Below are positions 1-64,000 of a DNA stretch of 64,000 nucleotides, one piece after another. How positions within the stretch are numbered: the first letter of the stretch is position 1; each line of letters starts with the position of its first letter. Under the pieces are notes generated by a model. It was not told where the DNA came from. It saw only the letters and a list, made by a program, of their open reading frames with translations, and did not search any database. The stretch covers positions 24,552 to 88,551 of the forward strand of contig JAJRWB010000046.1 of NCBI GenBank assembly GCA_024276995.1, in the 5' to 3' direction. The position numbers and the translations under genes were made by a program. Source of the stretch: Candidatus Eiseniibacteriota bacterium. GTDB lineage: Bacteria; Orphanbacterota; Orphanbacteria; Orphanbacterales; Orphanbacteraceae.

Positions 1-2
1 TT

Positions 3-80
3 GTGGAGCAGGAAGTGGTGGTTCCCGAAGAGGGCACCGTGAAGGCCGACTTCCAGTTCGGAAAGAGAAAGAAACGCTGA
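3..80 (+). CDS. C-terminal end of an unidentified protein (partial)
   Basis: The window opens inside a reading frame that ends with TGA at 78-80 and encodes a 25-residue tail, acidic and then very basic, ending FGKRKKR. The fragment is too short to assign to a family. It has the same strand as the cytochrome operon that starts 64 bases later and could be its first gene, but nothing in the 25 residues shows this. Confidence 0.5.
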   Translation: MEQEVVVPEEGTVKADFQFGKRKKR

Positions 81-144
81 TGCCGGCTTCGAGACCGGCC
101 GACATCGAAATTTGAATTCGAAAACGTTATGAACAGGCGGTAGC

Positions 145-657
145 ATGTTCGCGTTTCGCCCCGGCGTATTCCTGATTGCATTGGTCCCCGCCGTTCTGTG
201 GCCGGGCTGTTCGCGGAAAGCCGACCAGCCGGTGGCGTTCAACCACAAGCTGCACATCTATAACGGTGTCGCGTGCACCGTGTGCCACGTGGGCGCCGAA
301 ACCGGCCTCAGGGCCGGCCTGCCCGGTGTGGAAACGTGCAGGAGATGCCACGAAGATCTTCTCTACGAATCGGACGAGGAGGCCAAGATCCGCCTCGCCG
401 TCGAATTGGATCGCGATCTCGACTGGATTCCTCTCACGAGACTCGCTCCGTTCGTTCTCTTCTCTCACAATCGTCATGTGACGCTCGGCAAGTTCAACTG
501 CGTGACGTGTCACGGCGATGTGGCCTCGTGGTCGGTGCCTCCGCGCGTTCCGGAGAGGAACTTCCACGGCAGGCCGGGCATGGCCGACTGTATCGGTTGT
601 CATCAGGAGAGCCACAGCCGCTACGCGGGCAGCGACTGTCTTTTTTGTCATCATTAA
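145..657 (+). CDS. Pentaheme c-type cytochrome subunit (QrcA/ActA-like)
   Basis: A 170-residue exported protein with five CxxCH heme-binding motifs at residues 44-48, 65-69, 119-123, 149-153 and 165-169. Extra histidines (such as H34, H37, H108 and H111) could give bis-His ligation as in class III cytochromes. The N-terminus is hydrophobic and ends in a Pro-Gly-Cys at residues 20-22, so it may be a lipoprotein, although the lipobox is imperfect. A pentaheme cytochrome just upstream of molybdopterin-family, four-cluster ferredoxin and NrfD genes is the arrangement of alternative complex III (ActA) and resembles the Qrc complex (QrcA). By that analogy it would pass electrons between the periplasmic side of the complex and soluble carriers. 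It is the first complete gene of a tightly packed eight-gene run; no promoter is evident in the 64 bases upstream. Confidence 0.85.
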   Translation: MFAFRPGVFLIALVPAVLWPGCSRKADQPVAFNHKLHIYNGVACTVCHVGAETGLRAGLPGVETCRRCHEDLLYESDEEAKIRLAVELDRDLDWIPLTRLAPFVLFSHNRHVTLGKFNCVTCHGDVASWSVPPRVPERNFHGRPGMADCIGCHQESHSRYAGSDCLFCHH

Positions 658-667
658 GGGGGATCGG

Positions 668-3016
668 ATGACCCTGACGCGCCGGAAGTTTCTAGCCTGC
701 CTCTCCGCGGCGGGGATGGGAACTCTCGCGACCGGCTGGATCGGCGGCCGGCTCCAGGCGATGGTGGACGAGAAGATCTTCCCTATGCCTTCCGGTGTCG
801 GGTTGGAGAGGTGGCTCGGCACATCGTGCGGTCTTTGCGCGGCGGGCTGCGGGCAGAGAATCCGCTTCGTCGACGGCCTGCCCGTGGGCATTGCCGGAAA
901 CCCCCTCGATCCGGCGAGCGGGGGCGGGCTGTGTCCCGCCGGCTTCTCCGGCCTGTGGGACGCGCTCTCGGAAGACCGGATCCGCTCTCCCCTGGCGCGC
1001 CGCGGCGAGAGGGGGAGCGGCCGGTGGGAGGCGATCGGCTGGGACCGGGCGCTCGACACGCTCTCGGCGAGACTCGCCGCCTTGCGGGCCTCGCGGACTC
1101 CGGAACGGTTCGTCGTTCTCGAGGGGGGGAGCGATCCGATTCGAAGCCGTTGGATCGAACATCTTCTCGCTTCCTTCGGTTCCCCCAACCACTGCATGAC
1201 GGAAAACCCGATGGGACTGTGGGACGCTGCGGTCGGTCGAGTTCTCGGAACGGGCGGTCTCTCCCTCGCTCCCGATCTCGACCGCGCGGGCGCGATCCTT
1301 TCTTTTGGATATGAACTTTTCGAAACGGACGCCAACCCGGTCTGGCAGAGCGCCGTGTGGGGAAGATTGAGGGATCCCGAAAAGGAGAGCGCCCCGCCGT
1401 TCGTCTATGCCGGTCCGCGCCTTTCCCCGACGGGATACAAGGCGGATCTCTTCCTGGCGTGTCGTCCCGGCACCGAAGGGGCGGTCGCCCTCGGCCTGGC
1501 ATACGCGCTTTTCCAGGAAAGCCTCGTGGACGACGGGAATCTCGGGTCGTTTACCTCCGAAGATATTTCGGGCCTTCGTCTCTGGTTGAGAAAGAAGTTT
1601 CATCCCGAGGCGGTGGAACGGATCACCGGTGTTGCGCCGAAACTCCTCTTCCGTGTTGCACGGTCGATGAGCCGGAACCGGGGAATCGCCCTCGTCGGCT
1701 CATCTCCCCTCGCCGGGCCGAACGGTTACGGAACCGCTCTCGCCGTGGCGACACTCAACGTGCTTCTCGGCGCCTTCGGGCGGGAGGGAGGGTGGGTCGC
1801 CCCGCCCCGCCTTCCGGTGGAAATGCCGTCCCGTCCGCTACCAGACGAGATCGCCCGCGCGGGCCTCGACAGGGGAAGACTCGACCGCGCCGGGAGCGGC
1901 GGCATCGACGTGAAGCAAGCACCCGGCCGCTTCTGGGAGCAACTCGCGTCGGGAGGTCCCTACGCGGTCGATACGATGCTGATCACCGGAACGAATCTTC
2001 TCCGGGAGCTTCCCGATCCGGGGCGGATCGCGAAAGTCCTGAGCAGCATTCCCTTCGTGGCGGTCACGGCGAGCCGGATGAACGAAACGGCGGAGCAGGC
2101 CGACCTCATCCTGCCGGAGGCGACGTACCTCGAATCGTGGGGGTTGGTGATCTCCCGCAGCGCCCTTCCCTTCTCCCGGGTCGGCCTTCGCCAGCCCGCC
2201 TTCGGGCCGCTATACGACTCGATGCAATTCGAGGATATCTGGTTCGAACTCGCCCGGCGATCGGGTGCTTTCGAGCCGGGCGACATCCCGCGGAACATGG
2301 AATCGTGGGTGCGTGCCGCCGCCGCCGACCTCGCGGGAGCGGAACGGGGAATCGTGCCGAACAGCGTCGGCGACGGCGATCTGGCGGCGTACCTCGAGGC
2401 GGGCGGTTGGAAGGCGACCGATCCCGCGGAATCGTCCGGATCTTTCTGGAAACGGCTTCGCCGTTCCGCGGTTTGGACCGCCATGCCGGCGGGGCGTCCT
2501 TCTCCTGGAGAGCTGTTCCGCGCCGGGCGCGCCTCCCTGACCGGCGGCGACGGGAAGAAGGAGATGGAAAAACTTGCGGGAGAAGAGGTCGCCGAGAAGG
2601 GAGAGAACGGCGACGAGGTCGCCCTCCTCTTGACCGACGCGACCACCCTGTGGGGGGGAAGAACTTCTGGGACTCCGCTCATGCTCGAGATGGCGGCATT
2701 CCACCAGAGCAAAGGGTGGGAGACGGTGTGCGAGATCAACCCGGCCACCGCGGAATCTCTTGGTGTCGCCGACGGGGACGGCGGCGTTCTCTCGAATCGG
2801 AAGGGAACGATTCACGTGCGAATCGTAACCACTCAGAAAGTGCCCCCCGGCGTTGCCGCGGTGCTCAGGGGGCTCTCCGGGACGTGGCCGAAGGGACTCG
2901 CCGCGGGCCGCAGGGGAAACCCGCTGGAACTGTTCGGGTCCCGCGAGAACATGATGACGGGAAGCTGGATTCTCACGGCGCGCGCCCGCTTGACGCGCGA
3001 TGACGGAACCGCATAG
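668..3016 (+). CDS. Tat-exported molybdopterin oxidoreductase-family subunit (QrcB/ActB1-like)
   Basis: A 782-residue member of the molybdopterin-dinucleotide oxidoreductase family. The N-terminus has a twin-arginine motif (TRRKFL, residues 4-9), so export should be by the Tat system. Cysteines 54, 57, 61 and 89 fit the CxxCxxxC...C ligand set of a [4Fe-4S] cluster near the N-terminus. A C-terminal dinucleotide-binding-like domain is present. QrcB and ActB of related complexes have lost the molybdenum cofactor, and I could not identify a convincing Mo-ligand residue here, so catalytic activity is uncertain. The ATG at 668 is preferred over upstream starts in the same frame because AAGGGGG lies just before it and the Tat motif follows at once. 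The gene sits 10 bases after the pentaheme gene and 8 before the ferredoxin subunit. Confidence 0.85.
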   Translation: MTLTRRKFLACLSAAGMGTLATGWIGGRLQAMVDEKIFPMPSGVGLERWLGTSCGLCAAGCGQRIRFVDGLPVGIAGNPLDPASGGGLCPAGFSGLWDALSEDRIRSPLARRGERGSGRWEAIGWDRALDTLSARLAALRASRTPERFVVLEGGSDPIRSRWIEHLLASFGSPNHCMTENPMGLWDAAVGRVLGTGGLSLAPDLDRAGAILSFGYELFETDANPVWQSAVWGRLRDPEKESAPPFVYAGPRLSPTGYKADLFLACRPGTEGAVALGLAYALFQESLVDDGNLGSFTSEDISGLRLWLRKKFHPEAVERITGVAPKLLFRVARSMSRNRGIALVGSSPLAGPNGYGTALAVATLNVLLGAFGREGGWVAPPRLPVEMPSRPLPDEIARAGLDRGRLDRAGSGGIDVKQAPGRFWEQLASGGPYAVDTMLITGTNLLRELPDPGRIAKVLSSIPFVAVTASRMNETAEQADLILPEATYLESWGLVISRSALPFSRVGLRQPAFGPLYDSMQFEDIWFELARRSGAFEPGDIPRNMESWVRAAAADLAGAERGIVPNSVGDGDLAAYLEAGGWKATDPAESSGSFWKRLRRSAVWTAMPAGRPSPGELFRAGRASLTGGDGKKEMEKLAGEEVAEKGENGDEVALLLTDATTLWGGRTSGTPLMLEMAAFHQSKGWETVCEINPATAESLGVADGDGGVLSNRKGTIHVRIVTTQKVPPGVAAVLRGLSGTWPKGLAAGRRGNPLELFGSRENMMTGSWILTARARLTRDDGTA

Positions 3017-3024
3017 GAGCGCCC

Positions 3025-3717
3025 ATGCCGATCTGGGGAATGGTGATCGACCTCGACAGGTGCACCGGATGTGGCGGCTGCATGGCCGCCTGCAAGGTGG
3101 AGAACAACGTGCAGGTGGTGCCCCCCGGAGAGGCTCTCAAGGGCCGCGGCATGCACTGGCTCACCATCCTCTCGCGCACCGAGGGGGAGTACCCCGACGT
3201 GGAGGCGGTGCTCCAACCCGACCTTTGCATGATGTGCGACGACGCCCCCTGCACGAAAGTCTGTCCGGTCCACGCCACGTACAGGGGGGCGTACGGCCTC
3301 GTGGCGCAGATCTATCCGCGCTGCATCGGATGCCGGTACTGCATGGCCGCCTGCCCCTACACGGTGAAGTTCTTCAACTGGACGGCGGGAGAGGAAGGCG
3401 TGAATCTCTCCTCATCGCTCAACCCGGACGTGTCGGTCCGCCCGAAGGGCGTGGTTGAGAAGTGTACATTCTGCTACCACAGGCTGCAGAAGGCGAAGGA
3501 GAGAGTCCGCGCCGAACAAAGGGAGATCGCCGGCGGGGACTACGTTCCCGCGTGCGTGGAAATGTGCCCCGCGAAGGCGATGACTTTCGGAGACTTGGAC
3601 GACGGCGAATCCCCCGTGAGCCGACTTGCTGCGAGCCGGCGCGCCTCGCAGCTGCTCGAGCACCTGGGCACCGAACCGAAGGTCTACTACCTGAGCAAGC
3701 GGGATCGAAATGTTTAA
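3025..3717 (+). CDS. Four-cluster ferredoxin subunit (QrcC/ActB2/PsrB-like)
   Basis: A 230-residue iron-sulfur electron-transfer subunit of the DmsB/PsrB family. The cysteine sets are C13/16/19/23, C68/71/76/80, C100/103/106/110 and C147/150/177/181, enough for four cubane clusters. It should wire the molybdopterin-family subunit to the NrfD-type membrane subunit. It has no signal peptide of its own. In related complexes this subunit is exported together with its Tat-tagged partner, which probably applies here. The start is preceded by GGAG and the end overlaps the NrfD gene by 8 bases. In canonical ActB the molybdopterin-like and ferredoxin parts are one protein; here they are separate, as in Qrc and Psr. 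Confidence 0.9.
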   Translation: MPIWGMVIDLDRCTGCGGCMAACKVENNVQVVPPGEALKGRGMHWLTILSRTEGEYPDVEAVLQPDLCMMCDDAPCTKVCPVHATYRGAYGLVAQIYPRCIGCRYCMAACPYTVKFFNWTAGEEGVNLSSSLNPDVSVRPKGVVEKCTFCYHRLQKAKERVRAEQREIAGGDYVPACVEMCPAKAMTFGDLDDGESPVSRLAASRRASQLLEHLGTEPKVYYLSKRDRNV

Positions 3718-5050
3718 GCCCGATCCATTCAAAGACGATACGCTCTTCGAGCCGATCGAAAAGACCGGGAGGGCGTTCTGGCTGATTTTCGGCGTCTCGT
3801 TCGCCGTGTTCGTCGTCGGTCTCGGTTACTACGTGCAGCAGCTCAGAAACGGCCTGGGCGTGACCGGCATGATGCAACCGGTGACGTGGGGCTTCTATAT
3901 CATCAACTTCGTCTTCTTCATCGGCATCAGCCATGCCGGCACGCTGATCTCGGCGATTCTCCGCCTCACCCAGGCGGAGTGGCGGCGGCCGATCACCCGC
4001 ATGGCCGAGGTGATCACCGCCATCGTCCTCGCCATCGGCGGGCTCCACCCGATCATCGATCTCGGACGGCCCGATCGCGTGCTGAACGTATTCCGCGCGG
4101 GCAGGCTCCAGTCTCCCCTCTTGTGGGACGTCACGTGCATCACAGCCTACTTCGCCGCGAGCACGGTCTATCTCTTCCTCCCGCTCATTCCCGACATCGC
4201 GCTCCTGAGGGATCGGAAGAAGAAGTTCCATTGGCTCTACTCGTTCCTGTCGTGGGGCTGGAAGGGAACGCCCGCCCAGTGGAAGGTGCTGAACCGGGCG
4301 ATCAACATCATGATGATCGCCGTGATTCCGATCGCCGTTTCCGTTCACACCGTGATCTCCTACATCTTCGCCATGACGCTGCAGCCGGGGTGGCACAGTA
4401 CTATATTCGGCCCGTATTTCGTGGTGGGGGCGATCTTCTCCGGTATCGCGGCGCTCTTCATCGTGATGATCGCCTTTCGAAAGGCGTTCCACCTGGAAGG
4501 ATACCTGAAGGAGATCCACTTCCAGCAACTCTCGAAGCTCCTCCTCGCCATGTCGGTGCTTTGGTTCTACTTCACCTTCTGCGAGTACCTCACCGGGACG
4601 TACGGCGGGGAACCGCGGGAGATGACCACCATCATGTACAAATTCAGCGGCCCGTACGCGCCGTTCTTCTGGACCATGGTGATCTTCAACTTCGTGATCC
4701 CCATGGTCTTCCTTTCGAACCGGAAACTGCGGAAGGTTCCGGGAATCCTGATCGCCTCGATCGCGGTGGTGATCGGCATGTGGCTCGAACGGCTCATCAT
4801 CGTGGTGCCCACCCTCGAGAACCCCGCCCTTCCGGTGATGCGCTCGATCTACATCCCCTCGATGACGGAGATCGCCCTTCTCGCCGCGGCGGTGGCGGTG
4901 TTCGTCATGGGATTCCTCGGGTTTTCGAAACTCTTTCCGCTCATTTCGGTATGGGAGTGCCAGGAGGGGCGCGCATTGTCGGTGAGCGAGACGTCGGAGA
5001 GGATCGAAACGTATCTTCCCGACGCGGAGGCGCAACATGTCCGCGACTGA
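3710..5050 (+). CDS. NrfD/PsrC-family integral membrane subunit (QrcD/ActC-like)
   Basis: A 446-residue, strongly hydrophobic protein with about ten predicted transmembrane helices, typical of the NrfD/PsrC/ActC family, which binds the quinone or quinol. Characteristic stretches are GFYIINFVFFIGISHAG near residues 63-79 and HPIIDLGRPDR near residues 104-114. It would be the membrane anchor and quinone site of the complex formed with the three preceding genes. It overlaps the ferredoxin gene by 8 bases and the next small membrane gene by 14, so translation is probably coupled. Only one NrfD-type gene is present; alternative complex III normally has two (ActC and ActF). Confidence 0.88.
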   Translation: MFKPDPFKDDTLFEPIEKTGRAFWLIFGVSFAVFVVGLGYYVQQLRNGLGVTGMMQPVTWGFYIINFVFFIGISHAGTLISAILRLTQAEWRRPITRMAEVITAIVLAIGGLHPIIDLGRPDRVLNVFRAGRLQSPLLWDVTCITAYFAASTVYLFLPLIPDIALLRDRKKKFHWLYSFLSWGWKGTPAQWKVLNRAINIMMIAVIPIAVSVHTVISYIFAMTLQPGWHSTIFGPYFVVGAIFSGIAALFIVMIAFRKAFHLEGYLKEIHFQQLSKLLLAMSVLWFYFTFCEYLTGTYGGEPREMTTIMYKFSGPYAPFFWTMVIFNFVIPMVFLSNRKLRKVPGILIASIAVVIGMWLERLIIVVPTLENPALPVMRSIYIPSMTEIALLAAAVAVFVMGFLGFSKLFPLISVWECQEGRALSVSETSERIETYLPDAEAQHVRD

Positions 5051-5339
5051 CCGGCACTCCGACGCCTATCTCAAGCTGATCTTCCTTGCGCAGATCGCGT
5101 CGATCACCATGATGTGGATGTTTCTCGTCAGCGTCGTCCTGTGGATCCTGCACCTCGTGAACGTGGCGAGAGAGCTTCACGACGCGCTTACGGCATCGAT
5201 CGGGCTCAGCCTGATCGTCCTGCCGGCCTACTCCCTGGTGGCGGCCATACTGACGTTCGTCTTCTTCGGCCTGCGAAGAGGGGCGCGCAGCGAGAACGAC
5301 GAGCCGGGCGAGAGCGAGGGGGAGCGCCATGATTCGTAA
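5037..5339 (+). CDS. Small two-helix membrane protein of the respiratory operon
   Basis: A 100-residue protein with two hydrophobic segments at roughly residues 13-35 and 52-78 and a charged, acidic C-terminus. GGAGG lies just before the ATG. It overlaps the NrfD gene by 14 bases and the tetraheme cytochrome gene by 11. I do not recognise the family. Its position and two-helix topology suggest a small accessory subunit of the membrane complex, or an anchor for the cytochromes that follow, but that rests on context alone. Confidence 0.7.
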   Translation: MSATDRHSDAYLKLIFLAQIASITMMWMFLVSVVLWILHLVNVARELHDALTASIGLSLIVLPAYSLVAAILTFVFFGLRRGARSENDEPGESEGERHDS

Positions 5340-6498
5340 TCGGCGCGCATCGTCGATCGCCCTGTTCGGACTCGTTCTCTTTGCCTTGTGGGGGGCGCCC
5401 GTCGCCGCGCAGCACGTCTCCGGCGAGGATTCGACACTCGATAGGGTCTGGCGCGGCCGGGAGCTGGTGTCGAAGAAGGGTTGCCTCGAATGCCACGGGT
5501 GGCTCGGCGGGGGCGACAAGGTGGCGCCCGACCTGGTCGCCCTCGGCCGGGGCCGGCGGCTCGAACAGGTGTTCGCCGCCCTCTGGAATCACGTGCCCCA
5601 GATGGCGGCCCACCTCCGCGAGGGGAAACGCCTTCCGTCACTCACGCCGGACGACCTGAGCGATCTGTTCTCCTTTTTTCTGGCCATGGATTATGTCGGC
5701 GAGGCGGGGGACGCGTCCCGGGGCGAGGAGCTGCTCGCCGATCGCGGTTGTCTTCATTGTCACGAAAAGGGCATCGATCCGGGCGGCATCGGTCCCCCTC
5801 TCGTCGATATCGCCTCCACCGGTTCTCCGGTCGCCCTCCTCGTGCGGCTCTTCAAGGCGTATCCGGTGATGTCTTCCGAACTCCGTTCCATGGGAATGAC
5901 GTGGCCGCAATGGAGCGGCCGCGACATGGCCGACCTGACCGCCGCGCTCAGCGGTTTTCTCCCGGCGGGCCGAGCCCCCCACCTGCTCGAACCGGGCCGT
6001 CCGGACGACGGGAGACGGCAGTTCGATCGTCTCGGATGCGTGTCGTGCCACGGCGATGCCGGCGGGAAGAAACCGTGGGCCACCCGGAGCGCGGCGGAAA
6101 ACGCAGCGGCCCTTCTGAATCATCTTCCTAAAGTCCGCGAAGGCGCCGCCGCGAAGGGGATCGACCGTGTGGGGGAGACCGATATGGTCGACCTGCTCGC
6201 GTTTCTCACGTGGGACGGCGCCACGCTCGAGGGAGGGGACGCGACCCGCGGATGGGAGATCTTCAGCGGGAGGCGCTGCGTGTCGTGTCACCGGCCTGCG
6301 GAAGCGGGGGGGATTTCGAAACCGTACGCCGAGTTGGCGCGGTTCGCGAATCCGTACGACGCCGCCGCGGCGATGATCTCCCACGGTGAGAACATGATCC
6401 TCGCCACCCGGCTCCGGGATGTCGCCTGGCCGCGCCTTACCGAACAGGAAGCTCTCGATCTTCTCGCTTTCCTCGCACCGAAGGAGGGGAAACGATGA
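5329..6498 (+). CDS. Tetraheme cytochrome c built of four class I-like domains
   Basis: A 389-residue secreted protein with an N-terminal signal peptide ending near VAAQ (residues 25-28). Its four CxxCH motifs at C52-H56, C141-H145, C237-H241 and C317-H321 are spaced about 80-96 residues apart, so the protein is probably a string of four monoheme cytochrome c domains. Methionine-containing stretches that could supply a sixth ligand follow the first, second and fourth motifs; the third domain has no obvious one. It overlaps its neighbours by 11 and 4 bases. It is likely a periplasmic electron wire for the Qrc/ACIII-like complex. The electron acceptor is not evident from sequence. Confidence 0.85.
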   Translation: MIRNRRASSIALFGLVLFALWGAPVAAQHVSGEDSTLDRVWRGRELVSKKGCLECHGWLGGGDKVAPDLVALGRGRRLEQVFAALWNHVPQMAAHLREGKRLPSLTPDDLSDLFSFFLAMDYVGEAGDASRGEELLADRGCLHCHEKGIDPGGIGPPLVDIASTGSPVALLVRLFKAYPVMSSELRSMGMTWPQWSGRDMADLTAALSGFLPAGRAPHLLEPGRPDDGRRQFDRLGCVSCHGDAGGKKPWATRSAAENAAALLNHLPKVREGAAAKGIDRVGETDMVDLLAFLTWDGATLEGGDATRGWEIFSGRRCVSCHRPAEAGGISKPYAELARFANPYDAAAAMISHGENMILATRLRDVAWPRLTEQEALDLLAFLAPKEGKR

Positions 6499-8450
6499 AT
6501 CGCGGCGCCGGGCGAATCACTGTCGGTGTGACCGGAGCGCTGCTTGCGGGTGGGGCGATGCTCTTTCCCGGCGTCGCCGCCCACGCCGCCGACGGGGCGG
6601 CGGAGAAAGCGAACGGTGGCCCTTTCGCCGTTCCGGAAATGGTGGTGAACGACACGCTCGGCATAAGGGACCGGTGCACATCGTGCCACACCGGGATCAG
6701 GGATCCCGGCATGGCCGGCCGGGGGCAGCCTGCTGCCGCCCATCCCGGCGGATTCCTGGTCGATCACAGGGTGGAGCGCTTCGGTTGCACCCCCTGTCAC
6801 GGCGGAGACGGTACCGCCACAAGCGCCGATCGCGCCCACGGTGCGGTGGGCGGTGGAAAACCGATGGCCGTCGGGCGCCGTGTCGAGATGGCGTGCGCCC
6901 GCTGCCACGCGGATGCGCTCCACCTCGATGGAGCGCCCTTTCTCAGCCTGGGCCGGCGATCGATCGACCGGTACGGCTGTGTCGGATGTCACCGGATCGG
7001 CGGATTCGCCTGGCGGGAAGGCAAGGCGCCCGACCTGAACGGCTTCGCCTCTCGATCGAACGCCGAGTGGGTGTACACATGGCTCGGCGATCCGAAAGTG
7101 TACGCCGAAAACGCGAGGATGCCGCGCTACGAAATCGATGACAAGGCACGCGACGCCCTCACGGGATACCTCATGACATTCACCGAAGAGTCGCCCTTCG
7201 ATACCACCGCCTTTCCGGCGGAGGGGGACTTTGATAACGGGAAGCGTCTCTTCCGCCTTTCGTTCTGCATATCGTGCCATACGGTCGACGGGAAGGGCGC
7301 CGACGAGGCGATCGACCTCGGGCGGGTGGGAAACAAGTGGAATCGCGCCTCCCTTCTGCGGATGATCTCCGACACCCGTTCCCTGGCGCCCGATTCGCCG
7401 ATGCCCCAGTACACCTTCACGAACGCACAGGTCGCCGACCTGGCGGCCTACATGATGGATGAACTGTACGACCCGTATTTCGCCGATCCGGAAGAGGATT
7501 CCACGCTGGCGAATCTCGGGAACTCGTGGCCCTCGGAGGAGGAGAGAGTCGACGCCGGCAGGAGATTGTTTAAGGAATTGCGTTGCGCCAACTGTCACTC
7601 CTTCCCGGGAGGCGAGGAGTGGATCCGCGTCGGCCCCGATCTGAGGGAGATGACCGGTGATCTGCTCGTGAGCCTCGGCCGGAACGAGGGGATCGATTTT
7701 CCCTGGAGTCTCGAGGAGTACGTCTGGAGGAAGGTGAACGATCCCCGGGGGATGGAACCGGCGGAGTACCGTTACAAGATGCCCTCGTACGATCTGGATG
7801 AGAGGACCGCTCTGGGTATCTCCATGGCGGTACTCGCCCAGATGATCGACGATGAACCGACCGCGGCGTTTCTCGTCCACGATCGCGAAATGGATCCCCT
7901 CGAACTGGAAGGGGAATTCGGAGAACTGGTGTCGCGCTATCGGTGCACGTCGTGCCACTCCTTTTCGGGGGTGGGGCACAACACGACGTACGATTTGGGC
8001 ATGGAAGGGAGCCGCGTTCAGCGGAAGTGGCTAAGGGATTACCTCCAGATGCCGTACACGATACGGCCGATCCTCACCATTCGAATGCCGTTCTTCAACA
8101 TCACCGACGAGCAGGCGGAAGTGCTCGCAGACGGGATCATGAGAACCCGAAGAGACGTGCTCGTCGAGGGGGAAGGCGACTTCCGGCAGAGTCCGGCGCG
8201 CATCGCCGCCGGGAAGCGGCTCTTCGACGAGAGCGGCTGTCTCGCGTGCCACCAGATGGGGTCGAAGGGGGGATACGTGGGGCCGAGTTTCACGGCGGGA
8301 AGCCCGGTGGGCAGAAAACTCACCCCCGGGTGGATCGTGCGCTGGCTCGATGATCCGGCCGCGATCAAGCCGGAAGTGCCGGAGCCGCGCTACGGGTTCA
8401 CGCTGGAGCAGAGAAGGAGCATCGCCTCGTACCTGATGTCGATCCGGTAA
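6495..8450 (+). CDS. Octaheme cytochrome c, compact tetraheme head plus four cytochrome c domains
   Basis: A 651-residue secreted protein with a signal peptide ending near residue 32 (AHAAD). It has eight CxxCH motifs: H65, H102, H138 and H166 crowd into about 105 residues like a small multiheme module, while H262, H368, H488 and H586 are spaced about 100 residues apart like separate class I cytochrome domains. MPRYE, MPQYT, YKMPSYD and MPFFN stretches following these sites resemble axial-methionine regions. The start forms an ATGA overlap with the tetraheme gene, and GGAGGGGA precedes it. A role as a long periplasmic electron relay of the complex encoded upstream is an inference. I do not know a named family with this exact layout. 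Confidence 0.85.
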   Translation: MNRGAGRITVGVTGALLAGGAMLFPGVAAHAADGAAEKANGGPFAVPEMVVNDTLGIRDRCTSCHTGIRDPGMAGRGQPAAAHPGGFLVDHRVERFGCTPCHGGDGTATSADRAHGAVGGGKPMAVGRRVEMACARCHADALHLDGAPFLSLGRRSIDRYGCVGCHRIGGFAWREGKAPDLNGFASRSNAEWVYTWLGDPKVYAENARMPRYEIDDKARDALTGYLMTFTEESPFDTTAFPAEGDFDNGKRLFRLSFCISCHTVDGKGADEAIDLGRVGNKWNRASLLRMISDTRSLAPDSPMPQYTFTNAQVADLAAYMMDELYDPYFADPEEDSTLANLGNSWPSEEERVDAGRRLFKELRCANCHSFPGGEEWIRVGPDLREMTGDLLVSLGRNEGIDFPWSLEEYVWRKVNDPRGMEPAEYRYKMPSYDLDERTALGISMAVLAQMIDDEPTAAFLVHDREMDPLELEGEFGELVSRYRCTSCHSFSGVGHNTTYDLGMEGSRVQRKWLRDYLQMPYTIRPILTIRMPFFNITDEQAEVLADGIMRTRRDVLVEGEGDFRQSPARIAAGKRLFDESGCLACHQMGSKGGYVGPSFTAGSPVGRKLTPGWIVRWLDDPAAIKPEVPEPRYGFTLEQRRSIASYLMSIR

Positions 8451-8491
8451 CGAGGTTTTATTGCGGAGTGAATCTCCGGGAGAGCCGCACG

Positions 8492-8956
8492 ATGAAGGGA
8501 AAGATCACGGGCATGCTGATCGCGGCGGGAGTGATCCTCGCCGCCGGGGCGGCCGCCGATTCCAACGGGGCCGCCGATTCCTCCGCCGCGGGGGAACTCC
8601 CTCCCTTCGCGTCGCTCGCCGGCCGGCCTTCGGGAGGTTCAAGCGACCCGGCGCTCGATTCGGGGGCGAGGGTGTACGGCATCTACTGCGCCCGCTGCCA
8701 CGGAAACGAGGGAGGAGGTGACGGCTTCAACGCCTATAATCTCTCGTCGAACTTCGGCGTCTCTCCCGTCGCGTTCTCCGATTCCCTCACGTGGCGCGAC
8801 CTCGATGTGGAGGGTGCGCGGGCGGCGATCAAGCGGGGGGGGACGGCGGTCGGGAAATCGCGTTACATGCCGCCGTGGGAATACACCCTCTCTCCTCTCG
8901 AAGTGGAGGATGTCCTTCTCTACATCCGGTCGATGCCTTCCCTCTTCCCCGAGTAG
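8492..8956 (+). CDS. Monoheme cytochrome c (ActE-like)
   Basis: A 154-residue secreted class I cytochrome c with signal peptide, one CxxCH at C66-H70 and a RYMPPW stretch near residue 122 that fits the distal methionine. ActE of alternative complex III is likewise a small monoheme cytochrome near the end of its operon. I prefer the ATG at 8492 because a typical signal peptide follows directly; a GTG at 8468 in the same frame would add eight residues. It is the last gene of the run and is followed by a strong hairpin. It probably shuttles electrons to or from the complex. Confidence 0.85.
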   Translation: MKGKITGMLIAAGVILAAGAAADSNGAADSSAAGELPPFASLAGRPSGGSSDPALDSGARVYGIYCARCHGNEGGGDGFNAYNLSSNFGVSPVAFSDSLTWRDLDVEGARAAIKRGGTAVGKSRYMPPWEYTLSPLEVEDVLLYIRSMPSLFPE

Positions 8957-8994
8957 GAGCGACCGCTCTCCGGAAAAAGGGGAGGGTGTCGGAA

Positions 8995-9022
8995 AGCCCC
9001 GGCGGGAGTTCCCGCCGGGGCT
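8995..9022. terminator. Strong hairpin between convergent genes
   Basis: A perfect 12-bp inverted repeat (8995-9006 with 9011-9022) around a four-base loop lies between the converging cytochrome operon and the barrel gene. There is no clear T-run after it on the + strand. Reading on the - strand, a pyrimidine-rich tract with a T-run follows within about 25 bases. It probably ends transcription from one or both sides. Confidence 0.6.
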
Positions 9023-9053
9023 GTTCGATTCGATCGACGATCGGCTCGCGATC

Positions 9054-10388
9054 CTAGAACGCGAAGTCGACCTGTAAAGTTCCCTTCCCCTGATCCTGGC
9101 TGGCGTCGTCGAGGGGAATCTTGTATTCCGCAGAGCACTTCACGTTCGCCCGGACCATGACGATCACGGCGGGGATGAGAGTCGTCTGCGGATCGGCATC
9201 GGAGTCGGTATCGATGTCGGTGTACTCGTACCGGGCGTAGCCGATGAGCCACGGGTAAAGGACACACCGGCCCGTGGCGAACGCGGCGAACGAATCGCGG
9301 GTATTCGGCACCCACTCTTCCACCAGGCTGACGCCTGTCTTCGACGCGACCTTCGTCGTGACGTTCGAGCCGTATTCCGACGACATCGCCATTCCGCCGG
9401 CGGTGACGCTGAACCGGTTGTACCAAAGATCGACGTCGCCGCCGAAGACGTTGAACTCGTCATCATGGCCCGATCCATCGGTCGCGACGCCGCGGTAGGC
9501 GAAACCGCCGAAACGGATCGAGTTGTCCTCGTAGAACGCGGACGAAGTACTCGCCTGGCCCTCCGTGCCGCCCGCTTCCCCCAGGCCGCCGAACTTGTAC
9601 GTCGCGCGGGCGTAGACGTCCTTGTCCTTGTTCAGGTCGAAATTCTCCTCGTCGTTCTGGCCGTTGCCGATCCCGACGTTGTAGGTGAGGCCCCCCTTGC
9701 CGCCGGAGCCGTTCAGTGCGCCCCAAAGTGCCATGCCGGCTCCCGCGCCGCTCCGTCCCCGCCACGTGCCCGACTGATTCCTCAGGTTGTCGACGTTGTA
9801 GTGTTCCTTCGTCAGTCTGTGATGTTCCGGCGTCCATTCGGGGCCGACGGAGCCGATCTTCAGATGCGCCGCCGGCGAGAAGTCGTACTGAATCGCGAAA
9901 TCGTAGCCGACTTCCGCTTCATGCTCGAGTTCGATCTCTCCGACATAGGAGAGCTTGTCGTCGAATGTCCCTCCGAAGAGAAGCTCCAGTTCGTGGGGAA
10001 CCTCGAACGTGGTCATTCCATCGATTTCCTGATAGTGGAATCGCCCCAGAGCGCGGAACGATACCGGGGGAACACCGGCCATGTCGGTCGGCCAGATCGC
10101 GTCGGGCCAGACCCGCTTGTAGGCTTCGGAACCGAGGCTGACAGGCGTATCCTTCGTCATCTCGGGATCCTGACCTTCCGGATAACGGAAGCCGTTGTTA
10201 TTGAACGCCTTGCCGAAGCCGTTCAGCCGCGGAAACGCGTAATGGCATGTGGAGCAGCTGGTCTTGTACTTCCGGGCGAAAGCGGGGATCGCGTTCGCCT
10301 GCTCCGCGGACAAGGCGAGCAGAAACGATACCGCAAACATCGCAATCACGAGTGTCAGAAGATTTTTCGAGCCGGGCGAATTACTCAC
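9054..10388 (-). CDS. Outer-membrane beta-barrel protein with N-terminal monoheme motif
   Basis: A 444-residue secreted protein. A signal peptide ends near residue 33 (ANA), and the mature N-terminus carries a single heme motif, C45-x2-C48-H49. The rest has the alternating aromatic/polar pattern and terminal aromatic residue (DFAF) of an outer-membrane barrel, with several Gly/Asp-rich turns. The GTG start at 10388 is chosen because AGGGAG lies 6-7 bases upstream and the signal peptide begins there; the longer frame upstream is not needed. It converges with the 18-heme operon and has a similarly heme-tagged counterpart at 20894-22045. It may be a heme-bearing porin, but the substrate and any electron transfer across the outer membrane are speculative. 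Confidence 0.75.
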   Translation of the reverse strand: MSNSPGSKNLLTLVIAMFAVSFLLALSAEQANAIPAFARKYKTSCSTCHYAFPRLNGFGKAFNNNGFRYPEGQDPEMTKDTPVSLGSEAYKRVWPDAIWPTDMAGVPPVSFRALGRFHYQEIDGMTTFEVPHELELLFGGTFDDKLSYVGEIELEHEAEVGYDFAIQYDFSPAAHLKIGSVGPEWTPEHHRLTKEHYNVDNLRNQSGTWRGRSGAGAGMALWGALNGSGGKGGLTYNVGIGNGQNDEENFDLNKDKDVYARATYKFGGLGEAGGTEGQASTSSAFYEDNSIRFGGFAYRGVATDGSGHDDEFNVFGGDVDLWYNRFSVTAGGMAMSSEYGSNVTTKVASKTGVSLVEEWVPNTRDSFAAFATGRCVLYPWLIGYARYEYTDIDTDSDADPQTTLIPAVIVMVRANVKCSAEYKIPLDDASQDQGKGTLQVDFAF

Positions 10389-10750
10389 TGCGCACTCCCT
10401 TCCGGATCGCCGGGGTGCCGGTACGATCCATGGCATTGCTGTGCAGACTCGGAGATGACCGGTCTTCCTCCCTGATAGCGGTTCCGATGAACATTTCGTT
10501 TGATGGGGGGAAGCCGCGGGGATCCTCGGCGGCCCGGTGGTCCGCGATTCCATAAAGCCATGCCGGGGCTCCTCTCCACCGATGGAGACGGCAATCGATA
10601 CACCTTCTCTCACCGGCAACACATTGAGGACTAGCAGGATGAAAACCGGTTGTCAAGGATTGCAACCCATTAAATTCTATTGATCTGCGACGTCTTCGCC
10701 GGGATGATCCGGACCGGCTTCGATCCGGGGAACGATCGGGAAGGTAAAAG
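10389..10750. other. Intergenic region and probable leader of the heme-barrel gene
   Basis: No convincing gene is visible on either strand. The frame of the barrel gene stays open to 10622, but that extension has no secretion signal or coding character and I treat it as untranslated leader. A promoter-like pair lies at 10628-10656, which would make a leader of about 230 nt. Confidence 0.4.
10628..10656 (-). promoter_or_regulatory. Candidate promoter of the heme-barrel gene
   Basis: On the - strand, a perfect TTGACA (10651-10656) is followed after 17 bases by TAGTCC (10628-10633), itself preceded by TGC as in an extended -10. The -35 is excellent and the -10 weak. Confidence 0.4.
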
Positions 10751-10777
10751 GCGGCGGGAGCAGATCGCTCCCGCCGC
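10751..10777 (-). terminator. Rho-independent-type terminator of the starch-binding gene
   Basis: An 11-bp perfect inverted repeat (10751-10761 with 10767-10777) with a five-base loop lies 33 bases past the stop of the upstream gene on this strand. On the - strand it is followed by CTTTTACC. Confidence 0.65.
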
Positions 10778-10810
10778 GTCGATCGATCGGCTGTATGAAA
10801 CGACGGCCGG

Positions 10811-12862
10811 TTACCTCACGAGAACCATCTTTCTCGTTACCGATTTCGCGTCCGACCGGAGCCGGTAGAAATAGACTCCGCTCGAGACCGCGCGCCCGGC
10901 GTCGTTCGTGCCGTCCCAGATCACGGCGCGGGACCCGGTGTAGGCCCCGCCGTCCAAGGTTCCCTTCACGAGGGTTCTGATCCGGCGTCCGGCGGCGTCG
11001 AACACGGCGAGGTCGACCGTCGTCCTCGACGGAAGTTCGAACTCGATCGCGGTGCGCGGGTTGAACGGGTTCGGCGCGTTCTGGAGAAGCCGCATCGCAG
11101 CAGGCGTAACCGGCGAGGCGTCGTCGATGCCGACGAACTGGGTGCAGCGGTCCCAGTACGCCTTGTCGAGAACGATCGGCACGGCCGACGAGAAGAGGGT
11201 GTCGTTCAAAAAGACATTGCGGTTCCCCTGGCCGAAGCACTCGAAGTTGAAGAGCGTGTCGCCCACCCCTTTCCAGAGGTACTTGAAGTCGAAGTTCTTG
11301 AGCGATCCCGTGGGGAACGTGAGCCGCGTGGTGAAGACTCCGTCCCCGGCGACCGAATCGGGAAGGACGCCGTCGTCGGCGAGCAGGTTCACGGGCGGGT
11401 TATTCCAGTTGAGCGGCGCGATGCTCCCGTCGATCCCGATCGTGTCGATGAGCGGGTCCCACTGGTAGTTCGAGACGTTCTCGGCGAAGAAGATCACGTC
11501 GATCGGCAGCGTCGTGAAATTGATCGGCGCCTGGTCGTTCCACCAGATGGCGAGCGTGTCGTACGGAGCGTGCATGTCGAGCTGATAGATGTGATTCCCC
11601 GAACTCTCCCACTCGGTGCACTGGTGGGTAAACTTGTACTCGATGTTCACCGTGTCGGAAATGTGGGTCACCACGCCGCAGTTCACGGCGGTGATCAGCG
11701 TCGCCTCGTACGTCGAATCGCCGTCGGGATCGGCCATCAGGTCGTCGCACGTCGGGTTCCAGGTAAGAGGGGCGAGGCTCCCCTCGATGGCGAAGGTGTC
11801 GGCCACGGGGGCGAGGGAATGGGTCTGGAGGTGGATGCTCATCTGCCCGCGTACGAGAAGCTCGGTCAGGTAGAACGAAGCGACGTTCGTGACGCCGTCG
11901 TTGACGATCACATTCCCCGCGAGATCCTTAACGTTGATGGCGGTCAGATCGATGCACGACCCGAGAGCGGGGACGGCGTCCAATGTGAGTTCCACCGAGG
12001 AAGCGCCCGACATCACGGCGGAAACGACGTTCACACCGGTGACGGTGTAGTTCGTCGCCGTTTCGGCGCTCAGCGTGTCGACCGGTTCGCTGAAACTGCA
12101 GATGAGCCGATCGTATGCGTCATATGGAAAGCTGTAACCCGCGACCGTGGGAGGCGTCGTGTCACCGCCCGTCTGCTCCGCCACGAGGGTGGAGTTCGAG
12201 AGCACGGCGGGAGTGCTCCAGTCGGCGGCGTTCCAGTCGTCGGGGAGATCGTTCGACGTATCTTGCGCGTTGTCGGTTCCCCCGCCGCCGGTGGTCCAGA
12301 CTTCGCAATAGATCGAAGCGGGGTTGCCGAGACGCGACTTCGCGATTTTCCACTCGATACCGGAAACGGCGCCCGCCGACAGTGCCGCCCCGTCGGCCCC
12401 GCCGCTCTGCGACCACGTGCTCGTTCCCTGATCCCACGCCCAGAACTGCGTGTCTTCCGGTCCGTACGGTTGGCTGTCGGTCCAGCTGTTCAGGCTGAAC
12501 TCCGGTTTGTGCGGGTCGGATACGGTGACGTTGCGTCCCCACGCGTCGGATGTCGCGCCGTTCAAGTCGTTCGACGTATCGATGTAGAGCATATACTTGC
12601 CCCACTGCGTCGCCGACAAGTTGTCGTTGACCGTGACGAGGAAGTACCAATATGTGTTGTCGTTGCAGACATACAAGTCGATGAGGTCGATATTGTTGTT
12701 CGAAGCCCAATGGTCGCCCGCCGGGTCGCTCGCCTCGGCGACGCCGTAGACTCCGTCTACGACACCGTCCATGGTGGGCGTGCCGAATCCCTCGGCAAGC
12801 GCCGTTCCCGCAAGTAGGGCGAGCCCGAGCAGTGCCGTGATCAGCGTAGCCGTTCTCTTCAT
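10811..12862 (-). CDS. Secreted multidomain carbohydrate-binding-like protein with PNPFNP surface domain
   Basis: A 683-residue exported protein with a clear signal peptide (cleavage near ALA, residues 21-23). In order: a DOMON/glucodextranase-C-like beta domain (about 25-210), an SbsA-type Ig-like domain (about 235-340), two related modules of the form F/I-x-G-S-x-A-P-L-x-W that resemble starch-binding or pullulanase accessory modules (about 345-590), and a C-terminal FlgD-like domain with NAPNPFNP (about 600-683). Such terminal domains are typical of surface or secreted proteins in FCB-related phyla. AGGAGG just before the ATG at 12862 fixes the start. It is divergent from a maltose-type ABC importer, so it probably binds extracellular alpha-glucan. 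No catalytic domain was recognised. Confidence 0.75.
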   Translation of the reverse strand: MKRTATLITALLGLALLAGTALAEGFGTPTMDGVVDGVYGVAEASDPAGDHWASNNNIDLIDLYVCNDNTYWYFLVTVNDNLSATQWGKYMLYIDTSNDLNGATSDAWGRNVTVSDPHKPEFSLNSWTDSQPYGPEDTQFWAWDQGTSTWSQSGGADGAALSAGAVSGIEWKIAKSRLGNPASIYCEVWTTGGGGTDNAQDTSNDLPDDWNAADWSTPAVLSNSTLVAEQTGGDTTPPTVAGYSFPYDAYDRLICSFSEPVDTLSAETATNYTVTGVNVVSAVMSGASSVELTLDAVPALGSCIDLTAINVKDLAGNVIVNDGVTNVASFYLTELLVRGQMSIHLQTHSLAPVADTFAIEGSLAPLTWNPTCDDLMADPDGDSTYEATLITAVNCGVVTHISDTVNIEYKFTHQCTEWESSGNHIYQLDMHAPYDTLAIWWNDQAPINFTTLPIDVIFFAENVSNYQWDPLIDTIGIDGSIAPLNWNNPPVNLLADDGVLPDSVAGDGVFTTRLTFPTGSLKNFDFKYLWKGVGDTLFNFECFGQGNRNVFLNDTLFSSAVPIVLDKAYWDRCTQFVGIDDASPVTPAAMRLLQNAPNPFNPRTAIEFELPSRTTVDLAVFDAAGRRIRTLVKGTLDGGAYTGSRAVIWDGTNDAGRAVSSGVYFYRLRSDAKSVTRKMVLVR

Positions 12863-12921
12863 CTTGGATCCTCCTGGAAACGGTTCGAGTCTTGTCGGAC
12901 CTGAGTTGTCACGATGGAGCC

Positions 12922-12935
12922 TGTAACACGTTACA
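12922..12935. promoter_or_regulatory. Operator-like palindrome between the starch-binding gene and malK
   Basis: A 14-bp inverted repeat, TGTAAC-AC-GTTACA, overlaps the last base of the -10 box of the leftward promoter and covers its likely start site, a classic position for a repressor site. It lies about 135 bases before the ABC importer genes. The size and symmetry fit a LacI-type regulator, but no regulator gene is in the window. Confidence 0.5.
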
Positions 12936-12964
12936 TTATACCACAATCGGGCCCTCCATTTCAA
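12935..12964 (-). promoter_or_regulatory. Sigma70-type promoter of the starch-binding gene
   Basis: On the - strand, TTGAAA (12959-12964), 18 bases, then a perfect TATAAT (12935-12940). Transcription would begin near 12928, about 65 bases before the start codon and inside the palindrome at 12922-12935. Confidence 0.65.
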
Positions 12965-13068
12965 TGCCGCCGCCGGGCGCCGTTTTTGCCGGGATTTTGC
13001 CGGGTCGAGGGGGTAGAATCCATTTCGAACGTCGTTTCCGACCGTTTTCAGCAGCAGAGGAGCCCCCC

Positions 13069-14166
<1,098 letters not shown>

Positions 14167-14200
14167 TCCGAGTTTTCATTCTTCCGGGAGGTACTCCGTC

Positions 14201-15457
14201 TTGACGATGAAAAAGCTTCTTTCGGTCATCTCCGGCGTTTTCGCCGCATTCCTTTTCCTGTCGATCCTCGCCGGTTGCGGGGGAGGGGGACAGAAGGGTC
14301 CGGCCCGGATCGTGCTCTGGGAGATCATGGACCCGGAGGAGCGCGTGATTCTCGACGAATTCCTCGATGCCTACAATGCCTCCCACGCCGATGTCGAGGT
14401 GTCGCGGACGAACTTCGCCCCCGAGCAGCTCCGCACCCAGTTTCTCACCGCCGCCATGGGCGGCGGCGGACCCGATCTGGTGTTCGGTCCGGCCGACAAC
14501 GCGGGACCGTTTTCGATCGCCTCGGTGGTCCACCCGGTGGACGAGATCTTCCCGGGCGACTATCTCGCCCGTTTCATTCCCCTCGCCTTCGATACGCTGG
14601 CGGGCCACATCTGGACGCTCCCGGCGCAGGTGGGGAACCATCTCTGCTTGATCAGCAACAGCGACATCGTGAAAACGCCTCCCGCCACGTTCGAGGAGAT
14701 GATCCGAATCGCCTCCGACTTCACCGCCGACACGAACGGCGACGGGTCGATCGACCGGTACGGCCTCGTGTTCGAATCGAAAGAGCCGTTCTGGCTCGTG
14801 CCGTTTCTCGGTTCCTTCGGCGGTTGGGTGATGGACGCCGAACATAACCCGACACTCGACACGCCCGCCATGGTGAAAACCCTCCGGTTCGTCTCCGACC
14901 TTCGGAACCGGTACGGCATCATGCCGCGGGAATGCGATTATCAGCTCTCCGACACGATGTTCAAGGAGGGGAAGGCGGCGATGACGATCAACGGCCACTG
15001 GTCGTGGAGAGGATACGATGACGCGGGGATCCCGATCATCCTCTCGTCGATTCCGAAGAACGAGAAGACCGGCTTGTGGGCGGTGCCGATGATTTCGAGC
15101 CGCGGCTACAGCGTAAACGTGAACATCGAAGGAGAGCAGCTCGAGCGGGTGAAGGAGCTTCTCAAGTATCTCGTTTCGCCCGAGATCCAGGTCGCCTACG
15201 CGACGAAGCTCTCGGTGATCCCGAGTATCCGCGAGGCGTTCGACGATCCGGCGGTGAAGAAGCTCGACCGGATCGCCGCGTCATGGGAGCAGTATCAGAG
15301 GGGGAAACGGATGCCGGTAGTACCCGAAATGCGTGCCATCTGGGACGCCATGCGTCCGGCCTTCCAGAACGTGCTGAACGGCGAGGCTACGCCGGAAGAC
15401 GCGGCGCGCGCCATGCAGAAGGACGCGGTGCGGAAGATCCGGGAGATGAAGGGGTAG
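14201..15457 (+). CDS. Sugar ABC transporter substrate-binding lipoprotein
   Basis: About 418 residues. The N-terminus is a lipoprotein signal with lipobox LAGC (Cys about residue 26), followed by a type I extracellular solute-binding fold (family 1, the MalE/UgpB group). GGGAGG at 14186-14191 lies 9 bases before TTG 14201 but 15 before ATG 14207, so the TTG is favoured; the difference is two residues. It would capture oligosaccharide and deliver it to the permeases encoded next. An acidic D-x-N-x-D-G-S-x-D stretch near residue 180 looks like a calcium-binding loop. The ligand cannot be read from sequence, but maltodextrin fits the surrounding glycogen and starch genes. Confidence 0.85.
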   Translation: MTMKKLLSVISGVFAAFLFLSILAGCGGGGQKGPARIVLWEIMDPEERVILDEFLDAYNASHADVEVSRTNFAPEQLRTQFLTAAMGGGGPDLVFGPADNAGPFSIASVVHPVDEIFPGDYLARFIPLAFDTLAGHIWTLPAQVGNHLCLISNSDIVKTPPATFEEMIRIASDFTADTNGDGSIDRYGLVFESKEPFWLVPFLGSFGGWVMDAEHNPTLDTPAMVKTLRFVSDLRNRYGIMPRECDYQLSDTMFKEGKAAMTINGHWSWRGYDDAGIPIILSSIPKNEKTGLWAVPMISSRGYSVNVNIEGEQLERVKELLKYLVSPEIQVAYATKLSVIPSIREAFDDPAVKKLDRIAASWEQYQRGKRMPVVPEMRAIWDAMRPAFQNVLNGEATPEDAARAMQKDAVRKIREMKG

Positions 15458-15458
15458 G

Positions 15459-16343
15459 ATGGGATCGTTTCTGAGACGCTACGCGCAGCCGTATCTCTTC
15501 ATCGCCCCCGCGGCGGTGGTGATGCTCCTCGTCGTGCTCTACCCGTTCATTTACAACTTCATCATCGCCTTCTCCAACATGAGCCTCTATCATCTGCGCA
15601 ACCCCGAGTTCGTAGGCTTGCAGCATTTCCGGACGATCTTCACCGAGCCGGAAATCGTGAGCGTCTTCGCCAAGACGGTGATTTGGACGGTGGTGAATGT
15701 CGCCGCCCATCTCTTTCTCGGCGTCGGCCTGGCGATCCTGCTGAACCAGGAGGTGAAGGGGAGGGGGATCTTCCGGGCGCTCCTCATCCTTCCATGGGCG
15801 ATGCCGCAGTACATCACGGCGCTCACGTGGAGGGGGATGTTCAACTACCAGTACGGCGCGGTGAACTTGATGCTCCGCGCCCTCCACCTCCCGGCGGTGC
15901 CGTGGCAGGCGAACGAATACTGGGCTCTCGCGGCGCCGATCATCGCGAACATCTGGCTCGGGTTCCCGTTCATGATGATCATCGCTCTCGGCGGTCTCCA
16001 ATCGATCCCGAAAGAGCTTTACGAGGCGGCGGAGATCGACGGCGCCGGCTGGTGGTTCCGTCTCCGGAAGATCACCCTGCCCCTTCTCAAGCCGGTGCTC
16101 GTCCCGGCGACGGTGCTCGGTACGATCTGGACGTTCAACAACCTGAACGTCATTTGGCTCGTGTCGCACTACGGGGAGCCGGCGGACAAGACGCACATCC
16201 TGGTGACGTATGTCTACAAGGCGGCTTTCCATTACTACCGCTACGGCTATGCCGCGGCGTTCTCGGTGGTGATCTTCATCCTGCTCCTTTCGTTCGTCGT
16301 CTATTTCCTGAAGGCGACGGGAGAAAAGGGGGCGGCGGGATGA
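15459..16343 (+). CDS. Sugar ABC transporter permease, MalF type
   Basis: A 294-residue inner-membrane protein with six predicted helices. It has the cytoplasmic EAA loop that docks the ATPase (EAAEIDGAGWWFRLRKITLP, about residues 189-208). It starts 1 base after the binding-protein stop and overlaps the next permease by ATGA. It lacks the long N-terminal extension and large periplasmic loop of E. coli MalF, as is usual for the wider CUT1 family. Confidence 0.88.
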   Translation: MGSFLRRYAQPYLFIAPAAVVMLLVVLYPFIYNFIIAFSNMSLYHLRNPEFVGLQHFRTIFTEPEIVSVFAKTVIWTVVNVAAHLFLGVGLAILLNQEVKGRGIFRALLILPWAMPQYITALTWRGMFNYQYGAVNLMLRALHLPAVPWQANEYWALAAPIIANIWLGFPFMMIIALGGLQSIPKELYEAAEIDGAGWWFRLRKITLPLLKPVLVPATVLGTIWTFNNLNVIWLVSHYGEPADKTHILVTYVYKAAFHYYRYGYAAAFSVVIFILLLSFVVYFLKATGEKGAAG

Positions 16344-17170
16344 CGAAAAGAGCGCTCAAGAGCGCTCTTCGGCACGGGGCGCTCGCCCTGTTCACGCTCG
16401 CCACGATCTACCCGATCGTTCAGGTGGTCAGCATCTCGCTCCGCCCCGGCGACCGGCTCTACACGACATCGCTCGCGCTCATTCCCGAGGGGGCGTCGCT
16501 CGATGCGTACCACGCGATCCTCTTCGACAAGCCGTTCCTGCTGTGGATGCGCAATTCCCTCATCGTGTCGGTGTCGGTGACGATCATCGGGGTGGCGCTC
16601 GCCGCCACGGCGGGATACGCCTTCGCCCGCTTCCGTTTTCCCGGCCGCGGCGCGGGGATGCTCGCCTTTCTGGTGACCCAGATGTTCCCCGCCACCATGC
16701 TCCTTCTTCCCCTCTTTCTGCTGCTGCGGAAGATCGGTCTCGTCGATGCGATGCCGGGATTGATCATCGCCTACGTCGCCACGGCGCTCCCCTTTTGCGT
16801 GTGGACGATGAAAGGGTACTACGAATCGATCCCCGTGGAACTCGAGGAGGCGGCCATGGTGGACGGCACGACACGGGTCGGCGCCTTCACGAGGGTGACG
16901 CTCCCCCTTTCCGCGCCGGCGCTCATGATCACCGCCCTGTTCAGCTTCATGACCGCCTGGTCGGAGTTCATGGTGGCGCGGGTGATTATCCAGAAACTCG
17001 GTCTTTACACCCTTCCCCTCGGCCTCGAATCGCTCGCCGGGACGTTCCAGACCGAGTGGGCGAACTACTCGGCCGGCGCGATCCTCGTGTGCATCCCGGT
17101 GGTGGCGCTCTTCCTGGCGCTCAACCGGTACCTCGTTTCGGGGCTCACCCTCGGTGGTGTGAAGGGATAA
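16340..17170 (+). CDS. Sugar ABC transporter permease, MalG type
   Basis: A 276-residue inner-membrane permease with six predicted helices and an EAA loop (EEAAMVDGTTRVGAFTRVTL, about residues 173-192). The ATG overlaps the stop of the first permease, which fixes the start. It pairs with that permease to form the channel of the CUT1-type importer. It is the last gene of the operon and is followed by a hairpin. Confidence 0.88.
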   Translation: MTKRALKSALRHGALALFTLATIYPIVQVVSISLRPGDRLYTTSLALIPEGASLDAYHAILFDKPFLLWMRNSLIVSVSVTIIGVALAATAGYAFARFRFPGRGAGMLAFLVTQMFPATMLLLPLFLLLRKIGLVDAMPGLIIAYVATALPFCVWTMKGYYESIPVELEEAAMVDGTTRVGAFTRVTLPLSAPALMITALFSFMTAWSEFMVARVIIQKLGLYTLPLGLESLAGTFQTEWANYSAGAILVCIPVVALFLALNRYLVSGLTLGGVKG

Positions 17171-17226
17171 AGAGGCTCGGGATCGGAAGCACGACGCCGA
17201 TCGCCGGGAACGGGGCATGAGAAAGA

Positions 17227-17248
17227 CGGGGAACCTTTCGATTCCCCG
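17227..17248. terminator. Hairpin between convergent genes
   Basis: A 7-bp inverted repeat, CGGGGAA/TTCCCCG, with an eight-base loop lies in the 130-base gap between the importer operon and the convergent secreted-protein gene. No strong T-run follows, so termination is only probable. Confidence 0.45.
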
Positions 17249-17300
17249 CCTCTCATCGAGCACGCCCGTGTGGGCTGATCACAACCTTGTCAAATCGATC

Positions 17301-18029
17301 TTACCGGAAGAGCTGCTTCATCGCACCCCACGTCGACTCCTCGATGGCGGTCGAAGCGAGTACCGTCGCCCGCACACGGCCGGTGGCCGGGTTCAGCTCG
17401 AAGAGCACGTCCTGATTCGGAAGCGTCGTCGTGTACGACAGGTTGCCGCCCGCCGAAGCGCCGCCGTCGCCGCCCATGATCTGGTCGTTCCAGCCGGCGT
17501 TGGCGCGCCACTTGTAGCCGTACGTTCCGGCCGTCGCATGATTGATCGTCACGCTCCAGATGCCGGCCGAGAGGGTCGCCGGCGTACCGGCCCATCCATT
17601 CACGTCGCCGGCCACATCCCACGTCTCGCTGCCGACGTTCGGAACGTAGTGGTCGGTCCAGACGATGTTCGCGTCCGGAATCCAGCCGTCGCCGTGGACG
17701 TTGGTATCGAGGGAGAAGAAAACCACGGCGTTATCGGTGGTGTGGACCCACTGGTTCGAGCCGGGCCAGTTCATCGACCAGTCGGCGTTGGCGATCTTGA
17801 AGTCGTGACGGCCGCCGAGCTGGTCGGTCGTGACGTAGCCGCTGTAAATGCCGTCGCCCGCGACGGCGTCGCCGTTGAGCCCGGAGTCGTTCACTTCATT
17901 ACCGGCATCGAAGTTCCAGCAGCCGGGAGCGCAGTACATGTCGCCCTTGGCATAGAAAGGCTGCGCGAAAGCGGTGGTGGCGAGCGCCGCGACCGCCAGG
18001 GTCAGGAGAACGGTAACTGCTTTTTTCAT
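17301..18029 (-). CDS. Small secreted glycan-binding-like protein
   Basis: A 242-residue exported protein with signal peptide ending AFA (residues 20-22). Two beta modules follow (about 25-115 and 120-225). The first has a GDGIYSG turn and GRHDFKIAN strand, and the second a GIWSVTINHATAGTYGYKWR stretch, a pattern seen in pullulanase-associated and CBM48-type domains. There is no catalytic domain. It faces the maltose-type importer and probably has an extracellular glucan-binding role, though the family assignment by eye is loose. The start at 18029 has GGAGAG upstream. Confidence 0.6.
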   Translation of the reverse strand: MKKAVTVLLTLAVAALATTAFAQPFYAKGDMYCAPGCWNFDAGNEVNDSGLNGDAVAGDGIYSGYVTTDQLGGRHDFKIANADWSMNWPGSNQWVHTTDNAVVFFSLDTNVHGDGWIPDANIVWTDHYVPNVGSETWDVAGDVNGWAGTPATLSAGIWSVTINHATAGTYGYKWRANAGWNDQIMGGDGGASAGGNLSYTTTLPNQDVLFELNPATGRVRATVLASTAIEESTWGAMKQLFR

Positions 18030-18113
18030 GCGATTTTCTCTCCGTTTCTGCAGGTTTCCGACATACATGATTCGGAGCGTCCGGGGGGACGCGGATTGCA
18101 CGATACAGCACTT

Positions 18114-18143
18114 ATTTTAACATATTTCACACGTTCGGCGCAA
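18114..18143 (-). promoter_or_regulatory. Candidate promoter of the small glycan-binding-like gene
   Basis: On the - strand, TTGCGC (18138-18143), 18 bases, TAAAAT (18114-18119), about 85 bases before the start codon. The area is unusually AT-rich for this window. Confidence 0.45.
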
Positions 18144-18163
18144 GTGTCGATTCTCCTCGGTCG

Positions 18164-18192
18164 TTGCGGTCGCGTGGCGTGGCGGCTACAAT
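18164..18192 (+). promoter_or_regulatory. Candidate promoter of the SppA-fusion gene
   Basis: TTGCGG (18164-18169), 17 bases, TACAAT (18187-18192), about 50 bases before the start codon. It is back to back with the leftward promoter at 18114-18143. Confidence 0.5.
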
Positions 18193-18240
18193 CGCCGGAA
18201 ACGACCTGGCGGCGACAAATCCGATCATTCAGGAGGATCG

Positions 18241-20829
18241 ATGATGTTCACGAGACGACCGGGGCGGTTCTACCGGACGGTGCTTTCGATCGCTTTCTTG
18301 CTGGCGGCCGGCTCGATCCCGGCATCCGGCGGGACGCGCGGCGACGGCCGGATCATAGACTACAGGACGGAAACGAATTATCTCGGGGCCACGCCGGGCG
18401 TCACGGGAGGGGCGGTGGGGGCGTTCACCAACCCGGCGGCGTGGGCCACGGGCGATAAGGGGGAGTTCGCCTTCTGGTGGAACGACGAGCGGTCGTCGGG
18501 AGGCTCTCCCGATAACTGGGGCTTTTCCTCGGGAAAGAACATCGGTTTCGCGGCGAGGCGCTCGATGCGCCCCGACGGCGACGGGAGTTTCGCCCTCTAC
18601 GATTACCAGCTCGGTTTCGCCGCGGGCGACAGGCGGAGCCATTTCGGTCTGGCGTACCGGTGGGCCGGCGGCGGCACCGATCGCGTTCCGCGCGAGAAAT
18701 CGCTCGTCGCCGGCATGGTCATGCGCCCGGGAAAGTGGGCGTCCCTCGGCGCTTCCGAAGTCTTCTCGCTCGAGAGCGGCGCACGCCTCGGCGTGGCGGA
18801 CGTCGGGCTTCGCCCTTTCGGCAGGCCGTGGGTCACCCTCTTCGCCGACTATTCGCTGAGGGAATCGGAAAGCGTGAACGACGGCTGGTGGGGTGCGGGC
18901 GTCGAGGTGCGTCCGCTACGCGGAATTCACTTTGGAGTCAAGTTCCGGGAGGCCGACGGCGGGGACGATTTCGGCTACTCCCTCAATTTCGGCATCACCC
19001 TCGATGACGCCGGTTTCCATCTCCTCCCCTCCTACGACCAGGACGGCAGGCGCGATATCGATGGGGGCGGCCCCAGGCCGGTTACGTATCTCGTTCGCAT
19101 GTCGCCTCCTCATGGAGGGCTTCCCTTCGATCATGCGATGAAGAAGCTCTTCCGGAAGAACCGGTACGTGTCGCTCGACCTGCACGACAAGAGGCTCACC
19201 TACCGGACGGCTCGCTATTTCGACGAGCGGCGGATCGCGTGGCTCGACCTCGCCGGGAGGCTCGATCGGATCGCTTCGGACGATGCCGTGCGCGGCGTGG
19301 CGATCAACCTCGCAGGTTTCAGCACGTCGCCCGCGCTCGCCTGGGAGATGCGCGGAGCCCTCACGGCGCTGAAGGAGGCGGGCAAGGAAGTGATCGTCCA
19401 CGTGGAGAGCGCTTCCCCGATCTCCTACTACATCGCCTCCGCGGCCGACAGGATCACCGTCGATCCCCAGGGGGATCTGACCCTCGCCGGCCTCGCGGTG
19501 TACAGAACCTATATGAAAGGGTTACTCGACAAGGTGGGCATCGGGTTCGATGAGTTGCGTTTCATGAAGTACAAATCCGCCATGGAAGGGCTGACGCGAA
19601 CGGGAATGTCCGATGCCGACAAGGAGCAGCTCGGCCGGCTTGTCAATGTGATCTACGAGGAACTCCGATCGGCGATCTGCTCCTCGCGGGGACTGACGGA
19701 AGACCGGTACGACGCCGTCGTGGAGGATAAGGTCATTCTCGACGCGAAGGAGATCGTCGATGCCGGGTTCGCCGACGACATCGCCCGTTGGCCCGGTCTC
19801 GGCGACTGGCTCAAGGAGAACCGCGACGGCGCTCTCCTCGAGCGGTCGGCCGGCGGGGAGCGGCCCGTCTTTCCCGACGACCGGTGGGGGAAACCTCCCG
19901 AGATCGCCGTGGTGTATGCCCTCGGCGTCTGCAGCATGGACGAGGGGATCCGCGGGCGCGCCACGTCGCAGGCCCTGAGGAAAGCGGCGAAACGAAAAGA
20001 CGTCGCCGGTGTGGTGCTGCGCGCCGATTCACCCGGCGGGGCGGTGCTGCCGAGCGATCTCGTGGCGGACGGCATGCACGATGTGCGCGAGGCGGGACGA
20101 AGCATGGTGGTGAGTCAAGGCGGTGTGGCCGCCTCGGGGGGATACTGGATCAGCATGCAGGGCGAGAAGATACTCACCACGCCGCTCACGATCACCGGGT
20201 CGATCGGTGTGATCGGCGGTTGGGTCTACGATAAGGGCGTGGGGGAGAAGACCGGTTTCCGCGCCGACGGCGTGAAGAGAGGATCTCACAGCGATCTGTT
20301 CACCGGTATCCGTTTCCCCGGACTCGGCGTGCTGCCGGCACGACCGTTCGATGAGAAGGAGAACACCCTCGTTCGCGAGGCGATTCTCGGCATGTATGAA
20401 GATTTCAAGGAGAAAGTGGCGAAGGCGCGCTCTCTCCCGATGGAGAAAGTCCAGGAGATCGCGCAGGGCCGTGTCTGGATGGGGGGCGACGCGCTGGAGA
20501 TCGGCCTGTGCGATCGGTACGGCACGCTCCCCGACGCGATCGCCGAGGCGAAGAGTCTCGCCGGTATCGGCGCCGGTGAGGAGGTGCGGATCACCGAATT
20601 TCCGCCGCGAAAGACGTTCCTCCTGCCTCGCCTCGCCCCCTCGCTGCCCGGAGCGTCGCTGCTGGCGAAGGCGGCCGCGCGATGGTTCGGCGGCGGTTCG
20701 GCGGGCGGAGACGATCAGGCGGCCGACTATCCGCTCGACTATCTTCGGAGTATCGCTCGGAGCAAGGGGAAGGCGATGATTCTCCTGCCTCCCGAGATGC
20801 TTCCCGGTGGATGGTATGAGAAGCCGTAG
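18241..20829 (+). CDS. sppA: Signal peptide peptidase SppA (67K type) fused to an N-terminal barrel-like domain
   Basis: An 862-residue exported protein. Residues 1-30 are a signal peptide. Residues about 40-290 form a beta-rich region with repeated aromatic/glycine strands that resembles a small outer-membrane barrel. Residues about 310-540 and 545-800 are two S49 peptidase domains in tandem, as in E. coli SppA. The catalytic pair is visible as Lys445 in KYKSA and Ser632 in ASGGYW. The family cuts residual signal peptides in membranes. The extra N-terminal domain is absent from E. coli SppA and could place the peptidase at the outer membrane or feed it substrates. AGGAGG precedes the ATG. 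Confidence 0.82.
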   Translation: MMFTRRPGRFYRTVLSIAFLLAAGSIPASGGTRGDGRIIDYRTETNYLGATPGVTGGAVGAFTNPAAWATGDKGEFAFWWNDERSSGGSPDNWGFSSGKNIGFAARRSMRPDGDGSFALYDYQLGFAAGDRRSHFGLAYRWAGGGTDRVPREKSLVAGMVMRPGKWASLGASEVFSLESGARLGVADVGLRPFGRPWVTLFADYSLRESESVNDGWWGAGVEVRPLRGIHFGVKFREADGGDDFGYSLNFGITLDDAGFHLLPSYDQDGRRDIDGGGPRPVTYLVRMSPPHGGLPFDHAMKKLFRKNRYVSLDLHDKRLTYRTARYFDERRIAWLDLAGRLDRIASDDAVRGVAINLAGFSTSPALAWEMRGALTALKEAGKEVIVHVESASPISYYIASAADRITVDPQGDLTLAGLAVYRTYMKGLLDKVGIGFDELRFMKYKSAMEGLTRTGMSDADKEQLGRLVNVIYEELRSAICSSRGLTEDRYDAVVEDKVILDAKEIVDAGFADDIARWPGLGDWLKENRDGALLERSAGGERPVFPDDRWGKPPEIAVVYALGVCSMDEGIRGRATSQALRKAAKRKDVAGVVLRADSPGGAVLPSDLVADGMHDVREAGRSMVVSQGGVAASGGYWISMQGEKILTTPLTITGSIGVIGGWVYDKGVGEKTGFRADGVKRGSHSDLFTGIRFPGLGVLPARPFDEKENTLVREAILGMYEDFKEKVAKARSLPMEKVQEIAQGRVWMGGDALEIGLCDRYGTLPDAIAEAKSLAGIGAGEEVRITEFPPRKTFLLPRLAPSLPGASLLAKAAARWFGGGSAGGDDQAADYPLDYLRSIARSKGKAMILLPPEMLPGGWYEKP

Positions 20830-20893
20830 GCCCCCTGGCCCGGCGGCAGGCCGGAACACGAGTCGCCCCGCGGCGAGAAGAGGAAAAGAGGCG

Positions 20894-22045
20894 GTGTCGA
20901 GAAGCTGTCGCACGGGGGCGCTCCGGGCGGGATGGATCGCGATGGCGTTGCCGGCGGTGTTCGGCCTCTTCCCGGGAGAAGGCGCCGCCCTCCCCCGTTA
21001 CGCAGCGCGGTACGGTCAGAACTGTTCTCTCTGCCACATCGATCCGACCGGCGGCGGGGCGCGCGATCTCTATGCGAGCCAGTACCTCGTTCCCACGGAG
21101 TTCTCCTTCCGGTCGCTCGACGCCGAACAGCGCGCGAAGATCACCCCCGCGATCGGTGAGAATATCGTGATCGGGGCCGATCTGCGCACCCTCGCCCGTT
21201 ACTCGGGCGACGACGCGGCCCGTGCGGAGAACAATTTCTTTCAGATGCAAAGCGATATCTATCTCGCCTTCCGGGTGGATGATCGGTTCACGGCGTACTT
21301 CGACCGGGGGAGGGGGGACACCTACGAGGTTTTCGGAATGGCGTATCTCCTTCCGTTCAACGGCTACATCAAGACGGGAAGGTTTACACCGGCGTATGGA
21401 TGGAAATTCGCGGACCACAACGCGTTCGTCAGGGAACGGCTCGGCTATCTCCCCCCCGCGCACACCGATGTCGGCGTGGAGGCGGGAATCTTCCCCGGTT
21501 CGGCGGCGGTTCAGTTCTCGCTGCTCAACGGGAACCAAGGAGGAATCCAGGATTTCAACGACGAACTCGCCGTCGCCGTCAGGGTGGAATATCGCGGTGT
21601 GTTCCGCGGCATCGGCGGGGCGATCGGCGGCTCCTTCCGCGCCGATGATGAGCGGGCGGGCGTATCGTTTCCGCGGAGAACGCGTCGCACCGGCGGGCCG
21701 CTCGGTTATCTCTCTTGGCGTAACTGGACCTGGGTGGGCGAGGCGGACTGGACACGCATCTCTCCCGGCGGGGAGGAGGCCGATACGACCGGGTTCGTCA
21801 TGTCCCATGAGGTGGCGTGCCACGTGATCCGGGGACTCGACCTGGTGGGGACGTACAGCTTTCACGATCCCGACGTCGGAGTGCAGTCGGGAACGCGGGA
21901 GCGTCTGGCGGCGGGGTTCGAGTTCTTCTACAGTCCCTTCGCCGTAATCAGCGCCCTTGTTCAGCACTACCGCATCGACGAGGGGGAACTCGTAACCGGC
22001 GATGACTATACGCAGACGATGGTGCAGTTCCATTTTCTCTACTGA
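20894..22045 (+). CDS. Second outer-membrane beta-barrel protein with N-terminal monoheme motif
   Basis: About 383 residues. A signal peptide ends near residue 32, and a heme motif follows at once (C44-x2-C47-H48) within RYAARYGQNCSLCHIDPTGG. The remainder has amphipathic strands and a terminal aromatic (FHFLY), as expected of an outer-membrane barrel. The layout matches the protein at 9054-10388, although the barrels differ. The GTG at 20894 is preferred because it gives a normal signal peptide and has AGAGGA upstream; an ATG at 20816 overlapping the sppA stop would add a long Arg/Pro-rich leader. Its role is unknown; a redox-active porin or a decaheme-free extracellular electron route are possibilities. 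Confidence 0.7.
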   Translation: MSRSCRTGALRAGWIAMALPAVFGLFPGEGAALPRYAARYGQNCSLCHIDPTGGGARDLYASQYLVPTEFSFRSLDAEQRAKITPAIGENIVIGADLRTLARYSGDDAARAENNFFQMQSDIYLAFRVDDRFTAYFDRGRGDTYEVFGMAYLLPFNGYIKTGRFTPAYGWKFADHNAFVRERLGYLPPAHTDVGVEAGIFPGSAAVQFSLLNGNQGGIQDFNDELAVAVRVEYRGVFRGIGGAIGGSFRADDERAGVSFPRRTRRTGGPLGYLSWRNWTWVGEADWTRISPGGEEADTTGFVMSHEVACHVIRGLDLVGTYSFHDPDVGVQSGTRERLAAGFEFFYSPFAVISALVQHYRIDEGELVTGDDYTQTMVQFHFLY

Positions 22046-22088
22046 ACCGGCGGGGGACGCTCGCGTCGCCTCCCCGGAATGAGGGACC

Positions 22089-22736
22089 ATGAATCCGATG
22101 GAGCGAAGAGGTCCATGTTCGACGGCGGCGGCTGTTCTGATTCCCTTCGTGCTGGCCGTGGCCGCGGCGCTGCCCGGCGCCGGTCCGGCGGCCGCCCCGC
22201 TTCGCTTCGACATCGCGCCCGGCGGGAAGTCGAACCTTGTGGAGTTCGAGTCGAAGGCCCCCCTCGAGACATTCCGGGGAAAGACCGACCGCGTGAGCGG
22301 CTTCGTTCTCGTCGACCCGGAGGAGCTGTACGATTCGCTCGTTCTCCATGTCGAAATCGACATGGCGAGTATCGACACGGGCCTCGACATCCGCAACCGG
22401 CATATGCGTGAGAATCATCTTGAAACCGACCGCTTTCCCGTCGCTTCCTTCGACGGCGCCGCCCTGGTGGAGCCGCATGCGGTCGGTCTTCCGGCCGGAA
22501 GGAAGACGCACCTGGAAATCGAGGGGATGTTTCTTCTCCACGGCGTGAAGAGGAAGGTCGTGCTTCCCGTCGATGTGATCCGTGTCGAGGGGAACGGGAC
22601 GGCCTACCTCGCCGTGACGAGCCGGTTCGAGCTGAAACTTTCGGATTACAATATCGATCGACCGAAATTCCTTGTGATGAAACTCGGCGACGTGCAGCAT
22701 ATCGAGCTGACCCTCCGCGCCGTTTCGGGTGAGTGA
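22089..22736 (+). CDS. YceI-family periplasmic protein
   Basis: A 215-residue protein with signal peptide (to about residue 36) and a YceI lipocalin-like barrel. The family pattern is seen as a GKTDRVSG strand, DMASIDTGLDIRNRHMRE, and a FPVASFDG strand. YceI proteins bind isoprenoid-like lipids such as polyprenyl chains. It follows the heme barrel by 43 bases and precedes the aminotransferase by 1 base. GAGGG before the ATG supports the start. Confidence 0.85.
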   Translation: MNPMERRGPCSTAAAVLIPFVLAVAAALPGAGPAAAPLRFDIAPGGKSNLVEFESKAPLETFRGKTDRVSGFVLVDPEELYDSLVLHVEIDMASIDTGLDIRNRHMRENHLETDRFPVASFDGAALVEPHAVGLPAGRKTHLEIEGMFLLHGVKRKVVLPVDVIRVEGNGTAYLAVTSRFELKLSDYNIDRPKFLVMKLGDVQHIELTLRAVSGE

Positions 22737-22737
22737 A

Positions 22738-23625
22738 ATGGGATCCCCGGGAGAACGGTTCTGGTTGAATGGATCGTTCGTGGATGAAGAGAAAGCGTGT
22801 CTCCCCGTCCTCGACAGGGGACTCCTCATGGGGGACGCGCTTTACGAAGTGATCCGCTTCTACGGTTATCGTCCTTTTCTTCTCGAAGAACACTTGGCCC
22901 GCCTCTTCCGTGAGGCGCGGGAACTCGACTTCTCCGTCCGGTTCGACGCCGGCGTGCTCACGGAGGCGGTCGGCGGCCTCGTGGCGAGGAGCGGATCGGC
23001 CGACGGCACGGTGTACGTGCAATGGACCCGCGGGGCGACCGATCGATCGCTCGCGCCTCCCGACGACATCGAGCCGAACGTCTTCGCCTTCCGCTCGCCT
23101 CTGGTGAAAGTTCCCGCGCGGCTGCGGAAAGAGGGTGCGCCGGTGATCACCCTTCCCGATGAGAGATGGCGCGGGACGAGTGTCAAGAGCACGAATCTGC
23201 TGCCGAGTGTGATCGCGCGACGAGAGGCGACCCGCTCAGGCGCGTTCGAGGCGATTCTCCACCGGGGGCGGGGAAGGAAAGCCCGTATCACCGAGGGAAC
23301 TTCGTCGACGGTGTTCATCGTTTCGGGAGGCGTGGTGGCGACACCGGCGCTCAGGGAGCTTCTTCCCGGCATCACCCGGCAGGCGGTGATCGGTGTCGCG
23401 CGGAAGGAAGGGATCGTTGTGGAGGAGCGTACGGTGACGTTGGACGATCTCGCCGGCGCCGATGAGGCGTTCCTTACCGCCACGACCCTCGAGGTGCTCG
23501 GCGTCTGTTCGGTGAACGGCGTTCCGGTGGGTGCCGCCGCGCCGGGACCGATAACGGCGCGCCTCGCCGGGGCGTTTCGTCGGCATAGGACCAGGCACCT
23601 CGCGACGGTTCGTCCGCTTCGTTGA
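22738..23625 (+). CDS. Class IV PLP-dependent aminotransferase (D-alanine/branched-chain type)
   Basis: A 295-residue fold-type IV aminotransferase. The lysine that should hold PLP lies in TSVKSTNLLPSVIARR (about residue 145), a context closest to D-amino-acid transaminases. EGTSSTVFIV and the C-terminal FLTATTLEVLGV are family motifs. Close relatives include branched-chain aminotransferase and aminodeoxychorismate lyase, and these cannot be separated by eye. The ATG at 22738 is preferred; a GTG at 22729 that overlaps the yceI stop is the alternative. Confidence 0.82.
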   Translation: MGSPGERFWLNGSFVDEEKACLPVLDRGLLMGDALYEVIRFYGYRPFLLEEHLARLFREARELDFSVRFDAGVLTEAVGGLVARSGSADGTVYVQWTRGATDRSLAPPDDIEPNVFAFRSPLVKVPARLRKEGAPVITLPDERWRGTSVKSTNLLPSVIARREATRSGAFEAILHRGRGRKARITEGTSSTVFIVSGGVVATPALRELLPGITRQAVIGVARKEGIVVEERTVTLDDLAGADEAFLTATTLEVLGVCSVNGVPVGAAAPGPITARLAGAFRRHRTRHLATVRPLR

Positions 23626-23770
23626 CCCGAAGACGGCACAACCGTGCTCCGGAAACGGGCGAACGGGGCGATCGATCTGGACAGTCTCTCTCGATGTGGG
23701 GCATACTTCTGCGGCGCTCGCCGCCCGTCGCGGCGAAGTTGTCACCCGCGGTGAATGGAGCAGCCGGAAC

Positions 23771-25258
23771 ATGAACATCGCCTTCATTTCTTCCGAGGTC
23801 ACTCCCTTCGCGAGAACGGGAGGTCTCGGCGATGTCGCCGGCGCTCTTCCCCGTGCCCTCGCCGCGCGGGGGCACACCGTTTCGGTGATCACGCCGCTCT
23901 ACCGTTCCACCACGATCGACGACGCCGTCCCGGTCTCGCCCGGTCCGGTCGTGTCGGTTCCCATGAAAGGTATCGAGACGAAGGCGGGCACGGCGGCGGT
24001 GGAGATGGCGGAGAAGTGCACGGCGTATTTCATCGCCCACGCGCACTACTTCGAGCGATCAGGCGACCTGTACGGCGCCGCCGGGAAAGACTTCCCCGAC
24101 AACTGCGAGCGGTTCACCTTCTTTTCGAAAGCGGCCCTGGAGCTTCTCCGCCGTCTCGACATGCCGGTCGACGTGGTGCACTGCAACGACTGGCAGTCTG
24201 CGCTGGCGGTGATCTACCTCGACCTGTGGTACCGGCAAAGCACCCCTCTCGGCGCCGCCCGCTCGGTGTTCACCATTCACAACCTCGCCTACCAGGGGCT
24301 CTTTCCACGAGATGCTTTCGAGGTGACCGGGCTTCCGGCCGGCTTGTTCGCCGCCGAGAGGGGCGTCGAGTTCTACGGCGGCGTCAACCTTCTCAAGGGG
24401 GGCATTCTCTTCGCCGATACGGTCACCACCGTGAGTCCCACCTACGCGAAGGAGATCACCACGGGCGAGGCGGGCTTCGGCCTCGACGGCGTTCTCCGTT
24501 CCCGCGGGAACGAACTCACCGGCATACTGAACGGGATCGACGCGTCGGAGTGGGACCCGGCCTCCGACGGGGCGATTCCCGCACGGTACAGCGCGCAGAG
24601 GATCGGCGGGAAAAGAAAATGCAAGCGAAAGCTGCAGGAGGAATGCGGCCTGCCCGTGGACGGGACGGTTCCGCTCGCCGGGATGATTGGCCGCTTCGCT
24701 TCCCAGAAGGGGTTCGACCTCGTCAAGCCGCTGGTGGAGCGGACGGCGGAGCTTCCGGTGCAGTTCGTGATCCTAGGCAAGGGGGAGAAGGAGTACGAAC
24801 GTCTCTTCGCCGATCTCGCGAGCGCCCTGCCGGAGCGCTTCAGCGTTCACAGCCGCTTCGACAACGATCTCGCCCACAGGATCGAGGCGGGTGCCGACCT
24901 TTTTCTTATGCCCTCAAGGTACGAACCTTGCGGCCTGAACCAGATGTACAGCCTCCGGTACGGGACGGTGCCCGTGGTTCGGCGGACGGGGGGACTCGCC
25001 GATACGGTGGTCGATTACGATCCCCGTCTCGCGGCGCGGGAAGAGTCGAACGGGTTCGTGTTCGATGATTTCTCCGTGGACGCGCTGGAAGAGGCGTTCC
25101 GGCGCGCCCTCGACCTGTATCCGAACAGGCGAAAGTGGCTCGCCCTCGCGCGCAACGGTATGACGAGGGACTGGTCATGGGATCGAAGCGCGGCGGCGTA
25201 TGAAAAGCTCTACCGCCGCTTGGTGTCGAACGCCGCCGGCGAACCGATGGGAACGTGA
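23771..25258 (+). CDS. glgA: Glycogen synthase (GT5, ADP-glucose type)
   Basis: A 495-residue GT-B glycosyltransferase that extends alpha-1,4-glucan from a nucleotide sugar. The N-terminus MNIAFISSEVTPFARTGGLG is typical, but the usual Lys of the KTGGL sugar-nucleotide motif is Arg here. The C-terminal domain has PSRYEPCGLNQMYSLRYG and RTGGLADTV, the acceptor and nucleotide site with the conserved Glu. The ATG at 23771 is chosen because GGAG lies 10 bases upstream and the protein then starts at the first strand of the fold. It begins a four-gene glycogen cluster. Confidence 0.92.
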   Translation: MNIAFISSEVTPFARTGGLGDVAGALPRALAARGHTVSVITPLYRSTTIDDAVPVSPGPVVSVPMKGIETKAGTAAVEMAEKCTAYFIAHAHYFERSGDLYGAAGKDFPDNCERFTFFSKAALELLRRLDMPVDVVHCNDWQSALAVIYLDLWYRQSTPLGAARSVFTIHNLAYQGLFPRDAFEVTGLPAGLFAAERGVEFYGGVNLLKGGILFADTVTTVSPTYAKEITTGEAGFGLDGVLRSRGNELTGILNGIDASEWDPASDGAIPARYSAQRIGGKRKCKRKLQEECGLPVDGTVPLAGMIGRFASQKGFDLVKPLVERTAELPVQFVILGKGEKEYERLFADLASALPERFSVHSRFDNDLAHRIEAGADLFLMPSRYEPCGLNQMYSLRYGTVPVVRRTGGLADTVVDYDPRLAAREESNGFVFDDFSVDALEEAFRRALDLYPNRRKWLALARNGMTRDWSWDRSAAAYEKLYRRLVSNAAGEPMGT

Positions 25259-25273
25259 ACAAGGAACATATGG

Positions 25274-27448
25274 ATGATCGATGAAGGAAAAATCCGCTTC
25301 GCCCTGGTGTTGCACGCCCATCAGCCCACGGGGAATTTCGATTTCGTGTTCCGCGAAAACTTCGATAAATGCTATTCGCCGCTCCTCGAGAAGATCGAGG
25401 CCCACCCGGCGGTTCCCGTCGGTCTTCATTTCAGCGGCATCCTCCTCGAGTGGCTCGAGGCGAACGAGCCGGCGTTTCTCGACAGGCTCCGGGCCGTCGT
25501 GGACAAGGGGCAGGTGGAACTTCTCGGCGGCGGTTTCGGGGAGCCGATCCTGGTGATGCTGACCGATGAAGATCGACGCCGGCAGATCGAGACGATGTCC
25601 CGGTGGCTCGAGGAGCGTTTCGGCGAGGCGCCGCGGGGGGCGTGGCTCACCGAGAGGGTGTGGGAGCAGTCGCTCGCCCACGACATGGCGAACGCCCGGA
25701 TCGAATACACCCTCGTCGACGATTCGCACCTCAAGCTGTGCGGCGTCAGGGGTAACGATCTCGATGCGGTTCACGTGACGGAGGACAGGGGGGGGCTGCT
25801 GCGGATCTATCCGCTCAGCGAGCGGCTGCGCTACTTGATTCCCTTCCACGAACCGGGCGAGACGATCGACTTCCTGAAGGAAAGGGCCGATCGAAGCGGA
25901 AAGAGGCTTCTCGTGTACGGCGACGACGCGGAGAAATTCGGCGCATGGCCGGGCACGTTCGATCACGTTTTTCAGAACGGGTGGCTCGAGAGATTCCTCA
26001 CGGCACTCGAGGAGAACCGGGCGTGGATCGACCTGATACGTCCTTGCGAGGCGCTTCGGCTCGAAACGGGCGGGAAGATCTACATGCCCGATGCGAGCTA
26101 CCGCGAGATGACCGAGTGGGCTCTTCCCACGGCAGCCCGGCTCGAGCACGAGGAGCTGACGCGGAAGTTGGGCGATCTGGCGGATTCGGCGGCGGTCTTT
26201 TTCCGGGGAGGGAACTGGAGGACGTTTCTCGCGAAATACCCCGAGTCGTCCGAGATGTACGGAAGAACTCTCGATGTGAGCCGCCGCGTGAGGGCGCTTC
26301 CCGATTCGATGCAGGCGAAGTGGGAGGCGGAGCTGGAACTCTTCCGGGCCCAGTGCAACTGCGCGTATTGGCACGGCGTTCTCGGCGGGCTCTACCTGCC
26401 TCATCTCCGGTTCGCCGTTTACGAGAAGCTTCTCAGCGCGGGACGGATCATCGAAGACGCCCTTCGCGAAACGGCGCAGTGGGTCGATCTACGGCGGGGC
26501 GACATGGACATGGACGGAAACGAGGAAATCCGTCTTACGTCGGATCGCCTCGGCCTCACGGTCCACCCCGAAAGGGGAGGTCACCTGATCGAGATCGACG
26601 ACCGGAGGCGACGAATCAACTTGACGGCCGGGATGACGCGCCGCCTCGAGGCGTACCACCGGGAGGTGCGCCGCGCGGCGGAGGAGGCGGCGGGAGATCA
26701 TCCGAACGGCGACGGTGTGGCGAGCATTCATGATCGTTCCGTCCTGAAGGAAGGCGGTCTCGAAGAACAGCTCGTTTACGACGATCACAAGCGGGAGAGT
26801 CTCGTCGACAGGTTTCTCGTCCCCGGCGCCGGGATCGACGACGTCGCGGCGGCCGACCGGTCGGTCGAACGGGGCGATTTCGTGGAAGGGCGATACGCCG
26901 TGGAGGAGAGGATCGACGACGACGGTGCGACGGTCGTACTCCGTCGCCGGGGCGTGGTGGCGACCGACGGGGGGAATGGGGAAGTGGTGGTGCGCAAGGA
27001 GATCGGTCTTCGCCCGGGCGAGAGAACATTCGCCATGCGGTATGAAATCGAAAACATCGGAGCGGTGACGGTGGATGCGGGATTTTCCGTGGAATTCAAT
27101 CTCGCCCTCCTCGCGGGGGACGCCCACGACAGGAGACTCTTCTCCGACAGCGGCGATCTCGGTCCTCTTTCGGGAAAGCACGATCTGCGCCGTGTGACCC
27201 TTCTCGGTGCCCGGGACGAGTATCTCGGCGTGAGCGCGGGGATCGTTCTTTCCCGTTCCGCGCGGGGATGGATCTTCCCGATCCGCACCGTGTCGCTCTC
27301 GGAAGGGGGCTTCGAATCGGTGTACCAGAGCAGCGTGATCATGCCGGTTTGGGGTCTCCATCTCGAAGGAGGCGGAAAGTGGGACGTCGTGATCACCGGC
27401 TTCGTGCTGTCGGCGGGCGAAGAGAGTGCGCACCGGGGTGGATCTTGA
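25274..27448 (+). CDS. GH57 4-alpha-glucanotransferase / alpha-amylase family enzyme
   Basis: A 724-residue GH57 enzyme. The catalytic nucleophile is Glu127 in WLTERVWE and the acid/base Asp217 or Asp218 in YGDDAEKFG, which match E123 and D214 of the Thermococcus litoralis glucanotransferase. HAHQP near residue 14 is the first GH57 motif. After the barrel come a helical part and a C-terminal beta domain (about 410-710) as in that enzyme. It likely transfers maltodextrin chains for glycogen remodelling; hydrolytic amylase activity is the alternative. It starts 16 bases after glgA and overlaps the next gene by ATGA. Confidence 0.88.
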   Translation: MIDEGKIRFALVLHAHQPTGNFDFVFRENFDKCYSPLLEKIEAHPAVPVGLHFSGILLEWLEANEPAFLDRLRAVVDKGQVELLGGGFGEPILVMLTDEDRRRQIETMSRWLEERFGEAPRGAWLTERVWEQSLAHDMANARIEYTLVDDSHLKLCGVRGNDLDAVHVTEDRGGLLRIYPLSERLRYLIPFHEPGETIDFLKERADRSGKRLLVYGDDAEKFGAWPGTFDHVFQNGWLERFLTALEENRAWIDLIRPCEALRLETGGKIYMPDASYREMTEWALPTAARLEHEELTRKLGDLADSAAVFFRGGNWRTFLAKYPESSEMYGRTLDVSRRVRALPDSMQAKWEAELELFRAQCNCAYWHGVLGGLYLPHLRFAVYEKLLSAGRIIEDALRETAQWVDLRRGDMDMDGNEEIRLTSDRLGLTVHPERGGHLIEIDDRRRRINLTAGMTRRLEAYHREVRRAAEEAAGDHPNGDGVASIHDRSVLKEGGLEEQLVYDDHKRESLVDRFLVPGAGIDDVAAADRSVERGDFVEGRYAVEERIDDDGATVVLRRRGVVATDGGNGEVVVRKEIGLRPGERTFAMRYEIENIGAVTVDAGFSVEFNLALLAGDAHDRRLFSDSGDLGPLSGKHDLRRVTLLGARDEYLGVSAGIVLSRSARGWIFPIRTVSLSEGGFESVYQSSVIMPVWGLHLEGGGKWDVVITGFVLSAGEESAHRGGS

Positions 27449-27933
27449 TGCGCGGGCCGGAGCTGCCTGTGTCGTATGGGGAGGATCGTCTCGACATAAT
27501 CGTCCGCGGAGCGGGGTCGATCTTTCTCCTATGGGAACTCGACGGGCGCCGGTCGAGGCGCGAGCGCGGTGCCATGGGGGACGAGCGGTTCTTCAGCCGC
27601 AGGTGGGCGATCCGCTTCGCCGTCGGATGTCGGGGGAGGCGCACCGACGAAGCCATCGATCCGCGGGCGGGTAAACTTTATGCCTCTTTGAATGGTGTCG
27701 GGCGATGCCGCGCCGCCATCGGCGTGCTCGGCGAGGGAAGCATCTTCCATGTATACGCCGTTGCGGTGACCGGGGAACTTCCCGGGCCGGCCGGCGGTCT
27801 TACCGGCTTCGCCGCGGCGTGGAGCGTTCCGGCGTCGCGTCCTGTCGCGTCGAGTCGGGAGAACGACCGCGCCGTCGGGCACGGAGAACCCGGTCGGCCT
27901 TCACGGATCATGCGGTCCGGTGGGGGGTCGTGA
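27448..27933 (+). CDS. Small DUF4912-like protein between two GH57 genes
   Basis: A 161-residue protein with a central beta-rich domain (about residues 10-125) holding LDIIVRGAGSIFLLWELDG, which resembles the DUF4912 core where a Trp-Glu/Asp-Leu follows hydrophobic strands. The tail is polar and disordered-looking. The ATG overlaps the stop of the glucanotransferase and GGGGTGG precedes it, so translation is probably coupled. No catalytic residues are recognised. Position suggests a glucan-binding or regulatory partner of the GH57 enzymes. Confidence 0.6.
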   Translation: MRGPELPVSYGEDRLDIIVRGAGSIFLLWELDGRRSRRERGAMGDERFFSRRWAIRFAVGCRGRRTDEAIDPRAGKLYASLNGVGRCRAAIGVLGEGSIFHVYAVAVTGELPGPAGGLTGFAAAWSVPASRPVASSRENDRAVGHGEPGRPSRIMRSGGGS

Positions 27934-27937
27934 ACCG

Positions 27938-29530
27938 GTGAACGCCGGCGCCGCTTTCGCGATCGTTCTCCACTCCCATCTCCCTTTCGTCCGTCACCCG
28001 GAGTACCCTGTTTTTCTGGAAGAGGAGTGGCTCTTCGAGGCGTTGAGCGAGTCGTATCTCCCCTTGCTAGATGCCGCCTTTCGTCTGAAGGGGGAAAACG
28101 TCGCTTTTCGCCTGAACGTCACCGTGTCGCCCACTCTCTGCGAAATGCTTGCCGACGACCTCCTCATGAGCCGCTACGAATGGTATCTCGAGGGGCGCCT
28201 CTCTTTCCTGGAGGAAGAGCGGCAGATCGTGGAGCGCCCCTTCCTTCCCGTCGTGGAGATGTACATCGAGCGATACGTGAAGTGTCGCGATCTTTTTCTC
28301 GGCCCGTGCCGGCGACGACCGCTCCGGCTCTTCCGGCTCCTTCGCGACGCGGGGGTGTTCGAACTGATCACCTGCCCGGCGACCCACGCCCTCCTGCCCC
28401 TTCTGGCGACCGAAGAGGGTGTGCGTGCACAGATCGGCGTGGGAGTGGAGAATTTCCGCAGGCATTTCGGGGATTCCCCCGGCGGGATCTGGCTGAGCGA
28501 GTGCGCCTACTCGCCCGGGATGGAGAAGACGATCGCCGGCGAAGGGCTGGATTATTTTCTGCTCGACGGCCACGCACTGCTCACGGGCGATCCTCCCCCC
28601 GCAAGCGGTGTCGATGCTCCCGTCCGCTGCCCGAACGGGGTGGTCGTCTTTCCGAGGAACGCGGATCTTTCGGAAAGGGTCTGGAGCCGGGACCACGGCT
28701 ATCCGGGGGACGTGCGCTACAGGGAATTCCATCGCGATCTCGGTTTCGAACGCGACCCGTCGAGATTGCGAAGACATCTCGGAGGCGCCGCGATCAAGCG
28801 GAACACGGGAATCAAGTACTACCGGATCACGGGGGATGTCGATTTATCCGAAAAGGAACCGTACGATCCGACGGCGGCGGAGTCGACGGCGGACCGCCAC
28901 GCGGCGCACTTCGTCGGTCTCGTATCGGGTGCTGTGCGGGATGCGGCGCCCCGGCGGCTGATCACCGTGGCGTTCGATACGGAACTGTTCGGCCACTGGT
29001 GGCACGAGGGGCTCCGCTTCTTGGAGACGGTGATCCGCCTCGTGGATGAAAAAGGGAGTTTCCCCCTTACCGGGCTGAGCGAATTCCTTTTCGAGGGATC
29101 CGCGATGGAAACGGTTCAACCGGCCGCATCGAGTTGGGGCGAGGGGAACAGCTTCGAGTTCTGGCTGCGCGACGGCAACGACTGGATCTACCGTCATCTC
29201 CGCCACGGCGAACGAAGACTTGTCGCGCTCGCCCGGCGGCACCGGGCGAGCACCGGCCTTCCCGAGCGCGTCCTGAATCAGGCCGCGCGGGAACTCCTTC
29301 TCGCCCAGTCGAGCGACTGGGCATTCTTGATCGCCTCGGGCGATGCGGCCTCGTACGCCGAAAAGAGAACGAAAGAACACCTTTCGCGCCTTCTCGATCT
29401 CCTCTCTATGATCGAGAGGGGAAAACCGGACCGTCGCCGGCTCGAGATCCTGGAGAAGAGAGACCCTCTCTTTCCCGAAATCGATTTCCGCCTCTTCGCA
29501 CCGGTCGTTTCCTCACCGCCGGTCTCCTAG
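27938..29530 (+). CDS. GH57 1,4-alpha-glucan branching enzyme
   Basis: About 530 residues. It has LHSHLPFVRHPEYP at the N-terminus, the nucleophile Glu188 in WLSECAYSPG and the acid/base Asp347 in FDTELFGHWWHEG; the positions are close to E183 and D354 of the Thermococcus kodakarensis branching enzyme. The C-terminal SSWGEGNSFEFWLRDGNDWI and the following helices fit the DUF1957 region of this group. It makes alpha-1,6 branches in glycogen. GTG 27938 is preferred to GTG 27920 because it places the first motif at the usual distance. It is the last gene of the glycogen cluster and its stop overlaps a convergent gene. Confidence 0.88.
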   Translation: MNAGAAFAIVLHSHLPFVRHPEYPVFLEEEWLFEALSESYLPLLDAAFRLKGENVAFRLNVTVSPTLCEMLADDLLMSRYEWYLEGRLSFLEEERQIVERPFLPVVEMYIERYVKCRDLFLGPCRRRPLRLFRLLRDAGVFELITCPATHALLPLLATEEGVRAQIGVGVENFRRHFGDSPGGIWLSECAYSPGMEKTIAGEGLDYFLLDGHALLTGDPPPASGVDAPVRCPNGVVVFPRNADLSERVWSRDHGYPGDVRYREFHRDLGFERDPSRLRRHLGGAAIKRNTGIKYYRITGDVDLSEKEPYDPTAAESTADRHAAHFVGLVSGAVRDAAPRRLITVAFDTELFGHWWHEGLRFLETVIRLVDEKGSFPLTGLSEFLFEGSAMETVQPAASSWGEGNSFEFWLRDGNDWIYRHLRHGERRLVALARRHRASTGLPERVLNQAARELLLAQSSDWAFLIASGDAASYAEKRTKEHLSRLLDLLSMIERGKPDRRRLEILEKRDPLFPEIDFRLFAPVVSSPPVS

Positions 29531-30981
29531 TACCAGCGAGAAATCACCACCTTCTGGTCGGTGTAAAAATCGATCGACTGGCGGCCCGTCGCCTTCAGGT
29601 CGCCGAAGAACGATCCCTTGCTTCCGCCGAATGGGAAGCACGCCATGGGGGCCGCCACTCCGATGTTGACACCGATCATGCTCGCGTCGGCCCGATAGCG
29701 GTACTCCCGGGCGGCGCGGCCGCTTGAGGTAAAGATCGAGGTCGCGTTGGCGTACGGGTTCGCGGTGGCGATGGAAAGGGCGTGCTCGAGATCGTTCACA
29801 CGGATCAGGCAGACCACGGGACCGAAAATCTCCTCCGACGCCACCGCCATGGACGGGTCGACATCGTCGAACACCGAAGCGCCGAGGAAGAAGCCGTTCG
29901 GATAATCGTCGACCCTGGGGCTTCGCCCGTCGAGCACGAGGTTTGCGCCCTCCTCGATGCCCCGTTCGATGAAACCGAGCACCTTGTCGAGGTGCGCCCT
30001 GGTGACCACCGGGCCGAGAGTGGTTCCCTCGTCGAGCCCGTTCCCGAGGCGGAGCGATTCGGCGGCCCGGAGGAAAGGATCGCGGAATTTCTCATATGCG
30101 TCGCCCACCAGGAGCAGCACGCTGCCGGCAAGACAACGTTCGCCCGCGCAGCCGTAACACGACTCGGTGATCGCCGCCACCGACTTTTCCATGTCGGCGT
30201 CCGGCATGACGGTGATGAAGTTCTTCGCCCCGCCGAGCGACTGGACCCGCTTCCCGCTTTTCGCGGCACGGTCGTAGATCGCTTTCGCCACCGAACTCGA
30301 ACCGACGAACGAAACTCCCTTGACATCGGGATCATCGAGGATCGTTTCCACCGTTTCCCTGCCGCCGTTCACGAGATTCACCACTCCTGCGGGAAGATCG
30401 ATCCGGTCGAGTAGCTCGAAAATCTTCTGCTGGGAGAGGGGATTCCTGTCGGACGGTTTGGCGACGAAGGTGTTCCCGCAGGCGATCGCCGTCGGAAGGA
30501 ACCAGAGGGGAACCATGGCGGGGAAATTGAACGGCGCGATCGACGCGAAAACACCGAGCGGTTGGCGAATCGCCTCGCAGTCGATCCCTCTCGCCACATC
30601 CTCCAGGCAGCTGCCCTGCATGAGCGACGGGATGCCGGTGGCCATTTCCACCACTTCGATTCCCCTCCTCACGCTCCCCCTCGATTCGTGGAGCACTTTC
30701 CCGTTCTCCAGGGTCACCGTCTTGGCGATTTCATCGAAGCTCTCCTCAAGGAGGTCCTTGAATCGGAAGAGGTAGCGGGCCCGCTCGAGGGGGGGCGTCT
30801 CCCGCCACGCCGGGAATGCGTCCCGTGCCGTCTCGACCGCCCGGCGGGTCTCCCCGGGGGTCGAGAAGGGCACTTCGGCTATCTTCTCGCCGAGCGCCGG
30901 GTTGACAACGTCGCCGGTGGATTGGGAACTCGATTCCACCCACTTGCCGTTCACGTAGTTTCGAAGTCGTTCGATGCTCAT
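29527..30981 (-). CDS. mmsA: Methylmalonate-semialdehyde dehydrogenase (CoA-acylating)
   Basis: A 484-residue aldehyde dehydrogenase-fold enzyme. The nucleophile Cys283 lies in GCAGERCLAG. The position held by glutamate in most ALDHs reads LGGAKN here, as in CoA-dependent methylmalonate-semialdehyde dehydrogenases. IAPFNFPAMVPLWFLP and FGGSKGSFFGD are also typical. It would convert (methyl)malonate semialdehyde to acetyl- or propionyl-CoA with NAD, in valine, thymine or inositol breakdown. GGAGG precedes the ATG. It overlaps the convergent branching-enzyme stop by 4 bases. No pathway partners are nearby. Confidence 0.88.
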   Translation of the reverse strand: MSIERLRNYVNGKWVESSSQSTGDVVNPALGEKIAEVPFSTPGETRRAVETARDAFPAWRETPPLERARYLFRFKDLLEESFDEIAKTVTLENGKVLHESRGSVRRGIEVVEMATGIPSLMQGSCLEDVARGIDCEAIRQPLGVFASIAPFNFPAMVPLWFLPTAIACGNTFVAKPSDRNPLSQQKIFELLDRIDLPAGVVNLVNGGRETVETILDDPDVKGVSFVGSSSVAKAIYDRAAKSGKRVQSLGGAKNFITVMPDADMEKSVAAITESCYGCAGERCLAGSVLLLVGDAYEKFRDPFLRAAESLRLGNGLDEGTTLGPVVTRAHLDKVLGFIERGIEEGANLVLDGRSPRVDDYPNGFFLGASVFDDVDPSMAVASEEIFGPVVCLIRVNDLEHALSIATANPYANATSIFTSSGRAAREYRYRADASMIGVNIGVAAPMACFPFGGSKGSFFGDLKATGRQSIDFYTDQKVVISRWY

Positions 30982-31113
30982 TCAGCTGCCTCCGTTCGTT
31001 GTTAACGGCCCAATGGTAGGGGAGGCGCCCCGGGCGGTCAAGCATCGCCGGGGAGGGTCGGGGTCTTCGTGGATCCCCGTCCGCCGGAAGATCCCGATCG
31101 CGAAACGAAGCGG

Positions 31114-31142
31114 TTGCTCCTGTCGCGCGGGACGAGTACGAT
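31114..31142 (+). promoter_or_regulatory. Candidate promoter of the ClC gene
   Basis: TTGCTC (31114-31119), 17 bases, TACGAT (31137-31142), in the 249-base gap between divergent genes, about 90 bases before the GTG start. Nothing else stands out in the gap. Confidence 0.35.
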
Positions 31143-31230
31143 GTATGCTTACCTTTTGCAGGCGATTCTCGCGATGCCGATCCGGTGTTGGGTCGTCCCC
31201 CCCCGGGCCGTGCGATTCAGAGGTGGTTTC

Positions 31231-33255
31231 GTGATATCCTATTCTCGCAAGATCATCGACCGGTTCCTGTTGAACCTCCGGCAAACGAAGCACATCTACA
31301 TGGTTCTCCTTTCGGCCATTATCGGGCTTCTGGGCGGTCTGTGCGCCGTAGGATTCCGAAAGCTGATCTTCTATGGACAGGTGATCTCCTGGGGGAGTGG
31401 CGCTCCCACGATCGATCTGATCCGGGGACTTCCTCTCGGGTGGAAGATCGCGGCGCCCACCCTGGGAGGCCTGACGGTGGGAATGATCATCCATTTCTTC
31501 GCCCGCGAGGCAAAGGGACACGGTGTTCCCGAAGTGATGGAGGCGGTGGCGCTCCGGGGAGGAAGAATCCGTCCCCGCGTGGTGATCGCCAAGATGGTCG
31601 CCTCGGCGGCGTGCATCGCGTCCGGCGGTTCGGTCGGCCGGGAAGGGCCGATCGTCCAGATCGGTTCATCCCTCGGCTCCACCATAGGTCAGAGTCTCGG
31701 GCTCGGTGAGCGAAGACTTCGGACACTGGTCGGGTGCGGCGCCGCCGCCGGGATTGCCGCCACCTTCAACGCACCGATCGCGGGCGCTCTTTTCGCGGTC
31801 GAGATCATCCTCGGTGATTTCGGCGTTTCCCAGTTTTCCCCCATCGTCATCTCCTCCGTGCTGGCCACCGTCGTGGGACAGGTGTACCTCGGCAATGCGC
31901 CCGCATTCCAGATTCCCGCCTACAGCCTGGTCAATCCGGGGGAGTTGCTCGCCTATGCCGCGCTCGGGGTGATCGTCGGGTTCGTCGCTCTTTTATTCGT
32001 GCGGGCTCTTTACGGGACGGAGGACCTTTTCGATAGTGTGCGTCTTCCCATTCCGATCAAGGCGGCCGCCGGCGGGGCGATGATCGGTCTCCTCTCGATC
32101 CGGTTTCCCGAGGTGCTCGGCGTCGGGTATGAGGCGATCGGCGAGGCGCTCCACGGCGGGGTGGCGTGGGAGATCCTCCTGCTTCTCGTGGCGGCGAAGA
32201 TTCTGGCCGTGTCGATCACCATCGGTTCCGGCGGTTCCGGCGGGGTGTTCGCCCCTTCTCTCTTCATCGGGGCGATGGTCGGCGGCGCGGTGGGAACGAT
32301 CGTCCACTCCCTGTGGCCGGAGACGACCGCCGTACCCGGCGCCTATGCGCTCGTCGGCATGGGGGGCGTGGTGGCGGCGGCGGCGCATGCACCGATCACC
32401 GCCATCGTGATCATCTTCGAGCTGACGAGCGACTATAAGATCATTCTTCCTCTCATGATCACATGTATCACCGCCACGCTCCTCGCGACGCAGCTGCAGC
32501 GCTCGTCGATCTACACATTGAAACTCCTCCGGCGGGGTGTGGATCTGTGGGCCGGAAAGACGGTGAATGTGCTGCGCCACCTGCACGCCCGGGACGTGCT
32601 CCGGTCCGATTTCACCACGGTTTCGATGGACGAGAAAACGGTGCTCGTCGTCTCACGGTTCATCGATAATCCGGGCGGCTCCGTATTCGTCGTGGATTCA
32701 TCCCAACAGCTCATGGGAGTGATCACGATCAATGAAATCCGTCCCATCCTGAAAGACCTCGAATCGTTGAAGAACCTGCTCACCGCAGGGGACATTATGT
32801 GCACCAGCGGCTACCCCGTGTTCTCCCCCGACGATGCCCTCGACCTCGTGATGCACCGTTTCGGCATGTACCGCTTCGAGGCGCCGGTGGTCGCCGACGG
32901 CCGGATCATCGGCGCGGTCTGGCCCGAAGACGTGATTCGACGCTACAGCTCCGAAGTGTTCAAGCGGGATATGGCATCGAGCATGTCTTCGGCCATGACC
33001 TCGTCCGTCCAGGCGATTCCGGGTGTCCGGGGCATGAACATCAGCGACATTCCCGTGCCCGCTTCGTTCATCGGAAGGAGCGTGGCGGAACTCGACATCC
33101 GCCGGAAGCTCGGCATCGCGATCCTCTTCGTCAAGCACGCCACCGGCGAAGGGGAGGAAGTGGAGAACGAAATCCCCGACGGCGCCTACGTTTTTCGCGA
33201 AGGTGATACGATTCTCGCCATGGGCCCGGAAGAGAGGCTCCGTCAGCTCGAATAG
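31231..33255 (+). CDS. ClC-family chloride transporter with CBS pair and TrkA-C-like domain
   Basis: About 674 residues. The ClC core (about residues 15-430) has the filter motifs GSVGREGPIVQIGS, with the gating Glu, and GSGGSGGVFAPSLF. NAPIAGALFAVEI carries only one of the two adjacent glutamates found in E. coli ClC, so coupling to protons is uncertain. Two CBS domains follow (about 450-580), which usually sense adenine nucleotides. The last 80 residues look like a TrkA-C (RCK-C) domain. The GTG at 31231 has AGAGGTGG upstream and places the first helix normally; in-frame starts further upstream are less convincing. Confidence 0.87.
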   Translation: MISYSRKIIDRFLLNLRQTKHIYMVLLSAIIGLLGGLCAVGFRKLIFYGQVISWGSGAPTIDLIRGLPLGWKIAAPTLGGLTVGMIIHFFAREAKGHGVPEVMEAVALRGGRIRPRVVIAKMVASAACIASGGSVGREGPIVQIGSSLGSTIGQSLGLGERRLRTLVGCGAAAGIAATFNAPIAGALFAVEIILGDFGVSQFSPIVISSVLATVVGQVYLGNAPAFQIPAYSLVNPGELLAYAALGVIVGFVALLFVRALYGTEDLFDSVRLPIPIKAAAGGAMIGLLSIRFPEVLGVGYEAIGEALHGGVAWEILLLLVAAKILAVSITIGSGGSGGVFAPSLFIGAMVGGAVGTIVHSLWPETTAVPGAYALVGMGGVVAAAAHAPITAIVIIFELTSDYKIILPLMITCITATLLATQLQRSSIYTLKLLRRGVDLWAGKTVNVLRHLHARDVLRSDFTTVSMDEKTVLVVSRFIDNPGGSVFVVDSSQQLMGVITINEIRPILKDLESLKNLLTAGDIMCTSGYPVFSPDDALDLVMHRFGMYRFEAPVVADGRIIGAVWPEDVIRRYSSEVFKRDMASSMSSAMTSSVQAIPGVRGMNISDIPVPASFIGRSVAELDIRRKLGIAILFVKHATGEGEEVENEIPDGAYVFREGDTILAMGPEERLRQLE

Positions 33256-33292
33256 AGCTTCCTCGAACCGGCCGCGCGACACACCGGCCGGC

Positions 33293-34960
33293 TCAGCGCC
33301 GGGGTACCTGCTCCCTGGAAAAATAGTCGGCGGCGAGTCGCCGGACCTTCGGGAGGAGGAGGATGATGGCGAGGAGGTTGGGAAAAGCCATGAGGCCGAG
33401 AGCGACATCGCCGAATCCCCAGACGAACTCGAGGGAAACGATGGCGCCGAGGAAGTGCATCGCCAGGAAGACGATCTTGTAAGGAAGGACGAACCTCGAT
33501 CCGAGAAGATACGTCGTCGCGCGGTCGCCGTAGTACGACCAACTGATCGCGGTGGAGACGCCGAAGAGGAGAACCGCGAAGGTGACGATGAAATGGCCCC
33601 AGTCGCCCAGAGGGGCCAGGCCCCTCTGGAACGCCCACGCGGTGAGGGGGGAACCGTTCTGGGCCATCTCGCCGGCGAGTTCGAGGGGGTGGATCGACCC
33701 GGGAACGATCTTGCCGCCGTCGACCTCGACCGAGCCATCGAATGGAGTTCCATCGCGCAGGAGAAGCCTCGGCGACGCAATGATCGAGTGGTTGCGCACG
33801 AATTGCGCGCCCTCGACGAGTCCATGAACGGAAGCGAGACGGCCCGTGTAGAGCGACTCTTCCGAGATCCGTCCGTTCACGGCGATGTCGGCGGCCGACT
33901 CGAGGACGGTGATTCCCGCCTGGGTGCCGATGCGAACGGTCTCCTCCTTGCGATCGGTCCAGACGCCGGTGGAGAGAATGACGAGACCGGTGATGGAACA
34001 GATGACGAGCGTGTCGATGAAAGGACCGAGCATGGCGACGACGCCCTCGCGCACCGGTTCGCCGGTGCGGGCGGCGGCGTGGGCGATCGGCGCGCTCCCT
34101 TGTCCCGACTCGTTGGAGAAGAGCCCCCGTTTCACCCCCCAGGTGAGCATGAAGATGAACGTCCCTCCGGCGAATCCGCCGAGTTTCGCGGCCGGTTCGA
34201 ACGCGGAGCCGACGATGAGGGCGAACGTTCCGGGCAGTGAGGGGATGTGGGTCAGGAGCACGAAAAGACCGCCGGCGACATAGGTCAGCGCCATGATCGG
34301 CGCCAGCTTCGATGTGACGCGGCCGATCCGCTTGATCCCGCCCAGGATGACGGACCCGACGATCACGACGGTGATGGCGCCTGTGCCCCAAGTCGGGATC
34401 ATGAGGTCCGACCGGAGCTGGTCGGCCATGGTGAATGCCTGCACGGCATTGCCCGAGCCGAAACTGGAGATGACCGCGCACACGGCGAAGAAGACCGCCA
34501 GCGGTTTCCACTTCGGCCCGAGTCCCCGCTCGATGTAGTACATCGGTCCCCCCGCGGCCTCGCCGTTCGGCAGGATCGTCCGGTACTTCATGGCGAGGGT
34601 GCATTCGACGAACTTGAGGGCCATGCCGAATACGGCGGTGACCCACATCCAGAAGAGGGCGCCGGGACCGCCGTAGTGGATCGCCGTCGCGACACCGGCG
34701 ATATTGCCGATGCCGACGGTGGCGGAAAGAGCGGTGCTCAGCGCCTGGAAATGAGTGATATCGCCTTCGTCATCCGGGTTGTCGTACCGGCCGCGGACGA
34801 CGTCGACGCCGTGGCGAAACCGGCGGACCTGGATCCAGCCGAGATAGAGCGTCGTGATCAGCCCTGTGAGGAGGAGGACGACAACGAGGATGGGGGCGGC
34901 GTCGGGCCACCCCCAAACGAGGGAACTGAGGCGATTCGCTATGGACGCCAGTGCTTCCAA
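33293..34960 (-). CDS. Alanine/glycine:cation symporter (AGCS family)
   Basis: A 555-residue integral membrane protein. It has the family motifs ALSATVGIGNIAGVATAI, GGPMYYIERGLG and SNESGQGSAPIAHAAA. Members import alanine or glycine with sodium or protons. Between two helices, about residues 335-425, there is a roughly 90-residue hydrophilic insert with beta character that is absent from the compact family members. The gene follows hflC on the same strand after 22 bases and could be co-transcribed with it. Confidence 0.88.
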   Translation of the reverse strand: MEALASIANRLSSLVWGWPDAAPILVVVLLLTGLITTLYLGWIQVRRFRHGVDVVRGRYDNPDDEGDITHFQALSTALSATVGIGNIAGVATAIHYGGPGALFWMWVTAVFGMALKFVECTLAMKYRTILPNGEAAGGPMYYIERGLGPKWKPLAVFFAVCAVISSFGSGNAVQAFTMADQLRSDLMIPTWGTGAITVVIVGSVILGGIKRIGRVTSKLAPIMALTYVAGGLFVLLTHIPSLPGTFALIVGSAFEPAAKLGGFAGGTFIFMLTWGVKRGLFSNESGQGSAPIAHAAARTGEPVREGVVAMLGPFIDTLVICSITGLVILSTGVWTDRKEETVRIGTQAGITVLESAADIAVNGRISEESLYTGRLASVHGLVEGAQFVRNHSIIASPRLLLRDGTPFDGSVEVDGGKIVPGSIHPLELAGEMAQNGSPLTAWAFQRGLAPLGDWGHFIVTFAVLLFGVSTAISWSYYGDRATTYLLGSRFVLPYKIVFLAMHFLGAIVSLEFVWGFGDVALGLMAFPNLLAIILLLPKVRRLAADYFSREQVPRR

Positions 34961-34982
34961 ACCGGTTCGGTTGCCGCTCCCG

Positions 34983-35924
34983 TCAGTGGTCGATTCTCTT
35001 CAGATAGCGGAAGAACTCGCCGTCCGTGCCGGTGATGAAGGAAGATCGTTCGTCCAGCGTCGAACGGTACGTGTTCAGCGTTGCGATGAAGGAATAGAAC
35101 GAGGGATCCTGCCGGTAGGCGGCGGCGTAGATCGCCGCCGCTTCGCCGTCGGCCTTCCCCTTGATCTCCTCCGCCCGACGGTACGCGTCGGACACGATTC
35201 TCTTCAGTTCCTTCTCTTTCTCCCCGCGGATCTCGGCGCTTCGCCCCCGCCCCTCGGAGCGGGATTTCTCCGCGATGCGGTGCCGCTCGGAAATCATCCG
35301 ATCGTACACTTTCTGGCGGACATCTTCCACGTAGTTGATCCGTTTGATTCGGACGTCGACCAGCTCGATGCCGAAATTGGAGGTGATCTTCGACGAGTTG
35401 TTCAAGATCTCCGCGGAGATTATTTCGCGGCCGACGAGAATCTCCGCCACGATGCGATCCGATCCGACGTCGTCGTTGTGCGCTTCCTCCTCCATCTTGC
35501 GCGATGTGGAGCGCACGATCTCGATGAGGGGATAGCTGGCGATCGCGTTGCGGGTTTCGCCGTCGAGGATGTCGTCGAGCCGTGATTGGGCGCCCCGTTC
35601 GTCGCGCACGCTCTGGAAGAAGAGGAGGGGATCGGCGATCCGCCACCGGGCGTACGTGTCGACCCAGATGTATTTCTTATCCTTCGTGGGAATCTGGTTC
35701 GGGTAACCGTCCCACTCGAGCCAGCGCTTTTCGAAATAGTTCGCCTTCTGAACAAACGGGGTCTTGAGGTGGATTCCCGCCTTCACGATCGGATCGCCGA
35801 CCGGACGGCCGAACTGGGTGATCACCACCTGCTCCGCCTCGTTAACAACGAAAAGGCTGTTCGATACGACGAGAATCACAGCCACCGCCAGAACGGCCGT
35901 CACCGCAAGGGACATATTCTTCAT
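34983..35924 (-). CDS. hflC: HflC, stomatin/prohibitin-family modulator of FtsH
   Basis: A 313-residue SPFH protein with one N-terminal membrane helix (about residues 5-25), the band 7 domain (VVNEAEQVVITQFGRPVG onward) and a coiled-coil, charged region (about 200-260) rich in Arg/Glu/Ala. With HflK it forms a large periplasmic-side assembly that surrounds the FtsH protease and limits its action. Its ATG overlaps the hflK stop (ATGA), the usual gene order. Confidence 0.92.
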   Translation of the reverse strand: MKNMSLAVTAVLAVAVILVVSNSLFVVNEAEQVVITQFGRPVGDPIVKAGIHLKTPFVQKANYFEKRWLEWDGYPNQIPTKDKKYIWVDTYARWRIADPLLFFQSVRDERGAQSRLDDILDGETRNAIASYPLIEIVRSTSRKMEEEAHNDDVGSDRIVAEILVGREIISAEILNNSSKITSNFGIELVDVRIKRINYVEDVRQKVYDRMISERHRIAEKSRSEGRGRSAEIRGEKEKELKRIVSDAYRRAEEIKGKADGEAAAIYAAAYRQDPSFYSFIATLNTYRSTLDERSSFITGTDGEFFRYLKRIDH

Positions 35925-36910
35925 TTCACCGCTCCCTTCGGACCGAGCTGGAGGAGGGGAAGAACGTTTTCGAGGCCTTCGTCGATGATCACCGTCCGTT
36001 CCACATTCTTCAGGACATCTTTCATCGCTTCGAGGTAGAGCCTGCGTCGAGTCACGTCGGGCGCCTTGCGGTATTCGGCAAGGAGGGAGTTGAATCTCTG
36101 CACATCCCCTTTCGCCCGGTTCACACGATCAAGAGCGTATCCTTCCGCCTCGAGAACTGTCGCCTGGGCCTCTCCCTTCGCTTTCGGAATCGCCTGGTTG
36201 TAGTCGGAGAGCGCCTCGTTGATCATCCTCTCCTTCTCCTGGATCGCCGTATTCACTTCATTGAATGAAGGCTGAACCGGCTCGGGAGGATTGACGTCCT
36301 GCAGAACGACGACCTGGACGTTGATGCCGGTCTCGTAGTGGTCGCACATCTCCTGGAGGTGGATCTTCATCACGCCGGCGATTTCCTCGCGGCCGACGGT
36401 GAGAACCTCGTTGACGCTCCGATCGCCTACGAGGCTTCTCATCACCGCCTCGGACATGTCGCGGAAGGTTTCCCGCGGCGATCGGACGCGGAAAAGGAAC
36501 TTCACCGGGTCGGAAATCTTGTACTGGACGATCCACTCCACGAGGGCGGAATTCAAGTCGCCGGTGAGCATCAGCTCCTCTTCCTCGAACTTCCGGTTCG
36601 AGTACTGAGTCCTTTGCCCCGCCTGGATCGTCCTGAAGCCGAATTCTTCCTTGAGCTGGCTCCGCACGGGCACCTTGAAGACCTTCTCGATACCGAAGGG
36701 CGCGCGAAAATGAAGCCCCGGTTCGGTGGTGCGCGTGTACTTGCCGAGGGTGAGCACCACACCGACCTCTTCGGGACGGACGGTATACACGCTCGAGAAG
36801 ACGGCGATCAGGAGCACGAGTCCGGCGAGGATCGTGCCGATCGTCCGTCCACTCAGGTTCGGCATGCGGATCTCCCGTACCTGACCGTAGGGAGGACGTT
36901 GCTGGTGCAT
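35921..36910 (-). CDS. hflK: HflK, stomatin/prohibitin-family modulator of FtsH
   Basis: A 329-residue SPFH protein with a short polar N-terminus, one membrane helix (about residues 24-45), a band 7 domain (VRPEEVGVVLTLGKY onward) and a coiled coil (about 220-300). It lacks the long Gly-rich N-terminus of E. coli HflK. The ATG at 36910 has AAAGGAA upstream, and the long open frame further upstream is not coding. It partners HflC, which overlaps by 4 bases. Confidence 0.9.
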   Translation of the reverse strand: MHQQRPPYGQVREIRMPNLSGRTIGTILAGLVLLIAVFSSVYTVRPEEVGVVLTLGKYTRTTEPGLHFRAPFGIEKVFKVPVRSQLKEEFGFRTIQAGQRTQYSNRKFEEEELMLTGDLNSALVEWIVQYKISDPVKFLFRVRSPRETFRDMSEAVMRSLVGDRSVNEVLTVGREEIAGVMKIHLQEMCDHYETGINVQVVVLQDVNPPEPVQPSFNEVNTAIQEKERMINEALSDYNQAIPKAKGEAQATVLEAEGYALDRVNRAKGDVQRFNSLLAEYRKAPDVTRRRLYLEAMKDVLKNVERTVIIDEGLENVLPLLQLGPKGAVK

Positions 36911-36955
36911 AATGATTCCTTTCCCGGGCCGATGAGGTTCTCGTTGGCGGTTCGA

Positions 36956-36984
36956 ACGGTAGGAGAGGGGAGGGGTGGTGTCAA
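36956..36984 (-). promoter_or_regulatory. Candidate promoter of hflK-hflC
   Basis: On the - strand, a perfect TTGACA (36979-36984), 17 bases, TACCGT (36956-36961), about 45 bases before the hflK start. The symporter gene may be read from the same promoter. A weaker rightward TACTAT at 37010-37015 could serve the divergent deaminase gene. Confidence 0.5.
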
Positions 36985-37058
36985 GAGTTTCCACCCTCCG
37001 CGCGATTTGTACTATATTTCGCGAAAGCCGTACACCCGTGAAGAAGGAGACCGTGCAT

Positions 37059-38087
37059 ATGCCCAGATCGAAAGAGGAAACGATCGAGTTCCTCCATACC
37101 CTTCCCCTGGCCGATGTGCACAGGCATTTCGACGGCGCCGTCCGCCCGCGCACGCTCTGGAATCTCTCGCAGACGTACTATTCCGCCATCCCCGGACTCG
37201 ACTACGACGGTTTCCGGGAGAAGCTCTCGTACGACGCCTCGCGGGATCGGACGCTCCTCGACTACCTCGACAAGTTCCATATTCCCCTTCAATACACGCA
37301 GTTCTTCGACAATATTCAGACCATCGCCGAAGAGATCGCGGAGGATGCATACGCCGACGGTGTGAGGCTTCTCGAATTGAGGCTCAACCCGACGATCCAC
37401 AGGCGTGCCGGGCTGACCTCCCGGCAGGTGCTCACGGCGGTGAGGAAGGGCCTGCGCGCGTGCGTCCGGCGCCACGCCGATCTCGAAGCGGGCATCATCG
37501 TGATCGCCATGCGGAACCACGGCGGGAACATGGCGAAAATCCTGCTGCGGGAAGTGGTAGGGGAGATGGAACAGTATCACAGCGGTATCGGCGTCGTCGG
37601 TTTCGACATCGCCGGTCCAGAGCGCCCTTTCCCGCCGGTCCTGTTCGTCGATACCTACGCTCTCGCGACGACCATGGGTTTCCACCGGACCGTCCACGCA
37701 GGCGAGGACGAAGGGCCGCGAAGCGTGTGGGACGCGGTCGAGTTGCTCGGCGCCGAGAGGCTCGGCCACGCGACGAGCGCCGGGCGGGATCGCGAGCTGA
37801 TCTCACGCTTGGCGAAAGACGGGATCGCCGTGGAGGTGTGTCTCACGTCGAACGTTCAGACCGGAGCCGTCGACCGGTTGAGCGATCATCCGCTCCCCCG
37901 TTTCCTGGAGGCGGGGGTGCCCGTCTGTCTTTCCACCGACAACCCGACCGTCTCCGGTGTGACCCTCGCCGGGGAGTACGCCACCGCCATCGAGATGTTC
38001 GACCTGAGCGACGACGACGTTCGGCGGCTCGTCAACATGTCGCGCCGGCATACGTTCATCACTTCCCGGGAGAATCGGTCCTGTTGA
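37059..38087 (+). CDS. add: Adenosine deaminase family protein
   Basis: A 342-residue metal-dependent deaminase. Zinc ligands His21 and His23 (DVHRHFDG), catalytic Glu216 (HAGED), His237 (LGHAT) and Asp294 (STDNP) are in place. The family converts adenosine to inosine; adenine and aminofutalosine deaminases are close relatives and cannot be excluded. The ATG at 37059 has AAGAAGGAGA upstream. The final 29 bases overlap the end of the convergent tricorn-like gene. Confidence 0.87.
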   Translation: MPRSKEETIEFLHTLPLADVHRHFDGAVRPRTLWNLSQTYYSAIPGLDYDGFREKLSYDASRDRTLLDYLDKFHIPLQYTQFFDNIQTIAEEIAEDAYADGVRLLELRLNPTIHRRAGLTSRQVLTAVRKGLRACVRRHADLEAGIIVIAMRNHGGNMAKILLREVVGEMEQYHSGIGVVGFDIAGPERPFPPVLFVDTYALATTMGFHRTVHAGEDEGPRSVWDAVELLGAERLGHATSAGRDRELISRLAKDGIAVEVCLTSNVQTGAVDRLSDHPLPRFLEAGVPVCLSTDNPTVSGVTLAGEYATAIEMFDLSDDDVRRLVNMSRRHTFITSRENRSC

Positions 38088-41000
38088 TCGCCCCGGGGGC
38101 GACCTTCTCGAGGAGCACTTCCACCGCCCGCTCGAGCTGCGCGTCGTTCCCCTTCGGCAGCTCCTCCGGAACCGAGGGGACGAAGATGTCGGGCGTGACG
38201 CCGTGGTTCTCCAGGTCGCGTCCGTCGAGGCTGAACCAGCCTGCGCCCGGTATCCGGAAGACCGTTCCGTCGATGAGCGAGACGTTCTGTGTGCCGATCA
38301 CCGCGCCGTACGTCGGGACGCCGAGCAGCGTTCCGAGGCCGAGGGTTTTGAAGGCGTGGGGAAAGATCTCGCCGTCCGAGTAGCTCCGTTCGTTGATCAA
38401 GCAGACGACCGGCTTGTCCCAGCGCTCCACCGGGTTGAAGCTGTCGCGCCGCTCCCGGCTCGTCATCCTGGCATAGGCCCGCCGTTGCAAGATGGTGATC
38501 ACCTGGTCATGGATCGATCCGCCGTTGTTGTAGCGGATGTCGAGAATCAATCCCTCCTTGTCGCCCGCCTCGGCCCAGAGATCCTTCTCGAATCGTTCGA
38601 TGTCGTGCGGGCCCATGGCGCTCATCCGAACGTAGCCGATGGCGCCGCCCGACAGGCTGTCGGTGAGCGCCCGGCTCCGGTCGACCCAATCTTCGTAGAT
38701 GTAACGGCGGATCGCCCCGCGCCCCTCGGGGATGATCGTCACCGTGCGCCGGTTCTTCCCGTCGGCGCTCGAGGCGAGCACGACGTCCACCTTCTCGTCC
38801 GCCTTGCCGTCCCACAGGTCGAAGTAATGCTCCCCAGTTCCCACGTCGACGCCGTCGACGCGGATCACGAAATCCCCTTCCCGCACGCGGTTCCCTTCGC
38901 GCACCGCGGGGCTGTCGTCGAACACCTTCCCCACGCGGACACCAGGCCCTTCGTAGGCGTCGTCGACGAGAAAACCGGTGGTCGCCGTGGAGGCGCCCTT
39001 CCCGCGGGGCGGGTAGACACCGAGGTGGGATGCGGAAAGCTCGCCGATCATCTCGCGGAGGACGTCGCTGAACTCCTCCACCGTGTAGGCCGCCGCCGCA
39101 CGGTCGGCGTACGCCAATCGAAGCGCCTTCCAGTCGACGCCGTGGAAGCGGGCGTCGTAGAAACCGTCGTAGAGGAGATTCCACGCCTCGTTGAATTTCT
39201 GCTTCCCCTCGGCCGCGAGATCGATGTTGACTCTCGCCGAAAACGCCACCGCCGAAGGCTTCCCCTCGACCGCGCCGCCGTCGTCGAAGCGGACGTGCCC
39301 GATCTTCCCGTGCCGGTGGAGGAAGAACAGTCCCCTTCCGTCCTTCTCGAAACGGAAGTTCGACGGCGCCCCCCCTCCCGACGTGAGCCGCGTGATCTTG
39401 TCGCCCTCGTCGTTCACGAGCCATAGATCGTCGGTGCCGAGCTGGTCGGAAAGGACGGCGTAGAACTTTCCATCCGGCGAGACGCAAAACGGGTTGTATC
39501 CGCCCGAAAGGCGCGTGACCGTAACCGTCCGGTCGTAGAGATGGTCGAAATCGATCTTCACGATGGCCGCTTTCTCCTCCCCTGCTTCCTCCCCATCCTC
39601 CTTCTTCCCGTCTTTCTCCTCCTCTTCGGCTTCCTCGGCGCGCTCGTCGTCGCTCTTTCGAGCCGCCTCCTTCGTGAGCCAAGTGTAACGGAGCCAGAGG
39701 TTGCCGTAGTCGTCCCGTGTCGCCCAGGCGAGACGCTCCCCGTCGGCGGTCCAGAAGGGGGAGTAGTCGTCCATTGGGCTGCGCGAGATGTTGTACGCCT
39801 CGCCGCTCCCGTCGGCGGGAAAGATGTAGACATCCTCGAGGGAGCCGAGATTCGACATCGACCCGGCGAGCCATTTCGAGTCGGGCGACCATCGGGTGTA
39901 GAGCACGTCGGGCGAGTCGAGCACCCTTTTCTCCCCTTTGCCGTCCGTGCCGATCACCCACGGGTAGCCGATCCCCCTGAGGAAGGCGATCTTTTCACCG
40001 TCGGGCGACGGCACGGGGAAGCGATCGTTTTCCGGCGAATCGGTGAGCCGCTCGGTTTCGATGCGGCGCGAGCGCGAGAGCCTCGTCTCCTCGTCGTCCA
40101 CCGAGCGAACGGCGTATATGTCGCCGTTTCCGGCGCGATCCGATTCGAAGTAGAGCGTCGTGCCATCGATCGACCAGGCGACATGCCTCTCCCGGGCGGC
40201 GGTGTCGGTAATTCTTCTGAGATGATCGGTAGCCTCGCCGTCATCGAGACCGAGGACGAAGATCTCGCCGTGCACTGAAAAGGCGATCTCCTCTCCGTCG
40301 GGAGAAAGGGCGAAGTCGGTCGCATTGTCGGTGAACGTCTCTTTGCGGACGGCGTTCCACTTCTCATCGCTTCGCGCGACGATCGAAAGCTCCGAAGGCG
40401 CCCCGCCACCCGTGGGAACGGTCCAGATCTTTCCATGCCGTTCATAGGCGATCCGTTTTCCGTCCGCCGATATGAAGGCGGATTCGATCGACCAACCGTC
40501 ATGCTTCGTGATCTCTGCCGGCTTCCCCACGCGCCGCGGCGGATCGGAGTCGAGATCGACGGCGATCCGCCAGATATTCGCCGTGGAGTCGTCCCCCTCG
40601 GAGACGTAGTAGATCGAGCGGCCGTCGGCGGCCCACATCGGCGCGTCGTCGTCTCCTTCCCAGTCGGTGAGTCGAACGCTTGCCCCGCCGCCGATACGGC
40701 GGAGGTAAAGGTCCCGGCTCGCCGAACCGCGGTAATGCTTCCTCCACCACGGCGTGTATCCCTTCACCCAGCAGATCCACTTCCCGTCGGGCGACAGCGC
40801 CGCGCCGACGGTGCGGTCGCGAATGAGCGCCGCCGGCAACGACCGGCCCGACCGTGTGGTGTAGAGATACGGGTTGAACGACTCCCGGTTGCTGGTGAAA
40901 AGGAGATCGTTTCCGTTGCCGCTCCAGCCGACTAGCATGTCGTCGGCGCTGTGCCACGTGAGCCGCCGCGGCCGGCCGCCTTTCTTGTCGATCACGAAGA

Positions 41001-41373
41001 GGTCGTCGTTCCCGTGGCGGTTCGACGAGAAGGCGACTCGCTTTCCGTCGGCGGACCAGCGCGGTGCGTGGTCGTACGCGTTATGGACGGTGAGACGGCG
41101 CGCCTCACCGCCCCGGGCGGAGACGATCCAGATGTCGCCCATCCAGGTGAACGCGATTTCGCTTCCGTCGGGGGAGATCGCGGGATCGCCCGCGCCGAGG
41201 ATCGCCGCCTCCTCCGCTGCCGGCGGTGTGGCGGGAGCGGGATCGGCAGCGACAAGATGTACGCCGGCGAGGAGAAGGATAAGGGCGAGAGCGAGAGCGA
41301 TTCTCCTCTTGGCGAGGGGATGTCCGCAGGCCATTCGGGAGAGACGCGTCGCGCTTTGACGGATCGAATTCAT
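38059..41373 (-). CDS. Secreted tricorn-like protease
   Basis: A 1104-residue protein with signal peptide (about 20-43), a WD/TolB-like beta-propeller region (about 50-590) with repeated SPDG motifs, an acidic Glu/Lys linker (about 590-625), a second propeller part, and the C-terminal protease half. Residues matching the tricorn active site are Ser782-His783 (SASHLG), the nucleophile Ser999 (RSYSDGE) and a Glu in LENHGVTPD. A PDZ-like domain sits between them. It would cut peptides into short products, here in the periplasm or outside rather than the cytosol. AGGAGG precedes the ATG at 41373. Confidence 0.88.
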   Translation of the reverse strand: MNSIRQSATRLSRMACGHPLAKRRIALALALILLLAGVHLVAADPAPATPPAAEEAAILGAGDPAISPDGSEIAFTWMGDIWIVSARGGEARRLTVHNAYDHAPRWSADGKRVAFSSNRHGNDDLFVIDKKGGRPRRLTWHSADDMLVGWSGNGNDLLFTSNRESFNPYLYTTRSGRSLPAALIRDRTVGAALSPDGKWICWVKGYTPWWRKHYRGSASRDLYLRRIGGGASVRLTDWEGDDDAPMWAADGRSIYYVSEGDDSTANIWRIAVDLDSDPPRRVGKPAEITKHDGWSIESAFISADGKRIAYERHGKIWTVPTGGGAPSELSIVARSDEKWNAVRKETFTDNATDFALSPDGEEIAFSVHGEIFVLGLDDGEATDHLRRITDTAARERHVAWSIDGTTLYFESDRAGNGDIYAVRSVDDEETRLSRSRRIETERLTDSPENDRFPVPSPDGEKIAFLRGIGYPWVIGTDGKGEKRVLDSPDVLYTRWSPDSKWLAGSMSNLGSLEDVYIFPADGSGEAYNISRSPMDDYSPFWTADGERLAWATRDDYGNLWLRYTWLTKEAARKSDDERAEEAEEEEKDGKKEDGEEAGEEKAAIVKIDFDHLYDRTVTVTRLSGGYNPFCVSPDGKFYAVLSDQLGTDDLWLVNDEGDKITRLTSGGGAPSNFRFEKDGRGLFFLHRHGKIGHVRFDDGGAVEGKPSAVAFSARVNIDLAAEGKQKFNEAWNLLYDGFYDARFHGVDWKALRLAYADRAAAAYTVEEFSDVLREMIGELSASHLGVYPPRGKGASTATTGFLVDDAYEGPGVRVGKVFDDSPAVREGNRVREGDFVIRVDGVDVGTGEHYFDLWDGKADEKVDVVLASSADGKNRRTVTIIPEGRGAIRRYIYEDWVDRSRALTDSLSGGAIGYVRMSAMGPHDIERFEKDLWAEAGDKEGLILDIRYNNGGSIHDQVITILQRRAYARMTSRERRDSFNPVERWDKPVVCLINERSYSDGEIFPHAFKTLGLGTLLGVPTYGAVIGTQNVSLIDGTVFRIPGAGWFSLDGRDLENHGVTPDIFVPSVPEELPKGNDAQLERAVEVLLEKVAPGAINRTDSPGK

Positions 41374-41452
41374 TCGAAAAGAACCTCCTGGGAAGAGGGA
41401 GAACACTCGAAGCGCCGGCGGAGCATCGCCGGCATCGCCGGGAAGTCGAGTG

Positions 41453-41481
41453 ATCATAGCACGGCGCCCTTCGTCCGTCAC
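41453..41481 (-). promoter_or_regulatory. Candidate promoter of the tricorn-like gene
   Basis: On the - strand, GTGACG (41476-41481), 17 bases, TATGAT (41453-41458) with TGC before it as in an extended -10, about 75 bases before the start. Confidence 0.4.
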
Positions 41482-41653
41482 CGGCTCGCACCCGCCGGGA
41501 CGGGCTCGCCCGGAGGCGATACCTATCGTCCGACGCCGGCCGTCTCGACAGAGGAGGGGGGAATCGGGTAGAGTCACACCCGGCCGGGAGGAAGGCGCGG
41601 CGCGTGCGTTGCCGAGAAATCCACCGATAAGAGTCTCGGGAGGCGAAAGGCCG

Positions 41654-42418
41654 ATGGGCGAGAAGTCGCGGCGGGCGGAAGTGACGGTCCTCTACTTCGG
41701 ACCGGCATCGGATGCGGCGGGCACGCCGCGCGAGACGATCGCCATCGAACCGGGGTCGTCGCTCGCCGATCTTTTCGAACGGCTCTGCGAGCGCCATCCT
41801 TCTCTTCGCGGCCGGGCCCGCTTTCTCCGCTTCGCGCTGAACCAGGAGTACGTCGATTTCGCGCTCCCTTCGCCCGGCGCCGGCGAGGACGATCGGGGCG
41901 AAGCGCCTGCCGAGTCCGGGGGCGAAGGTCCGGCCCTCTCCGACGGCGACGAGGTCGCCCTGATCCCCCCCGTGGCGGGGGGTGTGGAGGAGCCGGTGGT
42001 GGAGCTCACCGACGGACCGATCGACTTCACCCGTCTCGTCGAGAGCGTTCGCGCCGATCATGCCGGGGCGGTCTGTCTCTTTCTCGGCACCGTTCGTGCC
42101 GAGGGGGACGCCGCCGGCCCGCTCGAGGCGCTCGAATACACCGCGTACAAGGAGATGGCCTCAGCCGAGCTGCGCAAGATCGCCGCGGCCGTCTTGGAGG
42201 ATCTCGACCTGACCGGCGTTGCGGTGGCGCACCGCCTCGGCACGATGACCGTCGGCGAGGTATCGGTGGCATTGGCCGTTTCGGCGCCCCACCGGAAGGA
42301 GGCGTTCGCCGGCTGCCGCCGGGTGATCGATCGGCTGAAAGAGAGCGTCCCGATCTGGCAGCGGGAAATCTGGCGCCGCAAAGAGGCGACGTGGGTCGAC
42401 CCGGAGAGGGAGGGATAG
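41654..42418 (+). CDS. MoaD-MoaE fusion, molybdopterin synthase
   Basis: A 254-residue fusion. Residues 9-110 are MoaD, the small ubiquitin-like sulfur carrier, with a Gly/Glu-rich insert (about 73-95) and the Gly109-Gly110 that normally ends the protein. Residues about 117-254 are MoaE, with Lys243 in IWRRKEATW matching a catalytic lysine. Molybdopterin synthase puts two sulfurs into precursor Z. Because the Gly-Gly is internal here, thiocarboxylation would need cleavage after Gly110, as reported for mycobacterial MoaX, or another mechanism. The ATG at 41654 gives a full MoaD start. The endonuclease III gene starts 3 bases later. Confidence 0.87.
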   Translation: MGEKSRRAEVTVLYFGPASDAAGTPRETIAIEPGSSLADLFERLCERHPSLRGRARFLRFALNQEYVDFALPSPGAGEDDRGEAPAESGGEGPALSDGDEVALIPPVAGGVEEPVVELTDGPIDFTRLVESVRADHAGAVCLFLGTVRAEGDAAGPLEALEYTAYKEMASAELRKIAAAVLEDLDLTGVAVAHRLGTMTVGEVSVALAVSAPHRKEAFAGCRRVIDRLKESVPIWQREIWRRKEATWVDPEREG

Positions 42419-42420
42419 GA

Positions 42421-43107
42421 TTGGCGAGGGAATCTCTTGCGCGGCGGAAGGAGCGGGCGGGAAGGATCACGGCGAAGCTGGCGCGCCTCTACCCCGATGC
42501 CGACTGCGCACTCGATCACTCGTCGGCGCTCGAACTTCTCGTGGCGACGATCCTCTCGGCGCAATCGACCGACGCCACGGTGAATCGGGTGACGCCGGAA
42601 CTCTTCCGGTCGTACCGCGCCGCCGCCGACTACGCCGCCGCCGATCCATCCCGTTTCGAGGAGCAGATCCGGCCGACCGGTTTCTTCCGCCAGAAGACGA
42701 AGAACATTCTCGGCGCCGCCGGCAGGCTGGTCGACGAGTTCGGCGGGGAGGTCCCTTCCACCATGGAGGAGCTGGTGCGTCTTCCCGGGGTGGCCCGCAA
42801 GACGGCGAACGTCATCTTGGGGACGTGGTTCTCGAAGAACGAGGGGATCGCCGTGGATACCCACGTCGGACGGCTTGCTCACAGGCTCGGGTTGACCTGG
42901 CGGAGCCGGGACAGCAAGGACGCGGTGAAGATCGAAAAGGACCTGATGGAACTGATCCCGCGCCGCCGCTGGACCTCCGCCGGCCACGCGATCATCCTTC
43001 ACGGGAGAAATATTTGCGACGCCCGCCGTCCCGACTGCGACTCGTGCACCCTCGCTTCCGACTGCCCCTCCGCGGGAAAAGCAGTGCCGCCCTCCCGGCG
43101 CGGCTGA
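42421..43107 (+). CDS. nth: Endonuclease III
   Basis: A 228-residue DNA glycosylase/AP lyase for oxidised pyrimidines. It has the helix-hairpin-helix LPGVARKTANVIL with the catalytic Lys127, the catalytic Asp146 in VDTHVGR, and a C-x6-C-x2-C-x5-C cluster loop (Cys199, 206, 209, 215) for [4Fe-4S]. The TTG at 42421 is preferred since GAGGGATAGGA lies just before it and the protein then starts at the usual point; GTG 42391 is the alternative. Confidence 0.9.
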   Translation: MARESLARRKERAGRITAKLARLYPDADCALDHSSALELLVATILSAQSTDATVNRVTPELFRSYRAAADYAAADPSRFEEQIRPTGFFRQKTKNILGAAGRLVDEFGGEVPSTMEELVRLPGVARKTANVILGTWFSKNEGIAVDTHVGRLAHRLGLTWRSRDSKDAVKIEKDLMELIPRRRWTSAGHAIILHGRNICDARRPDCDSCTLASDCPSAGKAVPPSRRG

Positions 43108-43153
43108 GCGCTTCGACGCGCCGCGAGAACCGTGCCGCGATCCGCGTCGCGAA

Positions 43154-43183
43154 AAGGCAGGGGGAGCCGTCTCCCCCCGCCTT
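43154..43183. terminator. Hairpin between nth and pepF
   Basis: A 12-bp stem with a single A-C mismatch (AAGGC/GCCTT outside, GGGGGAG/CTCCCCC inside) and a four-base loop lies in the gap between the convergent genes. It could serve both strands. Confidence 0.6.
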
Positions 43184-43229
43184 CCGATTCACCTTCGCCC
43201 GATCGGCTCTTGACCGGGCCCGATACCCG

Positions 43230-45113
43230 TCAATTCTCTTCGTGAAGGAGCTCGCCGAGCTGGTCGACGAGGTCGGCGAGAAGATCGCATGTCGCCTGGA
43301 TCGGTTTGGGCGTGGTGAGATCGACGCCCGCCTTCTTGAGAAGATCGTTCGGGTATTCGCTCGAGCCGCTCTTGAGGAAGTTGAGGTACGCCTCGAGGGC
43401 GCCCGGTTCGCCTGCGAGGATCTTCCGTGAGATCGCGGTGGCCGCTGCGTACGACGTGGCGTACTTGTAGACGTAATAGTTCCTGTAGAAATGCCCGATC
43501 CTCCCCCAGCCGATCGACGAGCGCTCCGGGTAATGGACCACCGGCCCGGAGTATTTCTTCAGCAGATCGCCGTAAACCTTGTCGAGCGACTCCACCGTGA
43601 GAGGTTCCCCGTTCTCCACCATCTTGTGCGCCGTGTGCTCGAACTCGGCGAACTCGACCTGGGTGTAGACCGTCCCGATGATCTGCTTGATGTAGAAATT
43701 GATCAGATAGATCCGCTTTTGCCTGTCCTTCTCGTGGTTGAGCATATAGTTGAGAAGGATCGCCTCGTTCGTGGTGGAGGCGACTTCGGCGACGTAAAGA
43801 ACGTAATCGGCGTAAGGGGGGGGTTGGTTGTTCATCGTGTAGAAGGTGTGCATCGAATGGCCCATCTCGTGGGCCACGGTCGACACGTCCTCGAGCTTGT
43901 TCTGGTAGTTGAGCAGCATGAAGGGGCCGCCCGTGGCGAGACCGCCCCAGCTGTAGGCACCGCTCCGCTTCCCCTCGTTCTCGTAGACATCGACGATGTG
44001 GGAGTCGAACAGCTTTTTCATGTCGGAAATATACTGTTCACCGAGAGGCTTCAGCCCTTCGACGATCATCTCCACCGCCTTGTCGTACGGCACGTCCTCA
44101 TCGATCTCCGGAGTAAGGGGGAGGTAGAGGTCCCAGTGGGAGAGCGTGTCGATGCCGAGCACCTCCGACCGGATTTCGTTGTACCTGTGAAGCGGTTCGA
44201 GGTTCCGGTTCACCGTGGCGATCAGGTTCTCGAGAAGCTCGACGTCGATGTTGTCGGCGAAAAGCGCCCTTTCGGCGCACGTCTCGAAATGCCGGGCGCG
44301 GGTGTAGAAGAGATCCTTCTTCATCGCCCCGTCGAGGGCGGCCGCGTTGGTGTTCACGATTTTTTCATATCCGTCGTAGTACGTGTTCCACGCCCGTTCC
44401 CGGACATCGCGGTCGGGATCGTTCATGTAGGTCGCATATCGCGCCTCGGTCATCTCCACTTCGTTCGAATCGCCGTCGAGGAAGGTGCCGAATTTCAGAT
44501 CGGCGTTCGTCATCTGGCCGAACACGGCGGATGGAACGGCGGTGACATCCCCGGCGAGGGAAAGGATCCTCTCCTCCTTTTCGCTCAGCACGTGCTCTTG
44601 CTGTCGCCAAAGATCGTCGAACTTCTGCCTGTACACGGCGAGTTCCTCCGATTCGTCGAAGAAGGAGAGCACCTTCTCGCGGGGAATCGAGACGAGTTCG
44701 GGCGTCACCCAGGACATGGCGGAGCTTACCTCCGTGCCGAGCGTCTGCACCCGCTGCCAGAGCGCCTGGTTTTCCGATACCCGCATATCCTGGTGGAAGT
44801 TCAGCCCGGCATAGACCTGCAGCCTGTCCATGATGAGGGAGAGTTCCTCGCTCCCCTTCTCGAATCGAAGGAGCGTCTCGGCCGATTCGCCCAGGTGTCC
44901 GCGGAATTCCTCGATTTCCGGGAGAAGCGATTTCACTTTATCGAAATCGGCCTCCCACCGGTCGGTCGATTCGTAGATCTTCGTGAGATCCCACTTGTAC
45001 TTGGCATCGATGTCCGCCCGGTCCGTGGCGCCCTGCGCCTGGAGGTGGACGGGAAAAAGCGCGGCGAAGCACAGGAGCGCCGCCGGGATCGAAAACTTCG
45101 CGAACGTCTTCAC
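43230..45113 (-). CDS. pepF: Secreted oligoendopeptidase F (M3B)
   Basis: A 627-residue zinc metallopeptidase of the thimet/M3 group. The zinc motif is His415-Glu416-Met-Gly-His419 in VAHEMGHSMHTFY. It has a signal peptide (about residues 1-26, ending LQAQG), whereas most PepF are cytosolic, so this copy probably acts on peptides in the periplasm. The GTG start has GAGG upstream. It converges with nth and diverges from the carboxypeptidase gene. Confidence 0.9.
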   Translation of the reverse strand: MKTFAKFSIPAALLCFAALFPVHLQAQGATDRADIDAKYKWDLTKIYESTDRWEADFDKVKSLLPEIEEFRGHLGESAETLLRFEKGSEELSLIMDRLQVYAGLNFHQDMRVSENQALWQRVQTLGTEVSSAMSWVTPELVSIPREKVLSFFDESEELAVYRQKFDDLWRQQEHVLSEKEERILSLAGDVTAVPSAVFGQMTNADLKFGTFLDGDSNEVEMTEARYATYMNDPDRDVRERAWNTYYDGYEKIVNTNAAALDGAMKKDLFYTRARHFETCAERALFADNIDVELLENLIATVNRNLEPLHRYNEIRSEVLGIDTLSHWDLYLPLTPEIDEDVPYDKAVEMIVEGLKPLGEQYISDMKKLFDSHIVDVYENEGKRSGAYSWGGLATGGPFMLLNYQNKLEDVSTVAHEMGHSMHTFYTMNNQPPPYADYVLYVAEVASTTNEAILLNYMLNHEKDRQKRIYLINFYIKQIIGTVYTQVEFAEFEHTAHKMVENGEPLTVESLDKVYGDLLKKYSGPVVHYPERSSIGWGRIGHFYRNYYVYKYATSYAAATAISRKILAGEPGALEAYLNFLKSGSSEYPNDLLKKAGVDLTTPKPIQATCDLLADLVDQLGELLHEEN

Positions 45114-45197
45114 AGGTTGTTCCTCACGGGTTGTTCCCGCGCTGCGCGGGAGTGATCGAACTCCGGGGACGAAAAAAGAGGAATTCGGAGTCGATTG

Positions 45198-45226
45198 AGA
45201 CTACCCGATCGGTCCCCGGCGCGCAA
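45198..45226 (-). promoter_or_regulatory. Candidate promoter of pepF
   Basis: On the - strand, TTGCGC (45221-45226), 17 bases, TAGTCT (45198-45203), about 90 bases before the GTG. A small hairpin, CCCGC/GCGGG, lies in the leader. No clear promoter for the divergent gene was seen in this 261-base gap. Confidence 0.4.
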
Positions 45227-45374
45227 GGCCGCCGTCGGACCCGGTGATCGGCCGCCGGCGTGCTGGACGGAGAGGGACGATTCGGGCATACTGACCCGAA
45301 TCAGGCGCATCTACGCCCCGGCGCCGGCGCGACGGTGTCGTACGGCCCACCCCCACGCGAGGAGCGAAAGGATT

Positions 45375-46874
45375 ATGAATTCATCGGAGCGCTATGACGC
45401 ATTCCTCGATATCACCCGGCAGATCCACGCCCTCGAGCTTGCAGCGGAGTTCCTGTCGTGGGACCAGCAGACCGGCATGCCGCCGAAGGGAGCGCCGGCG
45501 CGCGCCCTCCAGCTCTCCACGGTGGAAGGGATCCGCCACGCCGTGCTGACCGGCGACGAGCTGGGAGAGCATCTCGAAGCGCTCGGAAACGGCGTTTCCC
45601 TCGATGGCGATGCCGCGGTGAATGTGCGCGAAATGGAGAGGCTCCGCCGCCGCGCCCTTTGCATTCCGAACGCGCTCGTAAGGGAGATCTCGAAGGTCCA
45701 GTCTCTCGCCATGGAGGCGTGGATCCGGGCGAGGAGCGATTCCGATTTCGGCGCTTTCGCCCCGTGGCTCGGCGAGATGCTCGATTTGAAGAGGCAGGAG
45801 GCGGACGAGGTCGGCTATGACGAGTGCCGGTATGACGCCCTGCACGATGAGTATGAGCCGGGGAGCACGGCGCGGCGGCTGAAAGTCCTCTTCCGGACGC
45901 TACGCGATGAACTCGTTCCCCTCGTGGCCGAGCTGGCCGATTCCCCCGCCGCCGCGAAACGGAAGGGGGTGGTGGGCGATTTCGCCGTCGACCGGCAGAA
46001 GGCGTTCGCCGTGAATCTGCTCACCACCATCGGTTTCGACTGGGACGCGGGGCGCGTCGACGTGTCGGCGCACCCTTTCTGCAGCGGCAACCTGCATGAC
46101 GTTCGACTCACCACCCGTTACGACGAAAACGATATTACAAGGGCGCTCTTCGGTCTCCTGCATGAAGGGGGACACGGCCTGTATGAGCAGGGCTTCGATC
46201 CCGCCTTCGAAGGGACTCCGCGCGCCCGGGCGGTCAGCCTTGGCATCCATGAATCGCAGTCGCGGATGTGGGAGAACCTGGTCGGCCGTTCTCGGCCGTT
46301 CTGGGAGTTCGCGCTCCCCCTTCTCCACGAAGCTTTTCCGTTCACCTCATCGGTCGGTCTAGACGATTGGTACGCCGCGATCAACCGCGTGGAGCGATCG
46401 ATGATCCGCGTCGAGGCGGACGAGGTGACGTACAATCTTCATATCATTCTCCGGTTCGAATTGGAGATGGAATTGATCGAGGATCGGCTTTCGGTGGCCG
46501 ACCTGCCGGCGGCGTGGAACGACAGGATGAAATCGTTTCTCGGCGTCGTGCCGGCGAATGATGCCGAGGGCGTACTCCAGGATATCCACTGGGCGCACGG
46601 CATCTTCGGCTACTTCCCCACTTATGCCCTGGGCAATCTCTACGCGAGCCAGTTCTTCCACGCCGCGCGGAACGACATACCCGGCATGGACGAGGCGATC
46701 CGGAAAGGGAACTTCGCCCCTCTTCTCGGTTGGCTGCGCGAGAAGATTCACACCCGTGGGAGAACGCTCTGGCCCGAGGATCTGGTGAAGGACGTGACGG
46801 GCGAGGCGCTGAACGCCGACTACCAGCTCGACTATCTGAAGGAGAAGTTCCGGTCGCTCTACGGCGCCGGCTGA
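45375..46874 (+). CDS. Carboxypeptidase Taq (M32)
   Basis: A 499-residue zinc carboxypeptidase. The active-site motif is His263-Glu264-Gly-Gly-His267 in LLHEGGHGLYEQG. GIHESQSRMWEN supplies a further ligand Glu, and WAHGIFGYFPTYALGN is conserved near the C-terminus. There is no signal peptide, so it should be cytosolic and finish peptides made by other proteases. The ATG at 45375 follows GCGAAAGGA; the open frame upstream is not coding. Confidence 0.9.
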   Translation: MNSSERYDAFLDITRQIHALELAAEFLSWDQQTGMPPKGAPARALQLSTVEGIRHAVLTGDELGEHLEALGNGVSLDGDAAVNVREMERLRRRALCIPNALVREISKVQSLAMEAWIRARSDSDFGAFAPWLGEMLDLKRQEADEVGYDECRYDALHDEYEPGSTARRLKVLFRTLRDELVPLVAELADSPAAAKRKGVVGDFAVDRQKAFAVNLLTTIGFDWDAGRVDVSAHPFCSGNLHDVRLTTRYDENDITRALFGLLHEGGHGLYEQGFDPAFEGTPRARAVSLGIHESQSRMWENLVGRSRPFWEFALPLLHEAFPFTSSVGLDDWYAAINRVERSMIRVEADEVTYNLHIILRFELEMELIEDRLSVADLPAAWNDRMKSFLGVVPANDAEGVLQDIHWAHGIFGYFPTYALGNLYASQFFHAARNDIPGMDEAIRKGNFAPLLGWLREKIHTRGRTLWPEDLVKDVTGEALNADYQLDYLKEKFRSLYGAG

Positions 46875-46887
46875 GCACCGGGAACGG

Positions 46888-47601
46888 TCACGAGGCTTCT
46901 TGGCGGTCCTTGACCAGAAGAGTGGTCGGGTCGAGATCGAGCATCAGGTCGGCCAGGTTCTCGTTTTCGTGATCCTTGAGGAGTCGCAACCGGATCGCGC
47001 CGGTACGTGATTCAAGGTAGATCTTCACGCTGAGAAGCGCGTCGAACGGTGCAACGGGATCCGGATACCCGCCGGCGCCTTTTTCCATATCCCTTCGAGA
47101 GAGCGCCGTGAGCCACACCTCGCAGTCGAGTTCGCCGGCGAGTTCCTTGATCGAGGCGATCTCCTTTTCCGTGGCCGAGGCGAAGGGGAAGTTGTCGATC
47201 ATCAGCGCGTCGATGGCGAACTCGGCGTGCTCTTTCAAGAAGCGGGCCACCGCGACGAGACGGTCGACGGAGAAACTCACATCCTTGTACGAGTGGATAT
47301 GGCGGTTCCGCTCCACGGAGAGGCGCACCTCGTCGACCTCTTCGAGGCCGGTGATCTTCGCCAGTTCCACGAAGACTTCGTCGTAGAATCTACGCACCTG
47401 CTCCACCGAATCGTTGATCGCCACATGAAGAACCTTCCGGTCGCGCATCAGGTCATCGAGGGCGATATCGACGAGAAACGCCGTCTTCCCGATCCCCGCG
47501 CGGGAAATGATCACGCCGAGGTTTCCCCGACCGAGCCCGCCGTGGATCGATCTTTCGAAGACCCGGAGGGGGCTGCGTTCATTCACTTCCTTACGATACA
47601 T
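46888..47601 (-). CDS. Small RecA/KaiC-like ATPase encoded with EF-G
   Basis: A 237-residue single-domain P-loop ATPase of the RecA/DnaB/KaiC type. Walker A is AGIGKT (residues 35-40) and a Walker B-like strand reads DALMIDN (about 133-139). A C-terminal beta region ends the protein. AAGGAGGG lies close before the ATG, which is 11 bases inside the end of the EF-G gene, so the two are co-transcribed and perhaps translationally coupled. I do not recognise a named family. A regulator or assembly ATPase is possible, but its task is unknown. Confidence 0.7.
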
Positions 47602-49690
47602 TCCTGCCCTCCTTCTCGTTTCTCGCCTTCCGGATCTCCTCGATTCGCTCCGCCGCGATCTCCTTCGGAACTGGGGCGTAGCGCGAGAATTCCATGGTAA
47701 ATTCCGCCTTCCCCTGGGTGGCCGAGCGAAGGGTGGTGGCGTAACCGAACATTTCCGAGAGGGGAACTTCCGAATCGACACGGACGAAATCCCTCTCGTC
47801 GGTGGTGCCGATCACGATTCCCCTGCGCTGCATCACGGTGCGAAGCATCTCCCCTTGGAATTCGCTCGGTCCCTCGAGGGAGACGTTCATCACCGGTTCG
47901 AGAAGGATCGGTTTCGCCTTCGAGTACGTCTCGCGGAACGCGCCGCGACAGGCCGCTTGGAACGCGGCGTCCGAAGAGTCGACGCTGTGGGAGGCGCCGT
48001 CGTTGAGCACCACGCCGAGACCGACCACCGGGAAACCGACGAGCAGTCCCTCGTCGATCATGCTCCGGAAGCCCTTCTCGCACGCACCGATATACTCGGT
48101 GGGGATGTTGCCTCCCTTCACTTCGCTCTTGAAGGTGAACTCCTCGTCGGGAACAGGATGAAGATAGCCTTCCACGCGGCCGAACTGGCCCGATCCGCCG
48201 GTTTGCTTCTTATGGGTGTAGTTGAACGGCGCCTGCACGGTGATCGTCTCGCGGTAGGCCACCTGTGGCTGGCCGGTGACGACCTCCGCGTTGTATTCAC
48301 GCCTCATCCTTTCGATGTAAACATCGAGGTGGAGTTCCCCCATGCCGGAGATGATCGTCTCTCCGCTCTCCGGATCGGTCTCGGCGATGAATGTCGGATC
48401 CTCGCGCACGAAGCGGGCGAGCGCCTTGGAAAGATTGTCCTGCGCCTTCCGGTCTTTCGGCTTCACCGACAACGAGATCACGGGATCGGGGACGTGCATC
48501 GACGTCATGCTGAATTCGAAACCGGGAGAAAAAAACGTGTCTCCCGAGGCGCAATCGACGCCGAAAAGGGCGACAATATCGCCTCCCGCCGCGGTTTCGA
48601 TCTCCTCCATCTCGTCGGCGTGCATCCGGACGAGCCGTCCGATCCGGGTCTTCTTCCGCGTCCTCGAGTTGATGAGGGTGTCGCTCTTTCGGATCGTTCC
48701 CTGGTAGATGCGGATATACGTCAGCTGTCCGTAAGGCCCGTCCTCGAGCTTGAACGCCAGGGCGAGCACCGGGTCGTCCGGCTGGTTGGTGACGACGTGA
48801 ATCTCTTCGGGCAAATCGAGGGAAATCGCCTCGTTGCGGATCTCCGTCGGACTCGGCAGGTAGCGGACGACGGCGTCGAGCAGTTTCTGCACGCCTTTGT
48901 TCTTGTATGCGCTGCCGCAGAGCACCGGCGTGAGATCGAGGTTGATCGTTCCGGCGCGGATCGCGTCGTGGATCAGCTCCTCGGTGATCGATCCCTCGAG
49001 GATCGCCTCGGTGAGTTCCTCCGAGAAGAGGGAAACCGCGTCGAGCATCGTCTCGCGCGCCTCTTCCGCTTCCGCGGCCATGGAGGGGGGAATCGCGTCC
49101 TCGCGGATCACTTCCCCCTTCTCTCCCTCGAAATAGTACGCCTTCATGGTGACGAGATCGATCACGCCGGCGTGATCCGACTCGAGGCCGATCGGGAGCT
49201 GGAGCATCACGGCGTTGTGTCCGAGCTTCTCGCGCAGCTGGCGGCAGACGCGGATCGGGTTCGCGCCCGAGCGATCGCACTTGTTCACGAAGGCGATGCG
49301 GGGCACGTTGTACCGCTTCATCTGGCGGTCGACGGTGATCGACTGGGACTGCACGCCCGCCACCGAGCAGAGGACGAGCACCGCTCCGTCGAGCACGCGC
49401 AGCGCCCGCTCCACCTCGATGGTGAAATCGACGTGTCCCGGCGTGTCGATGATGTTGACGTGGTGGCCCTTCCACTCGCAGTAGGTCGACGCCGACTGGA
49501 TGGTGATGCCCCGTTCCCGCTCGAGTTCCATCGAGTCCATCTTGGCGCCGACGCCGTCCTTGCCGTTCACGTCGTGGATGTCGTGGATCCGGTTCGTGTA
49601 GTAGAGAATACGCTCGGTGAGCGTCGTCTTGCCCGAATCGATATGCGCGCTGATGCCGATATTCCGGACGTTGGAGATCTGGTGACTCAT
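47591..49690 (-). CDS. fusA: Elongation factor G, mtEFG1/spdEFG1-like
   Basis: A 699-residue translational GTPase. The P-loop reads [19 protein letters not shown] rather than the common bacterial AHIDAGKTTTTER, and [11 protein letters not shown] and [17 protein letters not shown] follow. The serine, threonine-leucine and tyrosine-rich start are traits I associate with mitochondrial EFG1 and the spirochaete/planctomycete spdEFG1 group. All five domains are present, ending in the usual domain IV and V regions. It moves tRNA and mRNA on the ribosome. No other EF-G or ribosomal-protein gene lies nearby, so this copy is outside the normal str operon. It may be an additional EF-G. Confidence 0.9.
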
Positions 49691-49729
49691 CTTTCCGTTC
49701 CCGCCGCCGGCCGGTGTCAAGAGAAAGCC

Positions 49730-49786
49730 CCCGGCCGCCGGCCGGGAGCCGTTTTTCAGAAGTCCCGGGGCCGGCCTGTTCTGAAA
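49730..49786 (-). promoter_or_regulatory. Two hairpins in the fusA leader, one terminator-like
   Basis: On the - strand the leader first forms a stem from an 8-bp perfect repeat TTTCAGAA/TTCTGAAA (49754-49761 with 49779-49786). It then has a GC hairpin with arms 49730-49736/49740-49746, followed by CTTTCTCTT. The second resembles a rho-independent terminator and lies about 40 bases before the start codon. This could be an attenuator; no ligand-binding fold was recognised. Confidence 0.4.
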
Positions 49787-49850
49787 GGGTACGACTTCCG
49801 CTCGCCCCCCCGGGAACGCCCGGGGCGGGCTATTTCGAATCAAGCACTTT

Positions 49851-49879
49851 ATTATAGGGTATCCCGGCGGCAAAAACAA
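49851..49879 (-). promoter_or_regulatory. Strong sigma70-type promoter of fusA
   Basis: On the - strand, TTGTTT (49874-49879), exactly 17 bases, perfect TATAAT (49851-49856). Transcription would start near 49844 and give a leader of about 155 nt before the EF-G start codon. Confidence 0.65.
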
Positions 49880-49927
49880 CAATTCTTTTGCATTTGCGGT
49901 CCACCTCCGAAACGGGCGCGGGCGCGG

Positions 49928-51694
49928 TCAGCGACGGGCGATTCCCGCGGGAGATCCCCCTTTGCGCGGATCGCAGGCCGCCTCGTAGCCGCCGGAGCGC
50001 TCGCGGATCAGCTGTACGGCGCCCACCGTCTCGATCGCCTTGAGGGTGTGTCCCTTTCCGAAGAGGTCCGCCTGCAGTTTCCTGTCGCGCAGCCCCCTTT
50101 CGAGGAAGAGTTTGTCGGGCACCCATTGGTGATGGAAACGCGGTGCGGCCACCGCGTCGCCGGCGCTCATGTCGAAGAGGATCACGTTCAGAATCGCCTC
50201 GGCGGTGCCGCTGATGATGCGCGGCCCTCCCGATGCGCCGGCGATCACTTCCACCGCGCCGTCCTTCAGGAGGATCGTCGGCGACATACTCGACAACGGT
50301 CGCTTCCAGGGTCCCGGGAGATTCCGGTCTGATTGCTCCAATCCATAGACATTCCGCGTCTTTCGGCGGGTGAGGAAATCGTCCATCTCGTTGTTCAGCA
50401 CAAAGCCGAACGGCGCCGCCGCGATCCGGCTGCCGAAGTACATGTTGATCGTCTCGGTGCACGCCACGGCGTTGCCGTCGCCGTCGATCACCGAGAGGTG
50501 GCTCGTTCCGTGGTCGTCGTCGCCGGGCGCCTTCGTGCCGTACGTTTCCGGCCGCCCGGTGCGCTTCATGTCGATCCGTTGCGCCAAGTCGCTGATGTAA
50601 CTTTCCGACGTGAGCCGCGCCACCGGCACGTCGACGAAGGCGGCGTCGGCGAGGTAGCGCGCCCTGTCGGCGAAGGCGTGCTTCATCGCCTCGGTGACGA
50701 GGTGGATGTACGCCGCCCCGTCGGGGGCGGCCCCTTCGAGACGGTCGGGAAAACGCTCGAGAATGCCGAAGATCTGCTGGAGCGCTACGCCGCCGCTCGA
50801 CGGCGGGGGCATCGTGATCAGCTGTCTGCCGAAGGCCTCCCCCACGAGGGGATTCGTCTCGACGACGTTGAACGTGCGGATATCCCCGGCGCCCATCTCC
50901 CCCCGGCGCCGCCGGACCGCCTTGACCACCTCCGCGCCGATCGGCCCGCCGTAGAAAGCCTTCACGCCGCCGGCGGCGATCCTCCGGAGCGCTTCCGCCT
51001 GCTCCGGGTTCTTGAGCACCATCCCTTCGCGGATCGTTCCCTCCTTGAGGAGGCTCTTCCAGACGAAGGGATAGCGTTCTTTCCGCGACGGTTCCGATTC
51101 GTACCACGCCGTCACCGACCGACCGACCTTCTCGTAGTTCGCGTCGGCCTCGAACCCGCCCCGGGCCGCCTCGATGGCGGGGGCGAGGACGGTGGCGCGA
51201 TCGAGTGTGCCGTACTGTTCGAGCGCGTAGAGGAGTCCCGCCACGGTTCCGGGAACTCCGACCGAGCGACCGGAGTAACGGATGGTGAACGAGTCGGCGT
51301 CGATTTTTTCGAAGTAGTCCGGCCCCACGCGCCGTGGAGCGTACTCCCTATAATCGATGGCGATCGGCCGCGACGGTTCGCCCCCCTTCCCCGCCAGGTA
51401 GATCACCATGAAACCCCCGCCGCCGAGTCCGCACGAGTAGGGTCGCACCACGGAGAGGGTGAAGCTCGCGGCGACCGCCGCGTCGACGGCGTTTCCTCCC
51501 GCCTCGAGCATCCGTTTTCCCGCTTCCGACGCGGCGGCATGGTCGGCGGCGACCACGCCGCCGTCGTAGATCGTCTCTTCGGCGGCGGGCGAATCGAAGG
51601 GCGTGAAGAGGAGAAAGAGAAAGGCGGTGAGGGCAATGAGCGCCCGTGGGGCGGTTCGCACTCTCTGTGAATTCCGGCCGGTTCCGGTTGCCAT
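49928..51694 (-). CDS. ggt: Gamma-glutamyltransferase
   Basis: A 588-residue N-terminal nucleophile hydrolase. It is exported by a signal peptide (about residues 10-36). Self-cleavage would occur before Thr397 in DDHGTSHLSV to make the two subunits; MPPPSSGG, about 85 residues earlier, is a family motif. It transfers the gamma-glutamyl group of glutathione and similar peptides in the periplasm. GGAGA precedes the ATG at 51694. It fits the many peptidases of this region. Confidence 0.9.
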   Translation of the reverse strand: MATGTGRNSQRVRTAPRALIALTAFLFLLFTPFDSPAAEETIYDGGVVAADHAAASEAGKRMLEAGGNAVDAAVAASFTLSVVRPYSCGLGGGGFMVIYLAGKGGEPSRPIAIDYREYAPRRVGPDYFEKIDADSFTIRYSGRSVGVPGTVAGLLYALEQYGTLDRATVLAPAIEAARGGFEADANYEKVGRSVTAWYESEPSRKERYPFVWKSLLKEGTIREGMVLKNPEQAEALRRIAAGGVKAFYGGPIGAEVVKAVRRRRGEMGAGDIRTFNVVETNPLVGEAFGRQLITMPPPSSGGVALQQIFGILERFPDRLEGAAPDGAAYIHLVTEAMKHAFADRARYLADAAFVDVPVARLTSESYISDLAQRIDMKRTGRPETYGTKAPGDDDHGTSHLSVIDGDGNAVACTETINMYFGSRIAAAPFGFVLNNEMDDFLTRRKTRNVYGLEQSDRNLPGPWKRPLSSMSPTILLKDGAVEVIAGASGGPRIISGTAEAILNVILFDMSAGDAVAAPRFHHQWVPDKLFLERGLRDRKLQADLFGKGHTLKAIETVGAVQLIRERSGGYEAACDPRKGGSPAGIARR

Positions 51695-51791
51695 GGGTCT
51701 CCGATCGTCGATCGAGGGGTGGTTCGGCGCGAGTATCGCCGCCACACCGGGGCATGTCAAGAAACGGGGTTTCGTGTTCGTTCGGGCGGTC

Positions 51792-54734
51792 TCAGCGCCT
51801 TTCGCCGGCGTCGGGCGTTTCCCCGGCCACGGCGCCGAGACGGGCCATCCCGGCGCGGGCCACCGGGTTCGCCGGGTCGGCGCCCAGGGCACGCGTATAG
51901 TAATCGAGGGCATCCCGCTTTCGCCCGAGTTGCTCCGCCGTTACGCCGAGATAGGTGTTCACTACACCCGGCTCCTCGCCGAGGCGGCGCGCTTCGCGGA
52001 AGCTCGTCTCCGCTTCCTCGGGCGATCCGGCCTGGAGGAGCGCGCTCCCCTTGAGGAAGTGGGCCGTCGCCGAGGTGGGATCCCTTTCGAGTACCTCCTC
52101 GAGCCGGCCGAGCGCCAGGGCGGCGAGGTTGCTGTTTCCCTCCCGCGCCGCGCGGAGGAGAAGGATCCTCGCCCGCACATTTCCCACGCCCGTCGAGTCG
52201 GCGTCCGCCCCTTCCTCCTCGAGGGCGAGTTCGGCGCGCGCCCCGTCGAGGTCCCATGCGCGCACCGCGCCCTCGGCGAGACGGAGGTGTTCGTGCGGGA
52301 TCCCCCGGTAGATTTTCTGTCGCTGGCGAAGACGGAAGAGGAGCTTCCTGTTCGCTTCTCCTTCCGACGAATGGAGGTGTTTCGGCGCCGAGAATTCGAG
52401 CAACATGTTGTCGTCCGTGTTGAGCTTCGCCAAGCGGATCGTGTCGGGCAGCGCCTCCTCCTCGATGGGGAAAAGGTAGAGCGCGAGCAGATCGTAGAGC
52501 CCCGGGAGGGAGAGGGCTTTCATCTTCGCCCGGTTTCCCGGCCGGTCCATCCGCGCTTCGATCGTGTCGAAGTCGAACCGGATCGGTGAGCGGCTCCCAA
52601 GGAGTACGAGGTCGCCGGGCTGCGTTTCGAAAACCTCCACATGTTCGAACACGCTGCGGTACGTGTTGAGCAGCGCGAGGAGATCGGCGGTGGCCATCCC
52701 GTAGCAGTGGAACCACTGGGCGAGAATCCCGTCCTTCCTGAGCCGGTCGCGCAGCAGCGTGAACGCTTCGTATGTGAATAGGTTGTTCACCCCGGAGATC
52801 CACGGATTCGACGGTTCGGAGACGATCACGTCGAACCGCCTTTCGGTGGAGAGGAGGTAGTTCCGCGCGTCGGTGATCCGCACCGACACGGCCCGGTTCT
52901 CGAGCAGGTTTTCGTTCCACCGCCGGAAGAACTTCGACGCTTCGATCATTTTCTCCTCCAACTCGGCCACCGTCACCGAACGGGCGCCCTGGGAGAGGAC
53001 GTTTCCCGCCGAAATCCCGCTGGCGAGGCCGATGACGAGGGCATCGCGCGGGTCGGGGTGAAGGAGCATCGGGAGCTGCCCGAGAAGGACCTGGGTCCGC
53101 TGGTCGCCTCCCGACGAGGCGTCGGTCTTCCCGTTCGTCTGCAAGGTGAGCGTGTTTCCCCGTCGCCTCACGGTGATCGTCGAGGAGAGCCCTTCGGCGT
53201 AAAAAAGCAGATCCGTTCCCTTTACGAACGGTTCGAGGCGCTTTTTTCCGGCGGCCGCGTTCAGCATGCCCCTCTGGAAGGGGCCGATGGTCATGGTGTT
53301 CTCATCCCACAGCGGCGCGCCGGAGATCATCTTCGCCCCGGCGAGAACGACTATCACGGCCGTGGCGGTGAGGGCGACGGCCCGCCGGGAGTTCGACCGC
53401 TTCGCCCGGAGGAGGAAGACGATGCCGAGAAGCGCGTTCGTCCCGGCGAGAAGGAGGAGCGCCATCCGGATTCCGGCGAACGGGATGAGAAGGAAACCGC
53501 CGAGGAACGATCCCGCGATCGCCCCCACGGTATTGAAGGCGTAAATCGTTCCCACGCTCTTCGAAAGAGGTTCGCCCCGGCGTCGAAAAAGATCGGCGGC
53601 GACGGGAAAGGTGCCTCCCATGGCGAGCGCCGGGAGGAGCATGGTCGACAAGATCAGCGGGACGGCCGCGAAGAACTCGCCCGGCGCGGTGTTGCCGATG
53701 AGAGAGTGGAGTCGAATGAACCACCAGGGAAAGCGGGAGAAGAGGAACATCGCCCCGATCGACGCGAGGGCGATCCCCAGCTGGAGGGTACCGAAGAGGA
53801 GGACGCGGTCACCTTCGTGCCGGAGGAATCGGCCGGCCAGCGCGCTCCCCCCCGCGAGGCCCGCGAGAAACGCTGTCAGCATGAGGGAGAAGGCATACAC
53901 CGACGGGCCGACGATCAGCACGAGCACGCGGGTCCAGACCACTTCGCAAGCGAGGGAGACGGCACCGGAGCAGGCGAACGCCCAGGCGATCACCGCGCGG
54001 CCTTCTTGCGCACCCGCGGTGCGTCCACCCGACGCCGTGCCGTCCGTCTCTTCGCCGGCCGGCGCCGGGACCGGTCTCTTTTCGCGTCGTTTCGCCTCCG
54101 CGGCGCCGAGCACGATCAGGATCGCCGCGACCGCCAGGTTCACCGCCGCGGTGGAGACGATCGTCCCGTGGACGCCGAGCACCGGGAGGAGGAGGAAGCC
54201 GGCGAGGAGCGTTCCCGCCACGGCGCCCGCCGTGTTGATGCTGTAGAGCAGCGCCACGCCGTCCCCGCCGCGACATCCCTCGTCCGGGCGGTTCCACCAC
54301 CGGATGACCACCGGGAGAGTCCCCCCCATGAGGCAGGTGGGGGGGAGGAGCGTTGCGGCGGCGAGAACGAAGCGGATCATTCCGGTGAGCACCACGCGAT
54401 CGCCGAGACCGAGGATGTGGTGGAGAAAGAGGAAGAGCGACTGCAGGGTGCCGAAGATGGCGGGTACCGAAAGCGCATAGAGGGCGACGAGCCCCTCGAT
54501 GAAACCGTAGACGAGCAGCGGCGTTCGGTGACGGGCGATCTTCCTGCCGAAGAGGAATGAGCCGAGGGCGAGCCCCCCCATGAACGCACCGAGCACCGTG
54601 GCCACGGCGAACGACGCGACGCCGAAGACGAGGCTCAGCATCCGGCTCCAAACCACTTCGTAGACGAGTCCGGCCGCGCCGGAAAGGAAGAAGCACGACA
54701 GAACGATCGTCCGTGCGCGCTCCGTCAAGCACAC
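51792..54734 (-). CDS. Membrane-bound spermidine synthase-like protein with TPR tail
   Basis: A 980-residue protein. Residues about 5-500 hold two sets of membrane helices, each opening with a similar GAAGLVYEVVWSRML / GAVSLACEVVWTRVL stretch, so the membrane half seems duplicated. Residues about 530-800 are a spermidine-synthase-type methyltransferase-like fold with GLASGISAG and a SEPSNPWISGV motif. TPR-like helices (about 830-980) end it. The actual reaction is unknown; in related proteins polyamine synthesis has not been shown. The GTG at 54734 has GAGAGGCG upstream and lies 10 bases after the YIP1-family gene. Confidence 0.78.
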   Translation of the reverse strand: MCLTERARTIVLSCFFLSGAAGLVYEVVWSRMLSLVFGVASFAVATVLGAFMGGLALGSFLFGRKIARHRTPLLVYGFIEGLVALYALSVPAIFGTLQSLFLFLHHILGLGDRVVLTGMIRFVLAAATLLPPTCLMGGTLPVVIRWWNRPDEGCRGGDGVALLYSINTAGAVAGTLLAGFLLLPVLGVHGTIVSTAAVNLAVAAILIVLGAAEAKRREKRPVPAPAGEETDGTASGGRTAGAQEGRAVIAWAFACSGAVSLACEVVWTRVLVLIVGPSVYAFSLMLTAFLAGLAGGSALAGRFLRHEGDRVLLFGTLQLGIALASIGAMFLFSRFPWWFIRLHSLIGNTAPGEFFAAVPLILSTMLLPALAMGGTFPVAADLFRRRGEPLSKSVGTIYAFNTVGAIAGSFLGGFLLIPFAGIRMALLLLAGTNALLGIVFLLRAKRSNSRRAVALTATAVIVVLAGAKMISGAPLWDENTMTIGPFQRGMLNAAAGKKRLEPFVKGTDLLFYAEGLSSTITVRRRGNTLTLQTNGKTDASSGGDQRTQVLLGQLPMLLHPDPRDALVIGLASGISAGNVLSQGARSVTVAELEEKMIEASKFFRRWNENLLENRAVSVRITDARNYLLSTERRFDVIVSEPSNPWISGVNNLFTYEAFTLLRDRLRKDGILAQWFHCYGMATADLLALLNTYRSVFEHVEVFETQPGDLVLLGSRSPIRFDFDTIEARMDRPGNRAKMKALSLPGLYDLLALYLFPIEEEALPDTIRLAKLNTDDNMLLEFSAPKHLHSSEGEANRKLLFRLRQRQKIYRGIPHEHLRLAEGAVRAWDLDGARAELALEEEGADADSTGVGNVRARILLLRAAREGNSNLAALALGRLEEVLERDPTSATAHFLKGSALLQAGSPEEAETSFREARRLGEEPGVVNTYLGVTAEQLGRKRDALDYYTRALGADPANPVARAGMARLGAVAGETPDAGERR

Positions 54735-54744
54735 ACCGCCTCTC

Positions 54745-55287
54745 TCAGGCGCCGGCGGCGCGACCGGCGAGGAGGATCGGCGCCACCGCGATGAGGAAGA
54801 AGGCGATTGCATTGGCGATGAAGCCGATGACGCACACCGCGATCGCCCTGCCGGTGCTCGAGTAGTCGAGCGCCTGCCGCACGGCGACGATCATCGCCAC
54901 GAGCATCCAGGCGCTCGCGATGAGCGAGACGATTCCGCCGAGAAGCGGCAGGGCCGAGACGATTCGCAGCACCCCCGGGGAACTGGCGAACCCGGTGGTG
55001 CGAAGGAGTTCGCCGAAATCGGATTTCGTTTCCGGCTCGGGGAGGAGGCGGGTCCCGATAATATACATGATAAATGCCCAGAGAAACCAGCCGGCGAGTG
55101 CTCCTGTGAGCGAGAGGAAGAGCGCGGTGATCCCTCCGGCGGGAAACGAACCGACGCCGGCAGCGGCGCTCGAAACGATCACGGCCGCCATCGCCTGCCC
55201 GATGGCGCCCCGATCCGCTTCCACTTCCTCGTAAAGGGTGGTATCGAGCCTTGCGGCCCGGATCATCCGTTCGGTCAGTTGAGACAT
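54745..55287 (-). CDS. YIP1-family membrane protein
   Basis: A 180-residue protein with about five membrane helices and a soluble N-terminal segment of some 30 residues. The pattern LVRTTGFASSPG-like (here LLRTTGFASSPGVL) before a helix is typical of the YIP1 family. Its function in bacteria is unknown. It starts at ATG 55287 and ends 10 bases before the spermidine synthase-like gene, so the two probably share a transcript. Confidence 0.75.
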   Translation of the reverse strand: MSQLTERMIRAARLDTTLYEEVEADRGAIGQAMAAVIVSSAAAGVGSFPAGGITALFLSLTGALAGWFLWAFIMYIIGTRLLPEPETKSDFGELLRTTGFASSPGVLRIVSALPLLGGIVSLIASAWMLVAMIVAVRQALDYSSTGRAIAVCVIGFIANAIAFFLIAVAPILLAGRAAGA

Positions 55288-55417
55288 ACCAGGGAACCCC
55301 TTCCGATGCGTCTCGATCCCCCCCGGTCCGCCGTTTCGAATCGTAGCGGAACGACGGTGTCGAGTCAACTTCCCGCGACAGGGGGTGACGCATGGGCGGT
55401 GGAGGGAAAATGAGCCG

Positions 55418-55446
55418 TTGTTTCCCGGACGGCCGGTCATTATGAT
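55418..55446 (+). promoter_or_regulatory. Sigma70-type promoter of the Lon-like gene
   Basis: TTGTTT (55418-55423), exactly 17 bases, TATGAT (55441-55446). The transcript would start about 14 bases before the ATG, so the leader is very short. The -35 is identical to that of fusA. Confidence 0.55.
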
Positions 55447-55466
55447 GAATAGGATGGACGTCGGGC

Positions 55467-58103
55467 ATGTCGGTGGAGGAGTATCGTGATTTCGTGGAGA
55501 GTCGTATGGCCGTAGAGCGCGGGAAGAGAACGGTCCGGAAGAAGAGAGGCACGAAGAAGGCCGCCCCCCCGGCGAAGAAGAAGACGAAGAAAGTCGCGAA
55601 GAAGAAGACGTCCCGGAAAAAATCCCCCCTCCTGAAGCGCATCGGTCCGAAAGCGGGACTGAAGGCGTCCGAGCTTTCCCGGACGATCGTCCCGGGAAGA
55701 TTCCCCTTCGGCAGCACCGCCGAACTTGAGCCGCTCAACGACATTGTCGGGCAGGATCGCGCGCTCAAGGCGCTCAGCCTCGGTGTGCGTCTGGGCGCAT
55801 CGGGTTACAACATCTACGTCAGCGGAGTGGCGGGAACGGGAAAAACCTCCACCGTCCGGCGCCTCCTCGACCAGATTCGACCGAACTGCCCCATGCTGAA
55901 GGATTACATTTATGTTTATAATTTCCATGTACCCAATGAGCCGATGTTGATTACCCTTCCGGCGAAAATGGGCCGCGTCTTCGCCGGGAAGATGGAGAGG
56001 CTCCTTCAGGTGGTGCGCGAGGAGATTCCCTCGACCCTCGAAGGGGAGGGGATCCTCTAGCAGAAGGAGGCGCTGGCACGGCGGTTTCTCGATCAGCAGA
56101 AGGAGCTGTTCACCTCTCTCGAGAAGGAACTGAAAGCGGCCGGCCTCGTGTTGAGCCAGGTCAAGATGGGGGCGGTGGTCCGTCCCGATATTATGATTCC
56201 GATGGGCGAGAATCTTTATTCCTTCGAGCAGCTCTCGACGCTCGTGGAGGTGGGCGAAATCGAACTCGACGAAGGGATCGACCTGGGGGAACTGGAGAAG
56301 ACGTACGAGCGGTTTCGGGCGAAGCTCCGAGCGATCATGAAGGAATCGCGCCGGTTGAACGCCACCATGGTGGAACGCCTCGAGGCGCTCGACAAGGAGA
56401 TCGCCGGCTATCTCGTGAGCGACCACATCGGGGATCTGAAAGAGGAGTACGCCGCGCACCCCCGGATTCTCACCTACCTGGACAGTTATCGGGAGCATGT
56501 TCTCGACAACCTGGGGGCGCTGCGCGCCGCCCACGCCAGGGAGGAGGACGACGACGGTTCCCGGCCCGCTTCTGAGGAGGAGTCGGTCTATCTTCCCTAC
56601 CAGGTGAACGTGGTGCAGGACAATTCGACCACCGACACATGTCCCATCGTGCTCGAGTCGAACCCGATGTACAACAACATCTTCGGCACCGTGGAGCGCC
56701 GCGTGACCCGGAGCGGGCAGACGGTCACCGATTTTACGCGAATCACCGCCGGCTCGCTTCTCCAGGCGAACGGCGGTTACCTCGTGCTGAACGCACAGGA
56801 CATCGTGACCGAGCCGGGCGTCTGGAAAACGCTGAAGAGGGTGCTGATCAACCGCGAGTTGGTGATCCAAGGGATCGAGGGATTGCTACAGGTGTCGACG
56901 GTCAACCTGAAACCGGAAGCGATCGACATCGATGTCACCGTGATTCTCGTCGGCTCGCCGCAGCTTTATTCCCTTCTCGAAAGGCACGACGAGGTGTTCG
57001 GGAAGATCTTCAAGGTTCGCGCCGATTTCGATCACGTCATGCCTTTCGACGAGACTTCGGCGGAGTGTTACGGTCGTTTCGTCGCCCAGATGACCGAGCG
57101 GGAAGAGACGCTCCCCTTCTCCGCCTCGGGCGTGGCGCGCCTTATGGAGCACGGCGTGCGCGTCGCCGGCGGCCGGGAGAAGATCTCGACCCGTTTCGGC
57201 GAGATCGCCGACGTGGTCCGGGAGTCGAGCTTCCTGTCGCGCGCGGAAGGGGCGGACGAAGTGGACGGTGCCATGGTGGAGCGCGCCGTCGAGGAACGGC
57301 GCGACCGTTTCCGTCTCGTCGAGGAAAAGGTTCGCGAGCGGTTCCGCGAAGGGATCGTCTTGATCGACACCGAGGGAGAGCGCGTCGGCCAGGTGAACGG
57401 GCTCGCCGTGCTGTCCCATGGGAAGAACCGGTTCGGAATCCCGTCGCGCATCACCGCCTCCGTCGCCCGGGGAAAGGCGGGGATAATCAACATCGAACGG
57501 GAATCGCGCCTATCGGGGAGCACCCACGACAAGGGAATCATGATCCTCTCCGGGTATCTCCGCGAACAGTTCACGCAGGATATTCCCCTCTCTCTCATCG
57601 CGAGTCTCTGTTTTGAGCAGTCATACGGTGGGGTGGACGGCGACAGCGCCTCCTCGACGGAGCTGTACGCCCTCCTCTCGGCGCTCTCGGAGGTGCCGAT
57701 CCGCCAGAGCTTCGCCGTCACCGGATCGGTGAACCAGAAGGGCGATATCCAGGCGATCGGCGGGGTGAACGAGAAGATCGAAGGGTTTTTCGCCCTCTGC
57801 CGGGAGCGCCGTCTCACCGGCGAGCAGGGCGTTCTGATTCCGGCGTCGAACCGGGGCGATCTCATGCTCAACGGCGATGTGCGCCGCGCGGTGAAACGCG
57901 GCCGGTTCCATATCCATGCCGTCGGCCGCGTGGAGGAGGGGATCGAAATCCTCACCGGCGTTCGCGCGGGGTCGAGAACTGCGAGAGGGGGGTGGGAGAA
58001 GGGGACGATCTTCCACCTCGTTCAGGAGAGGCTGAGAAAACTCGATGCCTCCCCCCACGGCAGGAAGAGCGCACCGGCGAGGAGGCGGAAGAGGAAGAGA
58101 TAG
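55467..58103 (+). pseudogene. Lon-like ATP-dependent protease (LonB/YcbZ type) with one in-frame TAG
   Basis: A single frame of 878 sense codons broken only by TAG at 56058-56060. Residues about 18-55 are a Lys/Ala-rich stretch. Then follow an AAA_32-type ATPase with Walker A GVAGTGKT (about 120-127), a helical region holding the TAG at codon 198, and a C-terminal S16 Lon protease domain with Ser727 (DGDSASS) and Lys770 (GGVNEKIEG). Homologues degrade proteins with ATP. The frame and coding character continue straight through the stop, and the codon before Gln could have been CAG. The C-terminal part alone (from about 56148) keeps the protease but lacks Walker A. Nonsense mutation, sequencing error or readthrough cannot be separated here. 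Confidence 0.7.
56058..56060 (+). other. In-frame TAG codon inside the Lon-like gene
   Basis: The codon reads TAG between GIL and QKEALARRF of an otherwise continuous protein. TAG is a normal stop elsewhere in the window, for example at 8954-8956, 20827-20829, 42416-42418 and 60032-60034. Confidence 0.85.
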
Positions 58104-58128
58104 TCCCGCGCCCCGCCCAACGCTTTGA

Positions 58129-58157
58129 TTGACACGCGGCGCGACTTCCCTTACCAT
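58129..58157 (+). promoter_or_regulatory. Candidate promoter of the radical SAM gene
   Basis: A perfect TTGACA (58129-58134), 17 bases, TACCAT (58152-58157), about 24 bases before the start codon. Confidence 0.5.
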
Positions 58158-58180
58158 CCCGCCCACGGAGGGACGACAGA

Positions 58181-60034
58181 ATGCCCAATGCGCTTCTCGT
58201 GGCGCTTCGACAGCCGATCACCTTTTGGAGTTTCAACGAATCGTTGAAACTTATCGGAAAGAAATGCGCCTTCCCCCCTCTCGGCCTGCTCACCGTGGCG
58301 GGCATGCTCCCGTCCCGTTACGACCTCCGCCTCGTCGATCTCAACGTCGAAGAGCTTTCCGATGACGATCTCGCGTGGGCGGACTGCGTCGTCACCTCGT
58401 CGATGATCATACATTGGAATTCCCTCGAGGAGGTGATCGCCCGGGCGAACGGCCTTCGTGTGCCCGTCTTGTGCGGCGGACCGCTTCCGACGCAATACTA
58501 CGAGGAGATCGAGGGGGACGCCGTGTTCTATCTCGGCGAGGCGGAGAACGGCTTCATCGATATCGTCGACCGTCTCGCGGCGGGGGAGATCACCGGGAGG
58601 GAATACATCGACAGGCGAAAGGAGTTCCGTCCCCTCGACGATACGCCGGTTCCCCGGTGGGATCTGATCGATATGAACAACTACAACGATATGCTCGTCC
58701 AGATCACACGGGGTTGCCCGGAGAGCTGCACGTTCTGCAACATCCCCGCCCTCTACGGCAGGAAGACGCGGCTAAAGGAGGGGAGCCAGACGGTTCGGGA
58801 ACTGGAGGCGCTTTACCGGCGCGGGTGGCGCGGCTCGATCATGGCGGTGGACGACAATTTCATCGGGAACCGCGACAACATCGTGCGCGTCCTACGGGAG
58901 GAAGTGATTCCCTGGCAGAAGGAACGGAACTACCCGTTCCAGCTCTACACCCAGGCGAGTGTCCGCATGGCGGAGGATGCCGAGTTGCTCGACGTGATGC
59001 ACGAGGCCGGATTCGACCATGTCTTCTGCGGGATCGAAACACCGGTGGAGGAAAGTCTCAAGTTCATGGCCGCCCAGAAGAACCTGAAAGGTGAAATGAC
59101 GCTTCTCGAGAAGGTGAAGACTATACAGCGCGCCGGCTTCGAGGTGTCGGCCGGTTTCATCGTCGGACTCGATACCGATCCCGCCGATGTGGCGGAGAGG
59201 ATGATCGACTTCATCCAGGAAGCCGCCATCCCCGTTTCGATGGTGGGCATTCTCGGCGTTCTACGCGACACGCCCGACTACCGCCGCTTCGAGCGATCGG
59301 GGCGTCTCCGAAAAGGGGTGAAGTATTCGGGCGACTCCGGGCTCTTCCGGAAGGAACTCAGTTTCGTCCCTCTCATCGATCCGGAAGAGCTGTACGAGAG
59401 GCACAGGAAGATCGTGTCCACCATCTACACGCCGGCGAACTACTTCGCCCGGGTGAGAGGACTCGCCCGGCATCTCGGCAGGCTTCCGAAATCTCCCCGA
59501 AAGGTGAAGCGGACGGAGCTGCTCGGTGCGTTCCGGTCGCTCTGGATGCAGGGGGTGGTGAGCCGCTATCGCCTGGATTACTGGCGAATGCTGCTGGATA
59601 TCGCGTTCTCCGCTCCGGCGCAGATCCCGATGGCGCTGCGCATGGCGATCCAGGGCTATCACATGCTCACCGTCACCCAGCAGGCGCTCCAGGTGGCGCG
59701 GCTCGAAAGCTTCTGCGCCGAAGCGCTCGACATGTTCGAGAAATTCGCGAAGGGCGCCAGGAGCGCCGGCGGGAAGCTTCGCCCGAGGATCCCCGCTCTC
59801 GGCGGCGGGGAGATGCTCGCCTCTCTCGGCGGGCGTATCCGTGCCGCGGGCGCCCACGCATCGCCCAGCCACATGGCGGACGCTCTCCTCCAGGCCGCCC
59901 GGCAGCAGGCGGGAAGGCTGCGAAAGAGCTATCGTCCCCAGGCGACGAAGGCGCTGCGCGAGTTCCGCGAACGTCTCGAAGCGGTCATGCGGGAAAACGG
60001 TGTCCCGCCCATCGACAAGACCGCGGCCGGTTAG
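58181..60034 (+). CDS. B12-binding-type radical SAM protein (HpnP/DUF4070-like)
   Basis: A 617-residue protein. Residues about 1-140 have a cobalamin-binding-like Rossmann fold (PPLGLLTVAGMLP), without a clear DxHxxG histidine. The radical SAM core follows with Cys179, Cys183 and Cys186 in RGCPESCTFCNIP. Residues about 390-480 fit the DUF4070 region found in HpnP-like methylases and relatives. A further 130 residues form a basic helical tail not usual in that group. It probably methylates a lipid or small molecule with SAM. The hopanoid link is only by resemblance; no squalene-hopene cyclase gene is in the window. Confidence 0.78.
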   Translation: MPNALLVALRQPITFWSFNESLKLIGKKCAFPPLGLLTVAGMLPSRYDLRLVDLNVEELSDDDLAWADCVVTSSMIIHWNSLEEVIARANGLRVPVLCGGPLPTQYYEEIEGDAVFYLGEAENGFIDIVDRLAAGEITGREYIDRRKEFRPLDDTPVPRWDLIDMNNYNDMLVQITRGCPESCTFCNIPALYGRKTRLKEGSQTVRELEALYRRGWRGSIMAVDDNFIGNRDNIVRVLREEVIPWQKERNYPFQLYTQASVRMAEDAELLDVMHEAGFDHVFCGIETPVEESLKFMAAQKNLKGEMTLLEKVKTIQRAGFEVSAGFIVGLDTDPADVAERMIDFIQEAAIPVSMVGILGVLRDTPDYRRFERSGRLRKGVKYSGDSGLFRKELSFVPLIDPEELYERHRKIVSTIYTPANYFARVRGLARHLGRLPKSPRKVKRTELLGAFRSLWMQGVVSRYRLDYWRMLLDIAFSAPAQIPMALRMAIQGYHMLTVTQQALQVARLESFCAEALDMFEKFAKGARSAGGKLRPRIPALGGGEMLASLGGRIRAAGAHASPSHMADALLQAARQQAGRLRKSYRPQATKALREFRERLEAVMRENGVPPIDKTAAG

Positions 60035-60091
60035 CATCGCTCTTCCAAGAAGTCCCGACCGGAATCGCCGGCGCCGGGTCGCCTGGCGCCG

Positions 60092-62755
60092 TTAACGGAT
60101 CAGCCGCAGCTTCGTCGTGAGGTTCCGCTCGCCGTCCCCCCGGATTGCGAGCCGCGCGAAGTACGTTCCGCTCGCCGCGTCGGCACCGGTGTCGCTCTTC
60201 CCGTTCCAGACGATACGATGCTCCCCGGCGCTCAGGATTCCCGCGGCGAGCACACGCACCCTCCGGCCCGCGATGTCGTATACCGCCAGGTCGATCCGCG
60301 TCGGTTCGTCGAGAGAAAACGACAGCGTTGTCGCCGGGTTGAACGGGTTCGGTGCGGCGCGGAAGAGGCGTGCCGCCCGAGGGGGCGTCCCGGTTGCGGC
60401 GGCGACCGTCGTGGCGGTGCTCAGGTCGATCGACCAGATCGACCGGCCGTGGGTTCCGGCGTAAAGCGTGCTCGTGGGGACGTGTATCTTGAGATCGTAC
60501 GTCGACACGGCGGGAAGGCCGGTGCCGAGCACGTTCCAAGTCGCGCCCGTGTCGGCGCTGAAGAAGACCCCCACGTCGGAGCCGACATAGAGTTTCGCCC
60601 CGTCGGTGGGATCGACGAGCATGCAGTTGATCGGAGCGTCTGGGAGATTCCCGCCGATGTCGCTCCACGTGACGCCGCCATTGGTGCTCCTGTAGATGTG
60701 GGAGATCGCCTCGTTCCACCTCAGCCCGGAGAACGTGGCGTAGAGAATCGAACTGTTTACAGGATCGAAGGCGACCCGCGTCACCCACCGGTTCGGGAGC
60801 GCGGCGGAGACGTCGGTCCAGTTCGTTCCCCCGTTCGTGGTGAGCCACACGTGGGAGTCGTCGGTGCCTGCGAGGATCGCGTCCGGGTTCGACGGCGACA
60901 CGGCGAGCGTGGTGATCGTGCCGTAGCCGGCACCCTGATCGCCGCCGGTGAGATCCCCCGAGACGGCGCTCCAGTTCGCCGCGCCGTCGGTCGATTTCCA
61001 AACACGGTACGTTCCGAAGTACATCGTCTGCGGCGAGCCGGGGGTCATGACGTACGGCGAAGACCAGTTTCGCCTGTCGGCGCCGTCGACGCCGTTCAAC
61101 CCCCACGAGAAGCTCTGGGCATCATCGGTCGACTTGTACATGTTTCCGAACTGGTACTCCACGAAGATCGTGTTCGAGTCGGTGGGATCGACGAGGCAGT
61201 AGAAACCGTCGCCACCGAAGATCGAACCGTATCCGTCCGGCGAACCGTCCACCGTACGAATTGTTCCGTTATCCTGGGTGCCGCCGTAGATCCGGTTCGG
61301 GTTCTGGTGGTCGATCTCGATGGCGTAGAACTGGTTCGTCGGCTGGTCGAGCAGCTTCGTCCACGAAGTGCCCGAGTTGGAAGACGAATAGACGCCCCCG
61401 TCGTTCCCTTCGAAGATCGTGCCCGGATTGAATGGATCGAACGCCATGGCGTGATGGTCGACATGGTTCGATCCGGCGACCTCGCTCCACGTCGATCCGC
61501 CGTCCTCGCTCCTGTAAAGGGGGACGCCCATGACGAAAACACGATCCGGGTTCGACGGATCGACGCGCACCTGCCCGAAGTACCATCCGAAGGTGCTCGT
61601 CATGCCGTCGAGCTGCGTGCCCCCCATTTTCGTCCACGTGTCGCCGTGATCGACCGATTTGTAGACGCCGTCGAAGGTGTTGTTGTTTTCGATGGAAGCG
61701 TAGACCACGTTCGGACTCGAAGCGGCGACCGAAAGGCCGATCCGGCCGACACCGGCGCCGGAGGGAAGCCCGGCGGTGAGTTTCGTCCACGTCGTGCCGC
61801 CGTTGTAGGAGCGATAGATGCCGCTCGACGGACCGCCCGAGCGGCGATACGTAAGCCCGCGGACACGCTCCCACATGGCGGCGTACACGGTGTCCGGCTT
61901 CGTCGGATCGATGGCGAGATCGATCGCCGCGGTGGAGTCGGTGACGAAGAGCACCTGTGTCCACGTGCTCCCCGCGTCGAGGGAGCGGTAGATGCCTCGC
62001 TCGCCCCCCGTGCCGAAGAGGACGCCGCACGCCGCCGCCCAGAGGCGATTCCCGTTCGATGGATCAACGACCACCCGACCGATATAACGTGAGTTTTGAA
62101 GGCCGATCGGCGCCCACGTGCTGCCGCCGTCGGTCGACTTGTACATGCCGTAGCCGAACCAGCTGAAGCTCGACGAGTTCGATTCGCCCGTTCCGGCGTA
62201 AAGGATGTTGCCGTTCGATGGATCGACGGCGATGTCGCCGATGGTGAGCACCGGCTGATCATCGAAGATCGGAAACCACGTGGCGCCAGCGTCGTCCGAT
62301 CGAAAAATGCCGCCGCTCGCCATGGCGGCGTACACACGACCGGCGGTGGATGGATCGAGTTCGAGGTCGGTCACCCGGGCGCCGATGTTGCTCGGACCCT
62401 TTTCGGACCACGCCGCCGGGGCGGCGTTCTTCATTCTCGAAGAGGCGCGCATCGCCTGCGCCTGTGCAACGGCTTCTTGGTATTGAGTGTAGTTGATCTC
62501 GTCGTACGGATAGGCCCGCTGGCGGAATGCCCAGTCGTTCGGCTCGGTTCCCGGTCCGTCCGGCTGTCCCTTCGAGCGCCTGGCGGAGCGTCGCTCGAGC
62601 TTCGCCTCCTTGGCGATTCGGGAGAGATCGGCCGGCGTGTATACCGGCGCACCGTCGCGGTCGGGTGCGCGCCCGGCTCCGGAGAATCGGCCGATCACGA
62701 CGAGAAGCGCCGGAAGAAGGAGGAGAGTGAGAAGGAGAATCGACCGGCGCTTCAT
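60092..62755 (-). CDS. Secreted Asp-box (BNR/sortilin-like) repeat protein with PNPFNP domain
   Basis: An 887-residue protein with an N-terminal hydrophobic segment (about 5-22). From residue about 120 to 800 there are some twelve Asp-box repeats of the form S-x-D-x-G-x-x-W (SDDAGATW, STDGGSTW, SLDAGSTW, SEDGGSTW, STNGGVTW and others), which form beta-propeller blades of the sialidase/VPS10 kind. No sialidase catalytic residues were found. The last 80 residues are an FlgD-like domain with AAPNPFNPAT, shared with the protein at 10811-12862. A surface-adhesive or glycan-binding role is likely; the ligand is unknown. Confidence 0.8.
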   Translation of the reverse strand: MKRRSILLLTLLLLPALLVVIGRFSGAGRAPDRDGAPVYTPADLSRIAKEAKLERRSARRSKGQPDGPGTEPNDWAFRQRAYPYDEINYTQYQEAVAQAQAMRASSRMKNAAPAAWSEKGPSNIGARVTDLELDPSTAGRVYAAMASGGIFRSDDAGATWFPIFDDQPVLTIGDIAVDPSNGNILYAGTGESNSSSFSWFGYGMYKSTDGGSTWAPIGLQNSRYIGRVVVDPSNGNRLWAAACGVLFGTGGERGIYRSLDAGSTWTQVLFVTDSTAAIDLAIDPTKPDTVYAAMWERVRGLTYRRSGGPSSGIYRSYNGGTTWTKLTAGLPSGAGVGRIGLSVAASSPNVVYASIENNNTFDGVYKSVDHGDTWTKMGGTQLDGMTSTFGWYFGQVRVDPSNPDRVFVMGVPLYRSEDGGSTWSEVAGSNHVDHHAMAFDPFNPGTIFEGNDGGVYSSSNSGTSWTKLLDQPTNQFYAIEIDHQNPNRIYGGTQDNGTIRTVDGSPDGYGSIFGGDGFYCLVDPTDSNTIFVEYQFGNMYKSTDDAQSFSWGLNGVDGADRRNWSSPYVMTPGSPQTMYFGTYRVWKSTDGAANWSAVSGDLTGGDQGAGYGTITTLAVSPSNPDAILAGTDDSHVWLTTNGGTNWTDVSAALPNRWVTRVAFDPVNSSILYATFSGLRWNEAISHIYRSTNGGVTWSDIGGNLPDAPINCMLVDPTDGAKLYVGSDVGVFFSADTGATWNVLGTGLPAVSTYDLKIHVPTSTLYAGTHGRSIWSIDLSTATTVAAATGTPPRAARLFRAAPNPFNPATTLSFSLDEPTRIDLAVYDIAGRRVRVLAAGILSAGEHRIVWNGKSDTGADAASGTYFARLAIRGDGERNLTTKLRLIR

Positions 62756-62835
62756 GGGGCATACCTCGCTCGTGTGTGAAAACGGCCTTTCGCCCGGGGA
62801 GATGGGATTACGTCGAGGGAGCGATCATTGACCCT

Positions 62836-62844
62836 ATTATAGCA
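62836..62844 (-). promoter_or_regulatory. Extended -10 promoter of the Asp-box gene
   Basis: On the - strand TGC-TATAAT (62836-62844) is a perfect extended -10, about 80 bases before the start. No good -35 is seen, as often with extended -10 promoters. Confidence 0.45.
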
Positions 62845-62872
62845 TAATTGCCGCCTCCGCCGGGGGGTGGTT

Positions 62873-63766
62873 TCAGCGTGGCGTCACGAGGAGCTTCTCG
62901 CCCACGGCGGGCCTTTTGCCGGAGAAATCGAGTCTCGCCGCGCCCATGGAGCGATCGTGGCTGAAGGCGACGATCGTGTGGTCGGCGCGCGCGCGGTCGT
63001 AGAACTTCTTCCTCTCGTCGAGCGACGTGAGGGGGAAGAGGTCGTACGACATCACCCACGGCGGGGGAAGGTGGCTCGACGTGGGGAGAAGATCGCCGGC
63101 GAAGAGCACCGGTTCCTTGGCGTCCTCGAAGATCGGCAGGAGTTGGTACGGCGTGTGACCGTGGGAGAGGTTCCACGATACGCCGGGGATGTCGGGTCGG
63201 GGATCGTCCCCCGTGACGGGCGAGAGCCGGTCCGAATTCGAAAGGATCCGGAAATCCCTCTCGAGGAACGAGGCGCGGTCCCTGTCGGTGGGAGAGAGGG
63301 CGTGGGCGAGGTGTTTCTCGTGCACCCAGTGGCGGGCGTTCGGAAAGAGGAGCTTCGTTTCCCCTTCTTCTTCCCCCCACCCGGTGATTCCCCCGGCGTG
63401 ATCGAAATGAAGATGGGAGAGGACGACGTCGGTCACGTCGGCGGAGGTGAGTCCGAAAGAGTCGAGCGCGGCGCCCAGCGCGGCGGCGTCATGCTCCATG
63501 GCGAACCGCGCTGCTTCCTTTTCCGACCATTTCGGCCCCGCACCGGCGTCGACGAGAATGACGCGCCCCGCGTCCCGGTCGACGGCGAGGAGCACCCGCA
63601 GCGCCATGAGGATCCGGTTCCGGTCGTCCACGTCCTCGTTTTTTTCCCAGAGCACTTTCGGAACGACACCGAACATCGCCCCTCCGTCGAGCCGGTCCCA
63701 CCCCGCCACTACGGAGCGGATTTCGTAACTCCCCGCCCGGATCGTCTCTTTTCCTTGAACGCTCAT
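62873..63766 (-). CDS. Metallo-beta-lactamase-fold hydrolase
   Basis: A 297-residue protein with the metal motif His118-x-His120-x-Asp122-His123 in SHLHFDHAGG, a later LSHGHTPY histidine and AGDLLPT aspartate. Such quorum-lactonase-like and other hydrolases share this pattern, so the substrate is open. GGAGGAAGG precedes the ATG at 63766, which overlaps the upstream gene by ATGA. Confidence 0.85.
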   Translation of the reverse strand: MSVQGKETIRAGSYEIRSVVAGWDRLDGGAMFGVVPKVLWEKNEDVDDRNRILMALRVLLAVDRDAGRVILVDAGAGPKWSEKEAARFAMEHDAAALGAALDSFGLTSADVTDVVLSHLHFDHAGGITGWGEEEGETKLLFPNARHWVHEKHLAHALSPTDRDRASFLERDFRILSNSDRLSPVTGDDPRPDIPGVSWNLSHGHTPYQLLPIFEDAKEPVLFAGDLLPTSSHLPPPWVMSYDLFPLTSLDERKKFYDRARADHTIVAFSHDRSMGAARLDFSGKRPAVGEKLLVTPR

Positions 63767-64000
63767 CCTTCCTCCCCCGATCGGCGCTGCGCGGCGCACG
63801 CCGGGCCGAGCAGCCTGGCGAATGTCTCGTTGAGCGAAGTTCGGCGCCAGCGTAGTTCACGCTCCGCCTTCGCCGGATTGTACCACAGGCGAAGCGTCGC
63901 CAGCCGGGCACGTCTGAGCGTCCACTTCGTCTTTCGTCTTGTCGCGCGGGCGATGAATTCGAAAGCGCGACCGCTCCACGTCAGCGCGGCCCGGGGTACG
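63763..64000 (-). CDS. C-terminal end of an NAD-dependent epimerase/dehydratase-like protein (partial)
   Basis: The frame enters from the right edge of the window and ends with TGA at 63763-63765, overlapping the hydrolase start. About 79 residues are visible. WYNPAKAERELRWRRTSL is the characteristic C-terminal stretch of extended short-chain dehydrogenases of the sugar epimerase/dihydroflavonol reductase kind. The hopanoid-associated epimerase HpnA has a similar end, but this fragment cannot decide. Confidence 0.65.
   Translation of the reverse strand, partial: VPRAALTWSGRAFEFIARATRRKTKWTLRRARLATLRLWYNPAKAERELRWRRTSLNETFARLLGPACAAQRRSGEEG

Follow-up and report, generated by a model that had tools for sequence, protein, structure and literature searches.

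Does the operon at positions 145-8956 of the window (the whole stretch of DNA analysed here, 64,000 nucleotides) encode a single 18-heme complex of unprecedented composition, or a member of a recurring family of quinone-reactive complexes with accessory cytochromes? The operon consists of eight co-directional plus-strand genes in the order A-B-F-C-S-T-O-M (Table 1). The intergenic distances from A through M are 10, 8, -8, -14, -11, -4 and 41 bases in sequence, so that overlaps occur at four of the seven junctions and 41 bases is the widest gap; these short or negative gaps fit a single transcription unit. Open reading frames, strand and gaps bear out the earlier note in that the run from the Qrc/alternative complex III (ACIII)-like core into tetraheme, octaheme and monoheme cytochrome genes is unbroken. 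Its heme count is also correct, with 18 CxxCH sites split 5 (A), 4 (T), 8 (O) and 1 (M), far more than chance would give, as shuffled operon proteins contain 0.07 sites on average and 2 at most. At the DNA level, the degenerate CxxCH motif would be expected 1.1 times in the window and is found 20 times. ActF is indeed absent and ActB split, B and F being separate genes with no second NrfD in the operon, and a Pfam search finds no ActD (PF11821) in the operon. Two neighbouring genes had been overlooked: the two-TM gene S between C and T, which is not ActD by Pfam and has homologues at six related loci, and the convergent CxxCH-porin gene P directly downstream of the operon.

Table 1. Genes of the operon and its downstream neighbour, in window coordinates.
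Gene	Product	Position	Strand	Basis
A	Pentaheme cytochrome c, ActA/QrcA-like, 170 aa	145..657	+	5 CxxCH
B	Molybdopterin-oxidoreductase-like (MopB-like) protein, 782 aa	668..3016	+	PF00384, QrcB model
F	Iron-sulfur subunit, 230 aa, 16 Cys	3025..3717	+	QrcC model
C	NrfD/ActC-like quinone-reactive membrane subunit, 446 aa	3710..5050	+	PF03916, trees, residues
S	100-aa protein, two hydrophobic segments	5037..5339	+	Hydrophobicity, homologues
T	Tetraheme cytochrome, class I cytochrome c domains, 389 aa	5329..6498	+	PF00034/PF13442
O	Octaheme cytochrome, 651 aa	6495..8450	+	Heme positions, L131 homologue
M	Monoheme cytochrome c, cbb3-III/class I type, 154 aa	8492..8956	+	PF13442
P	Cyc2-like fused monoheme cytochrome-porin, mature part	9057..10289	-	Motif, low-confidence model

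Curated models, structure matches, trees and residues agree that the core is a relative of Qrc and ACIII. Among the curated models, Qrc ranks top for A (89.9 bits, cut-off 180), B (203 bits, cut-off 440) and F (281 bits, cut-off 400), each score reaching roughly one half to two thirds of its cut-off. For C, the QrcD model gives 42 bits (cut-off 570) and is outscored by the DsrP model, with both scores far under their cut-offs. Among solved structures, the best relatives of C are ActC proteins, with a match to ActC of 6f0k at 1e-73, while A matches ActA of 8k9e at 5e-19 and B matches ArrA and PsrA. Nevertheless, Qrc membership is rejected, because all four curated cut-offs are missed and the proton-path residues differ, and canonical ACIII membership is rejected by the NrfD tree, the residues and the gene content. 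In common with ACIII of R. marinus (6f0k) and F. johnsoniae (6btm), the window encodes a pentaheme A, a MopB-like B without Mo ligand, a four-cluster module and an ActC-like NrfD subunit; unlike ACIII, it has split B and F, neither ActD nor ActF, and the tetraheme T in place of the monoheme ActE. With Qrc (QrcABCD) of sulfate reducers it shares a four-gene core in which B and C are separate, whereas Qrc loci have no tetraheme T. B begins with a Tat-type N terminus (TRRKFL) and keeps an N-terminal CxxCx3Cx27C motif. The Cys that ligates Mo in PsrA and ArrA is absent from B and likewise from all 32 homologues compared, which rejects B as a catalytic molybdoenzyme. From the missing Mo ligand, and only from it, we infer that the MopB domain is without cofactor, with the N-terminal four-Cys motif kept.

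On sequence grounds, we assign the core to a third lineage beside the related ACIII and Qrc, here called T-type, which appears widespread and so far barely described. The window operon bears all of its marks, namely the NrfD clade, split B and F, a 16-Cys F and the tetraheme T. Specifically, the NrfD proteins of T-containing operons all fall, with six relatives, into one clade (96% SH-aLRT), which is also recovered in a careful tree without long branches (support 91/80). ActC, including 6f0k, 6btm and 6lod, forms its own clade at 100% with the window outside, and QrcD is separate on a very long branch. In the iron-sulfur tree, ACIII and ACIII-like proteins split from all else at 100/100 and T-type forms a grade, and in the QrcB-rooted MopB tree ACIII nests within T-type. 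About the window itself the MopB tree says little, because the window's B sits on a long, poorly supported branch. The phylogeny that the earlier note had proposed as a check thus puts NrfD in neither the ActC nor the QrcD clade, and the MopB and iron-sulfur trees fit an intermediate position. Such an intermediate, which that note had considered possible, agrees with these two trees and with a mixture of residue states; the T-type position would be consistent with a place between Qrc and ACIII, with the roots of the trees uncertain and QrcD long-branched.

The residue mixture is evident in C and F. C keeps 18 of the 19 ActC proton-channel residues (R. marinus numbering, list from PMC8076601), comprising 13/13 on the N-side and 5/6 on the P-side, and the gate Arg395 of R. 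marinus ActC corresponds to R361. The quinone site departs from ActC. His139 is replaced by Asp in 28/28 T-operon sequences (Asp117 in the window), a residue also found in 5/5 QrcD, and Asp253 is replaced by Ile or Val in 28/28 (Ile in the window). In addition, the quinone-site loop between two conserved residues has 18 residues in 27/28 T-operon sequences, the window among them (22 in L122), and 18 in QrcD, compared with 25-26 in ActC (25 in ACIII). Acidobacterial Qrc sequences likewise combine the quinone-site Asp, a hydrophobic residue at the Asp253 position, the short loop and the full Cys set. Five acidobacterial ACIII-like sequences (L144, L146, L139, L141 and L142) show partial residue states at the quinone site, as would be expected under stepwise change. 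Of the QrcD proton-path residues D70, Y110 and Y150, of which D70 and Y110 are essential (PMC13059093), only one is kept, the window carrying F67, L107 and Y147; additionally, QrcD E142 is replaced by W. The changes of D70 to F67 and Y110 to L107 favour ACIII-type over Qrc-type coupling. In F, all 16 Cys are kept and four [4Fe-4S] sites are predicted. The residue at Cys103, within the CIGC-RY-C motif, is conserved as Cys in all T-type (33/33) and Qrc (4/4) sequences, whereas this position is Thr in all 20 readable sequences of the other group (4/4 ACIII and 16/16 split ACIII-like). As FeS1 of ACIII is a [3Fe-4S] cluster (PMC5928083), Cys instead of Thr predicts a proximal [4Fe-4S] cluster in T-type, a prediction for which the Cys count alone is insufficient: Qrc is reported with a [3Fe-4S] cluster, yet the acidobacterial QrcC sequences compared here carry all 16 Cys.

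The core is far from unique to this genome. NrfD relatives at E <= 1e-85 are present in 79/396 Acidobacteriota genomes and relatives at 66-72% identity in 3/395 Bacteroidota/Chlorobiota genomes; phylum names here follow the record titles of the loci at the centre of each neighbourhood. In the small phylum to which the window belongs, six further genomes contain nothing closer than an ActC-type NrfD. In the plasmid collection no relative reaches 60% identity, and the matches listed stay at or below ~40%. The dominant order in the fetched neighbourhoods is A-B-F-C-T. T is present at 27/29 other clade loci, mostly in Acidobacteriota, versus 0/16 control loci (p = 2e-10, a statistic that ignores kinship), and its homologues at clade loci are ~385-445 aa long, or longer where the open frame extends. 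The 16 controls are the loci with the next-nearest NrfD proteins, which are split-B and ACIII-like with no ActF nearby; several carry ActD (PF11821 confirmed for one) or monoheme ActE. The acidobacterial split-ActB operons L143-L151 and L139-L142 resemble the window in having B and F separate with ActF not nearby, and their C is about 50% identical, but several have ActD or monoheme ActE in place of T, and they have Thr at the cluster position. The claim of an unprecedented composition is therefore not sustained: the core with the tetraheme recurs in Acidobacteriota and Bacteroidota/Chlorobiota, and a tetraheme ActE-like locus exists in MBNT15. The latter, 'cluster 4', comprises ActABCD-like genes and a four-heme ActE-like protein and was proposed to serve Fe(III) reduction (PMC9386147); going by this published description rather than by sequence, it is likely of the same clade as the window core, although an octaheme or Cyc2-like neighbour is unmentioned there (PMC9386147). 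In the literature searched, which mostly excluded subscription journals, we find no description of the T-type clade, of the residues that mark it or of how far it extends in Acidobacteriota, and searches that combined ACIII, Qrc and acidobacterial extracellular transfer, or ACIII, NrfD, tetraheme and iron reduction, yielded nothing.

A survey of neighbourhoods for the tetraheme-octaheme pair separates its two members: T is kept with the core, whereas the relatives of O lie beside Rieske/cytochrome b genes. The notion of a single 18-heme complex is thus unsupported, as only the pentaheme A and the tetraheme T are conserved with the core, and by this measure O and M look like accessories outside it. 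O carries hemes at positions 61, 98, 134, 162, 258, 364, 484 and 582, laid out as four N-terminal hemes followed by four class I-type domains; its AlphaFold model (mean pLDDT 41.6 from 4 sequences) is too poor to use. Its full-length homologue (7e-95, 8 hemes) is at the Acidobacteriota locus L131, following genes for a flavin/FeS protein, a Rieske protein and a split cytochrome b. L131 also encodes A, B, F, C, two copies of T and a homologue of P, all on one strand over ~17 kb, the strand that carries O and the Rieske/cytochrome b genes as well, and thus holds most of the window's gene set plus a Rieske/cytochrome b complex.

This arrangement raises an alternative that we regard as nearly as probable as not, in which the operon joins two systems: an A-B-F-C-S-T complex, and O as a detached subunit of a Rieske/cytochrome b complex. 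Besides L131, shorter homologues of O occur near cytochrome b at L119 and L123, and a 406-aa homologue of its N-terminal part follows Rieske/cytochrome b at L072/L073. Additionally, this genome has its own Rieske, cytochrome b and 9-heme cluster on another contig, homologous to the set adjoining the T-type operon in L060. On the other hand, no cytochrome b gene adjoins O in the window and the O and T genes share 4 bases, so that co-expression of O with the T-type complex is likely at the least. The two-system alternative concerns O only and is compatible with the explanation favoured below.

The mature part of P is 411 aa, preceded by a signal peptide-like N terminus, and P has one CxxCH. The P motif IPAFARKYKTSCSTCHYAFPRL was compared with the Cyc2 consensus, which has AXPXFAR[Q/K][T/Y] before CXXCH and PXL after it (PMC8406198). 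P carries the signature as AIPAFARKYKTSCSTCHYAFPRL, with the first position taken from the ANAIPAFARKY context. In this signature P resembles the Cyc2 fused cytochrome-porin; its model suggests, at low confidence (mean pLDDT 46.6), a barrel of ~16 strands with matches to porin folds. Its best homologue (6e-28), a Cyc2-like cytochrome-porin, is again in L131.

What the sequences show directly is gene content, clade, residues and conserved neighbourhood; how the subunits assemble, which quinone is used, in which direction electrons run, whether protons are pumped and whether P is connected are inferences. In the explanation to which we give somewhat better than even weight, A-B-F-C-S-T is a periplasm-facing quinone:multiheme-cytochrome c oxidoreductase with O, M and P as downstream partners. 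Menaquinol or another quinol would bind C at a periplasmic site, and electrons would pass from C through the proximal cluster of F to the pentaheme A and the tetraheme T, T filling the place of ActE and B serving as a structural scaffold with no Mo site. Turnover would probably be electrogenic, because C keeps both proton half-channels of ACIII, and this ACIII-type proton machinery makes quinol oxidation the most likely direction. O and M may act as periplasmic partners passing electrons onward, in this genome probably to the Cyc2-like P or to other multiheme proteins. The genome is rich in multiheme proteins (389 forward CxxCH matches genome-wide versus 110-135 in control genomes) and encodes a separate canonical ACIII (A, fused B, C, D, E and F) on another contig; together these favour a T-type role outside the oxygen chain. 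Taken together, the complex most likely serves extracellular or periplasmic electron transfer, and the earlier idea of a link from quinone to a long heme wire seems plausible from the genes present. P is convergent and outside the operon, which counts against this explanation.

The Qrc-like quinone site of C (Asp at His139, Ile/Val at Asp253, 18-residue loop) makes quinone reduction possible as well. We consider it rather unlikely that the complex runs in this direction, reducing quinone with electrons that periplasmic cytochromes receive through P or other uptake proteins from a donor such as Fe(II), possibly driven by proton-motive force through the ActC-type channels. The site, together with the 16-Cys F, is common to acidobacterial Qrc, and a Cyc2-like P adjoins the operon. 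However, two of the three QrcD proton-path residues are missing, no subunit reaches a Qrc curated cut-off, Asp120 is dispensable in Qrc itself (PMC13059093), and by established redox chemistry Fe(II) is a poor quinone reductant unless energy is supplied. An ordinary ACIII variant for aerobic respiration via cytochrome c oxidase would explain why ActC proteins are the best solved relatives of C and why M looks like a class I cytochrome of the kind that donates to oxidases, but it is highly improbable, given that the canonical ACIII on the other contig is more likely to be the aerobic complex, that the operon has neither ActD nor ActF and no oxidase gene among the listed neighbours, and that F lacks the Thr typical of ACIII in its proximal cluster motif, carrying Cys there.

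Returning to the favoured oxidoreductase, a broader proposal is doubtful but would have wide consequences: T-type may be a widespread third proton-coupled quinone gate for exchange with the outside, a living intermediate between Qrc and ACIII, with A-B-F-C-T, O and P forming one trans-envelope route in this organism. If so, the proximal [4Fe-4S] cluster and the Asp-type quinone site would adapt an ACIII-like pump to work that is reversible or at low potential. ACIII and Qrc are usually taken as two separate solutions to one problem; a lineage common among Acidobacteriota, in which ACIII channels are combined with a quinone site and cluster of Qrc type, could reveal the route from one to the other and the residues that determine direction and energy coupling in NrfD-type complexes. 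The Cys/Thr and Asp/His switches offer testable single-residue predictions. If tied to extracellular electron transfer, T-type would be a candidate inner-membrane quinone gate of iron-cycling soil and sediment bacteria.

The neighbours of the relatives bear on this last point. Counting against the favoured explanation, MtrB/PioB has no match anywhere in this genome. Across loci, MtrA occurs near 9/29 clade loci versus 1/16 controls (p=0.07) and any outer-membrane part near 10/29 versus 2/16 (p=0.16), so that the MtrA/B enrichment over controls is not significant with 29 versus 16 loci. Several relatives nevertheless adjoin decaheme MtrA/DmsE-family genes (above the curated cut-off) and MtrB/PioB barrel genes, and such neighbours point to extracellular electron transfer, with this non-significant enrichment; Rieske/cytochrome b genes, in contrast, are weakly enriched near clade loci (8/29 versus 0/16 controls, p=0.037, uncorrected). 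At L128, MtrC-, MtrA- and barrel-type genes lie upstream of M-A-B-F-C-T on the same strand.

The genome that carries the window also encodes a canonical ACIII on contig C32, so that it holds two related complexes, this one and the window's T-type complex. In addition, the gene set at L176 is homologous to the set that adjoins the T-type operon of a relative (L060). Matches to a CxxCH-type pattern, searched in the forward direction, are approximately three times as numerous in this genome as in control genomes. On contig C2, the multiheme cluster is accompanied by many further CxxCH motifs, reaching approximately position 94000. On contig C47, an open frame with 13 CxxCH motifs adjoins the iron-sulfur/NrfD pair on the opposite strand.

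Seven Bacteroidota loci (L062-L066, L068 and L070) are limited to genes for an FeS protein, an NrfD protein (approximately 40% identical), a monoheme cytochrome and one further, unassigned protein, with neither MopB nor pentaheme genes in these loci. The first cluster motif of the FeS protein lacks one Cys in all three members examined.

The T-type-like core followed by a NarG-like gene (L009 and L165) is carried by Elusimicrobia and one Acidobacteriota genome, and a link to nitrate or nitrite is possible. In both Chlorobiota/Bacteroidetes relatives, two of the operon's tetraheme genes flank a regulator-like gene, CRP-type by eye.

Coordinates of related loci in the window's own genome and in relatives
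Locus	Source	Position	Feature
L017	own genome, C32	1-16000 (contig)	canonical ACIII: fused ActB, ActD, ActE, ActF
L176	own genome, C28	6837-10459	consecutive genes: tetraheme, Rieske, cytochrome b, 9-heme cytochrome
L172-L173	own genome, C2	66000-98416 (contig)	multiheme cluster; 13, 17 and 10 CxxCH per open frame
L018	own genome, C47	4824-6930; 7042-11550	iron-sulfur/NrfD pair and adjoining open frame with 13 CxxCH
L009	relative	6146-15836	T-type-like core, then large NarG-like molybdopterin oxidoreductase
L165	relative		as L009
L005	Chlorobiota/Bacteroidetes	13149-13622	regulator-like gene
L008	Chlorobiota/Bacteroidetes	4433-4906	regulator-like gene
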